Program-made: the position numbers and the translations under genes
Shown: piece by piece, positions 1 to 64,000 of the stretch
How positions within the stretch are numbered: position 1 is the stretch's first letter
Layout of the letters: each line of letters opens with the position of its first letter
NCBI GenBank assembly: GCA_031262295.1
Contig: JAISIA010000007.1
Span: 1-64,000 of the forward strand
Length of the DNA stretch: 64,000 nucleotides
Source of the DNA: Bacteroidales bacterium
GTDB taxonomy: Bacteria > Bacteroidota > Bacteroidia > Bacteroidales > P3
Reading direction: 5' to 3'
The notes under the pieces: generated by a model
The model's database searches: none
Seen by the model: only the letters and a program-made list of their open reading frames with translations
Told to the model about the DNA's origin: nothing

Positions 1-28
1 CCGAAACTCCCCAAATTGGAAAACGCCA

Positions 29-60
29 TTTGCATTTGTCAAAATAATTTTATATCTTTG
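29..60 (+). promoter_or_regulatory. Bacteroidota-type promoter in L1 (TTTG-N20-TATCTTTG)
   Basis: TTTG at 29-32, 20-nt spacer, TATCTTTG at 53-60; same spacing in L2 and L3. Confidence 0.6.
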
Positions 61-165
61 CCGAAACAAAGTTTCCTTTAAGGGCAATAAAGTCTTAATT
101 CTCCCAATACTTATTTTTATTTTTAATATCAAGATAATAGCTTAATTATTAGCTTATTATCTTTA

Positions 166-245
166 AATAAATCTTCGTTTTAGAAAATTATTTCTTCGTT
201 TTAGCAAAATAAAACGCTGTTTTATTTAAATATTTCTTCGTTTTT
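166..245 (-). repeat. 21-bp repeat array A1
   Basis: aaatcttcgttttagaaaattatttcttcgttttagcaaaataaaacgctgttttatttaaatatttcttcg. Confidence 0.75.
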
Positions 246-563
246 TTCTGAAAAAATAAGGATTTTGTTTTTAAAATTAAATTTTTGGAAAATTATATTA
301 AAATTTGCTTGGATTATATTGAGGATTAATAAATTAAAAAATTGAAAAAATTTTAACAAATTTTGGAGTTGAGAAAGTTGAAAAAATGAAGAAATGTTAA
401 AAATTCTTGAAATTTTGTGTTTTTTACAAGGCTTAAATGTTAAAATTTGGGGATTTTGCGGGGAAATTTTGTTAATTTTTTTTCTGAAAAAATAAGATTT
501 AAATCTTTGTTTTTGTGGAATTGATTGTTAATTATTGCCTTCCTTATGCCAAGCGGTATTTAT

Positions 564-1343
564 TTATAGAACACGTTTTATTGATGAAAGGATGTGGGTT
601 TGTTTTTCCTTATTTTGAAATATGCCTTTTTCATTTATATAATCTATTCTTACCTGTCCAGAAGAATGTATTATTTTATTTTCTCCCATATAAATTCCAA
701 CATGTATTATTTTTTTATCCTCATTTTCAAAGAAACACAAATCCCCTTTTGCGGCATAATCTATTGAATTGATTGTTTCCCCTTGCAATGCCTGATCTTT
801 TGCATCTCTTAATAGGGTAATGCCAACTTGTTTGAAACATATCTGAGTAAAACCTGAACAATCTATTCCAAAAATACTTTTTCCACCCCAAAGATATGGA
901 GTAGAAAGATATTTTATTGCAATAGCCATAAGAGAAATTGCTCCTGATTTTGCTGTTAATTGCAAAGAGGCAGGAGATATTTCAAAAAGAATATTATTTA
1001 ATTGAAATTTCTGATTTATAATTTGACTACCAAAGTATATGGGATATATTATTTTCTCTTTTGTTTTCAAGTTGGTTTGAAAAATATATGCAATAGCATC
1101 CTTTGTAAATAACTTTGAAGAGGAGTTATACCAAACATATTCTTCTTCTTTTATTAGGATTACCTGTTTTTTTTCTACCCATCCTATATATTTATCCTCG
1201 TAATTTTCTATCAAAAACCAACTATCCCTTTCATCCAATATTGAAAAAACATCTCCAAAAAGAAGTTGTGATACCATTTCGCTGCTATGAGAAAAATCCC
1301 TTCTTATAGGAACTATGGCTAAATTGCAAAATCCATGTTTCAT
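564..1343 (-). CDS. C40 family (NlpC/P60) peptidase with SH3-like N-terminal region
   Basis: GIDCSGFTQICF and HVGIYMGENKIIHSSG motifs typical of NlpC/P60 catalytic domains. Confidence 0.9.
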   Translation of the reverse strand: MKHGFCNLAIVPIRRDFSHSSEMVSQLLFGDVFSILDERDSWFLIENYEDKYIGWVEKKQVILIKEEEYVWYNSSSKLFTKDAIAYIFQTNLKTKEKIIYPIYFGSQIINQKFQLNNILFEISPASLQLTAKSGAISLMAIAIKYLSTPYLWGGKSIFGIDCSGFTQICFKQVGITLLRDAKDQALQGETINSIDYAAKGDLCFFENEDKKIIHVGIYMGENKIIHSSGQVRIDYINEKGIFQNKEKQTHILSSIKRVL

Positions 1344-1346
1344 CGG

Positions 1347-1934
1347 TTAAATTCTTTTGGTTTCTATTGCGAAAATAATTTTTTCTATCATCCTATCCTC
1401 ACTATTATTCTTTGGATCAAATTTTGTTCTTAGGTTATATCCGAATAATTTCCCCAAAGATTGATAGAAAAATGCACGAAAACTACCTCTTAATTCTTTA
1501 ACTAAGGTATAGGAATCGCTACCTGTTTGACGATCTATTAGTCTAATTAGGACCTTTCCTTGACTAAAAGAAAGTCTTTTTAGGCTTTTGGAAAATTTCA
1601 TATTAATTTCATCCTCTGCTTGCTTCATTAGTTTTTTCTTTTGTTTATCTGTCTTACCAATTAAAGCATAAGAATAGGAATCCAATAGCTTTCCTGCTTC
1701 TTTGGCATAAGGATAAGTTTTCTTTACATTCCTAATTAGTTTGGCGTATTTTATTTTTTCTTGCTCTGTTAGTGGAGATACATATCCCATAATCTCCACT
1801 CCCTTTAAGTATCCTATTGGAATGGTGTCTCCATTTATTATTGTTGCAAAACGAATTAATCTGTCTTTTTGAGAAAAACCAATAAAAGGCAGAAGAAAAA
1901 AGAATGTTATTATTATTAAATGTATTTTTTTCAT
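1347..1934 (-). CDS. DUF4294 domain-containing protein
   Basis: Signal peptide then NGDTIPIGYLKGVEIMGYVSPLTEQEKIKYAKLIRNVKKTYPYAKEA, as in the Bacteroidota DUF4294 family. Confidence 0.75.
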   Translation of the reverse strand: MKKIHLIIITFFFLLPFIGFSQKDRLIRFATIINGDTIPIGYLKGVEIMGYVSPLTEQEKIKYAKLIRNVKKTYPYAKEAGKLLDSYSYALIGKTDKQKKKLMKQAEDEINMKFSKSLKRLSFSQGKVLIRLIDRQTGSDSYTLVKELRGSFRAFFYQSLGKLFGYNLRTKFDPKNNSEDRMIEKIIFAIETKRI

Positions 1935-1970
1935 AATTAAATCCTTTATATGATAAATAAGGATTTACAA

Positions 1971-3185
1971 TTATTGTGCCAAAAACTTATCTTCAACAAG
2001 TTTTTTTGTTATTACAATTTCTTTTTTATTGCTTTGAGGGTATTCATACATTATATCGTTCATTACCTCTTCTAATAATCCTCTTAGACCTCTTGCTCCC
2101 AATTCATATTCTATTGCTCTTTGAACAAAAACATCTAAAGCCTCATCTGTAAAACTTAGTTTAATGCCATCCATTTCAAAAAGCTTTATATATTGTTTTA
2201 CTATTGCATTCTTAGGAAGGGTAAGTATGTTTTTAAGAGCATCTTTATCTAAGGGATCTAAATGAGTTAGTATAGGGAAACGTCCAACCAATTCAGGTAT
2301 TAATCCAAACTTTTTTATATCCTGAGGCTTTACATATTTTATTATATTATCTCTATCTATATTGTTTCTTTGCACCGCCTGGCCATAACCAATTGCATTG
2401 GATTTTAAACGTGAAGATATTATCCTATCTATATTATTGAAAGCACCTGCTGCAATAAAGAGAATATTTTTTGTATCCACAGCTATTAGTTTTTGTTCTG
2501 GATGTTTCCTTCCTCCTTGTGGAGGGACTTGAACTATGCTTCCTTCTAATAGTTTTAGTAGTGCTTGTTGAACACCTTCACCACTTACATCACGAGTTAT
2601 TGAAGGGCTGTCACTCTTTCTTGCAATTTTGTCTATTTCATCAATAAAAACTATTCCTCTTTCTGCTTTTCTAACATCGTAGTCTGAGGCTTGAAGCAAT
2701 CGAGTAAGGATTGTTTCAACGTCTTCTCCAACATATCCTGCCTCAGTTAGAACTGTTGCATCTGCTATTGCAAAAGGAACGTTTAACATTCTTGCTATTG
2801 TACGAGCCAAAAGAGTTTTTCCAGTTCCCGTTTGACCAATTATGATTATATTAGATTTATCTATTTCTACCTCGTCTTTATTATTCTTATTTTTTGAAAA
2901 ATAATTCAATCTTTTATAATGATTATATACTGCAACAGAAAGTATTTTTTTTGCCTTATCTTGTCCAATTACATATTGATCTAAGTATTCCTTTATTTGT
3001 TTTGGAGTTTTTAATTCCAAATCTTCTATAAATTTATCTTCATTTATTTTCTTTACCTTTTCAGACCATTCATGTAGTTTGTCAATACATTCATTACATA
3101 TATTTACTTGATAGGATTGAAAAATAAATTCAACTTCGTTTTCTGTTTTTCCACAAATTGAACAATGTAGTTTCTGTTTTGTCAT
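1971..3185 (-). CDS. clpX: ATP-dependent Clp protease ATP-binding subunit ClpX
   Basis: N-terminal Cys4 zinc finger (CSICGK..CNECI), Walker [24 protein letters not shown]. Confidence 0.97.
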
Positions 3186-3216
3186 GTTTTTTTTATTAGT
3201 TTTTATGTATTATTTT

Positions 3217-4470
3217 TTAAATTTCCTTACCTATTTTATGTCCTTTCAAAGAGTAGAATGCAATAAATAAATAACAAGGAATAAGTATTAAATATGGGAT
3301 ATGTCTATTATCAATTGCCGTTGCCCACCATCCATATATTAATGGTAGGATTGCTCCTCCTGCAATAGCCATAATTAGAAGTGCAGAAGCAACAGCGGTA
3401 TGCGAACCTAACTTTTCAATAGCCAAAGGCCAAATTCCCGGCCACATCATAGCGTGAGCAAAACTTAAAAGAATAATAAATACAACCGAAGTTATGCCTG
3501 AAAAACTTAGAGCAAGGATTGAAAATATTATACCCAAAATTGCAGATATTGTTAAGGCAATACTTTGACTTATATACTTTGGAACAAGAACAATTCCTAA
3601 TAGATAGCCAAAGGTTAGGGCAATTAAACTAAAAGAAGGCAACTTTGTAGCAATATCACTTTCTATGTTTTGACTTATTGAATAAAGACTTAAAGTGTCA
3701 ATTGCAATAACCTCAACTCCCACATATAAAAACAAAGTTATAACTCCAAGCCATAGATATGGGAAATTAAATATTGTTTTCTTGTTTTCTTTTTCTTTGT
3801 TTATGCTCTCCTCATTTTTTATTTCTGGTAATTTGGCAAGCAAAACCATAAAGGCAAGAAGAATTAAACCAGCTGCAATTCCAATATATGGAGGTATTAT
3901 TCTTTGGGTTAGAAGTGTTAATTCCATTTCTTTTTCATAGCCACTTAATTTTAGAATTTCTTTACTTATTGTTTCCATATCGGAAAACAAAACATTTGAA
4001 AGCCACAAAATGCCTACAATTCCTGCAATTTTATTAAACAAGCCCATTATACTCATTCTCTTTGCCGCAGATTCAATAGGTCCTAATATAGTTACATAAG
4101 GATTAACGGCAGTTTGCAAAAGAGCTAACCCTGTTCCTTGAAGAAAAAGCCCTAAAAGAAATATCCTATAATCTCTAAGATTTGCCGCAGGAATAAATAT
4201 TATTGAACCCAATGCCATAATCAAAAGTCCAAAAGCCATACCCCTTGCAAAACCTGTTTTCTTTAAAAGATAGGAAGAAGGTAATGCCATAACAAAATAT
4301 GACATATAGAATGCAAATGTAACAAGGTAGGATTGCGAATCATTTAATTGACATGCCTCTCTAAGAAATGGTATAAGGACACTATTTAGCCAAGTTATGA
4401 AACCAAATATAAAATATAATACACCAATTATTGATAAACTAAAAACAAGTTTTTTATTATTCTGAGTCAT
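3217..4470 (-). CDS. Sugar MFS transporter (FucP/glucose-galactose type)
   Basis: 12-TM protein with FFIFGFITWLNSVLIPFLREACQL-like N-terminus and LLQTAVNPYVTILGP. Confidence 0.88.
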   Translation of the reverse strand: MTQNNKKLVFSLSIIGVLYFIFGFITWLNSVLIPFLREACQLNDSQSYLVTFAFYMSYFVMALPSSYLLKKTGFARGMAFGLLIMALGSIIFIPAANLRDYRIFLLGLFLQGTGLALLQTAVNPYVTILGPIESAAKRMSIMGLFNKIAGIVGILWLSNVLFSDMETISKEILKLSGYEKEMELTLLTQRIIPPYIGIAAGLILLAFMVLLAKLPEIKNEESINKEKENKKTIFNFPYLWLGVITLFLYVGVEVIAIDTLSLYSISQNIESDIATKLPSFSLIALTFGYLLGIVLVPKYISQSIALTISAILGIIFSILALSFSGITSVVFIILLSFAHAMMWPGIWPLAIEKLGSHTAVASALLIMAIAGGAILPLIYGWWATAIDNRHIPYLILIPCYLFIAFYSLKGHKIGKEI

Positions 4471-4512
4471 AATTTATGTTTTATTTTTCTTAACAATACT
4501 CTAAGCAAATAA

Positions 4513-5931
4513 CTATTTACCCCTTCCTTGTGCAATTATAATAAATGTATATAGAAGAATTTTTATATCGGTTGCAACAGAAAGATTTTCTATATAAAGA
4601 AGGTCATATTTCAAACGCTCAACCATCTCATCCACATTTTCAGCATATCCAAATTTAACCTGCCCCCAAGAAGTTATTCCCGGCTTAACCTTCCTCAATA
4701 ACATATATTCAGGAGCACGTTTTACTATTTGGTCAATGAAATATTGTCTTTCTGGACGAGGTCCAACCAAAGACATAGTTCCTATTAGTACATTATAGAA
4801 TTGTGGAATTTCATCCAAACGAACCTTTCTCATAAATTTGCCAAAAGGAGTTATCCTACTATCGCTATCAGAAGAAAGCATAGGCAAGCCATCCTTCTCT
4901 GCATTTACATACATTGAACGAAACTTGTGCATATTAAAAGCCTTACCCCTATATCCTATCCTTTCCTGAGAATAGAATATTGGTCCCTTTGAAGTACATT
5001 TTATAATGATGGCAGTTATTAAATAAACAGGAGCAAGGATTATCATAGCCAAAATAGAAAAAACTATATCCATTAAACGCTTTATTACCTTTTGCCAATT
5101 ATCTAAAACTTCATTTGAAACTAATACTAATGGAGTTTGAAATATTGAAGAAATCTTTACCCTTCCTAAAAGTATATCTTTGGTTTGTGCTGATATTTTT
5201 ATAAGGACATTATTATTTGTTTCAATATCTGTTATTATACTATGCAGGTCATCTTCATATTGAGTATCTAAGGCAATAATAATTTCTTCCACCTTATTAT
5301 TCTGAATTATTCTATCTATATCTTTATAATCTCCCATAGAAGGTAGGAACTCTGATAAGCCGTTTTGGGTATTTCCATAATTGACATAGCCAATTATTTT
5401 ATTACCTGAGGAGATTTCTTGGTTTTCTATATCATTGTATAGCTTTAATGCGGTTGGATTATTACCTATTATAATTGTTGGAAAACCTATTATCTTTTTG
5501 TGAATCTTCCTTGCAGCTATAGTTGTTATTACTAAACGAGGAATATATGTTAGACTGAAATGTGTAATAAAAAGAATGAAAAAAGAGAAGTAATAGTTCT
5601 TATATGATTGTATTTGATCGTCCAATAGGAATGCAAAAAATAGTATAATAACTCCAAATATGCTTATAAAAAATGTTTGACTTAATTCTTTTAGTCTTGA
5701 TTTCCTATACGGATCTGTATATGTTCCTTGACAAAAATATAAGAATACCCAAAAAAGAGGAATAAATACTAAACCCTTATATAAATTGGTATCAACAAAA
5801 ACAAGATTTATATCCTTAAATTCTCCTACATCAATGCTTATTTTTCTAAAAACAAAAAACAAACTCCACGCAAAAATTGAGGATATTACATCAGAAACTA
5901 TGTATTTTATGCTTTGAGCATTTTTATTCAT
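4513..5931 (-). CDS. Undecaprenyl-phosphate sugar phosphotransferase (WcaJ-like polyprenyl glycosylphosphotransferase)
   Basis: C-terminal KRLMDIVFSILAMIILAPVYLITAIIIK..GPIFYSQERIGYRGKAFNMHKFRSM and LVGPRPERQYFIDQI. Confidence 0.92.
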   Translation of the reverse strand: MNKNAQSIKYIVSDVISSIFAWSLFFVFRKISIDVGEFKDINLVFVDTNLYKGLVFIPLFWVFLYFCQGTYTDPYRKSRLKELSQTFFISIFGVIILFFAFLLDDQIQSYKNYYFSFFILFITHFSLTYIPRLVITTIAARKIHKKIIGFPTIIIGNNPTALKLYNDIENQEISSGNKIIGYVNYGNTQNGLSEFLPSMGDYKDIDRIIQNNKVEEIIIALDTQYEDDLHSIITDIETNNNVLIKISAQTKDILLGRVKISSIFQTPLVLVSNEVLDNWQKVIKRLMDIVFSILAMIILAPVYLITAIIIKCTSKGPIFYSQERIGYRGKAFNMHKFRSMYVNAEKDGLPMLSSDSDSRITPFGKFMRKVRLDEIPQFYNVLIGTMSLVGPRPERQYFIDQIVKRAPEYMLLRKVKPGITSWGQVKFGYAENVDEMVERLKYDLLYIENLSVATDIKILLYTFIIIAQGRGK

Positions 5932-5969
5932 TACAAAGAAAGACTTAGAAAATATTTTATTTAATTCAA

Positions 5970-6896
5970 TTAATTATTGGGTCTGTGAATAACCTTTATA
6001 TTGTCAATATAAACCCAACCATTGTCAATATTATTGGGATTTTGAGGATAGAAATAAACTTTAAAATTGTTTGGATAGCCCATTTGTTGCCAAACTTTCC
6101 CTAATACAATATATACTTTTTGCCATCCCTTATCCTTATTTGCATATAAAGTCATAGCATTTATATATTGCACAGCAGAGGATGAAGAATATCTTCCCGA
6201 TAATCCAACACCAAAAGGAACATTACACCAATAATCCATCTCTAAAATCAAAGATGAATAGTTGTTAGAGTATATAGAGTCGGAGATTATCCTATATGTA
6301 CTTTGATCTTTCCCTATATACATGGCTCCACAATAAGAACCATAAGCAACAGTATCTAAATTATTACATTTTACAATAAGGTTACTATCGCTTGATACAT
6401 TATCTGTGGTGAAATTTAAGTAGGGATTTTCAAACAATTCTGTTAAGGCAAACACTGTTATATCGTCTCTATACCTTATATCTATTGTATCTATCTCTAT
6501 TGTTTTTCCTTCAACCAAATCATAATCTTGAGATAAATAGGTATAAAAAGGATATTCTGTCCTTGTCATAGCAATACCATTTAGTTTTACACCAGGACGG
6601 ACATCTATCTTATGTTTTCCTCTTTCTAAGATTGGCACATTTGCAGGCAAAGTATATGTTCCAATATACTCATTATCCACATAAATCCACGCATCCGATA
6701 TTTCTGCACTTTGAAATCCATCAACAGAACTTTCATTTATTGCAGGATTTTCTACCAAAGAAAAACCCTTCACGTATATAAAAGAAGGAGTTTGTTGATC
6801 TCCTACAAATTCATTACAACCAACAAAACTAAAAATCACAAATACTAAAAAGGTCAATAAAAAAACCTTATTTCCTAAATGTAGAACCTTTCTCAT
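5970..6896 (-). CDS. Putative lipoprotein of unknown function
   Basis: Lipobox-like VIFSFVGCNEF after an N-terminal hydrophobic segment; no recognised domain. Confidence 0.7.
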   Translation of the reverse strand: MRKVLHLGNKVFLLTFLVFVIFSFVGCNEFVGDQQTPSFIYVKGFSLVENPAINESSVDGFQSAEISDAWIYVDNEYIGTYTLPANVPILERGKHKIDVRPGVKLNGIAMTRTEYPFYTYLSQDYDLVEGKTIEIDTIDIRYRDDITVFALTELFENPYLNFTTDNVSSDSNLIVKCNNLDTVAYGSYCGAMYIGKDQSTYRIISDSIYSNNYSSLILEMDYWCNVPFGVGLSGRYSSSSAVQYINAMTLYANKDKGWQKVYIVLGKVWQQMGYPNNFKVYFYPQNPNNIDNGWVYIDNIKVIHRPNN

Positions 6897-7044
6897 AATA
6901 AAAAGATTATTTAAAGATAAATGCTATAAGCCTTTTTTCATCTTAATAAAGGCATAAAAACAATAGGCAAAGGTATAGTTTTTTTATGAATTATTCTTTC
7001 TCTTATATAAGTTCTTTGTATTTTCGCAGTCAAAAATACAATTC

Positions 7045-7692
7045 ATGATTATTGACACTTATAAGCACAAAGGATTAAGGCGTAATTTAGTATCTATTCT
7101 TAAAGAAAAGGGAATAACAGATAAAGAGGTATTGAATGCAATTAATGTTGTTCCTCGTCATATCTTTTTAGAATCATCCGTTTTGGATAGTATGGCATAC
7201 GAAGATAAGGCTCTACCAATAGGAAATAAGCAAACCATTTCACAGCCTTCAACAGTTGCATTCCAGACTCAGCTATTAGATATTCATCCAAATGAGAAAA
7301 TACTTGAAGTTGGAACAGGTTCAGGTTATCAAAGTGCGATTCTATGCCAAATGAAAGCAAGAGTTTTTACAATAGAAAGACACAAAAATCTTCACCTTAG
7401 AGCAAAGGCTATATTAGAATCACAAAAATATCCAGTGAAATGTTTTTTCGGAGACGGATATAAAGGAATTGATATTTACGCTCCTTTTGATAAAATAATA
7501 ATAACTTGTGGTGCAAGCAGCATTCCAAATGAATTAATAAACCAATTAAAGGTTGGAGGTTTAATGGTAGTACCTTTGGGAGAGGAAACACAAACTATGT
7601 TTCGCATAACAAAAAAATCAGAGACAGAATTAATAAAAGAAGAGTTTGGAGACTTTAAATTTGTCCCTATGTTAAAGGATAGAGTAGGATAA
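7045..7692 (+). CDS. pcm: Protein-L-isoaspartate O-methyltransferase
   Basis: ISQPSTVAFQTQLLDIHPNEKILEVGTGSGYQSAIL motif I region. Confidence 0.93.
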   Translation: MIIDTYKHKGLRRNLVSILKEKGITDKEVLNAINVVPRHIFLESSVLDSMAYEDKALPIGNKQTISQPSTVAFQTQLLDIHPNEKILEVGTGSGYQSAILCQMKARVFTIERHKNLHLRAKAILESQKYPVKCFFGDGYKGIDIYAPFDKIIITCGASSIPNELINQLKVGGLMVVPLGEETQTMFRITKKSETELIKEEFGDFKFVPMLKDRVG

Positions 7693-7715
7693 TTATTCTT
7701 TTAAAAAGTATTATT

Positions 7716-9209
7716 ATGAGTGATATTACAACATTAGCAAAACAAACTGCAATATATGGAATACCCACAATTGTAGGACGCTTTCTAAACTATTTCCTTG
7801 TCCCATTATACACCTATAATATAGCAACCCAAAATTATGGAATAGTAAGTGAGTTGTATGCTTATATAGCTTTCTTAATGGTTATCCTAACTTATGGAAT
7901 GGAGACTGCTTTTTTCCGTTATTGGCAAACAGAAAACAATAAGCAAATTGTTTATAATACGGCTCTATTATCCTTAATTGTATCAACTTCATTATTCATA
8001 ATTATAACTTTTTTATTTATAAATCCCATTTCATCCTTATTGGAATATGAAAATCATAAGAATTACATAGTTCTTTTCCTATTAATCCTTGCATTGGATG
8101 CTCTTCGTGCTATCCCTTATGCCCTATTAAGACAATTGCAAAAGGCAAAACGTTTTGCCTTTATAAAAACTATGGACATCTTTTCAAACATTGCTTTTAA
8201 TCTTTTTTTCATTTTACTTTGTCCAATTTTATATAAAAATCAAAATATTCTTTTTTCTTGGTTTAACCCTAATGATTTAGTTTTATATATCTTTGTTTCT
8301 AATCTATTGGCTTCACTTATTGCCTGTCTTTTATTATTACCCGAATTCTTAAAATTTAGGTATAACGTTAGTTTTTCCTTATTAAAGAAAATGCTAATTT
8401 ATGGTTTTCCTGTTATGATTGGAGGTTTGGCAGGAATGATTAATGAAACCTTTGACCGCATAGCCTTAAAACATATCATAAGTGTTCCAAGCAATATAAC
8501 AGATGCAAAAGATGTGATGGATTATAAGATGAGTCAATTGGGAATTTACGGAGCTTGCTACAAACTTTCAATAATTATAAGTTTGTTTATACAGGCTTTT
8601 AAGTTTGCAGCAGAGCCTTTCTTCTTTTCAAAGATGAAAAAGGAGGATGCAAAGAAGACCTATTCCAATGTTATGACCTTTTTTGTAATGTTTCTCTCAT
8701 TAGTTTTTCTTGGAGTTATGGGATATATGGATATATTCAAATATTTTATTGGTCAAGATTATAGAATAGGACTAAAAGTTGTGCCAATACTTTTGGGAGC
8801 AAATATTTTCTTGGGCATATATTATAACCTTAGTATATGGTATAAAGTGACAGATAAGACAAAATTTGGAGCTATTATTTCAATAATTGGAGCTGTAATA
8901 ACACTTACACTAAATTACGTTTTAATTCCAATATTTGGTTATATGGGTGCAGGATGGACAACATTTATATGCTATTTTTCAATTGCAATTATATGCTATT
9001 TCTTGGGACAAAAGTTCTATAAAATAAATTATAACATAAAACACATCATCATTTATATGTTTTCTGCACTTATATTATTTATAATAATGTATAATGTCAA
9101 AATTAATAATAGCATATTATCAATTTTATTCAACACAATATTAATTCTCATTTTTATAATAGAGGCATACTTTCTTGATATAAGAAAATTAATAATCCAA
9201 AAGAAATAA
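7716..9209 (+). CDS. Lipopolysaccharide/oligosaccharide flippase family protein (Wzx-like)
   Basis: ~12-14 TM segments, N-terminal LAKQTAIYGIPTIVGRFLNYFLVPLYTYN. Confidence 0.85.
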   Translation: MSDITTLAKQTAIYGIPTIVGRFLNYFLVPLYTYNIATQNYGIVSELYAYIAFLMVILTYGMETAFFRYWQTENNKQIVYNTALLSLIVSTSLFIIITFLFINPISSLLEYENHKNYIVLFLLILALDALRAIPYALLRQLQKAKRFAFIKTMDIFSNIAFNLFFILLCPILYKNQNILFSWFNPNDLVLYIFVSNLLASLIACLLLLPEFLKFRYNVSFSLLKKMLIYGFPVMIGGLAGMINETFDRIALKHIISVPSNITDAKDVMDYKMSQLGIYGACYKLSIIISLFIQAFKFAAEPFFFSKMKKEDAKKTYSNVMTFFVMFLSLVFLGVMGYMDIFKYFIGQDYRIGLKVVPILLGANIFLGIYYNLSIWYKVTDKTKFGAIISIIGAVITLTLNYVLIPIFGYMGAGWTTFICYFSIAIICYFLGQKFYKINYNIKHIIIYMFSALILFIIMYNVKINNSILSILFNTILILIFIIEAYFLDIRKLIIQKK

Positions 9210-9220
9210 TTCCTTTTTTT

Positions 9221-9267
9221 GTCGGCAACCGACCCGCAACGGGCATTTAGTTATCCTTACGGAAATA
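9221..9267 (+). repeat. REP-like hairpin R1 with two consecutive CAA-triloop hairpins
   Basis: GTCGG-CAA-CCGAC (9221-9233), then CCCG-CAA-CGGG (9233-9243), then ttatccttacggaaat. Confidence 0.7.
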
Positions 9268-9304
9268 AAGAATATTACATTTATATATTAATAATTTTAT
9301 AAAA

Positions 9305-9402
9305 ATAAAACGCTGTTTTAATTTACTAAAACGAAGAAATAATTTATTAAAACGAAGAAATAATTTTCTAAAACGCTGTTTTAATTTACTCAATCTTCGT
9401 TT
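9305..9402 (+). repeat. 21-bp repeat array A2
   Basis: taaaacgctgttttaatttac/taaaacgaagaaataatttat/taaaacgaagaaataattttc/taaaacgctgttttaatttac, ending in an inverted half-unit atcttcgttt. Confidence 0.8.
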
Positions 9403-9480
9403 GTCGGCAACCGACCTTTATTTTCCCTGCGGAAGTAAAGAATATTACATTTATACATTAATAATTTCATAAAAATAAAA
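9403..9480 (+). repeat. REP-like hairpin R2 plus trailing block duplicated from R1
   Basis: gtcggcaaccgacctttattttccctgcggaagtaaagaatattacatttatacattaataatttcataaaaataaaa, closely matching 9254-9310. Confidence 0.75.
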
Positions 9481-9699
9481 TTTTGTCTTTTATTTTAAAA
9501 TAACGTTTTTTTATTTCCAAATTTTTAATTTTTTTAGGCTAAAACAAGATATTTTTTAACAAAAAATTGATTTTTTTCAATAAAAAATACATTTTTTCTT
9601 GGCATTAATAAATTTTAGTACTAATTTTGCAACCTTAAACGACAGAAAATCGTAAAGAAAAACCAAAAAAAGAAAAATTTTAACAATTAAAACGATATT

Positions 9700-10716
9700 A
9701 TGAACAACGTATTTAAAAAATTAGTGTTTTTATTTGCAATTGTGGTACTATCTGTTTCTTGTATGCAAACTGATGATTTAGATAGTCCAAAATTGGATTT
9801 AAAAAATCTTGAACCATTTTCAGCAAAGAATGCTCCTATAAAAGAGGGTTATCAAACCATAATTTCAGTTGATGGAAAGCAAATCCTTTCAACAAACATT
9901 GAAATGGTTTATCTTTCTCCTAAAAATTCACAAGAAAATATAGAATATATTCCACAAGCAAAAGATGTTATTTACGGAGGAAGCTATGATCATCAATTTT
10001 TGGCTTGCTTTGAAGATACAAGAAGTGGAGATAATGACTATAATGACTTCATAGTTTATATTACACAAGACTTAAACATAACAAAAAATGCCCAAGACAA
10101 AAATTTAAACGATGTTGAAGGCTATATATATTTCCAACCTATCGCTTATGGAGCATCACAAAAGCTTCAATTTGGTGCAATCTATGGTATAAACAACACT
10201 CAAACAGGTTTAAGAAGAGATTTAACAGATACCCTAATTGCAACAAATGTTAGAGGAGAAATGTTTTATGGAGAACCTGATGGGCATCCTTATATAAATA
10301 CTCAAGAAGAAGTTTTCCAAACAAATTCTACTAATAACATAAAAAGAATTTATATAAACAAGCAAGGACTTGCTAAAAACACAGAATTTATCTTTATAAA
10401 TCCATATATAATTAATCAAGGCGTTAAAGATAGTGAAGGAAATTTTTCACAATCTGAACAATTATTCGTTGCAATTAACGTTGATGCTTCTATGGATTAC
10501 ACTCAATTTGTTGGACAAAGCGGTTATCCATTAGGAATAGCAAGTAAGAATAAAATAGCTTGGGCAAAGGAAAAGAAGGATATAGCAAGTATTTATAGTG
10601 GATTTAACAATTGGGTTATAGGAAATACTAATTCATTGGGTCAAGTTACAGATACAACTAACGTTTATAAAGGGGAAGTAACCTTTGTTCAAAACCCTAA
10701 AAACCTAAGTTGGTAA
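9700..10716 (+). CDS. LruC/DUF4842-like domain lipoprotein
   Basis: Lipobox VLSVSCMQTDD; acidic motif CFEDTRSGDNDYNDFIVYIT typical of LruC-domain proteins. Confidence 0.75.
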   Translation: MNNVFKKLVFLFAIVVLSVSCMQTDDLDSPKLDLKNLEPFSAKNAPIKEGYQTIISVDGKQILSTNIEMVYLSPKNSQENIEYIPQAKDVIYGGSYDHQFLACFEDTRSGDNDYNDFIVYITQDLNITKNAQDKNLNDVEGYIYFQPIAYGASQKLQFGAIYGINNTQTGLRRDLTDTLIATNVRGEMFYGEPDGHPYINTQEEVFQTNSTNNIKRIYINKQGLAKNTEFIFINPYIINQGVKDSEGNFSQSEQLFVAINVDASMDYTQFVGQSGYPLGIASKNKIAWAKEKKDIASIYSGFNNWVIGNTNSLGQVTDTTNVYKGEVTFVQNPKNLSW

Positions 10717-10763
10717 ATAAAAAATAGTTCATTTTTAATTAAATTTATACACATCATTCTTTG

Positions 10764-10800
10764 GGCTATCACATTAATTTGTGGTAGCCTTTTTCTTTTT
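10764..10800 (+). terminator. Intrinsic terminator downstream of the LruC-like gene
   Basis: GGCTATCACA-TTAATT-TGTGGTAGCC stem followed by TTTTTCTTTTTTT. Confidence 0.75.
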
Positions 10801-10858
10801 TTACAATAAAAGTCTTTATTTATTTGTAATTTTGCCATATTATTTTACAACACATAAA

Positions 10859-11977
10859 ATGGAAAGAGAAAAAAGAAAAAGAATAACAAAGACGGACAAA
10901 CAAACAAATCAAAAGAAGGTTATCAAGATAAAAAATAATAATTTCTCAGATAGAGAAAAAAGAAATTTTAATAAAGATAATAGAAAGTTTGATAAGGAAG
11001 ATCGCCCCTTTAATCGTGGTGAAAGAAAATCTTATAACGATAGAGGCTCTTATAATAATAGAGAGGATAGAACCTTTAATAGAAAAGATAAGAGTTTTAA
11101 TAGAGATGATAGAAGATTTGATAGAGATGAAAGAAAATTTGATAGGGAAGATAGAAGAAAGGATAAGAATGATAAAAGATCTTTTGATAGGTACGATAGA
11201 AGGAATGATGATAGGGATAGAGACAATGGAAAAAGGATAATAAAAAGAGTTCATAAGGAAGAAGACGAAATAAGATTAAACAAATACATTGCAAATTCGG
11301 GAATATGTTCTCGTAGAGAGGCTGATGAATTAATTAAAGCGGGGACAGTAAGTGTAAATGGTGAGATTATAACACAAATGGGTTATAAGGTGAAAGAAAC
11401 AGATGTTGTCGTTTATGGAGGAGAACGTCTAATAAATCAAGCAAAGAAATACCTTCTATTAAACAAACCAAAGGGCTATATCACAACTCTGGATGATCCA
11501 CAAAATAGAAAAACAGTTCAAGTCCTAATTATGAATGCTTGCAGAGAAAGACTTTATCCTGTGGGTCGCTTAGATAGAAATACAACAGGACTATTGCTAT
11601 TTACCAATGACGGAGATATGACAAAGAAACTTACACATCCTTCCTTTGGAGCAAAGAAAATATACCATGTAGAATTGAATAAGGGACTTTCTTTTGCAGA
11701 TTTGCAACAAATAATGAATGGTATAACCTTAGATGATGGCTTTATTGAGGTAGATGATATTCAATATGTCAATAAGGAAGAAGACAAGAAGGTTATAGGT
11801 GTAGAACTTCATTCTGGCAAAAATAGGATTGTTAGAAGAATATTTGAGCATTTGGGATACGATGTTGTAAAATTGGATAGAGTTTTCTTTGCAGGGCTAA
11901 CAAAAAAGAACCTTAAAAGAGGAGAATATCGCTTTTTAACAGATAAGGAAGTTGCTTTTTTGAAAATGCTTAAATAG
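10859..11977 (+). CDS. Ribosomal RNA pseudouridine synthase (RsuA/RluB family) with Arg/Asp-rich N-terminal extension
   Basis: S4 domain RLNKYIANSGICSRREADELI and catalytic PVGRLDRNTTGLLLFTNDG. ATG at 10859 preferred because the longer ORF start (10781) lies in the terminator. Confidence 0.92.
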   Translation: MEREKRKRITKTDKQTNQKKVIKIKNNNFSDREKRNFNKDNRKFDKEDRPFNRGERKSYNDRGSYNNREDRTFNRKDKSFNRDDRRFDRDERKFDREDRRKDKNDKRSFDRYDRRNDDRDRDNGKRIIKRVHKEEDEIRLNKYIANSGICSRREADELIKAGTVSVNGEIITQMGYKVKETDVVVYGGERLINQAKKYLLLNKPKGYITTLDDPQNRKTVQVLIMNACRERLYPVGRLDRNTTGLLLFTNDGDMTKKLTHPSFGAKKIYHVELNKGLSFADLQQIMNGITLDDGFIEVDDIQYVNKEEDKKVIGVELHSGKNRIVRRIFEHLGYDVVKLDRVFFAGLTKKNLKRGEYRFLTDKEVAFLKMLK

Positions 11978-12035
11978 AAAAAGAAAAACAAAAAGAAAGA
12001 AAAATCCTAAGAGAAAAAGACTGCCTATATAAGAA

Positions 12036-14663
12036 GTGAAAAAAAAGTTTATAAAAACAATACTATATATAGTTGGAATATTATTTTTGTTAATTGTTGC
12101 TTTAATTTCATTTATATTTATAAAACAAGATGAGATTAAAAACATATTAGTTCTACAATTAAACAAACAACTTATAACTCCAATAGAAGTTTCCAATATT
12201 AGCATAGAAGTTTTTACTTCCTTTCCTAAAACATCCCTTGAATTAAATAATGCTATTGCCAAAGATGAGAAAGACACCCTCTTTTACTTTAAAAAAGTAT
12301 ATCTAAGTTTTGATGTTTGGGATATTTTCAATAAGAAATACGATATAAATAATATACTTTTGGAAGATGGTTTTTTTAATATGCATATAGATTCCTTAGG
12401 AAAGGAGAACTATATATTTTGGAAAGAAGGCAAAAAAGATACATCTTCTTTTAAGATTTCCTTAAAAAAGATAAGACTAAAAAACATTAACTATACCTTT
12501 AAAAACGATATTACCAAACAATATTACTCTTTTTTAATATTAAACGCTAAGGCAAAAGGAGACTTTTCTAATAAGGAACAACTAATATCATTATCCTCCT
12601 CTTTGAAATTAAACACTATTAGGATAGATAATCTTATAATAAGGCACAATCATAAGATTTTATTAGAGCTTAGTCTAAATAATAGTACCAAAAATAAAAG
12701 ATTGAAAGTAGAAAAGGGAGAAATTTCAATTGATGAATTACCATTTCTACTTTCAGGAAACTTAATTTATGAAAAGAATAAGGAAAATATAGCCTTAAAC
12801 ATAAAGAGTAATAATATAAAAATTGAAAAGGCAGTTAATCTTTTACCTGAAAAGCAAAGGGATTTCTTTAAAGAATATAAAGGAAGTGGAAGTTTAGCAT
12901 TTTCTTTTGATGCAAATGGAAAAATAAATAAAAAAGAAATGCCTAAGATAACAGCATATTTTAATGTAAATAATGCAAAACTAATAAACAAAAAGCAGAA
13001 AATAAACTTTGAAAACATAGTTCTAAAAGGAAGTTTTTCAAATGGAGAGAAAAGAAAATCCTCATCTTCATACATAAATTTAGATACCCTTGCATTTAAT
13101 TTTAGTGGTGGAAAAATAAGAGGAAGAGCAAGGATAGAAAATCTTAATAAATTAAATATAAGTGCATCATTAAAAGGAAATATTCCATTAGAGGAGTTAA
13201 AGAAATTAATAAACCAAAAAGAAATATCTCTTTTGAAGGGAGACGCCTCCCTTTTTGTAGAGCTTAAAGGAGATATTCCTTCTCTTAAAAAGATTCATAG
13301 AAAAGGTTTTTCTAATATATCCCTCTCTGCAAAGGGAGAGATAAGAAATGCAAACTATGTTGATGAAAGAATAAAAGAAAAAATAAGCAATCTAAATGCA
13401 AATTTTATTTTGGATAATAATGATATAGAAATCAAAAAAGCTTATGGAGAATTTGGAAAAACGGATTTTACTTTTAGCGGTTATTTAAAAAATATACTGC
13501 CTTATATTTTTGATAATAAAAATCCTATAAATATTATTGGTAAAACAAATATTAATAATTTATTTGTTGATGAATTGTTTTCTAATAAAGAAAAGGAAGA
13601 AAGAAAAAGAATAAAAGAAAAAGAAAACACAAAGAATAATTGTAATAAGATAAATATTCCAAAGTTTATAAATTTGAAAATTGATGCCAATATCAATAAT
13701 TTAATCTATTCAAAGATTAAGGCAAAGAATGTTTCTTCAACCTTATTGATTAAAGAAGGGAAAATAAATGCAAATAATCTTAAAATGGATGTTTTTGATG
13801 GTAAGATAAAAGGAGATCTGCTTTTTTCTACTTCAAAACAAGAGGCTTTTTTAAGTGGAAAGGTAAATTTAGATAAGGTAAATATTCAGAAAATGTTCTT
13901 TTTTATGGATAATTTTCATCAAAAAAGCATAACAGATAGGAATATTGAAGGTAAATTATATTCAGATATTAACTTTTCTTTCTCTTTTGATAGTTGCAGT
14001 AATTTCATTTCAGATAAAATTATGCTAAATGCCAATTATAAGATTTTGGATGGAGAACTAAAAGATGTTAATTTTCTTAAAAAACTATCATATTTTGTAG
14101 ATGAAAAAGCATTAAATTGGGTTAAATTCTCTGAAATAAATTCTTCTTTAACTATAAAAAACTCTTGTATATTGTTTGATTTAATTGATATAAGGACAAA
14201 TGCAATTAATTTTTCTTTCTTGGGGCAACACTATTTTAATAATAACATTGACTATAATCTTTCAATAAAACTTTCAGAGCTTTCTTCAAAGAAACATAAG
14301 GAAAAAATGAAAAACCAAGAAAAAATCTTTGGACAAATAGAAAAAAATGAAGATAAGACTCTAACACTATTTATAAAGGTAAAAGGGACTATTGATAATC
14401 CAATATTTAAGTATGATATGAACAAATCCTTAGAGAAAGTAACGGAAAGGCTTAAAAAAGACAAAAAAGCAATAATAAATTCCTTAGATAGGGACTTAAA
14501 ATTGGGTATAGAGCAATCAAAAAAAGACAAAAAATATTGGGAAAAACAAGAAAAGGGTGAATATATAATAGAATGGGATGAAGAAGATGAAAAAAAGGAA
14601 GAAAAAAATCATCAAAATGAAGAAAACTACAAAGAAACCAACTTCTCAATTGAATGGGAGTAA
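12036..14663 (+). CDS. AsmA-like family protein
   Basis: N-terminal TM then KNILVLQLNKQLITPIEVSNISIEVFTSFPKTSLELNNA; GTG start. Confidence 0.8.
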   Translation: MKKKFIKTILYIVGILFLLIVALISFIFIKQDEIKNILVLQLNKQLITPIEVSNISIEVFTSFPKTSLELNNAIAKDEKDTLFYFKKVYLSFDVWDIFNKKYDINNILLEDGFFNMHIDSLGKENYIFWKEGKKDTSSFKISLKKIRLKNINYTFKNDITKQYYSFLILNAKAKGDFSNKEQLISLSSSLKLNTIRIDNLIIRHNHKILLELSLNNSTKNKRLKVEKGEISIDELPFLLSGNLIYEKNKENIALNIKSNNIKIEKAVNLLPEKQRDFFKEYKGSGSLAFSFDANGKINKKEMPKITAYFNVNNAKLINKKQKINFENIVLKGSFSNGEKRKSSSSYINLDTLAFNFSGGKIRGRARIENLNKLNISASLKGNIPLEELKKLINQKEISLLKGDASLFVELKGDIPSLKKIHRKGFSNISLSAKGEIRNANYVDERIKEKISNLNANFILDNNDIEIKKAYGEFGKTDFTFSGYLKNILPYIFDNKNPINIIGKTNINNLFVDELFSNKEKEERKRIKEKENTKNNCNKINIPKFINLKIDANINNLIYSKIKAKNVSSTLLIKEGKINANNLKMDVFDGKIKGDLLFSTSKQEAFLSGKVNLDKVNIQKMFFFMDNFHQKSITDRNIEGKLYSDINFSFSFDSCSNFISDKIMLNANYKILDGELKDVNFLKKLSYFVDEKALNWVKFSEINSSLTIKNSCILFDLIDIRTNAINFSFLGQHYFNNNIDYNLSIKLSELSSKKHKEKMKNQEKIFGQIEKNEDKTLTLFIKVKGTIDNPIFKYDMNKSLEKVTERLKKDKKAIINSLDRDLKLGIEQSKKDKKYWEKQEKGEYIIEWDEEDEKKEEKNHQNEENYKETNFSIEWE

Positions 14664-14765
14664 AACAGCGTTTCCTTTTACTAAATCTTCGTTTAAAAAA
14701 ATTATTTCTTCGTTTTAGTAAATTATTTCTTCGTTTTAAAAACTTAAAACGCTGTTTTATTTTTA
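14661..14765 (-). repeat. 21-bp repeat array A3, overlapping the stop codon of the AsmA-like gene
   Basis: taaaacagcgtttcc..aaatcttcgttt..attatttcttcgttttagtaaattatttcttcgttttaaaaacttaaaacgctgtttta; first TAA is the CDS stop. Confidence 0.75.
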
Positions 14766-14795
14766 AAAAAAACAGCATTTTTTTAGCAAAAAAAT

Positions 14796-14959
14796 AAAGT
14801 TTTTTAACAATAAAACCAGACTTCCGACCGCCAAGCGGCTTTTATTTTTCCTGTCAGAATAGAGTTTTTTAACAATAACACCAGACTTCCGACCGCCAAG
14901 CGGCTTTTATTTTTCCTATCGGAATAGAGTTTTTTAACAATAGAACCAGACTTCCGTTA
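14796..14959 (-). repeat. 65-bp tandem repeat (2 full + 1 partial) of type-II REP-like hairpins
   Basis: (a)(a/g)agttttttaacaataacaccagacttccgaccgccaagcggcttttatttttcctatcggaat at 14796, 14861 and partially at 14926; CCGC-CAA-GCGG hairpin. Confidence 0.85.
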
Positions 14960-14961
14960 GG

Positions 14962-15007
14962 AAAAACAGCAGTCGGCTTCCGACAAAACAGCAGTCGGCT
15001 TCCGACC
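14962..15007 (-). repeat. 22-bp tandem pair of GTCGG-CTT-CCGAC hairpins
   Basis: aaacagcagtcggcttccgac twice in succession. Confidence 0.8.
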
Positions 15008-15011
15008 AAGA

Positions 15012-15959
15012 TTAGAAGATGCTTAGATTTATGTATTTTTTTGGATTTTGTTTAATGTCTTCTATTAGGGCATCAAGTTTTTTTGTGGATGTTTCTAAGT
15101 TTTTGTATAATTTATCATCCTTTATTAGTAGTCCAACTGAGCCTTCACCCCTATTTATTGATTGTAGGATTTGTGAAAGAGAATTTATTGATAAGTTCGT
15201 TTGTCTTATTGTATTTCCCAAGTTAGCCTTAGCTACTGTATCGCTTATATTGCTAAAATTATTTATAGCATTAGTTAGAGCATTACTATTATTGTTTAGT
15301 GTATTTGTAAGGTGATTGACATTTGATATAATTTCTTTGAGTTTTATTTTTTCCTCTGCAATAAGGTTATCCATATTTATGGATAGGGTTTTAAGATTTT
15401 TTGTTGCGATATTTATATTTTCCATTGAGGATTTAATATCATTCTGTGTTTTTTCATCCAAAACATTATTTACATTAACAAGTAATGTATCAAAATGAGA
15501 CATTACGTTATTTAATTTAACAACAACGGGAGTTATATTGTTTGAAAGCTGGTCTATTATTCCATTTTCCACACCCGATTCTATTGTATCTCTTTTTTGG
15601 AATAGTGTTTTTGATATTCCCATATCTATCTTTAATGCCTTTGAACCTAACATATCAGCGGAGAATATCATAATTTTGGAGTCATTAGGTATTTGAATAT
15701 CGCTTGTAATTGCTATTTGTATTAGAAATTTTCTTGCACTATGGTCAATCATAGTTATATTTTTAATGTAGCCAACCTTCATTCCGTTTAGGTAAATATA
15801 GTTTGATTTATATAAACCTGAGACATTGTCAAAGACTGCATAGTAGTTGGTCTCCACATTAAAAATATCCTTTCCTTTAAGGAACATTATCCCAAAATAT
15901 AGCACTAAAATGGTGACTATACCAACAAAACCTACCTTATATTCTGTTTTAATCTTCAT
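15012..15959 (-). CDS. MlaD/MCE family protein
   Basis: TEYKVGFVGIVTILVLYFGIMFLKGKDIF..YYAVFDNVSGLYKSNYIYLNGMKVGYI. Confidence 0.9.
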   Translation of the reverse strand: MKIKTEYKVGFVGIVTILVLYFGIMFLKGKDIFNVETNYYAVFDNVSGLYKSNYIYLNGMKVGYIKNITMIDHSARKFLIQIAITSDIQIPNDSKIMIFSADMLGSKALKIDMGISKTLFQKRDTIESGVENGIIDQLSNNITPVVVKLNNVMSHFDTLLVNVNNVLDEKTQNDIKSSMENINIATKNLKTLSINMDNLIAEEKIKLKEIISNVNHLTNTLNNNSNALTNAINNFSNISDTVAKANLGNTIRQTNLSINSLSQILQSINRGEGSVGLLIKDDKLYKNLETSTKKLDALIEDIKQNPKKYINLSIF

Positions 15960-17182
15960 TACTTATTATTTTTTTCTTTTTGTTTAATTTCAATTTCTCT
16001 TGCCTTCTTTAAATCTATCCTTTCATCATCTAAGAAAGAAACGACAAATGCGTCCTTATAGGTGTTTCTAACTACTTGTTTGTATTGGTTTGCACTTTCA
16101 AAATCATAGAATTTACCGCTTGTATATTTCCAAAGTGAGTTATCCTTGTATTGCCATATACTATCCAAAGAAGAAAATGCTTTATAATTGTTATCATAAA
16201 GAATAGTATCGGTAAGAAATTGCACTCTATAAATTAGTTCTTCTTTATTTTCGTTTTCCTTTTGCAATTTCCTTTCTTCCTTTTGCGGAATTTCTTCCAT
16301 TTTTTCTACAATTGGTTTATCTTTTTGTGAAATAGTTTTTTCATTTATTTTTTTGTCTTTTAGGATTTCTTTTAATGATGGCAGCTCAACTTTTTTATTG
16401 TCCATTTTCATCTTATATTGACCAACGGCTCTAAATATTGAAGAAGCTATTTCATATTGTCCCTTATCGCTATTTAGGTAATTTTCCTCCTTAGTGTTGG
16501 ATATAAAACCTATTTCTGTTAAAACAGCAGGAACGGATGTTTTATATAGGACTAAGTATGGTGCTTGTTTTACTCCTCTATTATGGAGATGAGTGTTTGA
16601 AGAATACTCTTCTTGTATTATTTTCGCTAAGGATAGGCTTTGAGTTAGGTAGGCATTTTGATATAAAGAGAAAAATATGTTTGTTTCTGGTGAATTTGGA
16701 TCAAATCCATCGTAGTTTTCGGCGTAGTTTGCCTCAGTTAATATGTCTGCATTCTCCTTTTTGGCAGCTTCTATGTTTGCTTGGGTTTTGGCAAGCCCCA
16801 TAACAAAGGTCTCAGTCCCTGTTGCATCATAATTTTTGGAAGCATTGCAGTGAATAGACACAAATATGTCTGCCTTTTCTTTGTTTGCCAATTGTGAACG
16901 TTTAATTAAATCAACATCCTTATCACTATTTCTTGTGAATATAACCTCAACATCTTTTAGGTATTCTTTGATTAATTCGCCAACTTTTATTCCTACAGCT
17001 AAGGCAACATCCTTTTCTTGGCTTTTTCTGCCTATTGCTCCCGGTTTATCTCCACCATGACCGGGGTCTATAACAACTTTGAATGTTTTATTTAATGATG
17101 TACTTTGTGCAATAAGGTAATTTACATTAAGAATTAATGTAATAAATAGTATTATTGATATTTTGATTATATGTTTTGGCAT
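15959..17182 (-). CDS. N-acetylmuramoyl-L-alanine amidase
   Basis: FKVVIDPGHGGDKPGAIG, DIFVSIHCNA, PAVLTEIGFISN. Confidence 0.94.
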   Translation of the reverse strand: MPKHIIKISIILFITLILNVNYLIAQSTSLNKTFKVVIDPGHGGDKPGAIGRKSQEKDVALAVGIKVGELIKEYLKDVEVIFTRNSDKDVDLIKRSQLANKEKADIFVSIHCNASKNYDATGTETFVMGLAKTQANIEAAKKENADILTEANYAENYDGFDPNSPETNIFFSLYQNAYLTQSLSLAKIIQEEYSSNTHLHNRGVKQAPYLVLYKTSVPAVLTEIGFISNTKEENYLNSDKGQYEIASSIFRAVGQYKMKMDNKKVELPSLKEILKDKKINEKTISQKDKPIVEKMEEIPQKEERKLQKENENKEELIYRVQFLTDTILYDNNYKAFSSLDSIWQYKDNSLWKYTSGKFYDFESANQYKQVVRNTYKDAFVVSFLDDERIDLKKAREIEIKQKEKNNK

Positions 17183-17362
17183 TATTATTTTATTGTTCTG
17201 CTATATTATTTTTATCCCTTTTGCTCTGCAAATTTAATCTCTTTTTTGTTTATATGCCAAAAAACGAAAATAAAAATTCTTTCTTTGTTGGGTGTTTTTG
17301 CATTTTTATAATTAGTTTTGCAAACCAAAAGTAAGAAAAAGGTTAATTTACATTAAGGAAAT

Positions 17363-20017
17363 TTGAATAGGAATATTTGCTTTTACAATATAATATCCTT
17401 TATTTGTGCATTAGTTTTTATATGCACCATACCTTTTTTTGCTTTTTCTCAACAAGAAAATATAAAGGGCAAGAATGCTTTTGACTCAATCTCTTCAACG
17501 ATTTCTGACTCATTAAACATGGTTTCGGATTCAACAATTTTAGTTTCAGATTCAACAAATAAGGAAAAGAAAAAGAAAACTTTTGAAGATAGGGTTAATT
17601 ATTCTTCAACAGATTCCATTACTATTGATTTAAAGAGTAAGAAAGTCTATATGTATAACAATTCAAAGCTCTCTATGGGTGATTTGGATTTGGAGTCGGG
17701 TTTTATATCTGTAAGTTTTGACACAAAAACTCTTAATGCTCAAAGTATAAAAGATAGTTTGGGTGAGGATGCTCAATATCCTATATTTAAGGAAAAGGCA
17801 ACTGAGTATAAGTCAAAGCAGATTGATTACAATTTTGACTCAAAAAAGGGTTTGATAAAAGGGGTTTTCACTAAGGAAGGTGAGGGTTATTTACATGGAA
17901 AGGATATAAAAAAGATAAATGACAATACTATGTTTATCTCAGGGGGGCAATTTACAACCTGTGATTTGGAACATCCTCACTTTGCTCTTAATTTTTCAAA
18001 GGCAAAAGCTATTACGCAGGACAAAATTATAACAGGACCTGCTTGGTTTTCTATTATGGATATACCCTTACCTCTTGCTATTCCTTTTGGTTATTTTCCT
18101 TTTACTTCAAAAGAAAAGTCTGGTTTTCTAATGCCAACTTATGGATATGCTCAAAATAGGGGTTATTATTTGAGAAATGTGGGTTGGTATTTTGCAATTA
18201 ACGATTATATTGACCTTTCTTTGCAAGCAGATATTTATACCAATTTATCGTGGGCTGCAAATATAAAGTCTAATTATGTGAAACGATATAAGTATAGTGG
18301 AGGATTTGAATTGAGATATGAGAAAAATAAAACGGGTATTGCACAAACTCCATCGTATCAAGACCAAACAGATTTTCGTTTAATGTGGTCTCATCGTCAA
18401 GATCCCAAATCTAATCCCAATAGTAACTTTTCTGCAAATGTCAATTTGGTAAGTAGTAGTTTTAATCAGTATGCAGTAAGTACATCGGACTATTTCAATA
18501 ATACTACAACTTCAAGTATTGCCTATTCAACACGATTTGGCGATAAGGTTTCTTTTACTGCTAATTTGGGAGAAAATTATAATGTAAATACAGGAGCAAT
18601 TAGCTTAGATCTTCCTTCAATATCTCTTTCTACTTCACAATTTCATCCTTTTAAAAGGAAGAAATCAAAGGGAACAACCTCTTGGTATGAGGATATAACA
18701 ATATCTTATAGGACAAACTTGACTAATACTATAAATACATACGATAGTATTTTATTTACAAAGAATGTATTTAAGGCTATGCGAAATGGAATGCAGCATA
18801 CTATACCCGTGCAAAGCAGTATTAAGGTTTTGAAATATCTTAATTGGACAAATTCTATTAATTATACTGAAAGATGGTATTTAAATTCAACAGTAAAACA
18901 ATATAATCCTGTAACGGATAGAGTAGATAAAGACACAATTATGGGATTTATTGCAAATAGGGATGCAAATTTCTCCTCTTCTTTAAACACTCGTATATAT
19001 GGAATGTTTGTTTTTAAGAAGGGATTTATAAAAGCAATAAGGCATGTAATAAATCCTTCAATTAATTTTAGCTATACTCCAAATTTCTCTAATCCTTCCT
19101 TAGGTTTTTACAATTTCTATGTAGATAAAAACGGGAATAAGGTCTATTATTCCAAGACAGAGGATGGTCTTTTCGGCTCTCCTCCAAGCGGAAGTTCAGG
19201 AGTAGTTGGTTTTTCCATAGGAAATAATCTTGAAATGAAGGTAAAATCAAAGAAAGATACGGTAAGTGGGGAGAGAAAGATTGTTTTGTTAGAGAGTTTA
19301 AATATTTCCTCTGGCTATGATTTGGCAAAGGATTCTGTAAATTGGCAACCGCTTAGACTAACTGCAAGAACAACTCTTTTTAAAAACTTTATAATTGGTT
19401 TTTCTTCTTCTTTCACTCCTTATGCTATGGATTCGCTGGGAAGACTTACAAATGAATTTTTAATAAATAAGGAAAAGAAATTATTCAAAAGACAATCCTC
19501 TCAATGGGATTTAAATTTAACATGGCAATTAAGCGGTAAGGGACAAGGAGGAAAAACTTCCGAAAAAGAAAATAAAGATAATCAAGATGAGGTTTCTCCA
19601 ACTGAGATGACCTATTCTCCTTTTGTTAATCCAAATGAAATACTCTCTTCTAAGGTAGATTTTAATATACCTTGGAGTTTAAATCTTGGTTTTTCCTATT
19701 CTCATTTAAGCTCCTTTGTTGTTGCAATTGCAGGATACCAAACAAATAAATCGGCAACCTTTACAATAAGAGGGGAAGTGAATTTAACTTCTAAGTGGAA
19801 GATAGGCTTTTCTTCGGGATATGATTTCATAAATAAGGACTACACATATACGTCTATAGACTTTTATAGAGACTTACACTGCTGGGAAATGAGGATGAAT
19901 TGGGTTCCTTTTGGCTATCGTCAGGGCTGGAACTTCACTATTGCTGTTAAGGCTTCTATGTTGCAAGATTTAAAATATGAGATAAGAGATGACTTTAGAA
20001 ATAGAGTGAATTATTAA
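17363..20017 (+). CDS. LptD-like LPS assembly outer membrane protein
   Basis: Large signal-peptide protein with OstA-like N-terminus (SITIDLKSKKVYMYNNSKL) and beta-barrel pattern; TTG start in ORF track. Confidence 0.83.
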   Translation: MNRNICFYNIISFICALVFICTIPFFAFSQQENIKGKNAFDSISSTISDSLNMVSDSTILVSDSTNKEKKKKTFEDRVNYSSTDSITIDLKSKKVYMYNNSKLSMGDLDLESGFISVSFDTKTLNAQSIKDSLGEDAQYPIFKEKATEYKSKQIDYNFDSKKGLIKGVFTKEGEGYLHGKDIKKINDNTMFISGGQFTTCDLEHPHFALNFSKAKAITQDKIITGPAWFSIMDIPLPLAIPFGYFPFTSKEKSGFLMPTYGYAQNRGYYLRNVGWYFAINDYIDLSLQADIYTNLSWAANIKSNYVKRYKYSGGFELRYEKNKTGIAQTPSYQDQTDFRLMWSHRQDPKSNPNSNFSANVNLVSSSFNQYAVSTSDYFNNTTTSSIAYSTRFGDKVSFTANLGENYNVNTGAISLDLPSISLSTSQFHPFKRKKSKGTTSWYEDITISYRTNLTNTINTYDSILFTKNVFKAMRNGMQHTIPVQSSIKVLKYLNWTNSINYTERWYLNSTVKQYNPVTDRVDKDTIMGFIANRDANFSSSLNTRIYGMFVFKKGFIKAIRHVINPSINFSYTPNFSNPSLGFYNFYVDKNGNKVYYSKTEDGLFGSPPSGSSGVVGFSIGNNLEMKVKSKKDTVSGERKIVLLESLNISSGYDLAKDSVNWQPLRLTARTTLFKNFIIGFSSSFTPYAMDSLGRLTNEFLINKEKKLFKRQSSQWDLNLTWQLSGKGQGGKTSEKENKDNQDEVSPTEMTYSPFVNPNEILSSKVDFNIPWSLNLGFSYSHLSSFVVAIAGYQTNKSATFTIRGEVNLTSKWKIGFSSGYDFINKDYTYTSIDFYRDLHCWEMRMNWVPFGYRQGWNFTIAVKASMLQDLKYEIRDDFRNRVNY

Positions 20018-20087
20018 AAAAATATTTATGTTTGCAAAATAAAACATCTTTTTTTATCGCTTTTATTATAGTATAAATATATTAGAT

Positions 20088-22574
20088 ATGAAAAAATACA
20101 TTATCCTTATTACAGTTCTATCTTTAAGTTCCACTTCCTTAATTTTTGCACAACGCTACACAATAAAAGGAAATATTATTGATGCTTCCACAAAACAAAC
20201 TATGCCATTTGTGAATTGCGTCCTTTATAAGGTGAATGATACAATAAATATATTTAAAGGGACGAGTTCAGACACTAATGGAAATTTCCTTTTTAGTAGG
20301 ATAAAAAATCAAAATCTAATATTGCAACTCTCCTCTGTGGGATATGATAAGCTAAGGTTAGATATAAAGAAAGCAATGTTTAATAATGAGGCTCTAATTA
20401 TTGATTTGGGCACATTAGAAATGCAGAGTAATGGCTTATTAGAGAGCGTTGAGATTACTGCAAAGGTGGATAGAATACAGGTAGATGAGGATAAAATGAC
20501 TGTAAATATTGATGATCAATTGGCGCAATCAGTAACAAGTGCCTTTGATTTGCTAAAAAAAGTTCCCGGAGTTTTTATTGATAAGGATGATAATATAACA
20601 TTGAATGGTCAAAGTGGCGTAGTATTTCAATATAATGGGAGAGAATTGAAGTTGGATTGGGAAGCAATTGCCGATATGCTTAAAGGAATGACACCAGATC
20701 AGGTTGAAAAATTTGAAATCATAACTAATCCTGGAGTAAAATATGATGCAGATGGTAAGGCTGGGATTATAAATATACGATTAAAGAAAAATCAAAACTA
20801 TGGTATTAATGGCTCTCTAAGCGGAAGAGGATCCTATCAAACAGTACTAACTTATGGAGGAAATCTTAGATTAAATTATGTTGATAATCGTTGGACTACA
20901 TCTTTCGGAGTAGGAGTTAATCAATGGGCAAACAAAAGTGATGGAACAAGTAAAAGATACCAAACAATGAATAATGGAGATACTATGCTTTTTTCATCAA
21001 AAAACACCAATAATTGGGCAACAAGATACACTAATATCAATCTAAGTGCAAACTATATGATAGATACAACCCAAACAATTGGGCTTTGGCTCTATTATAA
21101 CTACGGGGATACGCCATATAGAGAGAATTACACCCCTACATTAATCTCTAAATATCCCTATTATGATGAAATAGATTCCTCATATTTAAATTTTACAGGC
21201 TATAAAAGATTCAATAATAATTTTAGTTTTGGATTGGATTATGTAAAACAATTTGACACCTTAGGAAGAAAACTTTCTGCGGAAGTGGATTTTTCATTGT
21301 CCAAAAGAGATGGAAACAATGTTTCAAAGAATGATTATTATATAGGAGAGATTTATAATAATGGACAAATAATAAGAAATGATGCTTATGATGTTTCAAC
21401 TCTCTCGGATGCAAATAATCTTTCTGCAAGAGCGGATTATATAAAGCCTTTTAATAAGACTTCAAAATTAGAAACAGGAATAAGAACAAAACTTTCTTTT
21501 TCCGATGTTGATTATAGTGCATTAATATTAGATAGCAACAATAATTTCATTAATGATGCCTCAAAGACAAATCGCTTTAAGTATTTTGAAAATATAAATT
21601 CATTCTATGCTTCTTTTTCCCGTTCTTTCTTTAAAAAAGCCAATCTAAGATTAGGCTTACGTTTGGAACAAACAAATACAAAGGGAAGACAATTTGTATA
21701 TGATAGCGTAAATCAAAGTAGCTATTTTAATTTATTTCCAAATATAAGACTATCCTATTCATTTAAGCCAGACAATAGACTAACCCTTTCCTATTCTTAT
21801 AGAATATCACGTCCATGGTCAAGTTATCTAAATCCATTTATTCAAAAGAGCGATGAATATTCCTATTCCACAGGAAACCCTGCTTTAAATCCTGAATACT
21901 CTCAATCAATTAGTCTATCACATTCTTGGAAATATATGCTTTTTACAAATATTTATTATACATATAATACAGATGAGATAGAGAATTTATCATATATGAT
22001 AAACGATTCAAGTGGTAAGTACAATTATTTAGCAATGATGTCTTCCCCTGTTAATTTTGGTTCTTCTCATTCCTTATATATAAGTGTTAATTTCTATAAA
22101 CAATTATTTTCTTGGTGGTCCCTTGGAGCATATCTTGGAGGTAGGTATAATAAGGTTTCATCTTCATTAAATCAAACAAATTTAAATCGTAGTTTATTGA
22201 GCTATAACATAAATGTAAGTACGGATTTCTCCCTTCCAAAGAAGTGGCGGCTTAGTGCATACTATTATTTCTCCTCTGGAAGTTTATCTGGATTAAGTAA
22301 AAGCAATTCCTATCAGAATTTAAGCCTTTCTGTAAGTAAATCCTTCTTTAAAGACGTTCTCTCTTGTGGATTTAGCCTAAGCAATCTCCTAAATATAGGA
22401 GCATCATATTACGAATATGCCTATACAAATACTATAACCAAATCGTGGGGTGCATATCAAGGACCTCAAGTTTCATTAAATATAAGATATAAATTTGGAA
22501 AATACTATCAGAACAAGCAGGTTAAAAAACCACAACTTGAAAGTTTTGACGACAGAGCAGGCGAAGAAAAATAG
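20088..22574 (+). CDS. Outer membrane beta-barrel protein, TonB-dependent-receptor-like
   Basis: Carboxypeptidase-regulatory-like N-terminus (IKGNIIDASTKQTMPFVNCVLY), plug-like LLKKVPGVFIDKDDNITLNGQSGVVF, C-terminal barrel. Confidence 0.85.
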   Translation: MKKYIILITVLSLSSTSLIFAQRYTIKGNIIDASTKQTMPFVNCVLYKVNDTINIFKGTSSDTNGNFLFSRIKNQNLILQLSSVGYDKLRLDIKKAMFNNEALIIDLGTLEMQSNGLLESVEITAKVDRIQVDEDKMTVNIDDQLAQSVTSAFDLLKKVPGVFIDKDDNITLNGQSGVVFQYNGRELKLDWEAIADMLKGMTPDQVEKFEIITNPGVKYDADGKAGIINIRLKKNQNYGINGSLSGRGSYQTVLTYGGNLRLNYVDNRWTTSFGVGVNQWANKSDGTSKRYQTMNNGDTMLFSSKNTNNWATRYTNINLSANYMIDTTQTIGLWLYYNYGDTPYRENYTPTLISKYPYYDEIDSSYLNFTGYKRFNNNFSFGLDYVKQFDTLGRKLSAEVDFSLSKRDGNNVSKNDYYIGEIYNNGQIIRNDAYDVSTLSDANNLSARADYIKPFNKTSKLETGIRTKLSFSDVDYSALILDSNNNFINDASKTNRFKYFENINSFYASFSRSFFKKANLRLGLRLEQTNTKGRQFVYDSVNQSSYFNLFPNIRLSYSFKPDNRLTLSYSYRISRPWSSYLNPFIQKSDEYSYSTGNPALNPEYSQSISLSHSWKYMLFTNIYYTYNTDEIENLSYMINDSSGKYNYLAMMSSPVNFGSSHSLYISVNFYKQLFSWWSLGAYLGGRYNKVSSSLNQTNLNRSLLSYNINVSTDFSLPKKWRLSAYYYFSSGSLSGLSKSNSYQNLSLSVSKSFFKDVLSCGFSLSNLLNIGASYYEYAYTNTITKSWGAYQGPQVSLNIRYKFGKYYQNKQVKKPQLESFDDRAGEEK

Positions 22575-22623
22575 TTTTTCTTAAAAATACACAACCAAAA
22601 CAAGAATATTAAATTCACAAAAA

Positions 22624-23286
22624 ATGCAAGTAAGAATAGAGGATAGCTGGAAAAAGGTTTTAAAAGAAGAGTTTTCAAAGCCATATTTCTCTTCTTTGGT
22701 ATCTTTTCTAAAAGAAGAATATTCAAAAAAAACCATATTTCCACAAGGTAAAAACATATTTTATGCCTTTGATACTTGCCCCTTTGATAAGGTAAAGGTA
22801 GTTATATTAGGTCAGGATCCCTACCATGAAAAAGGACAAGCTCATGGTTTGGCTTTTTCTGTTGAAGAAAACATTCCTATTCCTCCATCACTAAAAAATA
22901 TATATAAGGAAATAAATTCTGATTTGGGCTTTCTAAATTTAAAAACAGGAGACCTTACTCCTTGGGCTAAACAAGGCGTTTTGCTTTTAAATGCAACCCT
23001 AACAGTAGAAGCTCATAAAGCAGGCTCACATCAAAACAAAGGATGGGAAACTTTTACAGATTCAGTAGTAGAGGTCCTATCTAAGAAAAAAGAAAATCTT
23101 GTTTTCATTCTATGGGGTAACTATGCCCAAAGAAAAGGTAGGATAATAGATAGAGAAAAACATCTCATCCTATCCTCTTCTCACCCTTCCCCTCTTTCAG
23201 CCTACAATGGTTTTTTTGGTAATCATCATTTCTCTCAAACTAATGCTTTCTTAGAAAAACATAATCAAAGTCCCATTGTTTGGTAA
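22624..23286 (+). CDS. ung: Uracil-DNA glycosylase
   Basis: KVVILGQDPYHEKGQAHGLAFSV; SSHPSPLSAYNGFFG. Confidence 0.97.
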   Translation: MQVRIEDSWKKVLKEEFSKPYFSSLVSFLKEEYSKKTIFPQGKNIFYAFDTCPFDKVKVVILGQDPYHEKGQAHGLAFSVEENIPIPPSLKNIYKEINSDLGFLNLKTGDLTPWAKQGVLLLNATLTVEAHKAGSHQNKGWETFTDSVVEVLSKKKENLVFILWGNYAQRKGRIIDREKHLILSSSHPSPLSAYNGFFGNHHFSQTNAFLEKHNQSPIVW

Positions 23287-23317
23287 TGCTTATTCTAATA
23301 AATAAAAACTAATAGTT

Positions 23318-23794
23318 ATGAAAGTAGTTTTATCCTTTGGAAGCAATTTGGGGAATAGAAAAGCATATATTCTTTCTGCAATGGAAGAATTAATCATTAA
23401 CAAAATAGGCACTCTTATAAAAACATCCTCAATAATTGAAACTAAACCTTGGGGATTTCTTTCTAATAGCAAGTTCCTAAATAGCGTTGCCTTATACGAA
23501 ACAGCATTATCCCCAAAAGAAGTCCTCGTTTTATGTAATACAATTGAAAAAAAACTTGGAAGAAAAAGAGAAAAGAACAAAAAAGGATATTCCTCTCGCA
23601 CAATTGATATTGATATTCTTTTCTATGAAAACCTTATTATTGATGAAGAAAAATTAAAAATCCCTCACCCACTTATAGAATACAGAGACTTCGTTCTAAA
23701 TCCCCTAAAAGAGATTATTCCTTTTTTCGTTCATCCAATATTAAACAAGCAAATAAAGGATATTATTCTTAAAACTCCATTAGATATGCTTTAA
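23318..23794 (+). CDS. folK: 2-amino-4-hydroxy-6-hydroxymethyldihydropteridine diphosphokinase
   Basis: [50 protein letters not shown]. Confidence 0.95.
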
Positions 23795-24849
23795 TAAAAA
23801 TTGAAAGATCTCCATCTAAGACCTCTTGTGTATTAGATGTCTCAACGCCTGTTCTAAGATCTTTAACCAATTTATAAGGATGTAAAACATAATTTCTAAT
23901 CTGAGAACCCCACTCTATCTTCTTCTTTTGTCCTTCTATCTCTGCTATCTTCTCACGCTTTTTTCGTAATTCTATCTCGTAAAGTTGGGATTTTAACATC
24001 TGTATCGCCTTCTCACGATTTTGTAGTTGAGATCTTGTTTGCTGACATTCTATAATTATGTTTTGAGGTTTATAGTGCAAACGCACCGCTGTCTCAACCT
24101 TATTTACGTTTTGCCCTCCCGGTCCCCCACTACGAAATGTGTCCCATTCAATATCAGCAGGATTTATATTAATCTCTATACTCTCATCTATTATTGGGTA
24201 GGCATAAACCGAAGCAAAGGAGGTGTGACGTTTGTTTGCAGAGTCAAAGGGTGAAAGTCTAACAAGACGATGTACTCCATTTTCTCCCTTTAAATAGCCG
24301 TATGCAAACTCCCCATCAATCTCTAAGGTGACACTTTTTATGCCTGCAACATCACCCTCTTGATAATCCACTTGCGAAACTTTAAAATTATTCCTCTCTG
24401 CATAGCGGATATACATCCTCATTAACATAGATGCCCAATCACAAGACTCAGTTCCACCTGCTCCAGCATTTATTGTAATTATTGCCCCTAAGCGATCCTC
24501 TTCCCCTGAAAGCATATTTTTGAATTCGGCATCTTCAATCTTCTTCTCAGTTTTCAATAAATTCTTCTCAAATTCTTCTTCTGTGATTTCAGAAGAATCT
24601 AAAAATTCTTTTAAAACTAAAAGATCCTCGTATGAAGAAACTATATCATCATACATATTTGTCCAAACCTTCTTCTCATTTATCTTTTTTAGGAACTTCT
24701 CTGCTTGCTTTGCATCATCCCAAAAGTTTGGTTCAAGGGTTTGTTTTGTTTCTTCCTCTATTTCTTCTTTCTTTCTATCAATGTCAAAGAAACCTCCTTA
24801 GAGCATCAGCTCTTGAAGATAAATCTTTTATTCTTTCATCTATTGTCAT
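23769..24849 (-). CDS. prfB: Peptide chain release factor 2, expressed by programmed +1 frameshift
   Basis: Downstream frame has [10 protein letters not shown]. Upstream 21 codons ([21 protein letters not shown]) end in AGGAGGTTTCTTTGAC; skipping one base continues into [21 protein letters not shown]. Confidence 0.95.
24782..24799 (-). promoter_or_regulatory. prfB recoding site (SD-like AGGAGG + CTTTGAC)
   Basis: Minus strand reads AGGAGGTTTCTTTGAC with in-frame TGA at 24786-24784. Confidence 0.9.
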
Positions 24850-24959
24850 AAGTTTATAATTTTTCTTTTTGCAAAGATAAACCAATTATTCATATTCCCA
24901 ATTTTTATTATCTTTGCAAAGAGATTTAAAATTTAATCCTTTACTTTTTTTATTTTGTT

Positions 24960-25583
24960 ATGAAAAAAATATTCATCTTATCGTTTTTTATTTGCTTTTC
25001 TTTCCTAACAACCCAAGTGTTTTCTCAGGAATTTAAGGCAGGAATCCTTTTAGGTGGAATTGCCTCACAAGTAGATGGAGACAATATGAGTGGATATTAT
25101 AAGGCTGGATTTACAGGTGGATTATTCGTTTTTAGAGATTACAAAGAAAATTCCCGCTTTCAAGGAGAAATTCTCTTCTCTATGAAGGGAAGTAGATGCT
25201 CCCCTAAAAACACAAATCCCGATCTATTACAAGTAAGTGCAAACTATATAGACATAAATCTATCATATATATATAAATTATTCTCTTTTCTTCATTGTAG
25301 AATAGGGATAATGCCAAGCGTTTTGGTCTTTTCAGAAGAAAAAACTCCAACAAATCTTATACAAATAGCCGATGAGGCTCCTGCTTTTAGAAGCTTTGGA
25401 CTTCTGGGAAATGCAGGTGTGAGCTATTTTTTCAACGATCGCCTTAGCATAAACTGGACTTACAACTACTCACTTTATAGTATTCGTAGTGGTAATGCAG
25501 AAATTTATACAGACTGGCTTTTAAAAGAACAAAACAATCAACGACACAACTATATGTCTTTTACTTTAGCCTACCAATTTTAA
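24960..25583 (+). CDS. Outer membrane beta-barrel (PorT-like) protein
   Basis: Signal peptide, then EFKAGILLGGIASQVDGDNMSGYYKAGFTGGLFV..FQGEILFSMKGSR. Confidence 0.8.
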   Translation: MKKIFILSFFICFSFLTTQVFSQEFKAGILLGGIASQVDGDNMSGYYKAGFTGGLFVFRDYKENSRFQGEILFSMKGSRCSPKNTNPDLLQVSANYIDINLSYIYKLFSFLHCRIGIMPSVLVFSEEKTPTNLIQIADEAPAFRSFGLLGNAGVSYFFNDRLSINWTYNYSLYSIRSGNAEIYTDWLLKEQNNQRHNYMSFTLAYQF

Positions 25584-25588
25584 ATTAA

Positions 25589-25645
25589 TTCGGCAACCAA
25601 CCTTTTAATCTTCCTAACGGAAGTCTGGTATTATTGTTAAAATCT
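25589..25645 (+). repeat. Degenerate REP-like hairpin R4
   Basis: ttcggcaaccaaccttttaatcttcctaacggaagtctggtattattgtt; stem partly lost, 3' consensus kept. Confidence 0.65.
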
Positions 25646-25680
25646 CTATTTTTTGCTATAAAAAACTAAGATTTTTACAA

Positions 25681-25783
25681 AATAAAACAGCGTTTTGTAA
25701 AATTAAATCTTCGTTTTAGAAAATTATTTCTTCGTTTAAAAAAATTATTTCTTCGTTTTAGAAAATTGAAACGCTGTTTTAAT
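25681..25783 (-). repeat. 21-bp repeat array A4
   Basis: aataaaacagcgttttgtaaaattaaatcttcgttttagaaaattatttcttcgtttaaaaaaattatttcttcgttttagaaaattgaaacgctgtttta. Confidence 0.8.
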
Positions 25784-26061
25784 TATACGCAGTCTTTAAT
25801 TCCATTTTTGATTGTAAAAAAATAAAATCTTTAATTTTGATTTTAAAGATTATAACTAAAAATTGATTATCAAGAAAAAAAACGTTATTTTTTTTGTTTT
25901 CAGGGATTTTTTCTTAAAAAAATTGTTAAAAAAACCTGCTTTTAATACTTAGAAAACCTATTTTCTTAATTTTTTCTTAAAAAATACGCATATATTTTTA
26001 CATATAAAAGAATAATGAGGTGTAAGATGATAGTATTTTTATTATTTTTGCATTCTGATAT

Positions 26062-27453
26062 ATGGTAAAACAAAAAACAATTAAAAAGTCTTTTACTCTA
26101 AGTGGCAAGGGTTTGCATTATGGCAAATATGCCAATGTTACTCTTTTGCCTGCAAAAGAAAACACGGGGATAGTTTTTCAAAGGGTGGATTTGGAAAATT
26201 GTCCTAAAATTGAGGCATTAGCAACTAATATATCAGACACTTCAAGAAATTCATCCTTAGAAAAAAACGGAGCAAAGGTTTCAACTATTGAACATTTGCT
26301 TTCAGCCCTACACTATTTTGGAATAGATAATGCAATTATTGAGGTTGATAATGAAGAAATTCCAATTATGGATGGCTCTGCTCTTTGTTGGGTTAAGGCT
26401 ATTGAAGAGGCAGGTGTTACAGAACAAAATGCTATAAAGAAGGTTTTTGTTGTTAAAGATGAGGTTGAATTTGTTTCTGATAACGGAAAAACTCAAATAA
26501 AAGTTGAGCCTTTTGATGGGTTTAAGGTGGATTTAAGTGTGGATTTTCACTCTTCTGTTTTGGGTATTCAAGAATATAGTATAGATTCTTTGGATGATTT
26601 TCCTTATGAAATTGCCCCAGCTCGTACCTTTGTGTTTTTGCATGACTTAGAAAAACTTCTAAATTATGGATTAGCAAAGGGTGGAACCTTGGATAATGCC
26701 TTAGTTTTTGTTGATCATCCATTGAAAAAAGAGCAAATAGAACATCTATCTAAGGAATTTCAGGTTGATAGTCGGGATGTTGTTGTTGAAAAAGGAATAC
26801 TATATAATAAGAAATTAAAGTTTCTAAATGAGCCTGCAAGGCATAAACTCCTTGATTTTATTGGAGATATTTTTCTTTGTGGGTTTCAAATTAAGGGACA
26901 CTTTACTTTGAAATGTCCCGGACATTATGCCAATACTGAATTTGCAAAATTAATGATAAAGAAATTTATGATGGAAAAGACTCAAAAAGCTCCTATTTAT
27001 GATCCAAACAAGGAGCCTGTTTATTCAATAACGGATATAAAAAAGTTTCTACCTCATCGTTTCCCTATGTTACTTGTAGATAAAATTATTGAAACGGGAG
27101 ATGACTATGTTGTAGGTATTAAAAACGTAACAGGAAATGAAGACTTCTTTAATGGACATTTTCCTTCTGAACCTGTAATGCCGGGAGTTCTAATTGTTGA
27201 AGCAATGGGACAGACAGGAGGAATCCTTGTTTTAAAGGATTATCCTGACCCTGAAAACTACACAACTTATTTTTTAAAGATTGACGGAGTTAAATTCCGT
27301 GGCAAGGTTGTTCCAGGTGACACCCTAATATTTAGACTTTTTCTAACAGAACCTGTTCGTAGGGGTTTAGTTAAGATGAAAGGAGAGGCTTACGTTGGCA
27401 ATAAATTGGTTATGGAAGCAGAATTAATGGCACAAATTTCAAAAGTGATTTAA
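26062..27453 (+). CDS. lpxC-fabZ: Bifunctional UDP-3-O-acyl-N-acetylglucosamine deacetylase / 3-hydroxyacyl-ACP dehydratase
   Basis: N-terminal LpxC (TLSGKGLHYG, STIEHLLSAL) fused to FabZ (FLPHRFPMLLVDKI, NGHFPSEPVMPGVLIVEAMGQTGG). Confidence 0.95.
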   Translation: MVKQKTIKKSFTLSGKGLHYGKYANVTLLPAKENTGIVFQRVDLENCPKIEALATNISDTSRNSSLEKNGAKVSTIEHLLSALHYFGIDNAIIEVDNEEIPIMDGSALCWVKAIEEAGVTEQNAIKKVFVVKDEVEFVSDNGKTQIKVEPFDGFKVDLSVDFHSSVLGIQEYSIDSLDDFPYEIAPARTFVFLHDLEKLLNYGLAKGGTLDNALVFVDHPLKKEQIEHLSKEFQVDSRDVVVEKGILYNKKLKFLNEPARHKLLDFIGDIFLCGFQIKGHFTLKCPGHYANTEFAKLMIKKFMMEKTQKAPIYDPNKEPVYSITDIKKFLPHRFPMLLVDKIIETGDDYVVGIKNVTGNEDFFNGHFPSEPVMPGVLIVEAMGQTGGILVLKDYPDPENYTTYFLKIDGVKFRGKVVPGDTLIFRLFLTEPVRRGLVKMKGEAYVGNKLVMEAELMAQISKVI

Positions 27454-27458
27454 AAATT

Positions 27459-28265
27459 ATGAATAATTTGACTTACGTTCATAAGGATGCAATAATAGGA
27501 AAAAATGTAACAATTGAACCTTTTGCAGTAATACATCAAGATGTTGTAATTGGGGATGATTGTTACATATCTTCCCATGTTACAATCTTTCCCGGGGCAA
27601 GAATAGGAAACAATAATCGTTTCTTCCCTAATTGTTCCATTGCAGCAATTCCTCAGGATTTGAAATTTGCAGGAGAGAAAACATTTGTTGAAATAGGTAA
27701 TCATAACACAATAAGAGAAAGTGTAACTATTAATAGAGGGACACAAGCATTGGGTTATACTAAGATAGGAGATCATAATTTAATAATGGCATATTCTCAC
27801 GTTGCTCACGATTGTACAATTGGCTCTTGGTGTGTTTTAGCCAATGGTGCAACTTTGGGAGGTCATATTGAAATTGGAGATTATGCTATATTAGGAGGAT
27901 TAAGTGCTATTCATCAATTTACAAAAATAGGTTCTCATGCCATATTAATGGGAGGGGCATTGGTTGATAAAGATGTTCCACCCTATATAAAGGCAGCTAA
28001 GTTTCCTTTAACTTATTCTGGAATTAATTCTTTGGGACTTTCAAGAAGAGGATTCTCACAAGAGACCATAAATTTAATAAAAGAATATTATAAGATAGTA
28101 TTTCAATCTGGGTTAAACTATTCTGATGCATTAAAGAAACTAAAAAACCTACCTTTAACTGAGGAATTAAAAGAAATAATGTCCTTTATGGAAAATTCAG
28201 ATAGGGGATTAATTAAAGGATATACAAGTGTTGATGGAGGTAGAGCATCTTCTTCGGAGGAGTAA
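27459..28265 (+). CDS. lpxA: Acyl-ACP--UDP-N-acetylglucosamine O-acyltransferase
   Basis: Left-handed beta-helix hexapeptides; NTIRESVTINRGT; follows lpxC-fabZ. Confidence 0.96.
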   Translation: MNNLTYVHKDAIIGKNVTIEPFAVIHQDVVIGDDCYISSHVTIFPGARIGNNNRFFPNCSIAAIPQDLKFAGEKTFVEIGNHNTIRESVTINRGTQALGYTKIGDHNLIMAYSHVAHDCTIGSWCVLANGATLGGHIEIGDYAILGGLSAIHQFTKIGSHAILMGGALVDKDVPPYIKAAKFPLTYSGINSLGLSRRGFSQETINLIKEYYKIVFQSGLNYSDALKKLKNLPLTEELKEIMSFMENSDRGLIKGYTSVDGGRASSSEE

Positions 28266-28349
28266 TCCCTATTGTATATTTTCTTATTAAAAAAAATATC
28301 TTTTCTTTTAATAATTAGGGTTGTTTTTGCAAGGACTTATAATAGGTTT

Positions 28350-28766
28350 TTATTGTTTGTTTGCAGTTATTTCCCTTATATTATCATCTAAAACCTTAAT
28401 TCTTATTATTACTTTCTCCTCTGGTATAAGTTCAATTACCTTTTCACTCCATTCCAAAAAGCAATAGTTTCCGCTATAAAGATATTCCTCTAACCCTATA
28501 TCAAAAGCCTCATTCCTATTTTCTATTCTGTAAAAATCAAAATGAAATATCCTTCCAACTATATTTGAATAATATTCATTTACTATTGCAAAAGTGGGAG
28601 ATGAAACATTATCTTCAACATTAAAATATTCACCAATAGCCTTTGTAAATGTTGTTTTGCCTGCTCCCATTTCTCCTTCCAAAAGAAATATCCTATCATT
28701 TGGAAACTTTTCCATTATATCCTTAGCTATAAAAGCAAGATCTGAGAGACTATTTGCTATATACAT
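28350..28766 (-). CDS. tsaE: tRNA threonylcarbamoyladenosine biosynthesis ATPase TsaE
   Basis: LLEGEMGAGKTTFTKAIGEYF; SSPTFAIVNEY; FHFDFYRI. Confidence 0.95.
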   Translation of the reverse strand: MYIANSLSDLAFIAKDIMEKFPNDRIFLLEGEMGAGKTTFTKAIGEYFNVEDNVSSPTFAIVNEYYSNIVGRIFHFDFYRIENRNEAFDIGLEEYLYSGNYCFLEWSEKVIELIPEEKVIIRIKVLDDNIREITANKQ

Positions 28767-28779
28767 TATATGTATTTTT

Positions 28780-30330
28780 TTATTTGGGACGAATTGTTAT
28801 AAAAGGTATCATAATTTCTTCCATTGATATTCCTCCATGTTGAAATGTTGTCCTATAATATTGCACATATTGATTGTAATTATTTGGATATGCAAAGAAA
28901 TCATTTTTTCTTGCAAATATATATGGAGAAGTTATTGCCAATTTTGGAAGAAATATCTTAGTGCAATCCTTAACTTCAAAGACTTCTTTTGGGTTATAGT
29001 CCAATAATCTTCCCACTTTATAACGTAGATTTGTTGAAATGTCTCTATCACCTCTAACACGTATTGGTTTATCAACCTTAACTGAGCCGTGGTCTGTTGT
29101 GATTATAATATTTACTTTCTTATTTGAAAGGTATTTTAACACCTCCATAAGTGGAGAATTTTTAAACCATGTTTGGGTAACTGCTCTATATGCTTTTTCA
29201 TCTTCTGCAAGTTCCCTAACCAAATCGTTCTCTGTTATGGCATGAGATAGCATATCAATGAAATTATACACAATTATGTTTAAATCGTTTTGAAGCATAT
29301 TAGGTAGGATTTCCAGCATTCTCTTTCCGTATTGAACGTTTAATACCTTATGATATGTCGTTTTAAGATTAAAACCAAAACGTTTTAAATTTTCATTTAA
29401 AAGATTGTGTTCATTTTGATTCTTATTTCCTTTCTCATCTTCGTTTATCCAAAACATAGGATACTTCTTTTCAATCTCAGAAGGCATTAATCCTGCAAAC
29501 ATGGAATTGCGAGCGAACTGTGTCGTTGTTGGAATTATACTGAAATATATATTTTCTTCTTCCGTTCTAAACATTTCTTCAACCATTGGTTGTATTGCCT
29601 TCCATTGATCAAAGCGGAAATTGTCTATAACTATCAAAAATGTTGGAGTGTTATCTTCTTTTAATAAGGGAAATAATTTTTCTTTTAAAACAGTATGTGA
29701 TAAAAGGGGTTTGTCCTCATCATTTCCACAAAGCCAATTTTCATAATTCCCTTCATAATACTTGCAAAAAAGATTATTTGCCTCATCCTTTTGCTGACCA
29801 AGAATTTCATATATGCTTTCATCTTGTGAAGAAGCCAATTCAAGTTCCCAATATACTAACTTCTTATACAAATCTACCCACTGGTCAAAGGACATTCTAT
29901 CCATAAGTTTTAGGGATATTTCTCTAAATTGTTGCTGATAGTTTTGTGTTGAAGTTTCACTTACGAGTCTCTTATATTGAAGATGCTTCTTTAATGCTAA
30001 AAGAATTTGATTGGGATTTACAGGTTTTATAAGGTAATCGGATATTTTCGCTCCTATTGCTTGTTCCATTATCTTCTCTTCTTCACTTTTCGTTATCATT
30101 ATAATGGGTAGATTAGGGAACTTATCCTTAATTAGGGAAAGGGTCTCTAATCCTGAAAGCCCAGGCATATTTTCATCCAAAAATACTATCTCAAAGCTTT
30201 CATTATCCAAAAGCTCCAATGCTTCGTTTCCGTCCTTAGCTGCAACAACCTTATATCCTTTTGCTGCTAAAAAGAATATATGAGGTTTTAATAGGTCAAT
30301 TTCATCATCAACCCAAAGTATCTTCTCCAT
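28780..30330 (-). CDS. porX: PorX-like response regulator with PglZ domain (T9SS regulation)
   Basis: Receiver domain ILWVDDEIDLLKPHIFFLAAKGYKV..FLDENMPGLSGL plus C-terminal PglZ-type region (TTDHGSVKVDKPIRVRGDRD). Confidence 0.9.
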   Translation of the reverse strand: MEKILWVDDEIDLLKPHIFFLAAKGYKVVAAKDGNEALELLDNESFEIVFLDENMPGLSGLETLSLIKDKFPNLPIIMITKSEEEKIMEQAIGAKISDYLIKPVNPNQILLALKKHLQYKRLVSETSTQNYQQQFREISLKLMDRMSFDQWVDLYKKLVYWELELASSQDESIYEILGQQKDEANNLFCKYYEGNYENWLCGNDEDKPLLSHTVLKEKLFPLLKEDNTPTFLIVIDNFRFDQWKAIQPMVEEMFRTEEENIYFSIIPTTTQFARNSMFAGLMPSEIEKKYPMFWINEDEKGNKNQNEHNLLNENLKRFGFNLKTTYHKVLNVQYGKRMLEILPNMLQNDLNIIVYNFIDMLSHAITENDLVRELAEDEKAYRAVTQTWFKNSPLMEVLKYLSNKKVNIIITTDHGSVKVDKPIRVRGDRDISTNLRYKVGRLLDYNPKEVFEVKDCTKIFLPKLAITSPYIFARKNDFFAYPNNYNQYVQYYRTTFQHGGISMEEIMIPFITIRPK

Positions 30331-30357
30331 AAAAGTAAAATTTTTAAATTTTAATTC

Positions 30358-30597
30358 CTACATCTCTTCGCAGGAAATTTGATAATTTTCTCCACTATTA
30401 CTTATTTCAGGAATATCATTCTCTGATATGCTACTGCAAGAAGAACCCCAATCATAAACAGGATATGTTACAGAGGCATCAGATGAAGTAGCTTTAAGTT
30501 TCTTTGTTTGAACTGCTCTACAAGAACAATCTTTTTGAGTACAAGAAACAATGAAACCAAAGGAAAATAAAACCAAAATAAAAAGCATTTTTTTCAT
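30358..30597 (-). CDS. Small Cys-rich lipoprotein (paralogue of 31655-31876)
   Basis: MKKMLFILVLFSFGFIVSC lipobox; mature CTQKDCSC..CSSISENDIPEISNSGENYQISCEEM. Internal start preferred over 30645. Confidence 0.7.
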   Translation of the reverse strand: MKKMLFILVLFSFGFIVSCTQKDCSCRAVQTKKLKATSSDASVTYPVYDWGSSCSSISENDIPEISNSGENYQISCEEM

Positions 30598-30628
30598 AAG
30601 ACAATTTTTTAATTTTTTATATAAATAA

Positions 30629-31573
30629 TTATTTAATTTTTTCACCTTTTAGGAAAGAAACAATATAGCTTTCATCTATTGTTGAAGAACGATATAGCTT
30701 TACTATCTCTCCATTATCTAATAAAAATATAACAGGCATTTTACCGTATGTTGTATTTAGAAACGAAATAACATTAATAAAAGTATGATTTATTGGTTTT
30801 GTATTAGTTTCTTTATAAAATTCATCCAAATCTTTTTGTTTTCCTCCAAAGATTTGCACAAAGCTATTCCTATCTAAATTGTGCCTTTGCATAATAATTT
30901 CCAACTTTGTTGCAGTTGCCTTACAATATTTACAGCCTGTACTAAACCAACAAAGAACTTTTCTGCCCTTATCTATTTCTAATGCCTTAACATTATCTAA
31001 TTCTTTTACCTTTTGAAAGACCTCAGGGCGAAGTTTAACCTCTTTATAATATAGTTTTGTTTGAATAAACTCAGGAGGATTTATAATAAAAGACAAGGAA
31101 AGACAAAGAATAATAGAGGAAATTAATATATATATTGAAAATCTACTTCTAATCCATTTTGCCCATTTTAATCCAAAAGAAAGAATAAGTAGAATTATAT
31201 TTTTAATTAAGGTTTGAGTATCTGAAAAAGCAATAATGGTTCCAAAGCAATGGCAGTTTTCAGAAGAAAGATCAAACAATAGAGGCTTTACTAATATATA
31301 TACACTAAAAAGAATAAGACTTATTATTGTAAGAAATCTTGTTAGCCTTGGATAAATCCCTATAATAAGCATAAGACCTACTATTGCCTCAAAGGCAATT
31401 AAACATCTTGTTGCAATTGTTGTAAAGACCCAAGAGAATAATTTATGTTCAAATATGAATAAATCAACACTATCTATTGAAATATATTTAAAAAGGGCTG
31501 AAAGAATAAAAACTAAACCTATAAGTATCCTTATTATGGTTCCGCCTATTGTAAGAGCTTTATATGTTTTCAT
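30629..31573 (-). CDS. MauE/DoxX-like membrane protein with C-terminal thioredoxin-like domain (BT_3928-type)
   Basis: DoxX/MauE-like TM helices, CHCFG motif, C-terminal CWFSTGCKYCKATATKLE (CxxC). Confidence 0.8.
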   Translation of the reverse strand: MKTYKALTIGGTIIRILIGLVFILSALFKYISIDSVDLFIFEHKLFSWVFTTIATRCLIAFEAIVGLMLIIGIYPRLTRFLTIISLILFSVYILVKPLLFDLSSENCHCFGTIIAFSDTQTLIKNIILLILSFGLKWAKWIRSRFSIYILISSIILCLSLSFIINPPEFIQTKLYYKEVKLRPEVFQKVKELDNVKALEIDKGRKVLCWFSTGCKYCKATATKLEIIMQRHNLDRNSFVQIFGGKQKDLDEFYKETNTKPINHTFINVISFLNTTYGKMPVIFLLDNGEIVKLYRSSTIDESYIVSFLKGEKIK

Positions 31574-31585
31574 TATGATTATAAA

Positions 31586-31628
31586 TTAAAAAAAGGGGAA
31601 TGTTTCCTAATAAAAGGTCATTCCCCTA
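31586..31628 (-). terminator. Intrinsic terminator downstream of small lipoprotein 31655-31876
   Basis: Minus strand AGGGGAATG..CATTCCCCT followed by TTTTTTT. Confidence 0.75.
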
Positions 31629-31654
31629 ATTGTTTTCTTTGCAATGAATGTTTC

Positions 31655-31876
31655 TTATTTATCTTTACATTCAAAAGTGAAGCCTAATGATGCACCATTT
31701 TCCCAACCAGGAATATTATCCCAATTAATGTCTTTGCAATCACCATCAAAATCTGTAATATCAATTGATTGTGAATTACCACTATAAGCCATAGTACAAG
31801 TACAATCAGACTTTGTGTTGCATGCTGTAAAAGATAATGCTGCAAATACTCCAAGTACGAATAAAATCTTTTTCAT
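31655..31876 (-). CDS. Small Cys-rich lipoprotein (paralogue of 30358-30597)
   Basis: Lipobox LSFTAC; mature CNTKSDCTC..CKDINWDNIPGWENGASLGFTFECKDK. Confidence 0.75.
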   Translation of the reverse strand: MKKILFVLGVFAALSFTACNTKSDCTCTMAYSGNSQSIDITDFDGDCKDINWDNIPGWENGASLGFTFECKDK

Positions 31877-32396
31877 AAGTTTTAAAATTTTTTAATTTTC
31901 TCTACTCTATTTTTTTGGATTTTCGAGTTACTCCATAACTTGTGGGCAAAAATAAATAAATAAATAATAATAGCAAGTAATTTTTTGTATTTTTTTACAA
32001 AAATCACATAGTTACAAGTTCAAATAAAGTATAATTTAACAACTTTTTAAGGAATTATTTCTACGTTTTTGTTCAAAAAAAACAACAAAAATTAAAACTA
32101 ATCCCTTTACTCGCCTAATATCTCTTTAAATATATAACCTAAGAATCTAAAATTTTAAAAGTATTTAACATTTCACACCCTATTTTTTACCCCTTTTTTA
32201 ACACTTTATTAAAAAAATTTGCCAAAATTTAACAATTTTTAACATTTCATTCAATTTTTCAATTTTTACTCTTCAAAAATTTGTTAAAATATTCTAAACT
32301 TATTAATCATTTAATTTTCAATATAATCTAAGCAAATTTTAATATATTTTTCTAAATTTTTCATTAAAAAAAACAAAACCTTATTTTTTCAGAAAA

Positions 32397-32475
32397 AAAC
32401 GAAGATTTTTCTAAAATAAAACGCTGTTTTAATTTGCTAAAACGAAGAAATAATTTGCTAAAACGAAGATTTATT
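32397..32475 (+). repeat. 21-bp repeat array A5
   Basis: aaaacgaagatttttctaaaataaaacgctgttttaatttgctaaaacgaagaaataatttgctaaaacgaagattta. Confidence 0.8.
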
Positions 32476-32579
32476 CAAGGATAATAAACTAATAATAAGG
32501 CTATTATCTTGTCATCAAAATTAAAAATAAGTTGTGGGGGAATTTCTATGCCTTTTGCCTTAAAGGCTCTTTGTTTTGG

Positions 32580-32611
32580 CAAAGATATAAAAAAGATTTG
32601 ATAAATGCAAA
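32580..32611 (-). promoter_or_regulatory. Promoter in L2 (TTTG-N20-TATCTTTG)
   Basis: Minus strand TTTG (32611-32608), 20-nt spacer, TATCTTTG (32587-32580). Confidence 0.65.
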
Positions 32612-32638
32612 TGGGAAATTTCAGTTTTGAAATTTTGA

Positions 32639-32668
32639 ATTTAACATTTGAAGGAAAAAATGTTAAAT
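32639..32668. promoter_or_regulatory. Perfect 11-bp inverted repeat upstream of the L2 promoter
   Basis: ATTTAACATTT-gaaggaaa-AAATGTTAAAT; identical at 42637-42666. Confidence 0.55.
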
Positions 32669-32929
32669 ATTTTATAGATTGAATAGAAAACCAAAAATTA
32701 CAAATACTAACTAAGTATTATTTAATATAATAAAACAATAAAGAAAATTCAATAAAACAAGATGTCAATTACAAAATAGGAATTATTTTAATGAATTATT
32801 ACTATAAATTACTATTTTTGGATAAATAAATGTTTCCCTTAGATTATTTTTTCCCTTGCTGCGTTATATTTATAAATAAATGAGTATTTATTTTTATTGT
32901 ATTTTTGCAAATAATATTTTTGGTATAGT

Positions 32930-34366
32930 ATGGAAAAGAATAATGACATTATAGAAAACATAGCAAATAACGAATATAAGTATGGATTTTCAACAAATAT
33001 TGATACAAATAAGATAGAAAAAGGATTAAATGAAGAGGTAATTAGAAAAATTTCAGCATTAAAACAAGAGCCTTCTTGGTTATTGGAATTTCGTTTAAAT
33101 GCTTATAGAAAATGGAAAACTATGACTATGCCTTCGTGGGCACATTTAAAGATTCCCAAAATAGATTATCAGGATATTATATACTATGCTGCACCTGTGC
33201 AAAAGCAAAAAGAGGATGGGGTGGATAAAGAACTTATTGACACTTTTGACAAATTAGGAATATCCTTAAATGAAAAAAAGAAAGAAAATACCTTTGCAGT
33301 AGATGCCGTTGTGGATAGTGTATCTATAAAGACTACTTTCTCTGATAAACTTTCAAAAGAAGGCATAATATTTTGCTCTTTCTCTGAGGCGGTGAAAAAT
33401 CACCCTGAAATAGTTAAACAATATCTTGCAAGTGTTGTTCCTTATGGAGACAATTATTTTGCAGCTCTAAACTCTGCTGTTTTCAGTGATGGATCTTTTT
33501 GCTATATACCAAAGAATGTTCGTTGTCCAATTGAGCTTTCTTCCTATTTTCGTATAAATTCCGAAGGTACGGGTCAATTTGAAAGAACCTTGATTGTTGC
33601 AGATGAAGGCTCTTATGTTTCATATATGGAAGGCTGTACTGCCCCTAAGAGGGATAAAAACCAGCTTCACGCAGCCGTTGTTGAAATTGTAGTACTAAAA
33701 GATGCACAAGTTAAGTACTCTACTGTGCAGAATTGGTACCCTGGAGATAAGGATGGAAAAGGAGGAATATACAATTTTGTCACTAAAAGGGGTATTTGTA
33801 AGGGAAATAATTCTAAACTTTCTTGGACCCAAGTGGAAACTGGTTCGGCAATAACTTGGAAATATCCTTCCTGCATATTAAGAGGAGATAATAGTATTGG
33901 GGAATTTTATTCCGTTGCCCTAACAAACAATCACCAACAAGCAGATACAGGAACAAAAATGATTCATTTGGGACAAAACACTAAAAGCACTATAATCTCA
34001 AAAGGAATATCCGCAGGAGAGAGTCAAAATTCTTATAGAGGCTTAGTAAAGGTTAATAAGGGTGCATTCAATGCAAGAAATTATTCTCAGTGCGATTCCC
34101 TACTATTGGGTGATAGATGTGGTGCCCATACATTCCCATATATTAAGACTGATAACCTTTCTTCAATTGTTGAACACGAAGCAACAACTTCAAAAATTTC
34201 AGAAGACCAACTCTTTTATTGTCGTCAAAGAGGAATATCACAAGAGGCTGCAATTGGATTAATAGTAAATGGATATGCCAAAGAGGTAATAAATAAACTT
34301 CCTATGGAGTTTGCCTTAGAGGCACAAAAACTTTTGAATATATCTTTGGAAGGAAGCGTTGGATAA
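32930..34366 (+). CDS. sufB: Fe-S cluster assembly protein SufB
   Basis: [17 protein letters not shown]-type SufB C-terminal motif, [24 protein letters not shown]. Confidence 0.96.
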
Positions 34367-34373
34367 TTAAAGT

Positions 34374-35387
34374 ATGAGAAAAATAAAAAAGCTATTAATA
34401 ATTCGTTTTAGTTCAATAGGAGATATTGTTTTAACAACTCCAATAGTCCGTTGTTTAAAAAAACAAAGACCAGATATAGAATTGCACTATCTTACTAAGG
34501 AAAGCAATGCTCAAATATTGGAAAATAATCCCTATTTAGATAGGATTATACATTTGAAAGGTTCGTTAAATGAAACTATAAGGGCGTTAAAGAAGGAGAA
34601 ATACGATATTGTAATTGACCTACATAAGAATTTACGCTCCCTTATCATTAGATATTCCCTATTAAAACCTTTTTATTCCTACCCCACTCTTAGATTTAAA
34701 AAATGGTTAATGGTGAAATTTAAGATTAATCTATTACCTAAGGAGCATATTGTTGATAGATATTTCCTCTCTGTTAAGCCCATTGGAATAGAAAATGATA
34801 ATTTGGGTTTGGATTATTTTATTTCCGATGAAGATTTAGTTGCATTAAAAACCCTACCTTTTAATTTTGAGAGCGGATATATTGTTTTTGTTGTTGGAGG
34901 AAAGCATAAGACAAAACAGATTCCAACAAATATTCTAATTGAGCTTTGCAATAGGATTAATTATCCTGTAATTTTGCTTGGAGATAATAGCGATAAGGAA
35001 AAGGCAAATATTATTATGGATAATTCAAAGGAAAGCTCCATTATAAATGCTTGCGGAATATATAACCTAAATCAAAGTGCTGCACTTATAAAATATTCTA
35101 AGGGAGTTATAACTCCTGATAGCGGACTTATGCATATTGCATCTGCTATGGACAAAAACATTATTAGCCTTTGGGGAAACACCACTCCAGCCTTTGGAAT
35201 GTCTCCTTATATGTCCAAATTATCAAAAAGCAAGGTATATATTATTGAAAACTTAACCCTAAAATGTCGTCCCTGTCATCGCTTAGGCTATAATAAATGT
35301 CCTAAAAAGCACTTTTTGTGTATGAATAGCATTAATGTGGATGAGATTTTAAACATTGTTTCATCTTGGGAAAAGGATAAAAATTAA
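34374..35387 (+). CDS. Glycosyltransferase family 9 (heptosyltransferase-like)
   Basis: KLLIIRFSSIGDIVLTTPIVRCLKKQRPDIELHYLTK; GVITPDSGLMHIASAMDKNIISLWGNTTP. Confidence 0.92.
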   Translation: MRKIKKLLIIRFSSIGDIVLTTPIVRCLKKQRPDIELHYLTKESNAQILENNPYLDRIIHLKGSLNETIRALKKEKYDIVIDLHKNLRSLIIRYSLLKPFYSYPTLRFKKWLMVKFKINLLPKEHIVDRYFLSVKPIGIENDNLGLDYFISDEDLVALKTLPFNFESGYIVFVVGGKHKTKQIPTNILIELCNRINYPVILLGDNSDKEKANIIMDNSKESSIINACGIYNLNQSAALIKYSKGVITPDSGLMHIASAMDKNIISLWGNTTPAFGMSPYMSKLSKSKVYIIENLTLKCRPCHRLGYNKCPKKHFLCMNSINVDEILNIVSSWEKDKN

Positions 35388-35410
35388 TGAATGTATAAAT
35401 TAATTGAATT

Positions 35411-36199
35411 ATGGAAGAATTTAAACATAAGGAAGCTGTTAAGAGTTTTGATGAACTTTTAACTATTATGGACGAGTTAAGGGAAAAATGTCCTTGGGAT
35501 AAAAAACAGACCTTTTCTTCTTTGAGTTATCTTACAATAGAGGAAACTTATGAATTGTGTGATGCAATTTTGGAGAATAATTATGAAGAAATCAAAAAGG
35601 AAATTGGAGATCTTCTCTTGCATATAGTTTTTTATTCTAAGATTGGACAAGAGAAAAATGAGTTTGATATTAAGGATGTAATTTCTTCATTAAAGGAAAA
35701 ACTAATAAGAAGACATCCTCATATATATGGGAATGTAGAAGCTAAAACTGCAAGAGATGTTTCCGATAATTGGGAAGAGATAAAATTGAAAGAGGGAAGA
35801 AAATCTGCTTTGGAGGGAGTGCCGAAAAGTTTGCCTTCAATGGTAAAAGCGTATAGGATTCAAGATAAGGCAAGGGGCGTTGGCTTTGATTGGGAAAATG
35901 AAAATCAGGTTTGGGATAAGGTTTTGGAAGAAATTGGGGAGTTGAAAGAGGAATTAGAAAACAATAATAAGGATAGAATTGAAGCAGAATTTGGAGATCT
36001 TCTTTTTGCTCTTATAAATTATTCCCGATTTATTGATATTAATCCCGAGATAGCCTTAGAAAGAACAAATAAAAAGTTTATTTCTCGTTTTAAATTCTTG
36101 GAAAATGAGGTTGAAAAAAGTGGAAATAAACTAAAAGATCTTCCTTTGGAAGAGATGGATGTTTATTGGAATAAGGCAAAAGAGTTAGAAAATAATTAG
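35411..36199 (+). CDS. mazG: Nucleoside triphosphate pyrophosphohydrolase MazG
   Basis: LREKCPWDKKQTFSSLSYLTIEETYELCDAI; two MazG domains. Confidence 0.96.
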   Translation: MEEFKHKEAVKSFDELLTIMDELREKCPWDKKQTFSSLSYLTIEETYELCDAILENNYEEIKKEIGDLLLHIVFYSKIGQEKNEFDIKDVISSLKEKLIRRHPHIYGNVEAKTARDVSDNWEEIKLKEGRKSALEGVPKSLPSMVKAYRIQDKARGVGFDWENENQVWDKVLEEIGELKEELENNNKDRIEAEFGDLLFALINYSRFIDINPEIALERTNKKFISRFKFLENEVEKSGNKLKDLPLEEMDVYWNKAKELENN

Positions 36200-36210
36200 A
36201 AAAGAAAATA

Positions 36211-36846
36211 ATGATAAAGGTATTCGCATTTAATCACTACCAAGTAAATTGTAGTGTCCTTTTTGATGAGAAAAAACAATGTGTAATTGTTGATTGCTCT
36301 TGTCAAAGTGAGAATGAAAAGAAGGTTTTATTAAATTTTATAGAAGAAAATTCCTTAAAAGTAAAACATATATTATTGACTCATCCACATGTTGATCACA
36401 TTTGCGGAGCAGGATGGGCTTGTAAGGAGTTTTCACTTCCTTTATTACTTGGAGCAGACTCTAAAATTATGCTACCCTCAATACAAGAACAGGCATCTAT
36501 GATGGGATTTTATATAGATAATTTTGAAGATTTGAAATTTGAATACATAGATGAAAAAACAAAAATCCTTTATGGAGATAGCACACTTAGGGTTTTCTCC
36601 TCACCCGGTCATTGCATTGGAAGTCTATGTTTTTATAATGAAAAGGAAAAATTTGTTTTAACGGGTGATCTTCTTTTCAAAGATTCTGTTGGAAGGACTG
36701 ATTTGCCTACGGGAAACTATGATTTATTGGTAAAAAGCATTAAGGAGAATCTCTTTACTCTGCCAAATGAAACTATTTGTGTTTGTGGGCACGGACCAAA
36801 TACAACAATTGGTTATGAAAAAGAAAATAATCCTTTTGTGATTTAA
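36211..36846 (+). CDS. MBL-fold metallo-hydrolase (glyoxalase II-like)
   Basis: LTHPHVDHICGAGWACKEF; SSPGHCIGSLCFY; LTGDLLF. Confidence 0.92.
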   Translation: MIKVFAFNHYQVNCSVLFDEKKQCVIVDCSCQSENEKKVLLNFIEENSLKVKHILLTHPHVDHICGAGWACKEFSLPLLLGADSKIMLPSIQEQASMMGFYIDNFEDLKFEYIDEKTKILYGDSTLRVFSSPGHCIGSLCFYNEKEKFVLTGDLLFKDSVGRTDLPTGNYDLLVKSIKENLFTLPNETICVCGHGPNTTIGYEKENNPFVI

Positions 36847-36907
36847 AGTTTTCTTAAATATAAATCCCTATTAAATTTAGGAAAAATCTTTTATATATTT
36901 TTTAATA

Positions 36908-37972
36908 ATGAATATTGCAGCTTTAGTTTCTGGAGGAGTGGATAGCTCTGTTGTGGTTTATATGTTAAAGGAGCTGGGTTTTACTCCCACAATCTTTTAT
37001 ATAAGAATTGGAATGGAGGATAAGGATGGTTATATTGATTGTCCCAGTGAAGAAGATATAGAAATCACTTCCTTTATAGCAAAGAAATATGGATGCCCTT
37101 TTGAAATTGTATCCTTGCATAAAGAATATTGGGATAATGTAGTTGCATATACAATTGAAGCAGTTAAAAGAGGGCTTACTCCAAACCCCGATATGATGTG
37201 TAATAAGATGATAAAATTTGGAGTTTTTGACCAAAAATGGGGAAAGGACTTTGATAAGATAGCAACAGGTCATTATTGTACAACCACAGATATTAATAAT
37301 AAGACCTTCCTTTCAACGGCTAAGGATAAGAAAAAAGACCAAACCTATTTCTTAGGGCAGGTTAATTATATGCAAGTTTCACGTTTAATGTTTCCAATTG
37401 GAGATTTACTTAAATCAGAAGTAAGAGATATTGCAAAAAAAGAAAAACTACCAAGTGCATTTAGAAAAGATAGTCAAGGGATATGTTTCTTAGGAAAGAT
37501 AAATTACAACGATTTTATAAGGCGATACTTGGGTGAGAAAAAGGGAAAGATAATTGAGAAGGAAACAATGAAAGTTATTGGGGAGCATAATGGCTATTGG
37601 TTTCATACAATAGGGCAAAGAAAGGGTTTGGGTTTAAGTGGCGGTCCTTGGTTTGTTGTAGAAAAAAACATAGAAGAAAACATCCTATACGTATCTCAGG
37701 GATATGACCCAGAAACTCAATATGGCAAGGTTGTAAATTTATCAGCTATGGAATTTATTACTGAAAATCCTTGGGGGGATTTCTCAGATGAGAAAGACAT
37801 AACTTTTAAAATACGTCACACTCCTGACTTTACTAAGGGCAAAATAAGAAAGATTAATGATATTTATAGGATATATTCCTCCGAAAAAATACAAGGAATA
37901 GCACAAGGACAATTTGGAGTTATATATGATAATGATATGAAACTTTGTTTAGGAAGTGGTATTATTGTATAG
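36908..37972 (+). CDS. mnmA: tRNA-specific 2-thiouridylase MnmA
   Basis: [55 protein letters not shown]. Confidence 0.95.
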
Positions 37973-38591
37973 TAAGCTTTTTTCCCTTTTTCTCTTCTTT
38001 CTTTAATTCCCTTATCAATTGACGCTCCTTCTTTGCCAAATTTTCTTCCCTTTCTACCTTTTTAGAAATCTTTTTAAGCTCATTCAAATTTGATATATTT
38101 AGTATTTGCAATTCTCTTAAAAAGATTTGAGCACAGCCGTATGCATCTGAATCAGCTCTATGATGTGTTAGGTTTATCTTTTCTTGATTACAAAGAAAAT
38201 CTAATGAGTATTTCTGATTATCTTTCCAAGCAAGCCTTGCTGTAAGATAGGAACAAAAGTAGTTGAATTTAGGAATTGGGATTTTATAGTATTGTAATGT
38301 TTTTTTAAGTACTGAAATATCAAAAGCAGCATTATGTGCAACCAAAGTACGATTTGATATAAACGGGGCTATCTCTACCCATAATTTATCAAATTCAGGT
38401 TGGAATTGAACATCTTCCTTTGTTATCTTATGTATTTTTTGAGAATAGAAATGAAAATAAGGATAGCAAGCTGGCTTTATAAGCCATTGTTTTACCAAAG
38501 TAACTTCGGAATTTTCCACTTGGGCAATTCCTAATGAACAAGGATTGTTTGGATCCGCTGTTTCAAAGTCAATGGCAACAAAATCTATCAT
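37962..38591 (-). CDS. 3'-5' exonuclease (DnaQ/epsilon-like)
   Basis: [48 protein letters not shown]. Confidence 0.92.
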
Positions 38592-40654
38592 TTTTCTTTA
38601 TTAAAATTCTTTTTACCTTCTTCTAAAAAGGCAACAAAGTTATCAACATTCCTATCATAGCCCTTAGGTTTTGCAAGAACGTTTCCATTATAATCCATCA
38701 AGACATATAAAGGTTGAGCATTGGCACCGAAAACTTCCATCTGATAGTTGTGATTTTTCTTTCCCAAAGTCTTTATTATAGTTCCGTTTTTCGTCTTCAC
38801 CCATTCGTCCTCTGGAAGCTTTATTGTATTTACGTCAGCATAAAGAGCAACCATTACAAAGTCTTCTTGCAATATTTTCTTCACCTTATTATCTTCCCAA
38901 ACATAATATTCCATCTCCCTACAATTAGCACAGGTCTTTCCTGTGAAGTCTATAAAGATTGGTTTATTTACTTTCTTAGCATAAAGTTTTGCTTCCTCCA
39001 AATCAAAGAAACCATCAAAGCCCGTAGGGTAATGTAATTGATCGGCATATTTCCTATTTTCTGGAAGCAAATTTCCATTATCCTCCTTTGAAATTGAAGA
39101 GTAGCTTGTTTTATTTTCTAAAACCGTTCTTTCAATATTAAAATCCTGTGTTGTCATAGGAGGAATATATCCCGAAATTGCTTTAAGCGGTGCTCCCCAA
39201 AGACCAGGAATCATATACAAGGCAAAGGAAAAAGAAATTATTGAAAGGAAAAGACGCCCCACACCTATGTGTTCCAAATCGGAATCCCCCTTAAATTTCA
39301 ACTTTCCTAATAGATATAAGCCCAAAAGGAAGAATATGACAATCCACAAAACAAGATAAACCTCCCTATCTAATAATCTCCAATCTGCACTAAGGTCTGC
39401 CATTGAAAGAAATTTAAGTCCAAGGGCTATTTCCAAGAATCCAAAGACTATTTTTACTGTATTTAACCATGAACCTGAATGTAATTTAGAAATTATTTGA
39501 GGAAACATAGCAAGGAGAGTAAAAGGCAAAGCAAAGCCTATTGCAAATCCAAGCATGGATATAAAAAATACAAAAGAATTTGTTGAAGATGACGCTATCC
39601 CCATAAGAGCTGCACCCAAGATTGGACCAGTACAGGAGAAGGAAACCAAGACTGTTGTAAGAGCAATGAAGAATGCACCAATATATCCCCCCTTATCAGC
39701 ATTCTTATCCGAAGAATTTATCCAAGAAGCTGGAAGAGTTATCTCAAATAATCCAAAGAATGAGAAGGCAAAAATCATAAATATGACAAAGAAAATTAGG
39801 TTAGGAATCCAATTTGTTGAGATAATATACATCGCATCCTTTCCTAAAAGCAAGGTAAGAACTAATCCCAATACAGCAAAAATAAATATTATTGATCCTC
39901 CAAAGAAGAAAGCCTCTTTTAAACCCTGCTTTTTGGTTTTCTTTCCCTTCATAAAGAAGGATATTGTCATAGGAACCATAGGGAAAACGCAAGGAGTAAT
40001 CAATGTTAATAAGCCTGCACCAAGAGCAATCAAAAATACCATAAGCATAGAATCTGATTTCTCTTGTGCTTTTTGAATATTTTTTGCATCAATACTCTTT
40101 GTCGTATCATTAATTTCACTCTTTGTTATTTGAGTTTGAGATACATTTTCTGCAATATTTGATTCCGGTTCATCAATAGAAGAAGCAGAAGAAACTATTG
40201 CTTTATTCCCTTTTATATTAAAGCTAAAAGGAACATCATCAGGAGGGATACAGCTACCCTTTTCGCACAATTGGAAATTCACATTCCCGCTTATCTTAAA
40301 ATCTTCCTTAGAAAGAACTAATATCTTTTGACGAAATGTTGCACTATTTTCAAAATGCCTTGAAGAATCTTTTTCAAAAGGATCATATTCTGCAATAGAT
40401 TTTGGTTCTTTTACCCCACCTAATAACTTGTAATTCTTATTTTCTTCAAAGGAAAAGACAATTGGCAACTCAGTACCCTTTGTTTTTTGAGAATAGATGT
40501 GCCATCCCTTATCCAAGGATACATTTAATACTAATTCATAAGTAGAATCACTTAGTTTCTTTTCATTAAATGTCCATTTAGCTTGTGAAAAAACAACGTT
40601 TGAAAACGCTAATACTAAAGCCGCTATTAAAATTATTCCTTTCTTTCCTTGCAT
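38588..40654 (-). CDS. dsbD: Thiol:disulfide interchange protein DsbD-like (cytochrome c biogenesis TM + thioredoxin domains)
   Basis: ITPCVFPMVPMTISFFMKG, FSCTGPILGAAL, C-terminal FIDFTGKTCANCREMEYYVW. Internal start at 40654 gives a clean signal peptide. Confidence 0.92.
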   Translation of the reverse strand: MQGKKGIILIAALVLAFSNVVFSQAKWTFNEKKLSDSTYELVLNVSLDKGWHIYSQKTKGTELPIVFSFEENKNYKLLGGVKEPKSIAEYDPFEKDSSRHFENSATFRQKILVLSKEDFKISGNVNFQLCEKGSCIPPDDVPFSFNIKGNKAIVSSASSIDEPESNIAENVSQTQITKSEINDTTKSIDAKNIQKAQEKSDSMLMVFLIALGAGLLTLITPCVFPMVPMTISFFMKGKKTKKQGLKEAFFFGGSIIFIFAVLGLVLTLLLGKDAMYIISTNWIPNLIFFVIFMIFAFSFFGLFEITLPASWINSSDKNADKGGYIGAFFIALTTVLVSFSCTGPILGAALMGIASSSTNSFVFFISMLGFAIGFALPFTLLAMFPQIISKLHSGSWLNTVKIVFGFLEIALGLKFLSMADLSADWRLLDREVYLVLWIVIFFLLGLYLLGKLKFKGDSDLEHIGVGRLFLSIISFSFALYMIPGLWGAPLKAISGYIPPMTTQDFNIERTVLENKTSYSSISKEDNGNLLPENRKYADQLHYPTGFDGFFDLEEAKLYAKKVNKPIFIDFTGKTCANCREMEYYVWEDNKVKKILQEDFVMVALYADVNTIKLPEDEWVKTKNGTIIKTLGKKNHNYQMEVFGANAQPLYVLMDYNGNVLAKPKGYDRNVDNFVAFLEEGKKNFNKEK

Positions 40655-40701
40655 CTTACTATTTTTTATTCCTATTTTTTTGTATTTATAACTTAAAATA
40701 T

Positions 40702-42003
40702 CTATCTTATCCATAAAGAAGGGTTTTGTTTTGTATTTCCCTTCCATATTTGAAAATTAAATTCAGAAACGTTTTCTTTATCTGTAAATATTGTTCCTAT
40801 CTTTTGTTTTGTGGAAACTTTATCTCCAACCTTAACAATAACATTTGTAATCTTTGCATAAACAGAAAGAAATTCCCCATGACGGATAATTATCGCCTGT
40901 TGCCCATTTGGAAGTAGGAATACCTTTGAAACAACCCCATCAAATATAGCTCTTATGGTTTCATTTTGCGGAGTGCGTATATCAATTCCGTCATTTTCCA
41001 TCATTATTCCCTTTATTTCAGGATGAGGATGCACACCAAATGAACTTGTAACTACTCCTTTTGCACATGGCCAAGGAAGTTTTCCCTTGTTTTGAATAAA
41101 ACTATTGGAAAGAGCAACCTCCTCTGGAGTGGCACTCATTACGTATTTGTCTGCCCCACTCTTTTTTGCATTTGCCCCATCGGAGGCTTTGTTCCCACTT
41201 TTCTTAGCAAGAGCTGTCTGTTTTCTTACCTCTGCTTCAATGGCTGCTTTAATCTGTTGTTGCAATTTTCTTTTCTTTTGCTCCTTTTCCTTAATTTGCT
41301 TTGAAAGTTGCGACTCTTTTTTGGATAGAAGTTTAATATTTTTTTGCTTTTGTGCCTCTTCTGTCTTTAAGGTCTTCTTATTTTTTTCCTCCTGCTGCAA
41401 AAGAGTTTGCTGATTTTGCTTTTTTAATGAAAGTTCTGATGTTTTTTTATCCAATTCACTAAACTTTTCTTCAATTGTTTTCATCATTGTCTTTTGCATA
41501 TCTGCATATTGACGGAAGAAAACATAGCGTTGGTAAGCCTGTTGGTAGCTTTTGGCAGAAAAAATAAAGAGAATCTTATCAGTAGAAGAACGATTCTTCT
41601 GTGCATAAGAAAGCATTTTAGCATAATCTTTCTTCAAAAGCTCTATCTCTTTTTTTAAAGCATTTATTGAACTTTGAGTCTTGTGCATCTCATCGTCCAA
41701 AATGGACATTTGTTGAGAGATATTTGAAATTAATTTCTCTCTTGATAGTATCTTTTTTTTGAGTATGGCAAGCTCAGAGGAAGACATCTTTTTAGTATTC
41801 TTCGTCTCCTTCAAAATAGCATTTATAGAACTTATCTCCCTTTCTAATTTTGCCTTCTCATTTTCCAACTTTTGACGATCTTGTCCAAAAGAAGAAAGAG
41901 ACAAAACAGAAAGACAAATACCAAGAATAAGCCCTCTAAATAATAAATTTAAGTTATTTGTATTTATAAATACCATTAGCAAACCAAAAAATTCAAAAGG
42001 CAA
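40702..42003 (-). CDS. M23 family murein hydrolase activator (EnvC-like)
   Basis: Signal peptide, long coiled coil, degenerate LytM region (GVVTSSFGVHPHPEIKGIMMENDGIDIRTP). Confidence 0.9.
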   Translation of the reverse strand: MPFEFFGLLMVFINTNNLNLLFRGLILGICLSVLSLSSFGQDRQKLENEKAKLEREISSINAILKETKNTKKMSSSELAILKKKILSREKLISNISQQMSILDDEMHKTQSSINALKKEIELLKKDYAKMLSYAQKNRSSTDKILFIFSAKSYQQAYQRYVFFRQYADMQKTMMKTIEEKFSELDKKTSELSLKKQNQQTLLQQEEKNKKTLKTEEAQKQKNIKLLSKKESQLSKQIKEKEQKKRKLQQQIKAAIEAEVRKQTALAKKSGNKASDGANAKKSGADKYVMSATPEEVALSNSFIQNKGKLPWPCAKGVVTSSFGVHPHPEIKGIMMENDGIDIRTPQNETIRAIFDGVVSKVFLLPNGQQAIIIRHGEFLSVYAKITNVIVKVGDKVSTKQKIGTIFTDKENVSEFNFQIWKGNTKQNPSLWIR

Positions 42004-42213
42004 ATTTAATAAAAATAATAATTCCTCAGCTTTTATTAGTATAGAAATAGCGAAAAGACAAGTTATATATTACAAATAGGCATTATTTTTATACGAAAAA
42101 TTAAAATTACCATATTTTTTAACATTTCAAACCCTAAAAAACACCCCTTTTTTAACACTTTAGTAAATTTTTTCGCCAAAATTTAACATTTTTTAACATT
42201 TCATTCAATTTTT

Positions 42214-42246
42214 GTCGGCAACCGACCTTTATTTTTCCTAACGGAA
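42214..42246 (+). repeat. REP-like hairpin R5 inside L3
   Basis: gtcggcaaccgacctttatttttcctaacggaa; absent from L1 and L2 at the equivalent position. Confidence 0.8.
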
Positions 42247-42352
42247 TTTCATTTTTTCAAATTATTAATTATCAATACAATCAAAACAAAATTTAATATG
42301 TTTCCCCCGATTTTCAATTAAAAAACTCAAAACCTTATTTTCCCAGAAAAAA

Positions 42353-42472
42353 AACGAAGAAAAATTCAAATAAAACGCTGTTTTATTTTGCTAAAACGAA
42401 GAAATAATTTTCTAAAACGAAGATTTATTTTGCTAAAATGAAGATTTATTTTGCTAAAATGAAGATTTATTT
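42353..42472 (+). repeat. 21-bp repeat array A6 (about six units)
   Basis: aaaacgaagaaaaattcaaa/taaaacgctgttttattttgc/taaaacgaagaaataattttc/taaaacgaagatttattttgc/taaaatgaagatttattttgc/taaaatgaagatttattt. Confidence 0.85.
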
Positions 42473-42577
42473 AGATATAATAAGCTAATAATAAGATTAT
42501 TATCTTGAAAGCAAAAATGAAAATAAATTTTGGAAATATTAGAGCTTTATTGCCCTTAAAAGGCTCTTTGTTTTCGG

Positions 42578-42609
42578 CAAAGATATAAAAAAGATTTGAT
42601 ATATGCAAA
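42578..42609 (-). promoter_or_regulatory. Promoter in L3 (TTTG-N20-TATCTTTG)
   Basis: Minus strand TTTG (42609-42606), N20, TATCTTTG (42585-42578). Confidence 0.65.
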
Positions 42610-42636
42610 CGGGAAATTTCAGTTTTGAAATTTTGA

Positions 42637-42666
42637 ATTTAACATTTGAAGGAAAAAATGTTAAAT
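42637..42666. promoter_or_regulatory. Perfect 11-bp inverted repeat upstream of the L3 promoter
   Basis: ATTTAACATTT-gaaggaaa-AAATGTTAAAT. Confidence 0.55.
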
Positions 42667-42921
42667 ATTTTATCATTTATATATTTTCATAGAGCAATTC
42701 AATTGATATTTATTTGTTTATTTATCTTATTTAGGTGTAAAATTTATATCAATATTTGCTTATTTTTCTTATCAAATTATAGATTATATTTACCCTCTTT
42801 ACAAATTGGAAGAAATTTTATTATTTTTTTGCGTTACTGTTGTTATAAAATTGAAATTTTGATGTATATTTGCCTCTTATTTGCTTTTTTTATAAGTAGA
42901 AAATTATTAAAAATCTTAGTT

Positions 42922-43851
42922 ATGAAACTTATAAGTGTTGTTTCGCCATGCTATAATGAGCAGGAGAATGTTGAAATTCTCTACAATAGAGTTAAAGAGC
43001 AGTTTGAGCTTTTAAAAGAGTATTCTTATGAACATATATTTATAGACAATAATTCAACGGATAATACAATAAATATTTTAAAAGATATTGCTAAAAAGGA
43101 TAATAGGGTAAAGGTGATTATTAATTCAAGAAATTTTGGTCATATACGCTCTCCTTATTATGCTATGTTGCAGGCTAAGGGCGATGCAGTAATTTCCCTT
43201 GTTAGCGATTTGCAAGACCCTCCTGAATTAATACCCCAATTTATTCAAAAGTGGGAAGAGGGCTTTAAGATAGTTGCAGGAGTAAAGAAGCAATCGGAGG
43301 AAAATATTTTGTTTTTCCGTCTTAGAAAAACCTATTATAACTTAGTTACAAAACTATCTGATGTTCCTCTTATAAAGAATTTTACAGGCTTTGGCTTATA
43401 TGATAGAGAGGTTATTGAACATCTAAGGGAGATAAAGGACAATTACCCTTATTTTAGGGGGCTTATATGTGAGATAGGTTTTGATAAGGCTCTTATTGAA
43501 TACTCACAACCAAAGAGGAAAAGAGGAATAACAAAGAATAATTTTTTCACTCTTTATGATATTGCAATGCTTGGGATAACCTCACATTCAAAACTTCCTT
43601 TGCGTTTGGCTACAATGGCAGGATTCATTACTGCCTTCCTATCCCTAATTGCTGCAATAGTATATCTTATAATAAAGATAATAAATTGGTATTCTATGCC
43701 TATGGGACAGGCACCTTTGGTTATAGGGTTGTTTTTCTTTTCTTCGGTTCAACTAATCTTTATTGGTATAATTGGAGAGTACATTGGCAATATACATACC
43801 CACGTTATGAATCGCCCTTTGGTGGTAGAAAAAGAGAGAATTAATTTTTAA
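42922..43851 (+). CDS. Glycosyltransferase family 2 (GtrB/dolichol-P-mannose synthase-like)
   Basis: ISVVSPCYNEQENVEILYNRVKEQ; LVSDLQDPPELIPQF; two C-terminal TM helices. Start trimmed to 42922; upstream extension runs into L3. Confidence 0.92.
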   Translation: MKLISVVSPCYNEQENVEILYNRVKEQFELLKEYSYEHIFIDNNSTDNTINILKDIAKKDNRVKVIINSRNFGHIRSPYYAMLQAKGDAVISLVSDLQDPPELIPQFIQKWEEGFKIVAGVKKQSEENILFFRLRKTYYNLVTKLSDVPLIKNFTGFGLYDREVIEHLREIKDNYPYFRGLICEIGFDKALIEYSQPKRKRGITKNNFFTLYDIAMLGITSHSKLPLRLATMAGFITAFLSLIAAIVYLIIKIINWYSMPMGQAPLVIGLFFFSSVQLIFIGIIGEYIGNIHTHVMNRPLVVEKERINF

Positions 43852-43862
43852 TAGACAAAAAT

Positions 43863-46034
43863 ATGGCAAAAAAAATATCTTTTAAATTAAAACCCCTAAC
43901 AAAAAACAATATATGGGAGTATTTATTCTACTTCCTTTCTGCAATATCCTTGATTTTGCTTTTGACTTTAAGTCAAGATGCAGGTATTTCAGGAGATGAG
44001 TTCTATCATTATGAGCAAGCAGAAAATGTTTATAAGTATTATGCCTCCTGTGGAGAAGATTCCACAGCAGCAGTTATAACAGAGAAATATAACCTTCCTT
44101 ATTATGGACAGAGCATTGATAATCTTGCATACTTTATAACTAAGACTTTTAATATTGATAATTATATGGAATTTAGACATAGTCTTAATTCCTTTATGGG
44201 ATGGTTAGCAATTCTGTTCTTGGGATTATTAATTAAGAGGATTGCAGGTTGGAGAGCGGGAGTCTTTGCCATTATTTTAATGATGGTCTCTCCTCGTTTT
44301 ATTGGTCATAGTTTTAATAATCTCAAAGACCTTCCTTTGGCTACGGCAACTATAATGTCAATTTACTACATAGTAAAGTTCTTAGATAGCTTGCCAAAAA
44401 TTAGAATTTCCACTGCCATTATGCTATCTTTTTCAATTGCCTTAGCAATTAGTATTCGTGTAGGTGGGCTTATAGTTATTGGATATTTTGCTCTTTTTGC
44501 CTTGGTTTATTATTTTTGGAAACAAAAATCTTTAAAGAAAGAATTTCTTAGAGTGTTTCTTTGGGGTATAGCCATTGTTATTGTGGGCTATTTCGCTGCA
44601 ATTTTGTCTTGGCCCTTTGGCATGAAGGCACCTATTGATAATACTAAGGAGACCTTAGATAGTATGACAAAGTTTGCTATTGCAATTCGTCAAATATATG
44701 AAGGCTCGTCTCAATGGTCTGATATTCTTCCATGGTATTATACGCCTAAATTCATTCTTACAACAGTGCCTTTGGTTGTTTTAGCAGGAGCTTTGCTTGG
44801 AGTTATCTTTATGTTTAAGGATAAGGAAAAATGGTTCTACTACTTTGTTCTTGTATTTTCTTTTGTATTTCCTATATTCTGGATAGTAATTAATAATTCC
44901 AATGTTTATGGAGGTTGGCGTCATGCAATCTTTGCTTATCCTCCTTTGGTTGGATTAGCAGCATTAGGGATAGATTACTTTAAGAAGGGAAAATTACAGA
45001 TTATTATCCTTTCTGCCTTTGGGCTTTTGACTATTCCACCTATATATCACATTGTGAAAAATCATCCTTATGAATATGTATATTTTAATGAGCTTTCAGG
45101 AGGAATGGAAAAAGCATACGGAAATTATGAATTGGACTACTACTATCATTCTTTAAGGGAAGCATCTCTGTGGGTTATAGATAACGCACAAAAAGATAGT
45201 CTAACCTTAGGAGATAAAATTGTTGTTGCTTGCTGGCATCCAAAACCAATTCAATACTATCTTAGGAAGGATACTGCAAAATTTGAAACTGCCTTTATAA
45301 GATATAATGAAAGAGGAGAAAGTAATTGGGACTATGCAATAATTAGTAATACTGGAATATATCCTGAACAACTTAGAAATGGAACATTCCCTCCTAAGAA
45401 TACAGTTAAAGAGATTTTAGTTGATGGAAAACCAATTTGTATTGTTGTTAAAAGAACAAATAAGGATGATTTTAAAGCTACACAACTAAAAAATCAGGGA
45501 TTAGTTGATGAGGCTATTCCTTATTATCAAAGTGCAATAAGGGCAGATGGAAAGAATGAAACAGCACTAATTAATCTGGGAGAGATTTATCTTAGAAAGA
45601 ATAATTTTGATAGTGTAATTATGCTTATGGATAACCTACTTTCATTCTCTCCAAAGGCGGAAAATGCAAATTATTTCAAGGCTTATGCTCTTATGGGCAA
45701 GAAAGAATATGATAAGGCTATTGATATTTGTAACAAAATAATAAAAGATAATTTCAAATATCAAGGAGCATATTCTTTGGCTGCAAATATTAAACTTCAA
45801 CAACAAGACCTTGTTGGTGCAGAGGGCTATTTAAATGGATTAATTGATATAGAACGCTACGACAATCAAACAATTCAACAGCTTTTAGCAATCTATCGCG
45901 CTTACGGATTAGATGAAAGAAATTCTTATGTTAAGCTCTACTCTCTTCTTTCCAAGCACTACGAAGAAAAAGGTAATGAAAAGGCAGCAGAAGAATATAG
46001 AAATGCAATAAAACAAATTTATAATAATAGATAA
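43863..46034 (+). CDS. PMT/GT39-like membrane glycosyltransferase with C-terminal TPR region
   Basis: N-terminal multi-TM with GDEFYHYEQAENVY, then TPR-like NQGLVDEAIPYYQSAIRADGKNETALINLGEIYLRKNNFDSVI. Confidence 0.8.
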   Translation: MAKKISFKLKPLTKNNIWEYLFYFLSAISLILLLTLSQDAGISGDEFYHYEQAENVYKYYASCGEDSTAAVITEKYNLPYYGQSIDNLAYFITKTFNIDNYMEFRHSLNSFMGWLAILFLGLLIKRIAGWRAGVFAIILMMVSPRFIGHSFNNLKDLPLATATIMSIYYIVKFLDSLPKIRISTAIMLSFSIALAISIRVGGLIVIGYFALFALVYYFWKQKSLKKEFLRVFLWGIAIVIVGYFAAILSWPFGMKAPIDNTKETLDSMTKFAIAIRQIYEGSSQWSDILPWYYTPKFILTTVPLVVLAGALLGVIFMFKDKEKWFYYFVLVFSFVFPIFWIVINNSNVYGGWRHAIFAYPPLVGLAALGIDYFKKGKLQIIILSAFGLLTIPPIYHIVKNHPYEYVYFNELSGGMEKAYGNYELDYYYHSLREASLWVIDNAQKDSLTLGDKIVVACWHPKPIQYYLRKDTAKFETAFIRYNERGESNWDYAIISNTGIYPEQLRNGTFPPKNTVKEILVDGKPICIVVKRTNKDDFKATQLKNQGLVDEAIPYYQSAIRADGKNETALINLGEIYLRKNNFDSVIMLMDNLLSFSPKAENANYFKAYALMGKKEYDKAIDICNKIIKDNFKYQGAYSLAANIKLQQQDLVGAEGYLNGLIDIERYDNQTIQQLLAIYRAYGLDERNSYVKLYSLLSKHYEEKGNEKAAEEYRNAIKQIYNNR

Positions 46035-46058
46035 TAAACTTTATAAAACTTTAGAAAA

Positions 46059-47219
46059 ATGAAAGCAATACAAGTAAAAAACGGCATATACTGGGTTGGT
46101 GCCATAGATTGGAGATTAAGAAACTTCCATGGATATTTAACACAAAGAGGTTCCACATACAATGCGTATCTTATCTTAGATGAGAAAAACGTATTAATAG
46201 ATACAGTTAAAGGATACCTAACAACAGAACTTATAGAGAGAATATCGGATATTATAGATCCTAAAAAAATAGATTATGTTGTTTCAAACCATGTTGAAAT
46301 GGATCATTCAGGAGCTATGCCTGCAATAATGAAACTTTTGCCCAATGCAAAGGTTATTACATCCCAACAAGGGGAAAAAGAACATAGACTAATTTATAAG
46401 GAGGATTGGAATTTTCAAGTGGTTAAATCAGGCGATAGTATAAATATTGGAAAGAGAAATCTCAACTTTGTTATGACTCCAATGGTTCATTGGCCAGATA
46501 ATATGGTGACATATTGTCCAGAAGAAAAGATGTTGTTTTCAAATGATGCCTTTGGACAACATATAGCCTCTTCTGAGAGATTTGATAATGAGTATCCGCT
46601 TGAAACAATTGTGGAAGAGGCAAAGAAATATTATGCAAATATTGTCCTACCTTATTCTTCTCAGGTTATAGGTGTAATGGAAATTGTGAGGAAATTAGAT
46701 TTGGAAATGATATGTCCAAGTCATGGAATAATATGGAAAGAGCATTTAAATACCATTTTAGAGAATTACGAAAAATGGTCTTCTAATAGGACGGACAAAA
46801 AAGCAGTTATTGTTTATGACACAATGTGGGATTCAACTGAAAAGATAGCACAAGTAATTAAGGAGGCATTCGAAGATAAGGGGTATCACTATTGTTACTA
46901 TGATTTAAAGGATACTCACATCTCAGATATTATGACTCAGATTATGGAAGCTGAATATATTTGTGTTGGATCTCCAACATTGAACAAGGGAATCCTTCCA
47001 AATGTTGCAGCATTTCTTACATATCTTCAAGGATTAGCTCCAAAGGATAGAAAGGCTTTGCTATTTGGAAGCTACGGATGGGCGAAAAATAATATGACAG
47101 TTTTGGAAAGATATATGGAAGAAAGCAAAATTGAGGTAGTATATAAAACAAATATTAATTTCATTCCTTCAAAGGAACAACTAAATACAATAAAACAAGA
47201 AGTTGCAGATATAATATAA
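46059..47219 (+). CDS. FprA-family A-type flavodiiron protein
   Basis: NHVEMDHSGAMPAIM diiron motif; C-terminal flavodoxin domain VIVYDTMWDSTEKIAQ. Confidence 0.95.
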   Translation: MKAIQVKNGIYWVGAIDWRLRNFHGYLTQRGSTYNAYLILDEKNVLIDTVKGYLTTELIERISDIIDPKKIDYVVSNHVEMDHSGAMPAIMKLLPNAKVITSQQGEKEHRLIYKEDWNFQVVKSGDSINIGKRNLNFVMTPMVHWPDNMVTYCPEEKMLFSNDAFGQHIASSERFDNEYPLETIVEEAKKYYANIVLPYSSQVIGVMEIVRKLDLEMICPSHGIIWKEHLNTILENYEKWSSNRTDKKAVIVYDTMWDSTEKIAQVIKEAFEDKGYHYCYYDLKDTHISDIMTQIMEAEYICVGSPTLNKGILPNVAAFLTYLQGLAPKDRKALLFGSYGWAKNNMTVLERYMEESKIEVVYKTNINFIPSKEQLNTIKQEVADII

Positions 47220-47237
47220 ATTCTTTAATGATTTAAA

Positions 47238-48506
47238 ATGATAAACTATAATCAAATTAATGACATTTTAAAAGAAAATATCATTATGGCTTTGGGTTGT
47301 ACAGAACCCGTAGCTGTTGCTCTATCTGTTGCCAAAGCAAAAGAAATTCTTGGCAAAAAAGTAAATAGGGTTGTATTAAAACTAAGTGGCAACGTAATTA
47401 AAAATGCTATGGGAGTAGGTATTCCTTCCACTGATATGATAGGATTACCCATTGCAGTTGCTCTTTCTGTTGTTGGAGGGGAAAGCTATAAGGAATTACA
47501 GGTCTTAGATAATGCTTCAAGCAATTTAGTTGAGGCAAAAAATTGGCTAAGCAATCACAAGGTGGATATACAACTTAAAGAAACTTCTGAAAAACTCTAC
47601 ATAGAGGCTATTTGTTTTAATGAAGACGAACAATATTTTTCAAGAGCAATTATAAAGTATTCTCACACCAATTTCATATTTTTAGAAAATAATGAAGGTA
47701 TTATTCTTGATAAGAATAATGATAGTGAGCTTTCAGAGGAGAATAATGATGAAAAATTAATGTCTTTAACCACAGATATAGTTTATAATTTTGCAAAGAC
47801 AGCTAATTTGGATGATATACGTTGGCTATTAGATGCAGCAAAGACAAACCTTATTGCATCAGAAGAAGGATTAAAGGGAACTTATGGCTTAAAGGCAGGA
47901 TACCTTATTTTAAAAGATGAAGGAAATTCATTAAGACAAAGAATAATTGCTAAGACTGTTGCAGCCTCAGATGCAAGAATGTCGGGAGCAAAAGCAGCAG
48001 TTTATAGTAATTTTGGAAGCGGGAATCAAGGAATAACTTGTTCCTTGCCCGTCCTTCTTTTTGCAAAAGAAATAAATGCCTCAGAGGAGGAAACAATTCG
48101 GGGACTTACTCTTTCAAATCTAATGTCAATATACATAAAAAGTCACATTGGACGCCTTTCTGCCCTTTGTGGAATTGTAAATGCTTCTATAGGGGTTGCA
48201 TCTTCCATTGTTTTTCTTCAAAAAGGAACACTCAATCAAATACGTTTTGCAATAAACAATATGATTAATACCATAACGGGAATGATATGCGATGGAGCTA
48301 AACCAAGTTGTGCTTTGAAAATTTCAGCAGGATTAAACTCTGCATTTGATTCAGCTTTGCTCGCATTGAATAATATTTGTGTTGATAAAACTGATGGTAT
48401 TGCCTCCCCTGATGCAGATAAATCCATTTTAACTCTTGGTGAAATTGGAAGAAATTATATGAATGAAACAGACAAAGCAATACTCCATATAATGGTAAAT
48501 AAATAG
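47238..48506 (+). CDS. L-cysteine desulfidase / L-serine dehydratase alpha-like protein (YhaM/CyuA, UPF0597)
   Basis: MALGCTEPVAVALSVAKA; GMICDGAKPSCALKISAG; GNQGITCSLPV. Confidence 0.9.
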   Translation: MINYNQINDILKENIIMALGCTEPVAVALSVAKAKEILGKKVNRVVLKLSGNVIKNAMGVGIPSTDMIGLPIAVALSVVGGESYKELQVLDNASSNLVEAKNWLSNHKVDIQLKETSEKLYIEAICFNEDEQYFSRAIIKYSHTNFIFLENNEGIILDKNNDSELSEENNDEKLMSLTTDIVYNFAKTANLDDIRWLLDAAKTNLIASEEGLKGTYGLKAGYLILKDEGNSLRQRIIAKTVAASDARMSGAKAAVYSNFGSGNQGITCSLPVLLFAKEINASEEETIRGLTLSNLMSIYIKSHIGRLSALCGIVNASIGVASSIVFLQKGTLNQIRFAINNMINTITGMICDGAKPSCALKISAGLNSAFDSALLALNNICVDKTDGIASPDADKSILTLGEIGRNYMNETDKAILHIMVNK

Positions 48507-48525
48507 GATTATTGTTTATTTCTTA

Positions 48526-49341
48526 TTAATCATCCGAATCATCTATTTGAGCTGGTATCTTCTCTATAAAATCCTTGTTTAAGTAGGGAGTAAGTTTAAC
48601 ATAAGGAACTTTTAGGTAGGTTATTCCAGAAGAATAAGGACGTATTTCATATACATTATATACAAAGACTATATCATTTTGAGTTAGGTATATATTATCT
48701 GTAACAAAGAAGGCGTCTTTGTCCAACAGATTTAAATCAGAAACATTTATAACTGCCTCTTGCAACAAAAGTTGTTTTAATAACATATCTTTAAATGTTG
48801 GACCATCTATCTTGGAATTATCAAATATATCTGAAAATCTAAGAGTTTTTCTTGCTTTTATATCATAATTTATGTAGGTGACACCATAAAGTCCGTGTGC
48901 TCCTCCAAGAAAATGTGAAGAATAAAAGGCATAAGAACAGAAATTATTATTTTCATAAACGAAACTATCATTAACTATGTATGATAATTCTTTGTAGGGA
49001 TTATTACTTAGGTAAGAAAAATCGTAATTAGCATCCAAATAATTTATAAGGCTATCCTTAATATTTGAATAAAGAGCATCTAATATCTTTTCTTGCGGTT
49101 CCTTATTAGTTATGTTTTTTATTATTTCATTACGTAAAAAACAAGAGCTGCTATCCTTGCATACGGGAAGGGTAATATCTACTGATAGCTCTAAGCGAAC
49201 TCTATTTACGCTATCATAATCTATTGTCTCTTTTTTTGTTAATCTTTCCTTTTCAAAGACTTTTTTTTCTGTTTCTTTCTTACAAGAATGTAATGATATT
49301 ACTAAGAATATCATTATTGCAATTGTAGTTAATTTTCTCAT
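48526..49341 (-). CDS. DUF3298/RsiV-like lipoprotein
   Basis: Lipobox VISLHSC; FLGGAHGLYGVTYINYDIKARKTLRFSDIF. Confidence 0.8.
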   Translation of the reverse strand: MRKLTTIAIMIFLVISLHSCKKETEKKVFEKERLTKKETIDYDSVNRVRLELSVDITLPVCKDSSSCFLRNEIIKNITNKEPQEKILDALYSNIKDSLINYLDANYDFSYLSNNPYKELSYIVNDSFVYENNNFCSYAFYSSHFLGGAHGLYGVTYINYDIKARKTLRFSDIFDNSKIDGPTFKDMLLKQLLLQEAVINVSDLNLLDKDAFFVTDNIYLTQNDIVFVYNVYEIRPYSSGITYLKVPYVKLTPYLNKDFIEKIPAQIDDSDD

Positions 49342-49373
49342 TTTACTTGTTTTCTTTTTGTTTTTTATAGTTT

Positions 49374-49922
49374 TTAATCATCTTCTTTAACAACTTGAAT
49401 ACCTCTATGGTTTTTTATTCTTACGCTATCCATATTTTCGCTACTTATAAAACCATCTCCGTAGGCTATTCCGCTTGCACTATTTCTTTGTACCTTTTTT
49501 TCAGAGGAAACAATTTTCAAATCTCTGTCCCAAATTAAATCTTGGCAATAAATAGTATCTTCATTGTTGTAATTTATTATTACTATACTATCTCTTAAAT
49601 AAACCTTATTGCTATTATTGTAGTTAATTGCATAGTTTGCAACAAGGGTTGATTTAATTGTCATATCTTCATTAAAGAATTTTACCTTTACTCCTTTTGG
49701 AAATATCATCCTTGCACTATCACCTTCATAGCTTTGAATCAAAGGAGACTTTATTTCAACCTCAACTTCTCCATTTTGGCTTCTAAATATGTGTGCTTGT
49801 TTAATTATTTGAGAAGGACTATTATCTTTTTTTTGAGATATTTTATTTTTTGTTTTATTTTCACAAGAGAAAAAACAAAGAAATGAAAACACACTTATAA
49901 GTATTAATAAATATGTTTTCAT
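49374..49922 (-). CDS. lptC: LPS export periplasmic protein LptC-like
   Basis: Short lipoprotein with DSARMIFPKGVKVKFFNEDMTIKSTLVANYAINYNNSNKVYLRDSIVI. Confidence 0.82.
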   Translation of the reverse strand: MKTYLLILISVFSFLCFFSCENKTKNKISQKKDNSPSQIIKQAHIFRSQNGEVEVEIKSPLIQSYEGDSARMIFPKGVKVKFFNEDMTIKSTLVANYAINYNNSNKVYLRDSIVIINYNNEDTIYCQDLIWDRDLKIVSSEKKVQRNSASGIAYGDGFISSENMDSVRIKNHRGIQVVKEDD

Positions 49923-49962
49923 TTCCTTAGTTTTTTATTCTTAAACTTAATGTTTATAATTA

Positions 49963-51312
49963 CTATCTTAATCTCACCGTTGTTGTTTCCCCTATCCAAC
50001 ATCCAACTGTGTAGGATTGTCCATTGGTTATTTCATAGAAGAAAGCATTTTCTGTTGTTGGCCATTGCCCTTGTGCAGAACGCATCAAAGCATCACACTT
50101 TTCCGAAATTGAAGGATCCAATTCCTTAGCTTTTCTTGCCTTATCGTAAGCTGCCCAAGCTGCTCCTCTAATCTTTCCTTCATGGGATGCACATGAAGCC
50201 GCAGAAGAAAGATACATATAAGCGATACAATAAAGAGCTTCTCCTTCTTTTGAGGCATCATATTTTGATACTTCATAAAATGCACTTCTTGCTTGTGAAT
50301 ATTGGTTTGTTGCCATCAATGTTTGTGCCCAAAGCAAACATGCTTTTGCTTTATCATCATCATTAGTTGCCTTATCCAATGCTTCTTTAAAGAAATCAAC
50401 TGCTTCTTTTTGTCTATCTCTTCCAACCAACATTTGTCCCATCATTAAGGCTGACTTGGAACTTGGATCTAATTTATGTAGGTTTTCTGTTGCATTAAAG
50501 AATAGATCTGTTTTAATACATCCTTTCTTTTCTAATGCTGTTGTAATTTTCTTTAATAGTTCTAAGTTGTTTGGTTCTTTATCAAATTTTGCCTGATAAA
50601 TTGGAGCAATCTTATCACAAGAAGCAAAAGGTTCAATTATTTGTTCTATTGCTAAAATATATTCTTTTATCCTTGCTTGATTCTTTGTATCGTTCATCTT
50701 TTTTGCCTCTTCTAAGGAGTATTCCAAAGATTCAGAAGCGTAATCGTAGGCATCAAACAAAGCACTCATTTGTTCTTCATTTGCATTTATTGATTTTAGA
50801 TATTCAAAACAAGACTTTAAGTAAAGAGGTTTATAAGGGTCATCCAAATCCTTACCATTTTCTCCTCCCTTTTCCACTGCTTGCTTAAATAGATTATAGA
50901 TTTTCTCCTTTTCATTCGGTCTTAACTCAGAAAGATCTTTTGCTTTTCTTGCAATGTTATTAGCTTCTTGACCAAAATATTCTGTTCTTTTATCATATAA
51001 AGCCAAGAGTTCGTCTATGTATTTTTGTTGATCTTGAGCACTTGCAGTAACAATCATATTTTTTAGTATGACTGCACCACGGATATAATTATTTATATGA
51101 TATTTTGGACAGAATTTAATTGTGTTTTTCCAAGGTTCATAAGCGTCCTTGTAGTTTTTTTGATCATAAAATTCTTGATATAGGGATAGATTAACTATAC
51201 ACTCTATACTATCCTCAGGTGTTGCACCAAATTTTTGAGCATAACTTTTATTATTTAAAGCTGCCACCATTACAACTAATGTAAATAGATATAAAATCCT
51301 TTTCATCTTCAT
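49963..51312 (-). CDS. Tetratricopeptide repeat protein
   Basis: Signal peptide and repeated TPR-like helices (AYEPWKNTIKFCP; KACLLWAQTLMATNQYSQARSAFYEV). Confidence 0.8.
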   Translation of the reverse strand: MKMKRILYLFTLVVMVAALNNKSYAQKFGATPEDSIECIVNLSLYQEFYDQKNYKDAYEPWKNTIKFCPKYHINNYIRGAVILKNMIVTASAQDQQKYIDELLALYDKRTEYFGQEANNIARKAKDLSELRPNEKEKIYNLFKQAVEKGGENGKDLDDPYKPLYLKSCFEYLKSINANEEQMSALFDAYDYASESLEYSLEEAKKMNDTKNQARIKEYILAIEQIIEPFASCDKIAPIYQAKFDKEPNNLELLKKITTALEKKGCIKTDLFFNATENLHKLDPSSKSALMMGQMLVGRDRQKEAVDFFKEALDKATNDDDKAKACLLWAQTLMATNQYSQARSAFYEVSKYDASKEGEALYCIAYMYLSSAASCASHEGKIRGAAWAAYDKARKAKELDPSISEKCDALMRSAQGQWPTTENAFFYEITNGQSYTVGCWIGETTTVRLR

Positions 51313-51338
51313 TAAAATATTCTTTATTTAATTAATTT

Positions 51339-52616
51339 TTATTGATACTTACGTTTGAAAAACCAAAGATCCTTTGCAGAAAAAGAAAGACCTATTCTAA
51401 AAATATCTTCTTTTATCAAATTATTATATGTTGTTCCTTTTTTCAAATATTCAAAACTAATATTAACCATAGTGTTTGTCTTCTTTATTGGAAAACCTAT
51501 CCCAAGACTAACGCCATATTGATTTATTTTTTTTGTGTTAAATTCCAACATTCCACTATCATAAAACACTCCTAATCTATATACGCTCTTTTGGAAAAAG
51601 TTTCCATAAGCGTCAGGTTTATATTCCCCACCAAGTGATACCTTTATATTATCAACCAAATTTTGATTTATATAATCTGTTTGAAGTTTAAATTCTGACC
51701 AACGAACATATCTTGCATCAAAACCAAAGAAGAAATTATTCAATCTTTCGTATGATAGACCAACACCTAAGGTTGAAGGATAGGTTATGTGATTTGAAGA
51801 ATTTACTGTCTTTATTTCATCTTGCATATAGTCCAAACCAGCACTTGTTGTAAAGGTATAGCGAGTTAGGACATTATCTGTTGGAAATTTTGATTTAAAA
51901 TCATAAACCAAACCTAACCCTAAATTATCTCCATTTTTTAATTGATAGAAATATTGTAAGCCCAAACTTATATTAAATGCATTTACGTGATAATTATTCT
52001 CTACTCGGGAGGAATACATATAGGAAGAATCGGGGAAAGATGTTGTTGAGGCTTTATAATAGTTACCAAAAATATATTCAAAGTTAGCTCCTATGGCAAG
52101 ATTTTTCTTTGGAGAGAAAGCCAAACCAAAAAATACCTTATTTAGTCCTCCATCTGCTGAATAGGTATTTGCATGTGTGCCTACAATTGTATCAATTGTG
52201 GTTTGACTTGTTGTAAAATCAACAGTGGAAATTGGCATTAAACCAAAGGCAGCTTTCAATTTTTGCCACAAAGGAAAGGCAATAGCTATATGAGATAAGG
52301 AAGTGTGATTACCATTAGAAGAATACAAACCATTGGAAATATAACTCCATTGAGAATAAAAGCCAATATCAAAAACCAAAGACATAGTATCTACTCCTGA
52401 ATATGAAGCAGGGTTGAGATAATTGATAGAGTTGTTCCTTCTAAAAGCATAACTAACTCCTCCCATTGCATTATTGATTGGATTATTAAATAAATCAACC
52501 TCTCCAATACCATATCTTGAATAGGGAGAAGATATAGAATTTTGCCCAAAAGATATATTTGGAAACAAAAAAGTTGATGCAATAAGTAAAATAAATAAAC
52601 TAATTCTTCTTAACAT
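51339..52616 (-). CDS. Outer membrane protein of Bacteroidota-conserved type
   Basis: NSISSPYSRYGIGEVDLFNNPINNAMGGVSYAFR, barrel-like pattern. Confidence 0.75.
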   Translation of the reverse strand: MLRRISLFILLIASTFLFPNISFGQNSISSPYSRYGIGEVDLFNNPINNAMGGVSYAFRRNNSINYLNPASYSGVDTMSLVFDIGFYSQWSYISNGLYSSNGNHTSLSHIAIAFPLWQKLKAAFGLMPISTVDFTTSQTTIDTIVGTHANTYSADGGLNKVFFGLAFSPKKNLAIGANFEYIFGNYYKASTTSFPDSSYMYSSRVENNYHVNAFNISLGLQYFYQLKNGDNLGLGLVYDFKSKFPTDNVLTRYTFTTSAGLDYMQDEIKTVNSSNHITYPSTLGVGLSYERLNNFFFGFDARYVRWSEFKLQTDYINQNLVDNIKVSLGGEYKPDAYGNFFQKSVYRLGVFYDSGMLEFNTKKINQYGVSLGIGFPIKKTNTMVNISFEYLKKGTTYNNLIKEDIFRIGLSFSAKDLWFFKRKYQ

Positions 52617-53343
52617 TGTTGTCTAATATAACGTTTAAACCTGATAGAACTAAATTTTCTTCAAGGATTGTATTCTCTCTAAAATAACTTTGCAAATATT
52701 GAGCATCACCTCCTGTAAATATAATCTTTATATCCTCATACAAGGATTTATAATAGTCAATAAAACCTTTTACTTCAAGAATTGTGCCATTGATAACTCC
52801 AGAAGAAATTGAGTTTATTGTATCATCTCCTATTATAGATTTATTTTCTTTTTGCCACTTTATCAACGGCAAAAGGTCGGTAAAATTATTTAAAGCCAAA
52901 TATTTCATATTAATTCCCAAAGAAATAGATCCTCCATAATAGACTCCGTCTTTATCAATAAAGTCTATCGTTATGCAACTTCCAGCATCTATAACCAAAC
53001 AATGGCTATATGGAAAAAGATTATTTGCTCCTACAATCCCTGCAAGGCGGTCCTTTCCTAAGGTTTTTGGGGTTTTATAATTGTTCTTTATAGGTAGAAA
53101 AAGATCATCTTCTGTACTTACAAAGGCATAATTTTGCTTTAAGAATGTTTTTATCTTCTCTGTCTCTTCATTGGTTTTGACAACAGAGGAAAATATACAT
53201 TTTTTTATTGTTGGAAATTTTTCAAGTAATAGTTCTATATCTTGAAAAGTAAGATATTCATACGCCTGTACAAAAATCAAAGTCCTGCCTGAAAATATGG
53301 CAATCTTACTTCTTGTATTTCCATTATCAATTATTAACCTCAT
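52600..53343 (-). CDS. coaX: Type III pantothenate kinase
   Basis: LIIDNGNTRSKIAIF; LVIDAGSCITIDFI; GGSISLGINMKYLAL; IIFTGGDA. Confidence 0.95.
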   Translation of the reverse strand: MRLIIDNGNTRSKIAIFSGRTLIFVQAYEYLTFQDIELLLEKFPTIKKCIFSSVVKTNEETEKIKTFLKQNYAFVSTEDDLFLPIKNNYKTPKTLGKDRLAGIVGANNLFPYSHCLVIDAGSCITIDFIDKDGVYYGGSISLGINMKYLALNNFTDLLPLIKWQKENKSIIGDDTINSISSGVINGTILEVKGFIDYYKSLYEDIKIIFTGGDAQYLQSYFRENTILEENLVLSGLNVILDNNVKKN

Positions 53344-53383
53344 TAATACTTTTATTTATTTATTTTGTATAATAAAAAAACAA

Positions 53384-54766
53384 TTATATATCCTCTGAAA
53401 ACATAGGATCCCAAGGAGGAAGAATTGTTGCCTTATCATTAAGAATCTTCATTATGTTTGAAGGAACATATTTTTTATCTACAACCAATCTGAACATATA
53501 TTCATCAAACCATTGATCTGTCATAATAAGATGTCCCTGCCAAGATACGGAAGCACCCCAACTATTTTCAACTAACCATTTCTTAGGTTTGTTATCCTTA
53601 TCCAAATCAACAGCACATAGAGTCATAGCATGAGAAGAACCACTTGCAAATGTAAGGATTCTTTGTTTTTTATCCATATTAAAGTTTGTTCCCATTAAGG
53701 ATGCGTAATCATAATTATTTACATCCAACAAACCCTTTGTTCTATTATAGAACTTACCTACATCACATGAGAAATACATCATAGTAGAATCCTTAATGGA
53801 AGCAATAGCCATAGCTTTTATTTCTTCTATTGGAAGATTTATATACTTCCAATTGTTTCCATCAAAACTATGACGGTCATTTTCTATTTCATATAATTTG
53901 TAATAAGGTCTTGAAGGATCATTCATAAACATAACATAATCCTTCTTTAAATCCTTTCCTATAAATCTTTCATAGAAGGATTGAGGAGTATATGTGTTTG
54001 TTTCTATTTCATTACCATTTGCATCCCTTAGAGTATAAGTAAATTCTTTTACTGGCTCTCCGTATGCTAAGACCAACATATTATATATTGTAGAAAGCAT
54101 TTCAATCTTTCTATCCTCTACATTCTTTGTTTTATCATCTCTTAATTCAAGAGCAAATTCTTTTAATTTAAGAGTTATTAAATTGGATATTACACGTGTA
54201 TTGTCCGAATTGTAGGTTTCAGGCATAACAGAAGAAGGACATAAACCATATTTCATTATAAGGTCACTTACACCTGTAAATTGTCCTCCGTCAGATAAAA
54301 CATTTTTTAATAGCCATTCATTATTCTTACTATCCAATCCCTCTTTTTTATGCTCTATTATTAGAGATAGGAAAAGATTTGCTTTTTCTAATTGATCGTA
54401 GAAGAAAAGATAGTTGTGAGAAAAATTAAAATTACCTAAATTGTATTTAGCAATCATTTCCGAACGAAGAACATTAAATCCTGTAAACATCCAACAACGA
54501 CCCGATGATTTTTGATCTGATATACCCTTAGACTTTACTCTATTTGAAAAATAAGTATCATACTTGGATTCATTGTCAAGATTTATCACCAATTTATCTA
54601 TATTGTTTGATGCAACAGCATTTCTTAATGCTCTATTTTGTGGAGTGTCCTTATAACCTTTTTCTATTTTTTGAAGCGTTATAAAATCTATTGCGTTCTT
54701 ATTTTGACAAAAAACACTATTTGAAAGAAAAACGCAAATGAAAAAAAACAAACTAAAAATTCTCAT
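53384..54766 (-). CDS. C1 family aminopeptidase (bleomycin hydrolase/PepC-like), secreted
   Basis: ISDQKSSGRCWMFTGFNVLRSEM catalytic Cys; SSHAMTLCAVD; KWLVENSWG. Confidence 0.93.
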   Translation of the reverse strand: MRIFSLFFFICVFLSNSVFCQNKNAIDFITLQKIEKGYKDTPQNRALRNAVASNNIDKLVINLDNESKYDTYFSNRVKSKGISDQKSSGRCWMFTGFNVLRSEMIAKYNLGNFNFSHNYLFFYDQLEKANLFLSLIIEHKKEGLDSKNNEWLLKNVLSDGGQFTGVSDLIMKYGLCPSSVMPETYNSDNTRVISNLITLKLKEFALELRDDKTKNVEDRKIEMLSTIYNMLVLAYGEPVKEFTYTLRDANGNEIETNTYTPQSFYERFIGKDLKKDYVMFMNDPSRPYYKLYEIENDRHSFDGNNWKYINLPIEEIKAMAIASIKDSTMMYFSCDVGKFYNRTKGLLDVNNYDYASLMGTNFNMDKKQRILTFASGSSHAMTLCAVDLDKDNKPKKWLVENSWGASVSWQGHLIMTDQWFDEYMFRLVVDKKYVPSNIMKILNDKATILPPWDPMFSEDI

Positions 54767-54795
54767 ATCTTTATTAAAAAATTATTTGTTACTAT

Positions 54796-57030
54796 TTATT
54801 TACTCATTATATCTCCTATGGAATTATCATAAGATTTCTTATAATCTTTTATATTTCCAAAAGGTTCATCATCTACAATTATATTTCCACTTGTTACAGT
54901 GCCAATAGTGCAACAAGGAATATTAGTTAGCTTAATCATATCTAAGAAATCCTCTTCTTTATCCTCATCAATGGTTATTACAACCCTGCTTTGTGCCTCT
55001 CCAAAAAGATAAGCATCTAAGCGAATTTCACTATCGGTTAGTATATCAAAGCCCAAGTTATTAGGCATTGCACTTTCTATAAGTGTAACAAAAAGACCTC
55101 CATCGCTAACATCGTGTGCAGAAGAAATAATTCCTTCTAATATTAGTCCATTTAGGGCATGGTGTAAGTTGTATTCTTCTTCCATGTCAAAATAAGGAGG
55201 AGGTGAAAGTTTTACATTGCGATATGAATATAGGTATTGAGAACAATTAATATCATTGACAGCCTTTCCTAAAAGATATATTGTAGCACCCTTTCTTTTA
55301 AATGCCAAACCCGTCTGACTTTTTTTGTTCATAACACCTATCATTCCTATTACAGGTGTTGGAAATACTGCTTCTATTTTCCCATTTATTGAAGCCTGAT
55401 TATAGAAACTTACATTTCCTCCCGTAACAGGAGTATTGAATTTCCTACATGCCTCTCCCATACCTTTTATTGCTTGGGAAAATTGCCAATATGTTTCAGG
55501 ATTATATGGGTTTCCAAAGTTACAACAATTCGTTACAGCAAGTGGATCTGCTCCTGAACAAACTATATTTCTTGCAGCCTCTGCAACGGCTATTTGAGTT
55601 CCTATCCTTGGATTTGAATAAACGTATCTTCCATTGCAATCCGTTGTCATAGAAAGAGCATTTTCCGTTCCTTTTAGATTAACAACACCTGCATCAGAAG
55701 GACAATTTGTAGTCATATTCTTTGTTCCAACCATAGAATCATATTGTTCATAAACCCATTTCTTAGATGCAATATTAGGATGTTTGATTAGGAAATTTGC
55801 AATCTCCTTACATTCTTGCAAAGAAGGCTCCTCAATTGAAGAAGGATTAAATTCAAGGGTTTTGGAAAAGTATTCTGGTTCTTTTATTTCTCTATCGTAT
55901 TGTGGAGCTCCACCTCCCAAAACCAAAGTTGAGGCTGGAACTTGTGCAACTAATTCCCCCTTCCAATAAAATCTTAATGTGTCAGAATTTGTCACCTCTC
56001 CAATATTAGCACAATTTAAGTCCCACTTTTTGAATATATCTTCAACAATCTTTTCTTTTCCTTTCTCTACAACAACAAGCATTCTCTCTTGACTTTCTGA
56101 AAGAAGTATTTCCCAAGGTTCAATATTGCTTTGTCTTAATGGAACTTTATCTAAGTATATATCCATACCACTATTGCCTTTTTCAGACATTTCGGATGTG
56201 GAACATATTATTCCAGCAGCACCCATATCTTGCATTCCAACTATGGCTCCACTTTTTCTTAATTCCAAACTTGCCTCTAATAGTAGTTTTTCTTGGAAAG
56301 GGTCTCCAACTTGTATTGAAGGAATATCGTCAGCTGAGTTTTCGGTAACGTCAGCCGAGGCAAATGTTGCTCCATGTATTCCATCCTTACCCGTAGATGA
56401 ACCAACTATATATACAGGATTTCCTTCCCCTTTGGCAATTGCAGATATTAGATCTTCCTTATACATAATCCCAACACTCATAGCATTGACCAATGGGTTG
56501 TTTTCATAGCAATCATCAAAGAAAACCTCACCACCAACAACAGGAACACCAAAAGCATTTCCATAATTGCCTATTCCCTTTGTTACACCCTTCAATAACC
56601 ATTGTGTATGTGGATTATTTATATCTCCAAAACGAAGAGAGTTTAGCTGAGCAATAGGACGGGCACCCATAGTAAATATATCCCTATTTATTCCTCCTAC
56701 TCCTGTTGCAGCACCTTGATAAGGCTCAACAGCACAAGGATGATTATGAGACTCTATCTTAAAGACACAAGCCAAATTATTGCCCACATCAACCATACCA
56801 GCATTCTCCTCACCTGCCTTAACCATTAATTGCTCACCCTCCCTTGGAAGAGTTTTTATTAGCTTTATTGAATTTTTATAAGAGGCATGCTCACTCCACA
56901 TAACAGAATAAATACTAAGTTCTGTGAAATTTGGAGTTCGTCCAAGTATATTACAGATTTGCTCAAACTCCTCAGGCAATATGCCAAGAGTTTTAGCTGT
57001 ATTTATATCAACTTTCTTATCGTTTGTCAT
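54796..57030 (-). CDS. purL: Phosphoribosylformylglycinamidine synthase subunit PurL
   Basis: [56 protein letters not shown]. Confidence 0.97.
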
Positions 57031-57110
57031 AAAAAATGATGTTTTTAAGCTGCAAAGGTATAAAAAAATAAGTTCTCTTTTAAAATTATTATTCTTACAA
57101 AAGTAAAATT

Positions 57111-57150
57111 GTCGGCAACCGACCTTTATTTTGTCCTACGGAAGTCTGGT
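57111..57150 (+). repeat. REP-like hairpin R6 (left arm of composite inverted repeat)
   Basis: gtcggcaaccgacctttattttgtcctacggaagtctggt. Confidence 0.8.
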
Positions 57151-57170
57151 TCTATAATTATACATTCTTA

Positions 57171-57214
57171 ATCCGACAGGTAAATAAATGCCGCTTGGCA
57201 GAAGGAAGTCTGGT
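57171..57214 (-). repeat. Inverted type-II REP-like sequence R6b
   Basis: Reverse complement contains gccaagcggcatttatttacctgtcggat, matching 14836-14860. Confidence 0.75.
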
Positions 57215-57244
57215 AGTATTCCTATCTATCTATAATTCAGGTCG

Positions 57245-57328
57245 CCTAAAACGAAGATTTAAGAAATTATTTCTTCGTTTTAGTAAATTATTTCTTCGTT
57301 TTAGAAAATTAAAACAGCGTTTTATTTT
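57245..57328 (-). repeat. 21-bp repeat array A7
   Basis: cctaaaacgaagatttaagaaattatttcttcgttttagtaaattatttcttcgttttagaaaattaaaacagcgtttta. Confidence 0.8.
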
Positions 57329-57354
57329 TATGAAATTATTAATGCATAATCATA

Positions 57355-57397
57355 AAACCAGATTTCCGTAAGGAAAATTAAAGGTCGGGTGCCGACC
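57355..57397 (-). repeat. REP-like hairpin R7 (right arm, inverted)
   Basis: aaaccagatttccgtaaggaaaattaaaggtcgggtgccgacc; hairpin GGTCGG-GTG-CCGACC. Confidence 0.8.
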
Positions 57398-57537
57398 AAA
57401 GTTGCATTTTTTTTTAATTTGGGTAATATTTTTTTTTAAGAATTTATTTTTCAAAGTCTTTATAAGTCATAAAAGCAAGGTGCTTTTCTTGATTTTTCTT
57501 TTGAAAGATAAAAAATGAGGATATTTTTTCAATAAAA

Positions 57538-57568
57538 TTTGGTATTTATTAAAAAAGTTGTACCTTTG
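57538..57568 (+). promoter_or_regulatory. Promoter of tRNA-Asp (TTTG-N19-TACCTTTG)
   Basis: TTTG at 57538-57541, 19-nt spacer, TACCTTTG at 57561-57568. Confidence 0.75.
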
Positions 57569-57599
57569 CACCCGCATTCTCCGATAAGGATAGTGAAAA

Positions 57600-57674
57600 G
57601 GTTCGGTAGTTCAGCTTGGTTAGAATACATGCCTGTCACGCATGGGGTCGCGGGTTCGAGTCCCGTCCGGACCG
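57600..57674 (+). tRNA. tRNA-Asp (GTC anticodon)
   Basis: Acceptor GGTTCGG/CCGGACC, anticodon arm CATGC-CTGTCAC-GCATG, T-loop GGTTCGAGTCC. Confidence 0.96.
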
Positions 57675-57683
57675 CAAACAAAC

Positions 57684-57719
57684 AAAAAAACTCGTAAGTC
57701 TTTCTTACGAGTTTTTTTT
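57684..57719 (+). terminator. Intrinsic terminator of tRNA-Asp
   Basis: ACTCGTAAG-TCTTT-CTTACGAGT followed by TTTTTTT. Confidence 0.9.
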
Positions 57720-57760
57720 GTTTGTGTTTTTTGTTAAATTCTTAGATTTCCTTTTCTTAT

Positions 57761-58423
57761 TTACTTGATTTTTCGTCCTATCATTAAACCATCCCTTATA
57801 GGAATTATTAAATTCTCTACATTAGAATCCTCTGTTATTAATTTATTAAACTCATCTATTGCAGCAGTTTGTTTATCATTAGGCATAATTTCTAATCCCA
57901 CCTTTCCATACCAAAGGATATTATCTGCAATTATTAATCCTCCTAAATTTAATTTATTGATACACATTTTGTAATACTGGGGATACTTAGCCTTATTTGC
58001 ATCTATAAATATTATGTCAAAGTCCTCATTTAAAGAAGGTATTATATCTAAGGCATCACCAAAGATTAACTCCACCATGGAAGAATATCCATATTTATTT
58101 ATCATCTCTTCCAAGAAATCCCTATATATTTCGTCCTTTTCTATTGTATATATTTTTCCCCCTTCTTGCAATCCATCAGCCAACGACAAGGTTGCATATC
58201 CTGTAAAAGTGCCAATTTCTAAAATCTTTTTAGGTTTTGCAATCTTTGATATTAATCTTAAAAACCCTCCTTGCCAATTACCACTAATCATTTGAGGTTT
58301 TACATATTTCAAAAAAGTTTTTCTGCTTATTTCTCTTAAATGTTGTGGTTCTTCACTAAGATGTTCATTGCAATAATTCTCTATTCTCTCATCCAAAAAG
58401 GGATATATCTGCTTTTCTTTCAT
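57761..58423 (-). CDS. O-methyltransferase (class I SAM, COMT-like)
   Basis: ILEIGTFTGYATLSLADGL; FDIIFIDANKAKYPQYYKM; ADNILWYGKV. Confidence 0.93.
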   Translation of the reverse strand: MKEKQIYPFLDERIENYCNEHLSEEPQHLREISRKTFLKYVKPQMISGNWQGGFLRLISKIAKPKKILEIGTFTGYATLSLADGLQEGGKIYTIEKDEIYRDFLEEMINKYGYSSMVELIFGDALDIIPSLNEDFDIIFIDANKAKYPQYYKMCINKLNLGGLIIADNILWYGKVGLEIMPNDKQTAAIDEFNKLITEDSNVENLIIPIRDGLMIGRKIK

Positions 58424-58521
58424 TATTTATTATTCTTTTTTTGCTTAGTTTATAAAAATAATATAGGGATAAAAAACATAAAGTATAGGATTATGTAATA
58501 ATAACTAAATAATTGTTTATA

Positions 58522-59709
58522 TTATAATTGAAGTATTTTAAATTCAACCCTTCTATTCTTAGCTCTACCTTCATCAGTTTTATTTGTGGCTATTGGTTTT
58601 TCTGCTCCAAAGGAAGTAAATGTTAAACGATTTTTATTTATGCCTTCTTCAATAAGGTAGTTATAAACAGCCTTTGCCCTATTATGAGAAAGGGTTGCAT
58701 TATATTGTTTTGAGCCTTTATTGTCGGTATGTCCTGAAAGTTCAATACGCATTGAGGGATTATCGTTTAGGATTTTTATTAAGTTATTCAACTCCACAAA
58801 AGATTGGGGAAGTATATCGCTTTTATCAAAGGCAAAGAATATGTTTTCTAAAACTATAACCTGTCCAATTTCATATTGTGGAGTATCCTTTGTTTTTGTT
58901 ATAACAATATCATTATCCTCCTTATTATTTTTGCAAGTTAAGCAATGAACATCAACATCATCTATATAGAAATATGCTCCTGTAAGAAGGTAGGTTAAAT
59001 AGGGGAGGTCTGTTACATTGCTTTGTTCAGCAGAAAAGAAATTACCTATTGTTAGAAACTCTTCTCCACCTTGAGCAATAAATCTTCCTTCAATCTTAGT
59101 CCAATTCTTAGTGTCGGTAATTACTCTTTTATAGGGATTAACTACTTGTGGTTCTAATTGGGTTGTTATATATTGATTTATTCCATTAGAATATTTAATT
59201 TCTTTTTTCTTTGTTAGCATCCCTCTTGTTTTGTCTTCTATCCTATAATCTGTAAAAAGTCCTCCTATTGTTGCAATTGTGCCAGAGGAATATTCGCTTA
59301 AACTAACATAGAAACTTAGATAATACTCTTCTCCTTTTTGAAGTGGAGACTTCAATTGTGTTTGTATGTATTCTCTATAATCGGTTTTAGATACATAAAT
59401 CCCTACCATAGCATCGCCCGAGTGAGGCATTTGGTTTCCAAGTTTATTTTTTGGAACGCTACATTGCTTACTGCCGCATTTATGATAATAATCCGAGCTT
59501 CCCCCTGTTGGTTGCCACCAAGCTACAACCTCTTTCATATAACCATAAGGGTCTATTTTCTGTGGGCAGGCATACTTTTGCTCAAAGGAAGGATTATATA
59601 TTAGGTTTTCATTTGCTTGTCCTAAGGATTTAATGCTTATTAAGCAGAGAAAAATTAATAATAATGTGCAATAAAATTTTAAATATTTTTTTCCAATATA
59701 CATTTCCAA
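58522..59709 (-). CDS. OmpA family protein with N-terminal Bacteroidota-type domain
   Basis: NLIYNPSFEQKYACPQKIDPYG..; C-terminal OmpA motif RIELSGHTDNKGSKQYNATLSHNRAKAVYNYLIEEGI. Confidence 0.92.
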   Translation of the reverse strand: MEMYIGKKYLKFYCTLLLIFLCLISIKSLGQANENLIYNPSFEQKYACPQKIDPYGYMKEVVAWWQPTGGSSDYYHKCGSKQCSVPKNKLGNQMPHSGDAMVGIYVSKTDYREYIQTQLKSPLQKGEEYYLSFYVSLSEYSSGTIATIGGLFTDYRIEDKTRGMLTKKKEIKYSNGINQYITTQLEPQVVNPYKRVITDTKNWTKIEGRFIAQGGEEFLTIGNFFSAEQSNVTDLPYLTYLLTGAYFYIDDVDVHCLTCKNNKEDNDIVITKTKDTPQYEIGQVIVLENIFFAFDKSDILPQSFVELNNLIKILNDNPSMRIELSGHTDNKGSKQYNATLSHNRAKAVYNYLIEEGINKNRLTFTSFGAEKPIATNKTDEGRAKNRRVEFKILQL

Positions 59710-60578
59710 TCTATATTATTTGAATAAGGTATCCAATTTATCTTATTATCTTTCCTAAACCACGTCATTTGCCTTTTTGCATAACGGCGAGTATTTGTTT
59801 TAATCTTCTCTATTGCATCACTAAGTTCTACTTTACCTTCAAAGTATTCAAACAATTCCTTATATCCAACGGTGTTTAGTGCAGGGAAATCTTTGAAGTG
59901 ATATACTTGTTTTGCCTCCGTTATTAATCCTTCTTCAATCATATTATCCACCCTTTTGTTTATTCTCTCAATTAAAAGAGGTCTATCCATTAGTAATCCA
60001 AATTTTATTATTGCAAAATCTCGTTTTTTATGCCTATTATTCAAAAAAGAGGAGTAGGGTTTATTTGTTTGATAAATAACATCCAATGCTCTAATTAATC
60101 TAACAGGATTATTTATATCAACAATTCCATAATATTTAGGATCTTTTTTTTGAAGCTCTTCCTGCAAAGGGAGTAATCCTTTTGTTTTATATATGTTATT
60201 TAACTCTTCTCTTATCGTTTCATTGCTATTGGGCAAACAATCCATTCCATTACATATAGCATCCACATACATACCACTTCCTCCTGTTAGGACTAAATTG
60301 TCGTATTTTTTAAATAACTCTTCAATTTTTTCCATTGCATCCTTCTCATATAAGCCTGCATTGTAGCTTTCCTTTATAGAAATATGTTTAATGAAGTGAT
60401 GTTTTATCTCAGATAATTCCTCCTCAGAGGGAGATGCAACTCCAATTGAAAGTTCCTTATAGAATTGACGTGAGTCTGCTGAAAGTATTTCAGTGTTTAG
60501 CTCCTTTGCAATAAGGATAGCTTGTTTTGTTTTTCCCACAGCAGTTGGACCAATAAGTACAATTAAATTCTTATTCAC
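59679..60578 (-). CDS. miaA: tRNA dimethylallyltransferase
   Basis: LIVLIGPTAVGKTKQAILIAKEL; SADSRQFYKELSIGVASPS; RRYAKRQMTWFRK. Confidence 0.97.
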   Translation of the reverse strand: MNKNLIVLIGPTAVGKTKQAILIAKELNTEILSADSRQFYKELSIGVASPSEEELSEIKHHFIKHISIKESYNAGLYEKDAMEKIEELFKKYDNLVLTGGSGMYVDAICNGMDCLPNSNETIREELNNIYKTKGLLPLQEELQKKDPKYYGIVDINNPVRLIRALDVIYQTNKPYSSFLNNRHKKRDFAIIKFGLLMDRPLLIERINKRVDNMIEEGLITEAKQVYHFKDFPALNTVGYKELFEYFEGKVELSDAIEKIKTNTRRYAKRQMTWFRKDNKINWIPYSNNIDWKCILEKNI

Positions 60579-62019
60579 TTTCTTTTTCTTTTGTTTTCTT
60601 AAATTCTATACCCATATCCTTTGCTTTATCAAACATAAACTGCATTGCCTTTTCTCTATCATTTGGAATTACTCCATCTAATATTGCATCCTTTATGCTA
60701 TTTTTTATTTCCCCAATAATTTTTGAAGGAGGTATATTGAAAAAATGCATAATATCCTCTCCGCTAATAGGAGGTTGAAATTCTCTTATGCGATCTTTTT
60801 CCTCTATCTCTATTAGTTTCCTCTTAACAATCTTAAAGTTTTCTCTAAAACGTAGGACTTTATTATAATTTTTTGAAGTAATATCAGCCTGACAAAGTAT
60901 CATTAGATCGTCAATATCATTACCTGCATCAAATAAAAGGCGTCTTATAGCCGAATCGGTAACGATATCTTCTGCAAGAATTATTGGTCTAAGGTGCAGA
61001 GCCACTAATTTCTCAACCTTATGCATCTTTTCATCCAAAGGAAGGTGAAGTTTTCTAAAAATGCTTTTAACCATTTTAGCTCCCTTATGCTCGTGTCCAT
61101 AGAAGGTATAGCCGATTTTAGGGTCAAAACGCTTTACTAAGGGTTTAGCAATATCGTGTAATAGGGCAGCCCATCGCAGAAATAGGTCATTGCTTTCTTT
61201 GGAAACATTATCCAAAACCTCCAAAGTGTGTTTGAAATTATCCTTATGAGAAAACTTACCAATAGAATCTACGCCCTTTAAGGCAGAAATTTCAGGTAAA
61301 ATCAAAGGTAGTATCCCGCAATAGTCCATTTGCTTAAACGCTCTTGAAGGAGTGGGAGAGAGAATCATCTTATTTAATTCCTCAGTTATGCGTTCAAAGG
61401 AAAGAATCTCCACTCTATAAGCATTTTCCTTTATGGCATCAAAGGTTTCATTGCTTATAAAGAATCCCTTTTGAACTTCAAAACGAATGGCTCTAAGCAT
61501 TCTTAGAGGATCATCACAAAAGGTTATATTGGCATCCAAAGGTGTTCTTATTATCTTATTTTTTATATCCTCCAAACCATTAAATCTATCAATCAATTCC
61601 CCGTAATTGTCTCCACTAAGTGAAATTGCTAAGGCATTAATTGTAAAATCCCTTCTATCTAAATCATCTTCCAATGTTCCATCTTCAACTATTGGTTTTC
61701 GGGAGTCTCTATTATAGGATTCTTTTCTTGCACCCACAAATTCAATTTGCCAATTATAGTTGTTATGATAGTAATTTAGCATGGCAGTGCCGAAGTTTTT
61801 AAAAACTGTAACGTTGTTTTTTCCTCCTAAAAGTTTAGAAACCTCATTAGCAAAGTCTATTCCGCTACCTACACAAAGAATATCTATATCCTTACTATCT
61901 ATATCTAATATTGTATCTCTAACCCATCCACCAACAACGTATGCTTTTATGCCAGTGTTTAAAGAAACCTGCTTTACTATATCAAAGATTGGGTGTGTTA
62001 ATTTAGAACAAAGCCTCAT
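60571..62019 (-). CDS. tRNA nucleotidyltransferase/poly(A) polymerase family with HD domain
   Basis: AYVVGGWVRDTILDIDSKDIDILC; RRDFTINALAI; HTLEVLDNVS..LLHDIAKP. Confidence 0.94.
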   Translation of the reverse strand: MRLCSKLTHPIFDIVKQVSLNTGIKAYVVGGWVRDTILDIDSKDIDILCVGSGIDFANEVSKLLGGKNNVTVFKNFGTAMLNYYHNNYNWQIEFVGARKESYNRDSRKPIVEDGTLEDDLDRRDFTINALAISLSGDNYGELIDRFNGLEDIKNKIIRTPLDANITFCDDPLRMLRAIRFEVQKGFFISNETFDAIKENAYRVEILSFERITEELNKMILSPTPSRAFKQMDYCGILPLILPEISALKGVDSIGKFSHKDNFKHTLEVLDNVSKESNDLFLRWAALLHDIAKPLVKRFDPKIGYTFYGHEHKGAKMVKSIFRKLHLPLDEKMHKVEKLVALHLRPIILAEDIVTDSAIRRLLFDAGNDIDDLMILCQADITSKNYNKVLRFRENFKIVKRKLIEIEEKDRIREFQPPISGEDIMHFFNIPPSKIIGEIKNSIKDAILDGVIPNDREKAMQFMFDKAKDMGIEFKKTKEKESE

Positions 62020-62051
62020 TTTTGTTTTATCTTACTTGTAAAGAAAAATCA

Positions 62052-62627
62052 TTATTTAACTACTTTTTTAGGATTTAAAGCAACAAAAGAAGCCCAAGAG
62101 GAACTTTTTTTTGTATTGGTTTTCTTTTGTGGCTGTCCCTCTTCCATATTATTTTGATATAAGTGACAAACTGCAACAGCTAAGGCGTCAGTTGCATCAA
62201 GGTATTTAGGGATTGTTGCAAATTTTATTATCCTTTGAAGCATAAAAGCCACCTGTTCTTTTGAAGAAGAACCATTTCCTGTTATTGATTGTTTGATTTT
62301 TTTTGGGGAATATTCCATAAAAGGAACTCCACGAGAGAAAGCAGCAGCGATACATAAGCCTTGTGCTCTTCCTAAAAGCAACATGCTTTGTACGTTTTTA
62401 CCATAAAAAGGTGCTTCTATTGCTAAGATATCTGGTTTATATTTATCTATTATTTCAATAATACAATCAAAAAGATGCTTCATCCTTGTTGCCATATCCT
62501 TTATCTTTCCCAGCTTTAAGACATCCATTTCCAATAAAAAGGTATCTTTTCCTCTTTGTTCAATAATAGAATATCCCAATATGTTTGTTCCGGGATCAAT
62601 ACCCAAAATTCTACGTTCAAACTCCAT
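62052..62627 (-). CDS. ruvC: Crossover junction endodeoxyribonuclease RuvC
   Basis: RILGIDPGTNILGYSII; LAIEAPFYGKNVQSMLLLGRAQG; DATDALAVAVCH. Confidence 0.96.
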   Translation of the reverse strand: MEFERRILGIDPGTNILGYSIIEQRGKDTFLLEMDVLKLGKIKDMATRMKHLFDCIIEIIDKYKPDILAIEAPFYGKNVQSMLLLGRAQGLCIAAAFSRGVPFMEYSPKKIKQSITGNGSSSKEQVAFMLQRIIKFATIPKYLDATDALAVAVCHLYQNNMEEGQPQKKTNTKKSSSWASFVALNPKKVVK

Positions 62628-62650
62628 TTAATTGTATCCTTATTTTGTCG

Positions 62651-62745
62651 GGTCGGCAACCGACCTTTATTTTTCCTAACGGAAGTCTGGCTGTTTTTTT
62701 ATAAAATCATCAATCCGACAGGTAAAATAAAAGTCAGTTGCCTAC
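62651..62745. repeat. REP-like inverted pair R8
   Basis: GGTCGGCAACCGACCTTTATTTTTCCTAACGGAAG.. and the reverse complement of ..caatccgacaggtaaaataaaagtcagttgcctac. Confidence 0.8.
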
Positions 62746-62883
62746 TTTTGTTTAATTTTTCGTTAAGCAAAAGTACAAAATATAACCTAATAATATGGTT
62801 TTTTATGTTTTCCTTATAGGAAAAAAGATTATTTGTTTTGTGAAAATAAAATTAAAATTAAAGAAAAAAGAGTAGTTAATTGT

Positions 62884-64000
62884 TTAGTATAGCATAGTTT
62901 TTACTCTTTCTAAACTTTCAATAAAGAGGTCTATTTCATCTTTTGTATTGTATATAGCAAAGGAAACTCTGTTTGTTCCAACTATATTAAAGTGTTGCAT
63001 CACTGTTTGAGCACAATGATGTCCTGTTCTTATTGCTATTGAAAACTGATCTAATAGTGTTCCTACATCAAAAGGATGAACATTTTCTAAGTTAAAGGAA
63101 ATTGCACCCACTCTTTTAGGAGTTTTTCCATAAATAATAGCTCCGCTTTTCCTTAATTTCTCTTCACAATATCCTAAAAGCTCGTCCTCGTATTCTTCAA
63201 TATTTTTATAGCCAATATTATTTATGTAGTTAATAGCTTCTTTTAATGCAATTGTATCCCCAACATTTGGCGTTCCTGCTTCAAATTTATAGGGCAATTC
63301 ATTAAATGTTGTTTTTTCAAATGTGACATGCTCTATCATTTCACCGCCTCCCTGATAAGGAATCATCCTATCAAGAAATTCTCTTTTGCCATAAAGGACG
63401 CCAATTCCCATAGGAGCATATAGTTTATGACCAGAAAAAGCATAGAAATCGCAATCTAAGTCTTGAACATTAACACTAAAATGAGGGACTGCTTGTGCTC
63501 CATCAACTAATACAGGAATATTTTTTTTGTGAGCTATTTCAATGACTTTTTCTATATCATTTCTTACTCCTAAGGCATTAGAAACATGGGTTAAAGATAC
63601 AAGTTTTGTTTTTGAATCTATAAGGGAAGTTAATTTATCAATTTGTAGTTCTCCTTCATCATTCATTGGCAAAACTCTTATTTGGAAATCAACAACATTT
63701 TGCATCAATTGCCAAGGAACAATATTGGAATGGTGTTCCATTTGAGAGATAATGATATTGTCTTTACTCTTTACAAAACTTTTAATAAAGCTATTTGCAA
63801 CAAGGTTTATGCTTTCTGTTGTACCTCTTGTAAATATAATCTCTTGTTTTTCTTTTGCACCAATAAATTCTCTTACTTTTTCTCTTGCATCTTCATAATC
63901 CGAAGTTGCCTTTTGAGCAAGGAAATGTACAGCACGATGAATGTTGGCATTTTCTTTAAGGTAGTAATCCTCTATTGCCTTAACTACGCAAAGAGGTTTT
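62884..64000 (-). CDS. sufS: Cysteine desulfurase SufS, partial (runs off the right edge)
   Basis: VDGAQAVPHFSVNVQDLDCDFYAFSGHKLYAPMGIGVLYGK; GHHCAQTVMQHF. Reading continues upstream of 63741 as KPLCVVKAIEDYYLKENANIHRAVHFLAQKATSDYEDAREKVREFIGAKE. Confidence 0.94.
   Translation of the reverse strand, partial: KPLCVVKAIEDYYLKENANIHRAVHFLAQKATSDYEDAREKVREFIGAKEKQEIIFTRGTTESINLVANSFIKSFVKSKDNIIISQMEHHSNIVPWQLMQNVVDFQIRVLPMNDEGELQIDKLTSLIDSKTKLVSLTHVSNALGVRNDIEKVIEIAHKKNIPVLVDGAQAVPHFSVNVQDLDCDFYAFSGHKLYAPMGIGVLYGKREFLDRMIPYQGGGEMIEHVTFEKTTFNELPYKFEAGTPNVGDTIALKEAINYINNIGYKNIEEYEDELLGYCEEKLRKSGAIIYGKTPKRVGAISFNLENVHPFDVGTLLDQFSIAIRTGHHCAQTVMQHFNIVGTNRVSFAIYNTKDEIDLFIESLERVKTMLY

Follow-up and report, generated by a model that had tools for sequence, protein, structure and literature searches.

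In the window, the whole 64-kb stretch of DNA analysed here, three intergenic loci share one order of parts, and they raise the question of whether they are non-coding RNA (ncRNA) genes, copies of a non-autonomous element, or decayed spacer DNA. The first-pass annotation had proposed a family of three that could be either of the first two.

Copies, anatomy and promoter

All three loci belong to a single family of non-coding intergenic repeats of ~0.5 kb. Matches to an nhmmer profile place L1 at 1..491 (+ strand, profile positions 52-540), L2 at 32151..32677 (- strand, positions 12-540), and L3 at 42103..42675 (- strand, two adjoining matches, positions 12-542). L1 lacks its left end, profile positions 1-51, because window and contig share their first base, and L3 features a longer minisatellite as well as a REP-like insert near 42214-42226. 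The common order of parts described for L1, L2 and L3 was borne out and all three are real copies, but the family is not limited to three members. The boundary word TTTAACATTTGAA has 104 matches in the own genome, 54 forward and 50 reverse, versus 0 matches for the same word read backwards as a control, and the copy number is estimated at ~100. A search of the genome assembly (2.04 Mb, 89 contigs) with the L2 interval 32200-32660, a check that the first-pass annotation had suggested, found copies at no fewer than 40 strong places, L2 itself included, with the best 40 of 399 candidates scored; the matches other than L2 are 77-87% identical to it, plus shorter pieces. The element is 508-868 bp long, with a median of 543 bp, and 100 copies of 540 bp would make up an estimated 2-3% of the 2.04-Mb genome. 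Many contig ends of the assembly fall inside copies, so the element is a likely cause of assembly breaks. No ORF is conserved among the copies, as had been noted before; the longest Met-ORF per copy has a median of 34 aa and a maximum of 78 aa.

Read from the promoter side, the element consists of an inverted repeat, the promoter, a variable stretch of ~100 bp, a 21-bp minisatellite, a T-rich joint, and an AT-rich tail in which TGTTAAA motifs recur. The inverted repeat, overlooked in the earlier list of parts, is a perfect TTTAACATTT-N8-AAATGTTAAA (28 bp) present in 54 of 55 copies, and it is located at 32640..32667 (-) in L2 and at 42638..42665 (-) in L3. That list gave an ACAAAG(N)CCTTTAAGG block and a hairpin-like block as common parts; both vary between copies and are therefore not a signature of the family. 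About 40 copies feature a left extension of a further ~210 bp, and all left extensions that could be matched to a core directly adjoin one; many copies also have a right extension of ~90 bp. Short copies end in TTTAACATTT / AAATGTTAAA, an AT-rich terminal motif of ~10 bp that is repeated internally too. An outer terminal repeat of long copies, first spotted by eye, was no better than shuffles in 9 of 11 cases and is therefore not claimed.

The minisatellite is located at 165..244 (+) in L1, where it is made of TCTTCGTTTTAG units, at 32430..32469 (-) in L2, and at 42351..42472 (-) in L3. One to three units were counted per near-complete copy, and L3 has about five. The 21-bp unit also stands free outside the element at four places in the window: 9319..9375 (-), 14686..14746 (+), 25673..25781 (+), and 57246..57311 (+), the last with one unit inverted. 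The core word of the unit occurs 363 times in the own genome versus 1-8 times in congeners, which indicates that the array has been amplified in this lineage too. The minisatellite thus appears to be a separate small repeat family that was captured by the element. When arrays and copies are compared, both orientations of the AAAACAGCGTTTT and AAAACGCTGTTTT loops are seen, as might result from the flipping of hairpin loops.

Another repeat in the window is REP-like. Its palindrome, GTCGGCAACCGAC, for which chance predicts 0 occurrences, lies at 9221-9233, 9403-9415, 42214-42226, 57111-57123, 57384-57396, and 62652-62664. This second repeat often adjoins or interrupts the element, and the own genome contains no Y1_Tnp gene. 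Additionally, a 65-bp tandem repeat of REP-like sequence (14793-14956, 2.5 copies) lies between two convergent genes.

The pattern TTTG-N20-TA(C/T)CTTTG is found exactly three times in the 64-kb window, once per locus, where 0.10 occurrences are expected, and this count was reached in 0 of 100 shuffles of the window. The promoter, TTTG-N20-TATCTTTG, is located at 29..60 (+) in L1, 32580..32611 (-) in L2, and 42578..42609 (-) in L3. Among 55 near-complete copies, which share a mean pairwise identity of 73.5% (58-96%), 7 of the 8 positions in the -7 box never vary, and column conservation is 0.93-1.0 in the -33 box and 0.88 in the spacer versus 0.78 for all columns. The spacer is 20 nt long in 63/63 copies though its sequences form different alleles; since the -7 box and the inverted repeat served to select these copies, independent evidence comes only from the -33 box and the spacing. 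Both boxes fit the sigma-ABfr consensus of TTTG near -33 and TAnnTTTG near -7 (PMC7366714). The enrichment of the pattern, the conserved boxes and the fixed spacing give good support to the earlier assignment of a Bacteroidota-type promoter. A reading of the promoter as decayed spacer is unlikely, because it is kept in copies that differ by ~26%, and its sequence suggests that it is probably in use. A similar promoter with a 19-nt spacer precedes a tRNA-Asp in the window (57538-57568), and another is found directly upstream of an RNA in one same-family genome that, recognised by eye, we take to be RNase P RNA.

Context, distribution and spread

The sampled copies are all intergenic and lie beside unrelated housekeeping genes. 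The 128 flanking ORFs matched 131 Pfam families, none of them in more than 4 ORFs, and the 25 families most frequent in the flanking genes include no transposase. Both neighbours are known for 52 copies, of which 21 lie between divergent and 13 between convergent genes; between co-directional genes, 11 copies point against the genes and 7 along them. The orientation relative to the neighbours is unbiased. Because the flanking genes are unrelated and the orientation is unbiased, the idea of a promoter or leader dedicated to a single class of genes was rejected. Beside L2, the segment 31899-31936 (-) matches the DUF805b RNA (Rfam RF02914) at 33.7 bits (E 1e-5), just below the gathering score of 35.6 bits, and several congeners conserve this segment at the equivalent position. 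It is directly followed by an ORF for a lipoprotein-like protein of 73 aa (MKKILFVLGVFAALSFTACNTK..., 31655-31876, -), a similar start of which is present in congeners.

The L2 site is syntenic in 10 congeneric species, a comparison between species in which both L2 neighbours are kept at 66-77% nucleotide identity, the spacer is shorter, and the element is absent. The presence of a copy at a site that is empty in relatives points to copying to new places. Blastn found no near-full-length copy in these 10 congeners and no near-full-length homologue in 149 same-family genomes (E<=1e-10); in both searches the 21-bp array alone matches. No match to the element was found on plasmids or phages, and the exact promoter pattern was not found in viral contigs. 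A model of the promoter side scores the own copies at 117-122 bits, whereas elsewhere it gives many weak matches of at most 28.5 bits. Homologues in other genera were rejected, since the weak matches inspected (genomes G016 and G027) are ordinary promoters, for example that of RNase P RNA. One other public contig, JAISHK010000006.1, carries the element. This contig is labelled Endomicrobium sp. Hm464_bin172, and its gene content and bin name indicate that it is probably misbinned Bacteroidales DNA from termite gut. The 2.3 kb neighbouring its copy is absent from the own genome at near identity, which suggests that the element is present in a second genome. The copy on this contig adjoins a gene for a large secreted-type protein.

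The copies are mosaic through ectopic recombination or gene conversion between copies. Pairwise distances in the contiguous left and right halves correlate at 0.33 versus 0.85 for random column halves, and within the left half the correlation is 0.22 versus 0.75. This disagreement between the halves indicates that the copies have been shuffled.

With a probability of roughly 0.7, the family is a lineage-restricted, high-copy, protein-free intergenic repeat that spread in a MITE-like manner and was later shuffled by recombination or conversion. The element is probably non-autonomous, and this half of the earlier proposal is supported by the ~100 dispersed copies, the empty orthologous sites and the restriction to one lineage. 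Some traits of MITEs are present, as the element is short, non-coding, multi-copy and dispersed, and the L2 locus is an empty site in 10 congeners. Its terminal repeats are weak, however, and target-site duplications in 32 short copies did not rise above the control (6.88 vs 6.80 nt in mismatched pairs). The Y1_Tnp (PF01797) and DDE_Tnp_1 (PF01609) transposases were absent from the 89 contigs of the own genome, a fragmented assembly from which multi-copy IS may drop out, and RAYT/REP-type or IS4/IS5-type mobilisation was rejected on this basis. Since the hallmarks are partly present, the element is classed as MITE-like/BrickBuilt-like by its behaviour rather than as an established MITE.

A non-autonomous element that carried a promoter and had ends bound by protein may have captured the resident 21-bp minisatellite and spread through the genome by a MITE-like route of transposition, after which recombination or gene conversion between copies would have shuffled them. 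The inverted repeat and the TGTTAAA motifs would be the most likely sites bound by a mobilising protein. The sigma-ABfr-type promoter, if active as predicted, would give transcripts through the minisatellite and the tail, and these could extend into or against the neighbouring genes. The ~100 copies amount to natural replicates in which the spread and recombination of such repeats can be studied. Additionally, the family raises the questions of why the promoter has been preserved when most other parts have diverged and of how ~100 extra promoters affect the transcription of their neighbours.

Alternative readings

The first alternative holds that the repeat is transcribed and either selfish or domesticated, and that its promoter with a short RNA, or its repeated protein-binding motif, would be kept functional in ~100 copies by conversion. 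Such a lineage-specific, genome-wide regulatory or decoy system, which would have spread without target duplications or long terminal repeats, is unlikely.

A multi-copy family of ncRNA genes, each with a transcript that acts in trans, would account for the near-invariant promoter, the fixed spacing and the fixed order of parts, and the independence of orientation from the neighbours is what free-standing genes would show. The covariation check proposed in the first-pass annotation, run with RNAalifold on 55 copies, found no covarying structure, however. Neither the first 130 nt past the promoter nor the tail showed any structure, and other regions show non-varying pairs only. Conservation is comparatively low just past the promoter, and the hairpin-like block varies between copies. 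Rfam searches of the element gave no match, whether at the gathering threshold or at relaxed ones. A structured ncRNA was rejected for lack of a covarying fold and of an Rfam family on the element, which leaves the ncRNA half of the earlier proposal unsupported; a trans-acting family in general is unlikely.

It is improbable that the copies are retained as portable promoters for driving the next gene. Every copy has a strong-looking promoter, the next downstream gene is on the same strand in 28 of 52 copies, and the Correia elements of Neisseria do drive the next gene (PMC10969869). However, the other 24 of the 52 copies point against the next gene, copies between co-directional genes point against them more often than along them, and the flanking genes are unrelated. 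A chromosomal binding-site element for a nucleoid or segregation protein, whose function would reside in the TGTTAAA sites and in a 21-bp array with units of two helical turns, is very improbable: TGTTAAA and array motifs are among the invariant columns and the sampled copies are all intergenic and dispersed, but the search of ten close relatives did not turn up the element, an unexpected result if it served a core function of the chromosome, and the invariant promoter would be left unexplained.

Comparison with known repeats

The MITE-like reading can be set beside several known intergenic repeats. ERIC and other intergenic repeats are alike in kind, being high-copy and intergenic with a lineage-dependent copy number, as here, and a family relation is not expected. 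To our knowledge, they feature no minisatellite and no Bacteroidota promoter. The Correia elements (CREE) of Neisseria are nearest in copy number and built-in promoters, since they are present in >120 copies and carry promoters (PMC10969869). They differ in being ~0.2 kb long and in belonging to a different phylum. We know of no minisatellite in the Correia element.

The BrickBuilt MITE of Porphyromonas gingivalis is the closest known repeat, judged by its phylum, its layout, its position between genes, its promoter activity and its narrow range of hosts. BrickBuilt consists of a leader and a tail around a tandem 23-bp minisatellite, is non-coding and only intergenic, has promoter activity, occurs in modular partial copies, and is restricted by BLASTn to its own species and close relatives (PMC4596501). 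It is present in 19 copies and features 12-bp IS5-type terminal repeats that match resident ISPg elements, with some target duplications (PMC4596501). Compared by description, the two repeats share their occurrence in Bacteroidota, the intergenic position, the non-coding leader-minisatellite-tail layout, the narrow host range and the modular partial copies. They differ in the minisatellite unit (23 bp there, 21 bp here) and in copy number (19 there vs ~100 here). The IS5-type terminal repeat of BrickBuilt, GAGACCTTYGCA / TGAAAGGTCTC, is absent from the present element, the ends of which are TTTAACATTT-like. The present element is further distinguished by one near-invariant sigma-ABfr promoter in each sampled copy and by its strong mosaicism.

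Follow-up and report, generated by a model that had tools for sequence, protein, structure and literature searches.

A probable REP/REPIN-like family of small hairpin repeats, with copies at stop codons, in an uncultured Bacteroidales genome

The window considered here is a 64-kb stretch of contig C63 from a 2.04-Mb draft genome (99.4% complete, 89 contigs); its nearest named relatives are metagenome assemblies of Bacteroidales. Its genes are ordinary and include those for LptD, LpxC-FabA, SufB, RuvC, a PurL-type AIRS protein, and polysaccharide proteins. An Rfam search of the window returned tRNA only; outside the window, a SAM-II riboswitch was matched at L120:11186-11245 (+).

Short hairpins are dispersed among these genes, and a covariance model (R1) built on the hairpin unit identifies 12 units in the window. 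All of the hairpins listed in the initial annotation exist, with the 13-mer GTCGGCAACCGAC at 9221, 9403, 42214, 57111, and 62652. The first of these (9221-9233, +) is a GTCGG-CAA-CCGAC hairpin with no tail of its own, located 11 nt past the stop codon of the gene at 7716-9209 (+) and abutting the next unit. That unit (9232-9270, +; 47.6 bits) contains the CCCG-CAA-CGGG hairpin at 9233, just as first described, followed by the tail CATTTAGTTATCCTTACGGAA. A unit with a GTCGG/CCGAC stem is found at 9403-9440 (+; 51.9 bits). Two plus-strand units with CCGC/GCGG stems occupy 14827-14865 (37.0 bits) and 14892-14930; their CCGC-CAA-GCGG hairpins are as originally reported, except that they begin at 14828 and 14893 rather than at 14826 and 14891. 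The second of the two is one arm of an inverted doublet (14892-14984), the other arm being a GTCGG/CCGAC unit on the minus strand (14946-14984) with the loop AAG. Another GTCGG-AAG-CCGAC hairpin (14994-15006, -) is situated 5 nt past the stop codon of the gene at 15012-15959 (-).

Further along, a unit with a degenerate TTCGG/CCAAC stem (25589-25628, +) lies 5 nt past the stop codon of a gene ending at 25583 (+), and the covariance model places another at 42214-42252 (+), within a dispersed repeat of ~500 bp. Two more inverted doublets follow. The doublet at 57111-57202 consists of a full-tailed unit (57111-57149, +) and a unit with a CTGC/GCGG stem (57165-57202, -), while that at 62652-62745 pairs a unit of consensus sequence (62652-62690, +; 61.1 bits) with a degenerate one (62707-62745, -). 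The remaining unit (57358-57396, -; 48.4 bits) has a GGTCGG/CCGACC stem and a CAC loop, which reads GTG on the plus strand. Some of the original descriptions need adjustment: the CTT hairpins at 14972 and 14994 and the GTG hairpin at 57383 are real but are minus-strand members, reading GTCGG-AAG-CCGAC and GGTCGG-CAC-CCGACC, respectively, and the family tail follows those at 57383 and 14972 on that strand. The tail that all members were said to share is complete at some sites (57111, 62652), but at other sites its 3′ portion is divergent beyond CGGAA. Units at 25589 (+), 57165 (-), 14946 (-), and 62707 (-) had been overlooked.

The complete unit is ~39 nt long and comprises a hairpin of 4-6 bp, capped by a near-constant CAA triloop, and then a conserved tail, CTTTATTTTTCCTAACGGAAGTCTGG, with the consensus [C/A/T]TTTA[T/A/C/G]TT..TCCT(N)ACGGAAGTCTGG. 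Stem sequence varies widely and includes GTCGG/CCGAC, CCGC/GCGG, CCCG/CGGG, CCAC/GTGG, GCCTG/CAGGC, GCTGG/CCAGC, and GTAGG/CCTAC. Across 67 aligned units, pairing is retained in 93.1% of stem cells compared with 73.2% in shuffles, every one of the five stem pairs has changed on both sides, and double changes are seen in 68 cells versus 20.4 in shuffles. Because the aligned units are paralogues, individual cells cannot be counted as independent events, yet several different compensatory stems coexist. Sliding the pairing partners abolishes the signal in the same alignment. The initial proposal that structure is maintained through compensatory stem change is thereby borne out. Another small hairpin, TTCC-TAAC-GGAA, can form within the tail; by eye, its pairs hardly vary. 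Calculated for RNA, the common stems of the main hairpin reach -4.7 to -5.5 kcal/mol, and those with 6-7 pairs -8 to -10 kcal/mol. Typical REPs of E. coli are longer and stronger. The bases preceding the hairpin are variable (TAA, TA, AAA, TTTT), neither a GTAG nor a CGTC tag is present at its foot, and GTAG occurs in just 23 of 175 downstream tails.

The family is real, non-random, and far above chance. The genome contains 203 exact copies of GTCGGCAACCGAC (93 forward, 110 reverse) versus none of the reversed control pattern, which rules out chance or base composition as the source of the hairpins and upholds the earlier suggestion of a dispersed family. With the covariance model, the genome shows at least 171 matches, the best 150 candidates having been scored in detail. 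In contrast to this abundance, the model found no match in ten congeners, nor, under stricter filters, in any of the other genomes in a family set of 149, and GTCGGCAACCGAC is absent from all ten same-genus genomes and present only once or twice in four of 60 relatives. The repeat has so far been seen in this species only. Viral contigs and plasmids were searched as well, and the lack of any match there speaks against a phage or plasmid origin.

For a view of how units are arranged, 604 kb of the genome (the window plus further stretches) was scanned with the covariance model, yielding 175 units, a density that is biased upward since some stretches were picked around known matches. Tail-to-tail neighbours are most often separated by 15-16 nt, producing inverted doublets of 91-95 bp (~92 bp) whose arms can pair to form an imperfect central stem with a small hairpin at each end. 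Head-to-tail neighbours, on the other hand, are often only 0-4 nt apart. The most extended case is a tandem run of ten units on contig C61, downstream of a gene for an AMP-binding enzyme. Units also occur singly.

Inverted doublets of ~92 bp with hairpin-bearing ends bring to mind MITEs, remnants of DNA transposons that carry terminal inverted repeats. This origin seems very unlikely here, given that units are also single or arrayed head to tail, that no element flanks a transposase at the clusters examined, and that no constant target duplication is visible by eye at 15 doublets, although nested copies obscure their ends.

Two other kinds of repeat accompany the hairpins. Most of the intergenic mosaics are made of the AT-rich motifs AAAACGCTGTTTT and AAAACGAAGAAATAATTT, which occur in both orientations, usually beside hairpin units; in the window they are found at 9303-9393, 14682-14784, 25671-25784, 57258-57327, and 185-220. 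The second is the dispersed repeat of ~500 bp, which has many copies in the genome, including those at 42004-42645, 32148-32647, and 26-440 (reverse) of the window. Its minus strand has a Bacteroidetes-type promoter-like sequence, TTTG-N20-TATCTTTG, and its central ~70 bp comes in two versions that are unrelated but alike in length; a hairpin unit is present in one of them. A search of these paralogous repeats for an empty site produced no clean example, the hairpin segment being swapped for the unrelated segment rather than inserted. A small lipoprotein-like ORF of 73 aa (MKKILFVLGVFAALSFTAC...) is located at 31655-31876 (-), between a long repeat and a MauE-like gene.

Placement relative to genes is strongly biased. 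In the 604 kb, where gene calling relied on a simple script based on hexamers and individual starts are approximate, the coding fraction is 0.86, yet 157 of the 175 units overlap no gene. The other 18 touch a gene, in every case at the 3′ end of one on the same strand. Of 61 gene 3′ ends that border a spacer containing units, 48 have an outward-pointing unit as the nearest one, although orientation is partly set by doublet structure and is not an independent test. In 35 of these 48, the hairpin start falls in the interval -42 to +33 nt relative to the stop codon, whereas none of the 13 inward-pointing units is within 50 nt. At gene 5′ ends (n = 41), the closest unit is 24 nt away and most are >80 nt away; the difference between 3′ and 5′ ends in having a unit within 35 nt is highly significant (Fisher p = 2e-9). 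Mapping against gene 3′ ends, as first advised, thus reveals extragenic, 3′-end-biased copies with the hairpin first. On each point the initial annotation had named as decisive, the outcome favours the family: frequency above chance, covarying stems, and a placement that is not unbiased within coding DNA.

Many copies sit at the stop codon itself. Exact hairpin starts relative to the stop include eight at -19, five at -1, and three at 0. By eye, and with truncated hairpins counted, the hairpin starts on the final base of the stop codon or immediately after it in 15 of 38 stop-proximal cases, and in 12 more it lies in the end of the ORF. In the -1 class, the first base of the unit completes the stop codon (TA|G or TA|A). 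In the -19 class, the reading frame crosses the hairpin (typically ...SATDL*) and terminates at a stop codon in the tail. Such a stop is present in the tails of ten of the 12 ORF-entered units compared with 39 of the 163 others (p = 6e-5), a difference to which the gene caller may contribute.

Comparison with related proteins indicates that, in the genes checked, units coincide with the native stop or lie no more than a few codons from it. For example, the TIGR02757 protein ends in ...LFGYGVNNK* in same-genus genomes and in ...LFGYGINK|SATEPATSI* here, while XerD ends in ...YHPLYNKH*, NKG*, or NKRVK* in those genomes versus ...YHPLYKK|PPSGI* here. GlmM has lost ~4-7 C-terminal residues relative to congeners, and the KamB profile is complete approximately two residues before the junction with the unit. 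The placement at stop codons is unusually precise.

One reading of this precision is that insertion is specific, the repeat being directed actively to stop codons or the 3′ ends of transcripts rather than merely surviving there. The 15 copies on or directly after the stop and the 12 in ORF ends would be expected of such targeting, as would the tendency of units beyond terminators to lie close behind the T-tract. Even so, short spacers together with selection against damage to genes and promoters would also concentrate survivors at gene ends, and the variable bases ahead of the hairpin speak against a fixed target; targeting is accordingly considered rather unlikely. In its most specific form, a mobile hairpin would be aimed at these sites by an enzyme reading structure plus tail, its own in-frame stop replacing that of the host and leaving the protein unbroken. 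This version is doubtful.

A role at the RNA level was also considered. The initial annotation had likened the hairpins to mobile terminators or 3′-end stabilisers, and the idea holds in part: three window copies, at 9403 and in 14972-15008, match a simple terminator pattern, and TTTATTTTT follows the hairpin. If units were primarily functional RNA 3′-end elements (intrinsic terminators or mRNA stabilisers), copied and retained for the benefit of the upstream gene, their hairpin-first orientation near stop codons would be accounted for, as would the finding of a canonical terminator ahead of the unit in only one of 38 stop-proximal cases, though there is little room for one. The stems, however, are short and weak as RNA, and homologous genes in congeners manage without any unit. 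Moreover, for 16 genes whose first same-strand unit is farther off (69-364 nt), a canonical terminator intervenes between stop codon and unit in 11, with the unit often close behind its T-tract. Since copies lie past existing terminators, and since a ten-unit array and inverted doublets occur, termination is not supported as the whole explanation. A primary RNA function is therefore quite unlikely, while a terminator or 3′-end role for stop-proximal copies is possible but looks secondary. The same features, taken with the short stems, fit a self-propagating REP/REPIN-type repeat better than an element dedicated to termination.

As high-copy, short palindromes (the 39-nt unit falls within the 20-40 bp of REPs in the broad sense) that are extragenic and form mosaics of alternating orientation, the units resemble the REPs and BIMEs of E. 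coli. A subset of E. coli REPs is likewise stop-proximal, many lying within 15 nt after the stop codon, and ribosome stalling has been reported for REPs at this distance (Liang et al. 2015, as cited in PMC12306157). The family differs from E. coli REP/BIME in having a shorter stem, a constant CAA loop, and a conserved 3′ tail, and in lacking a GTAG tag and a detected RAYT; neither of the hallmarks of GTAG-REPs, GTAG at the hairpin foot and a Y1 transposase in the genome, was found. REPINs are REP doublets that form a hairpin (PMC3116915), and the fixed-spacing inverted doublets described here similarly fold as a whole and bear compensatory changes. Those of P. fluorescens spread randomly in extragenic space and are linked to RAYT genes (PMC3116915), in contrast to the gene 3′-end units seen here, for which no RAYT was found. 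CGTC REPs, which also occur in Bacteroidetes, provide a precedent for a family without a dedicated transposase (PMC3733652), but have stems of 8-9 bp, loops of 4-5 nt, and a CGTC tag, as opposed to stems of 4-6 bp, a 3-nt loop, and no such tag.

The search for a mobilising enzyme can be summarized briefly. Y1_Tnp (PF01797; RAYT/IS200-type) has no match in the genome while controls were positive; a match exists in three of 11 genomes of the genus. IS91-type Y2 transposases were not detected, but the control genomes were silent in that search as well, which leaves the result uninformative. The neighbours tested beside the densest clusters are ordinary and encode FTCD, an AMP-binding enzyme, GroES/GroEL, TonB, an ABC protein, and an FN3 protein. 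Enzymes of TnpA-REP subclass 2.6, from the same phylum, are associated with atypical hairpins (PMC6006769) and are candidates for a lost mobiliser; the likeness is one of description, and, unlike in that subclass, no Y1_Tnp gene accompanies the hairpins here. Together with CGTC REPs that do without a dedicated transposase (PMC3733652), this subclass makes a lost or unrecognised HUH enzyme plausible, and it is reasonable to infer one, as an interpretation rather than a result.

Overall, the hairpins probably represent a self-spreading REP/REPIN (BIME)-like family of a known kind, untagged and with no transposase found, whose copies persist mainly at gene 3′ ends. Mobility itself is inferred, the comparison having covered one genome per species. 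Points against this reading are the missing Y1_Tnp gene, the untagged hairpin foot, a hairpin smaller and weaker than that of typical E. coli REPs, and the contrast with the randomly spread REPINs of P. fluorescens. An HUH-like, REP-type enzyme that recognised the single-stranded hairpin plus tail would have spread the copies, and would since have been lost or have escaped recognition. Recombination between copies may have followed, with survival mostly where harm is least, at gene 3′ ends. There, by analogy with the stop-proximal REPs of E. coli, a copy might affect the end of the transcript or delay ribosomes at termination, and may reduce expression of the upstream gene.

Read in this way, the family would widen the range of REP/REPIN-type repeats to include a Bacteroidales lineage that is AT-rich and uncultured, in a form lacking the usual tag and transposase. 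It also offers a clear case of copies located exactly on stop codons and themselves ending the reading frame. Two questions are made testable, namely which agent spreads REP-like repeats when no RAYT is present and whether proximity to stop codons reflects targeting, selection, or function.

Sister species have over-represented 12-mers of their own, some of them palindromic, as seen in G006 (L211-L212 and other loci), G003 (L213-L216), and G010 (L217-L220). For instance, the palindromic repeat of G006, GGGCGAACCTATGTGTTCGCCC, is preceded by GTAG. These high-copy palindromes appear unrelated to the hairpin family, and the presence of separate repeated sequences in sister genomes suggests that such families are replaced quickly within the genus.
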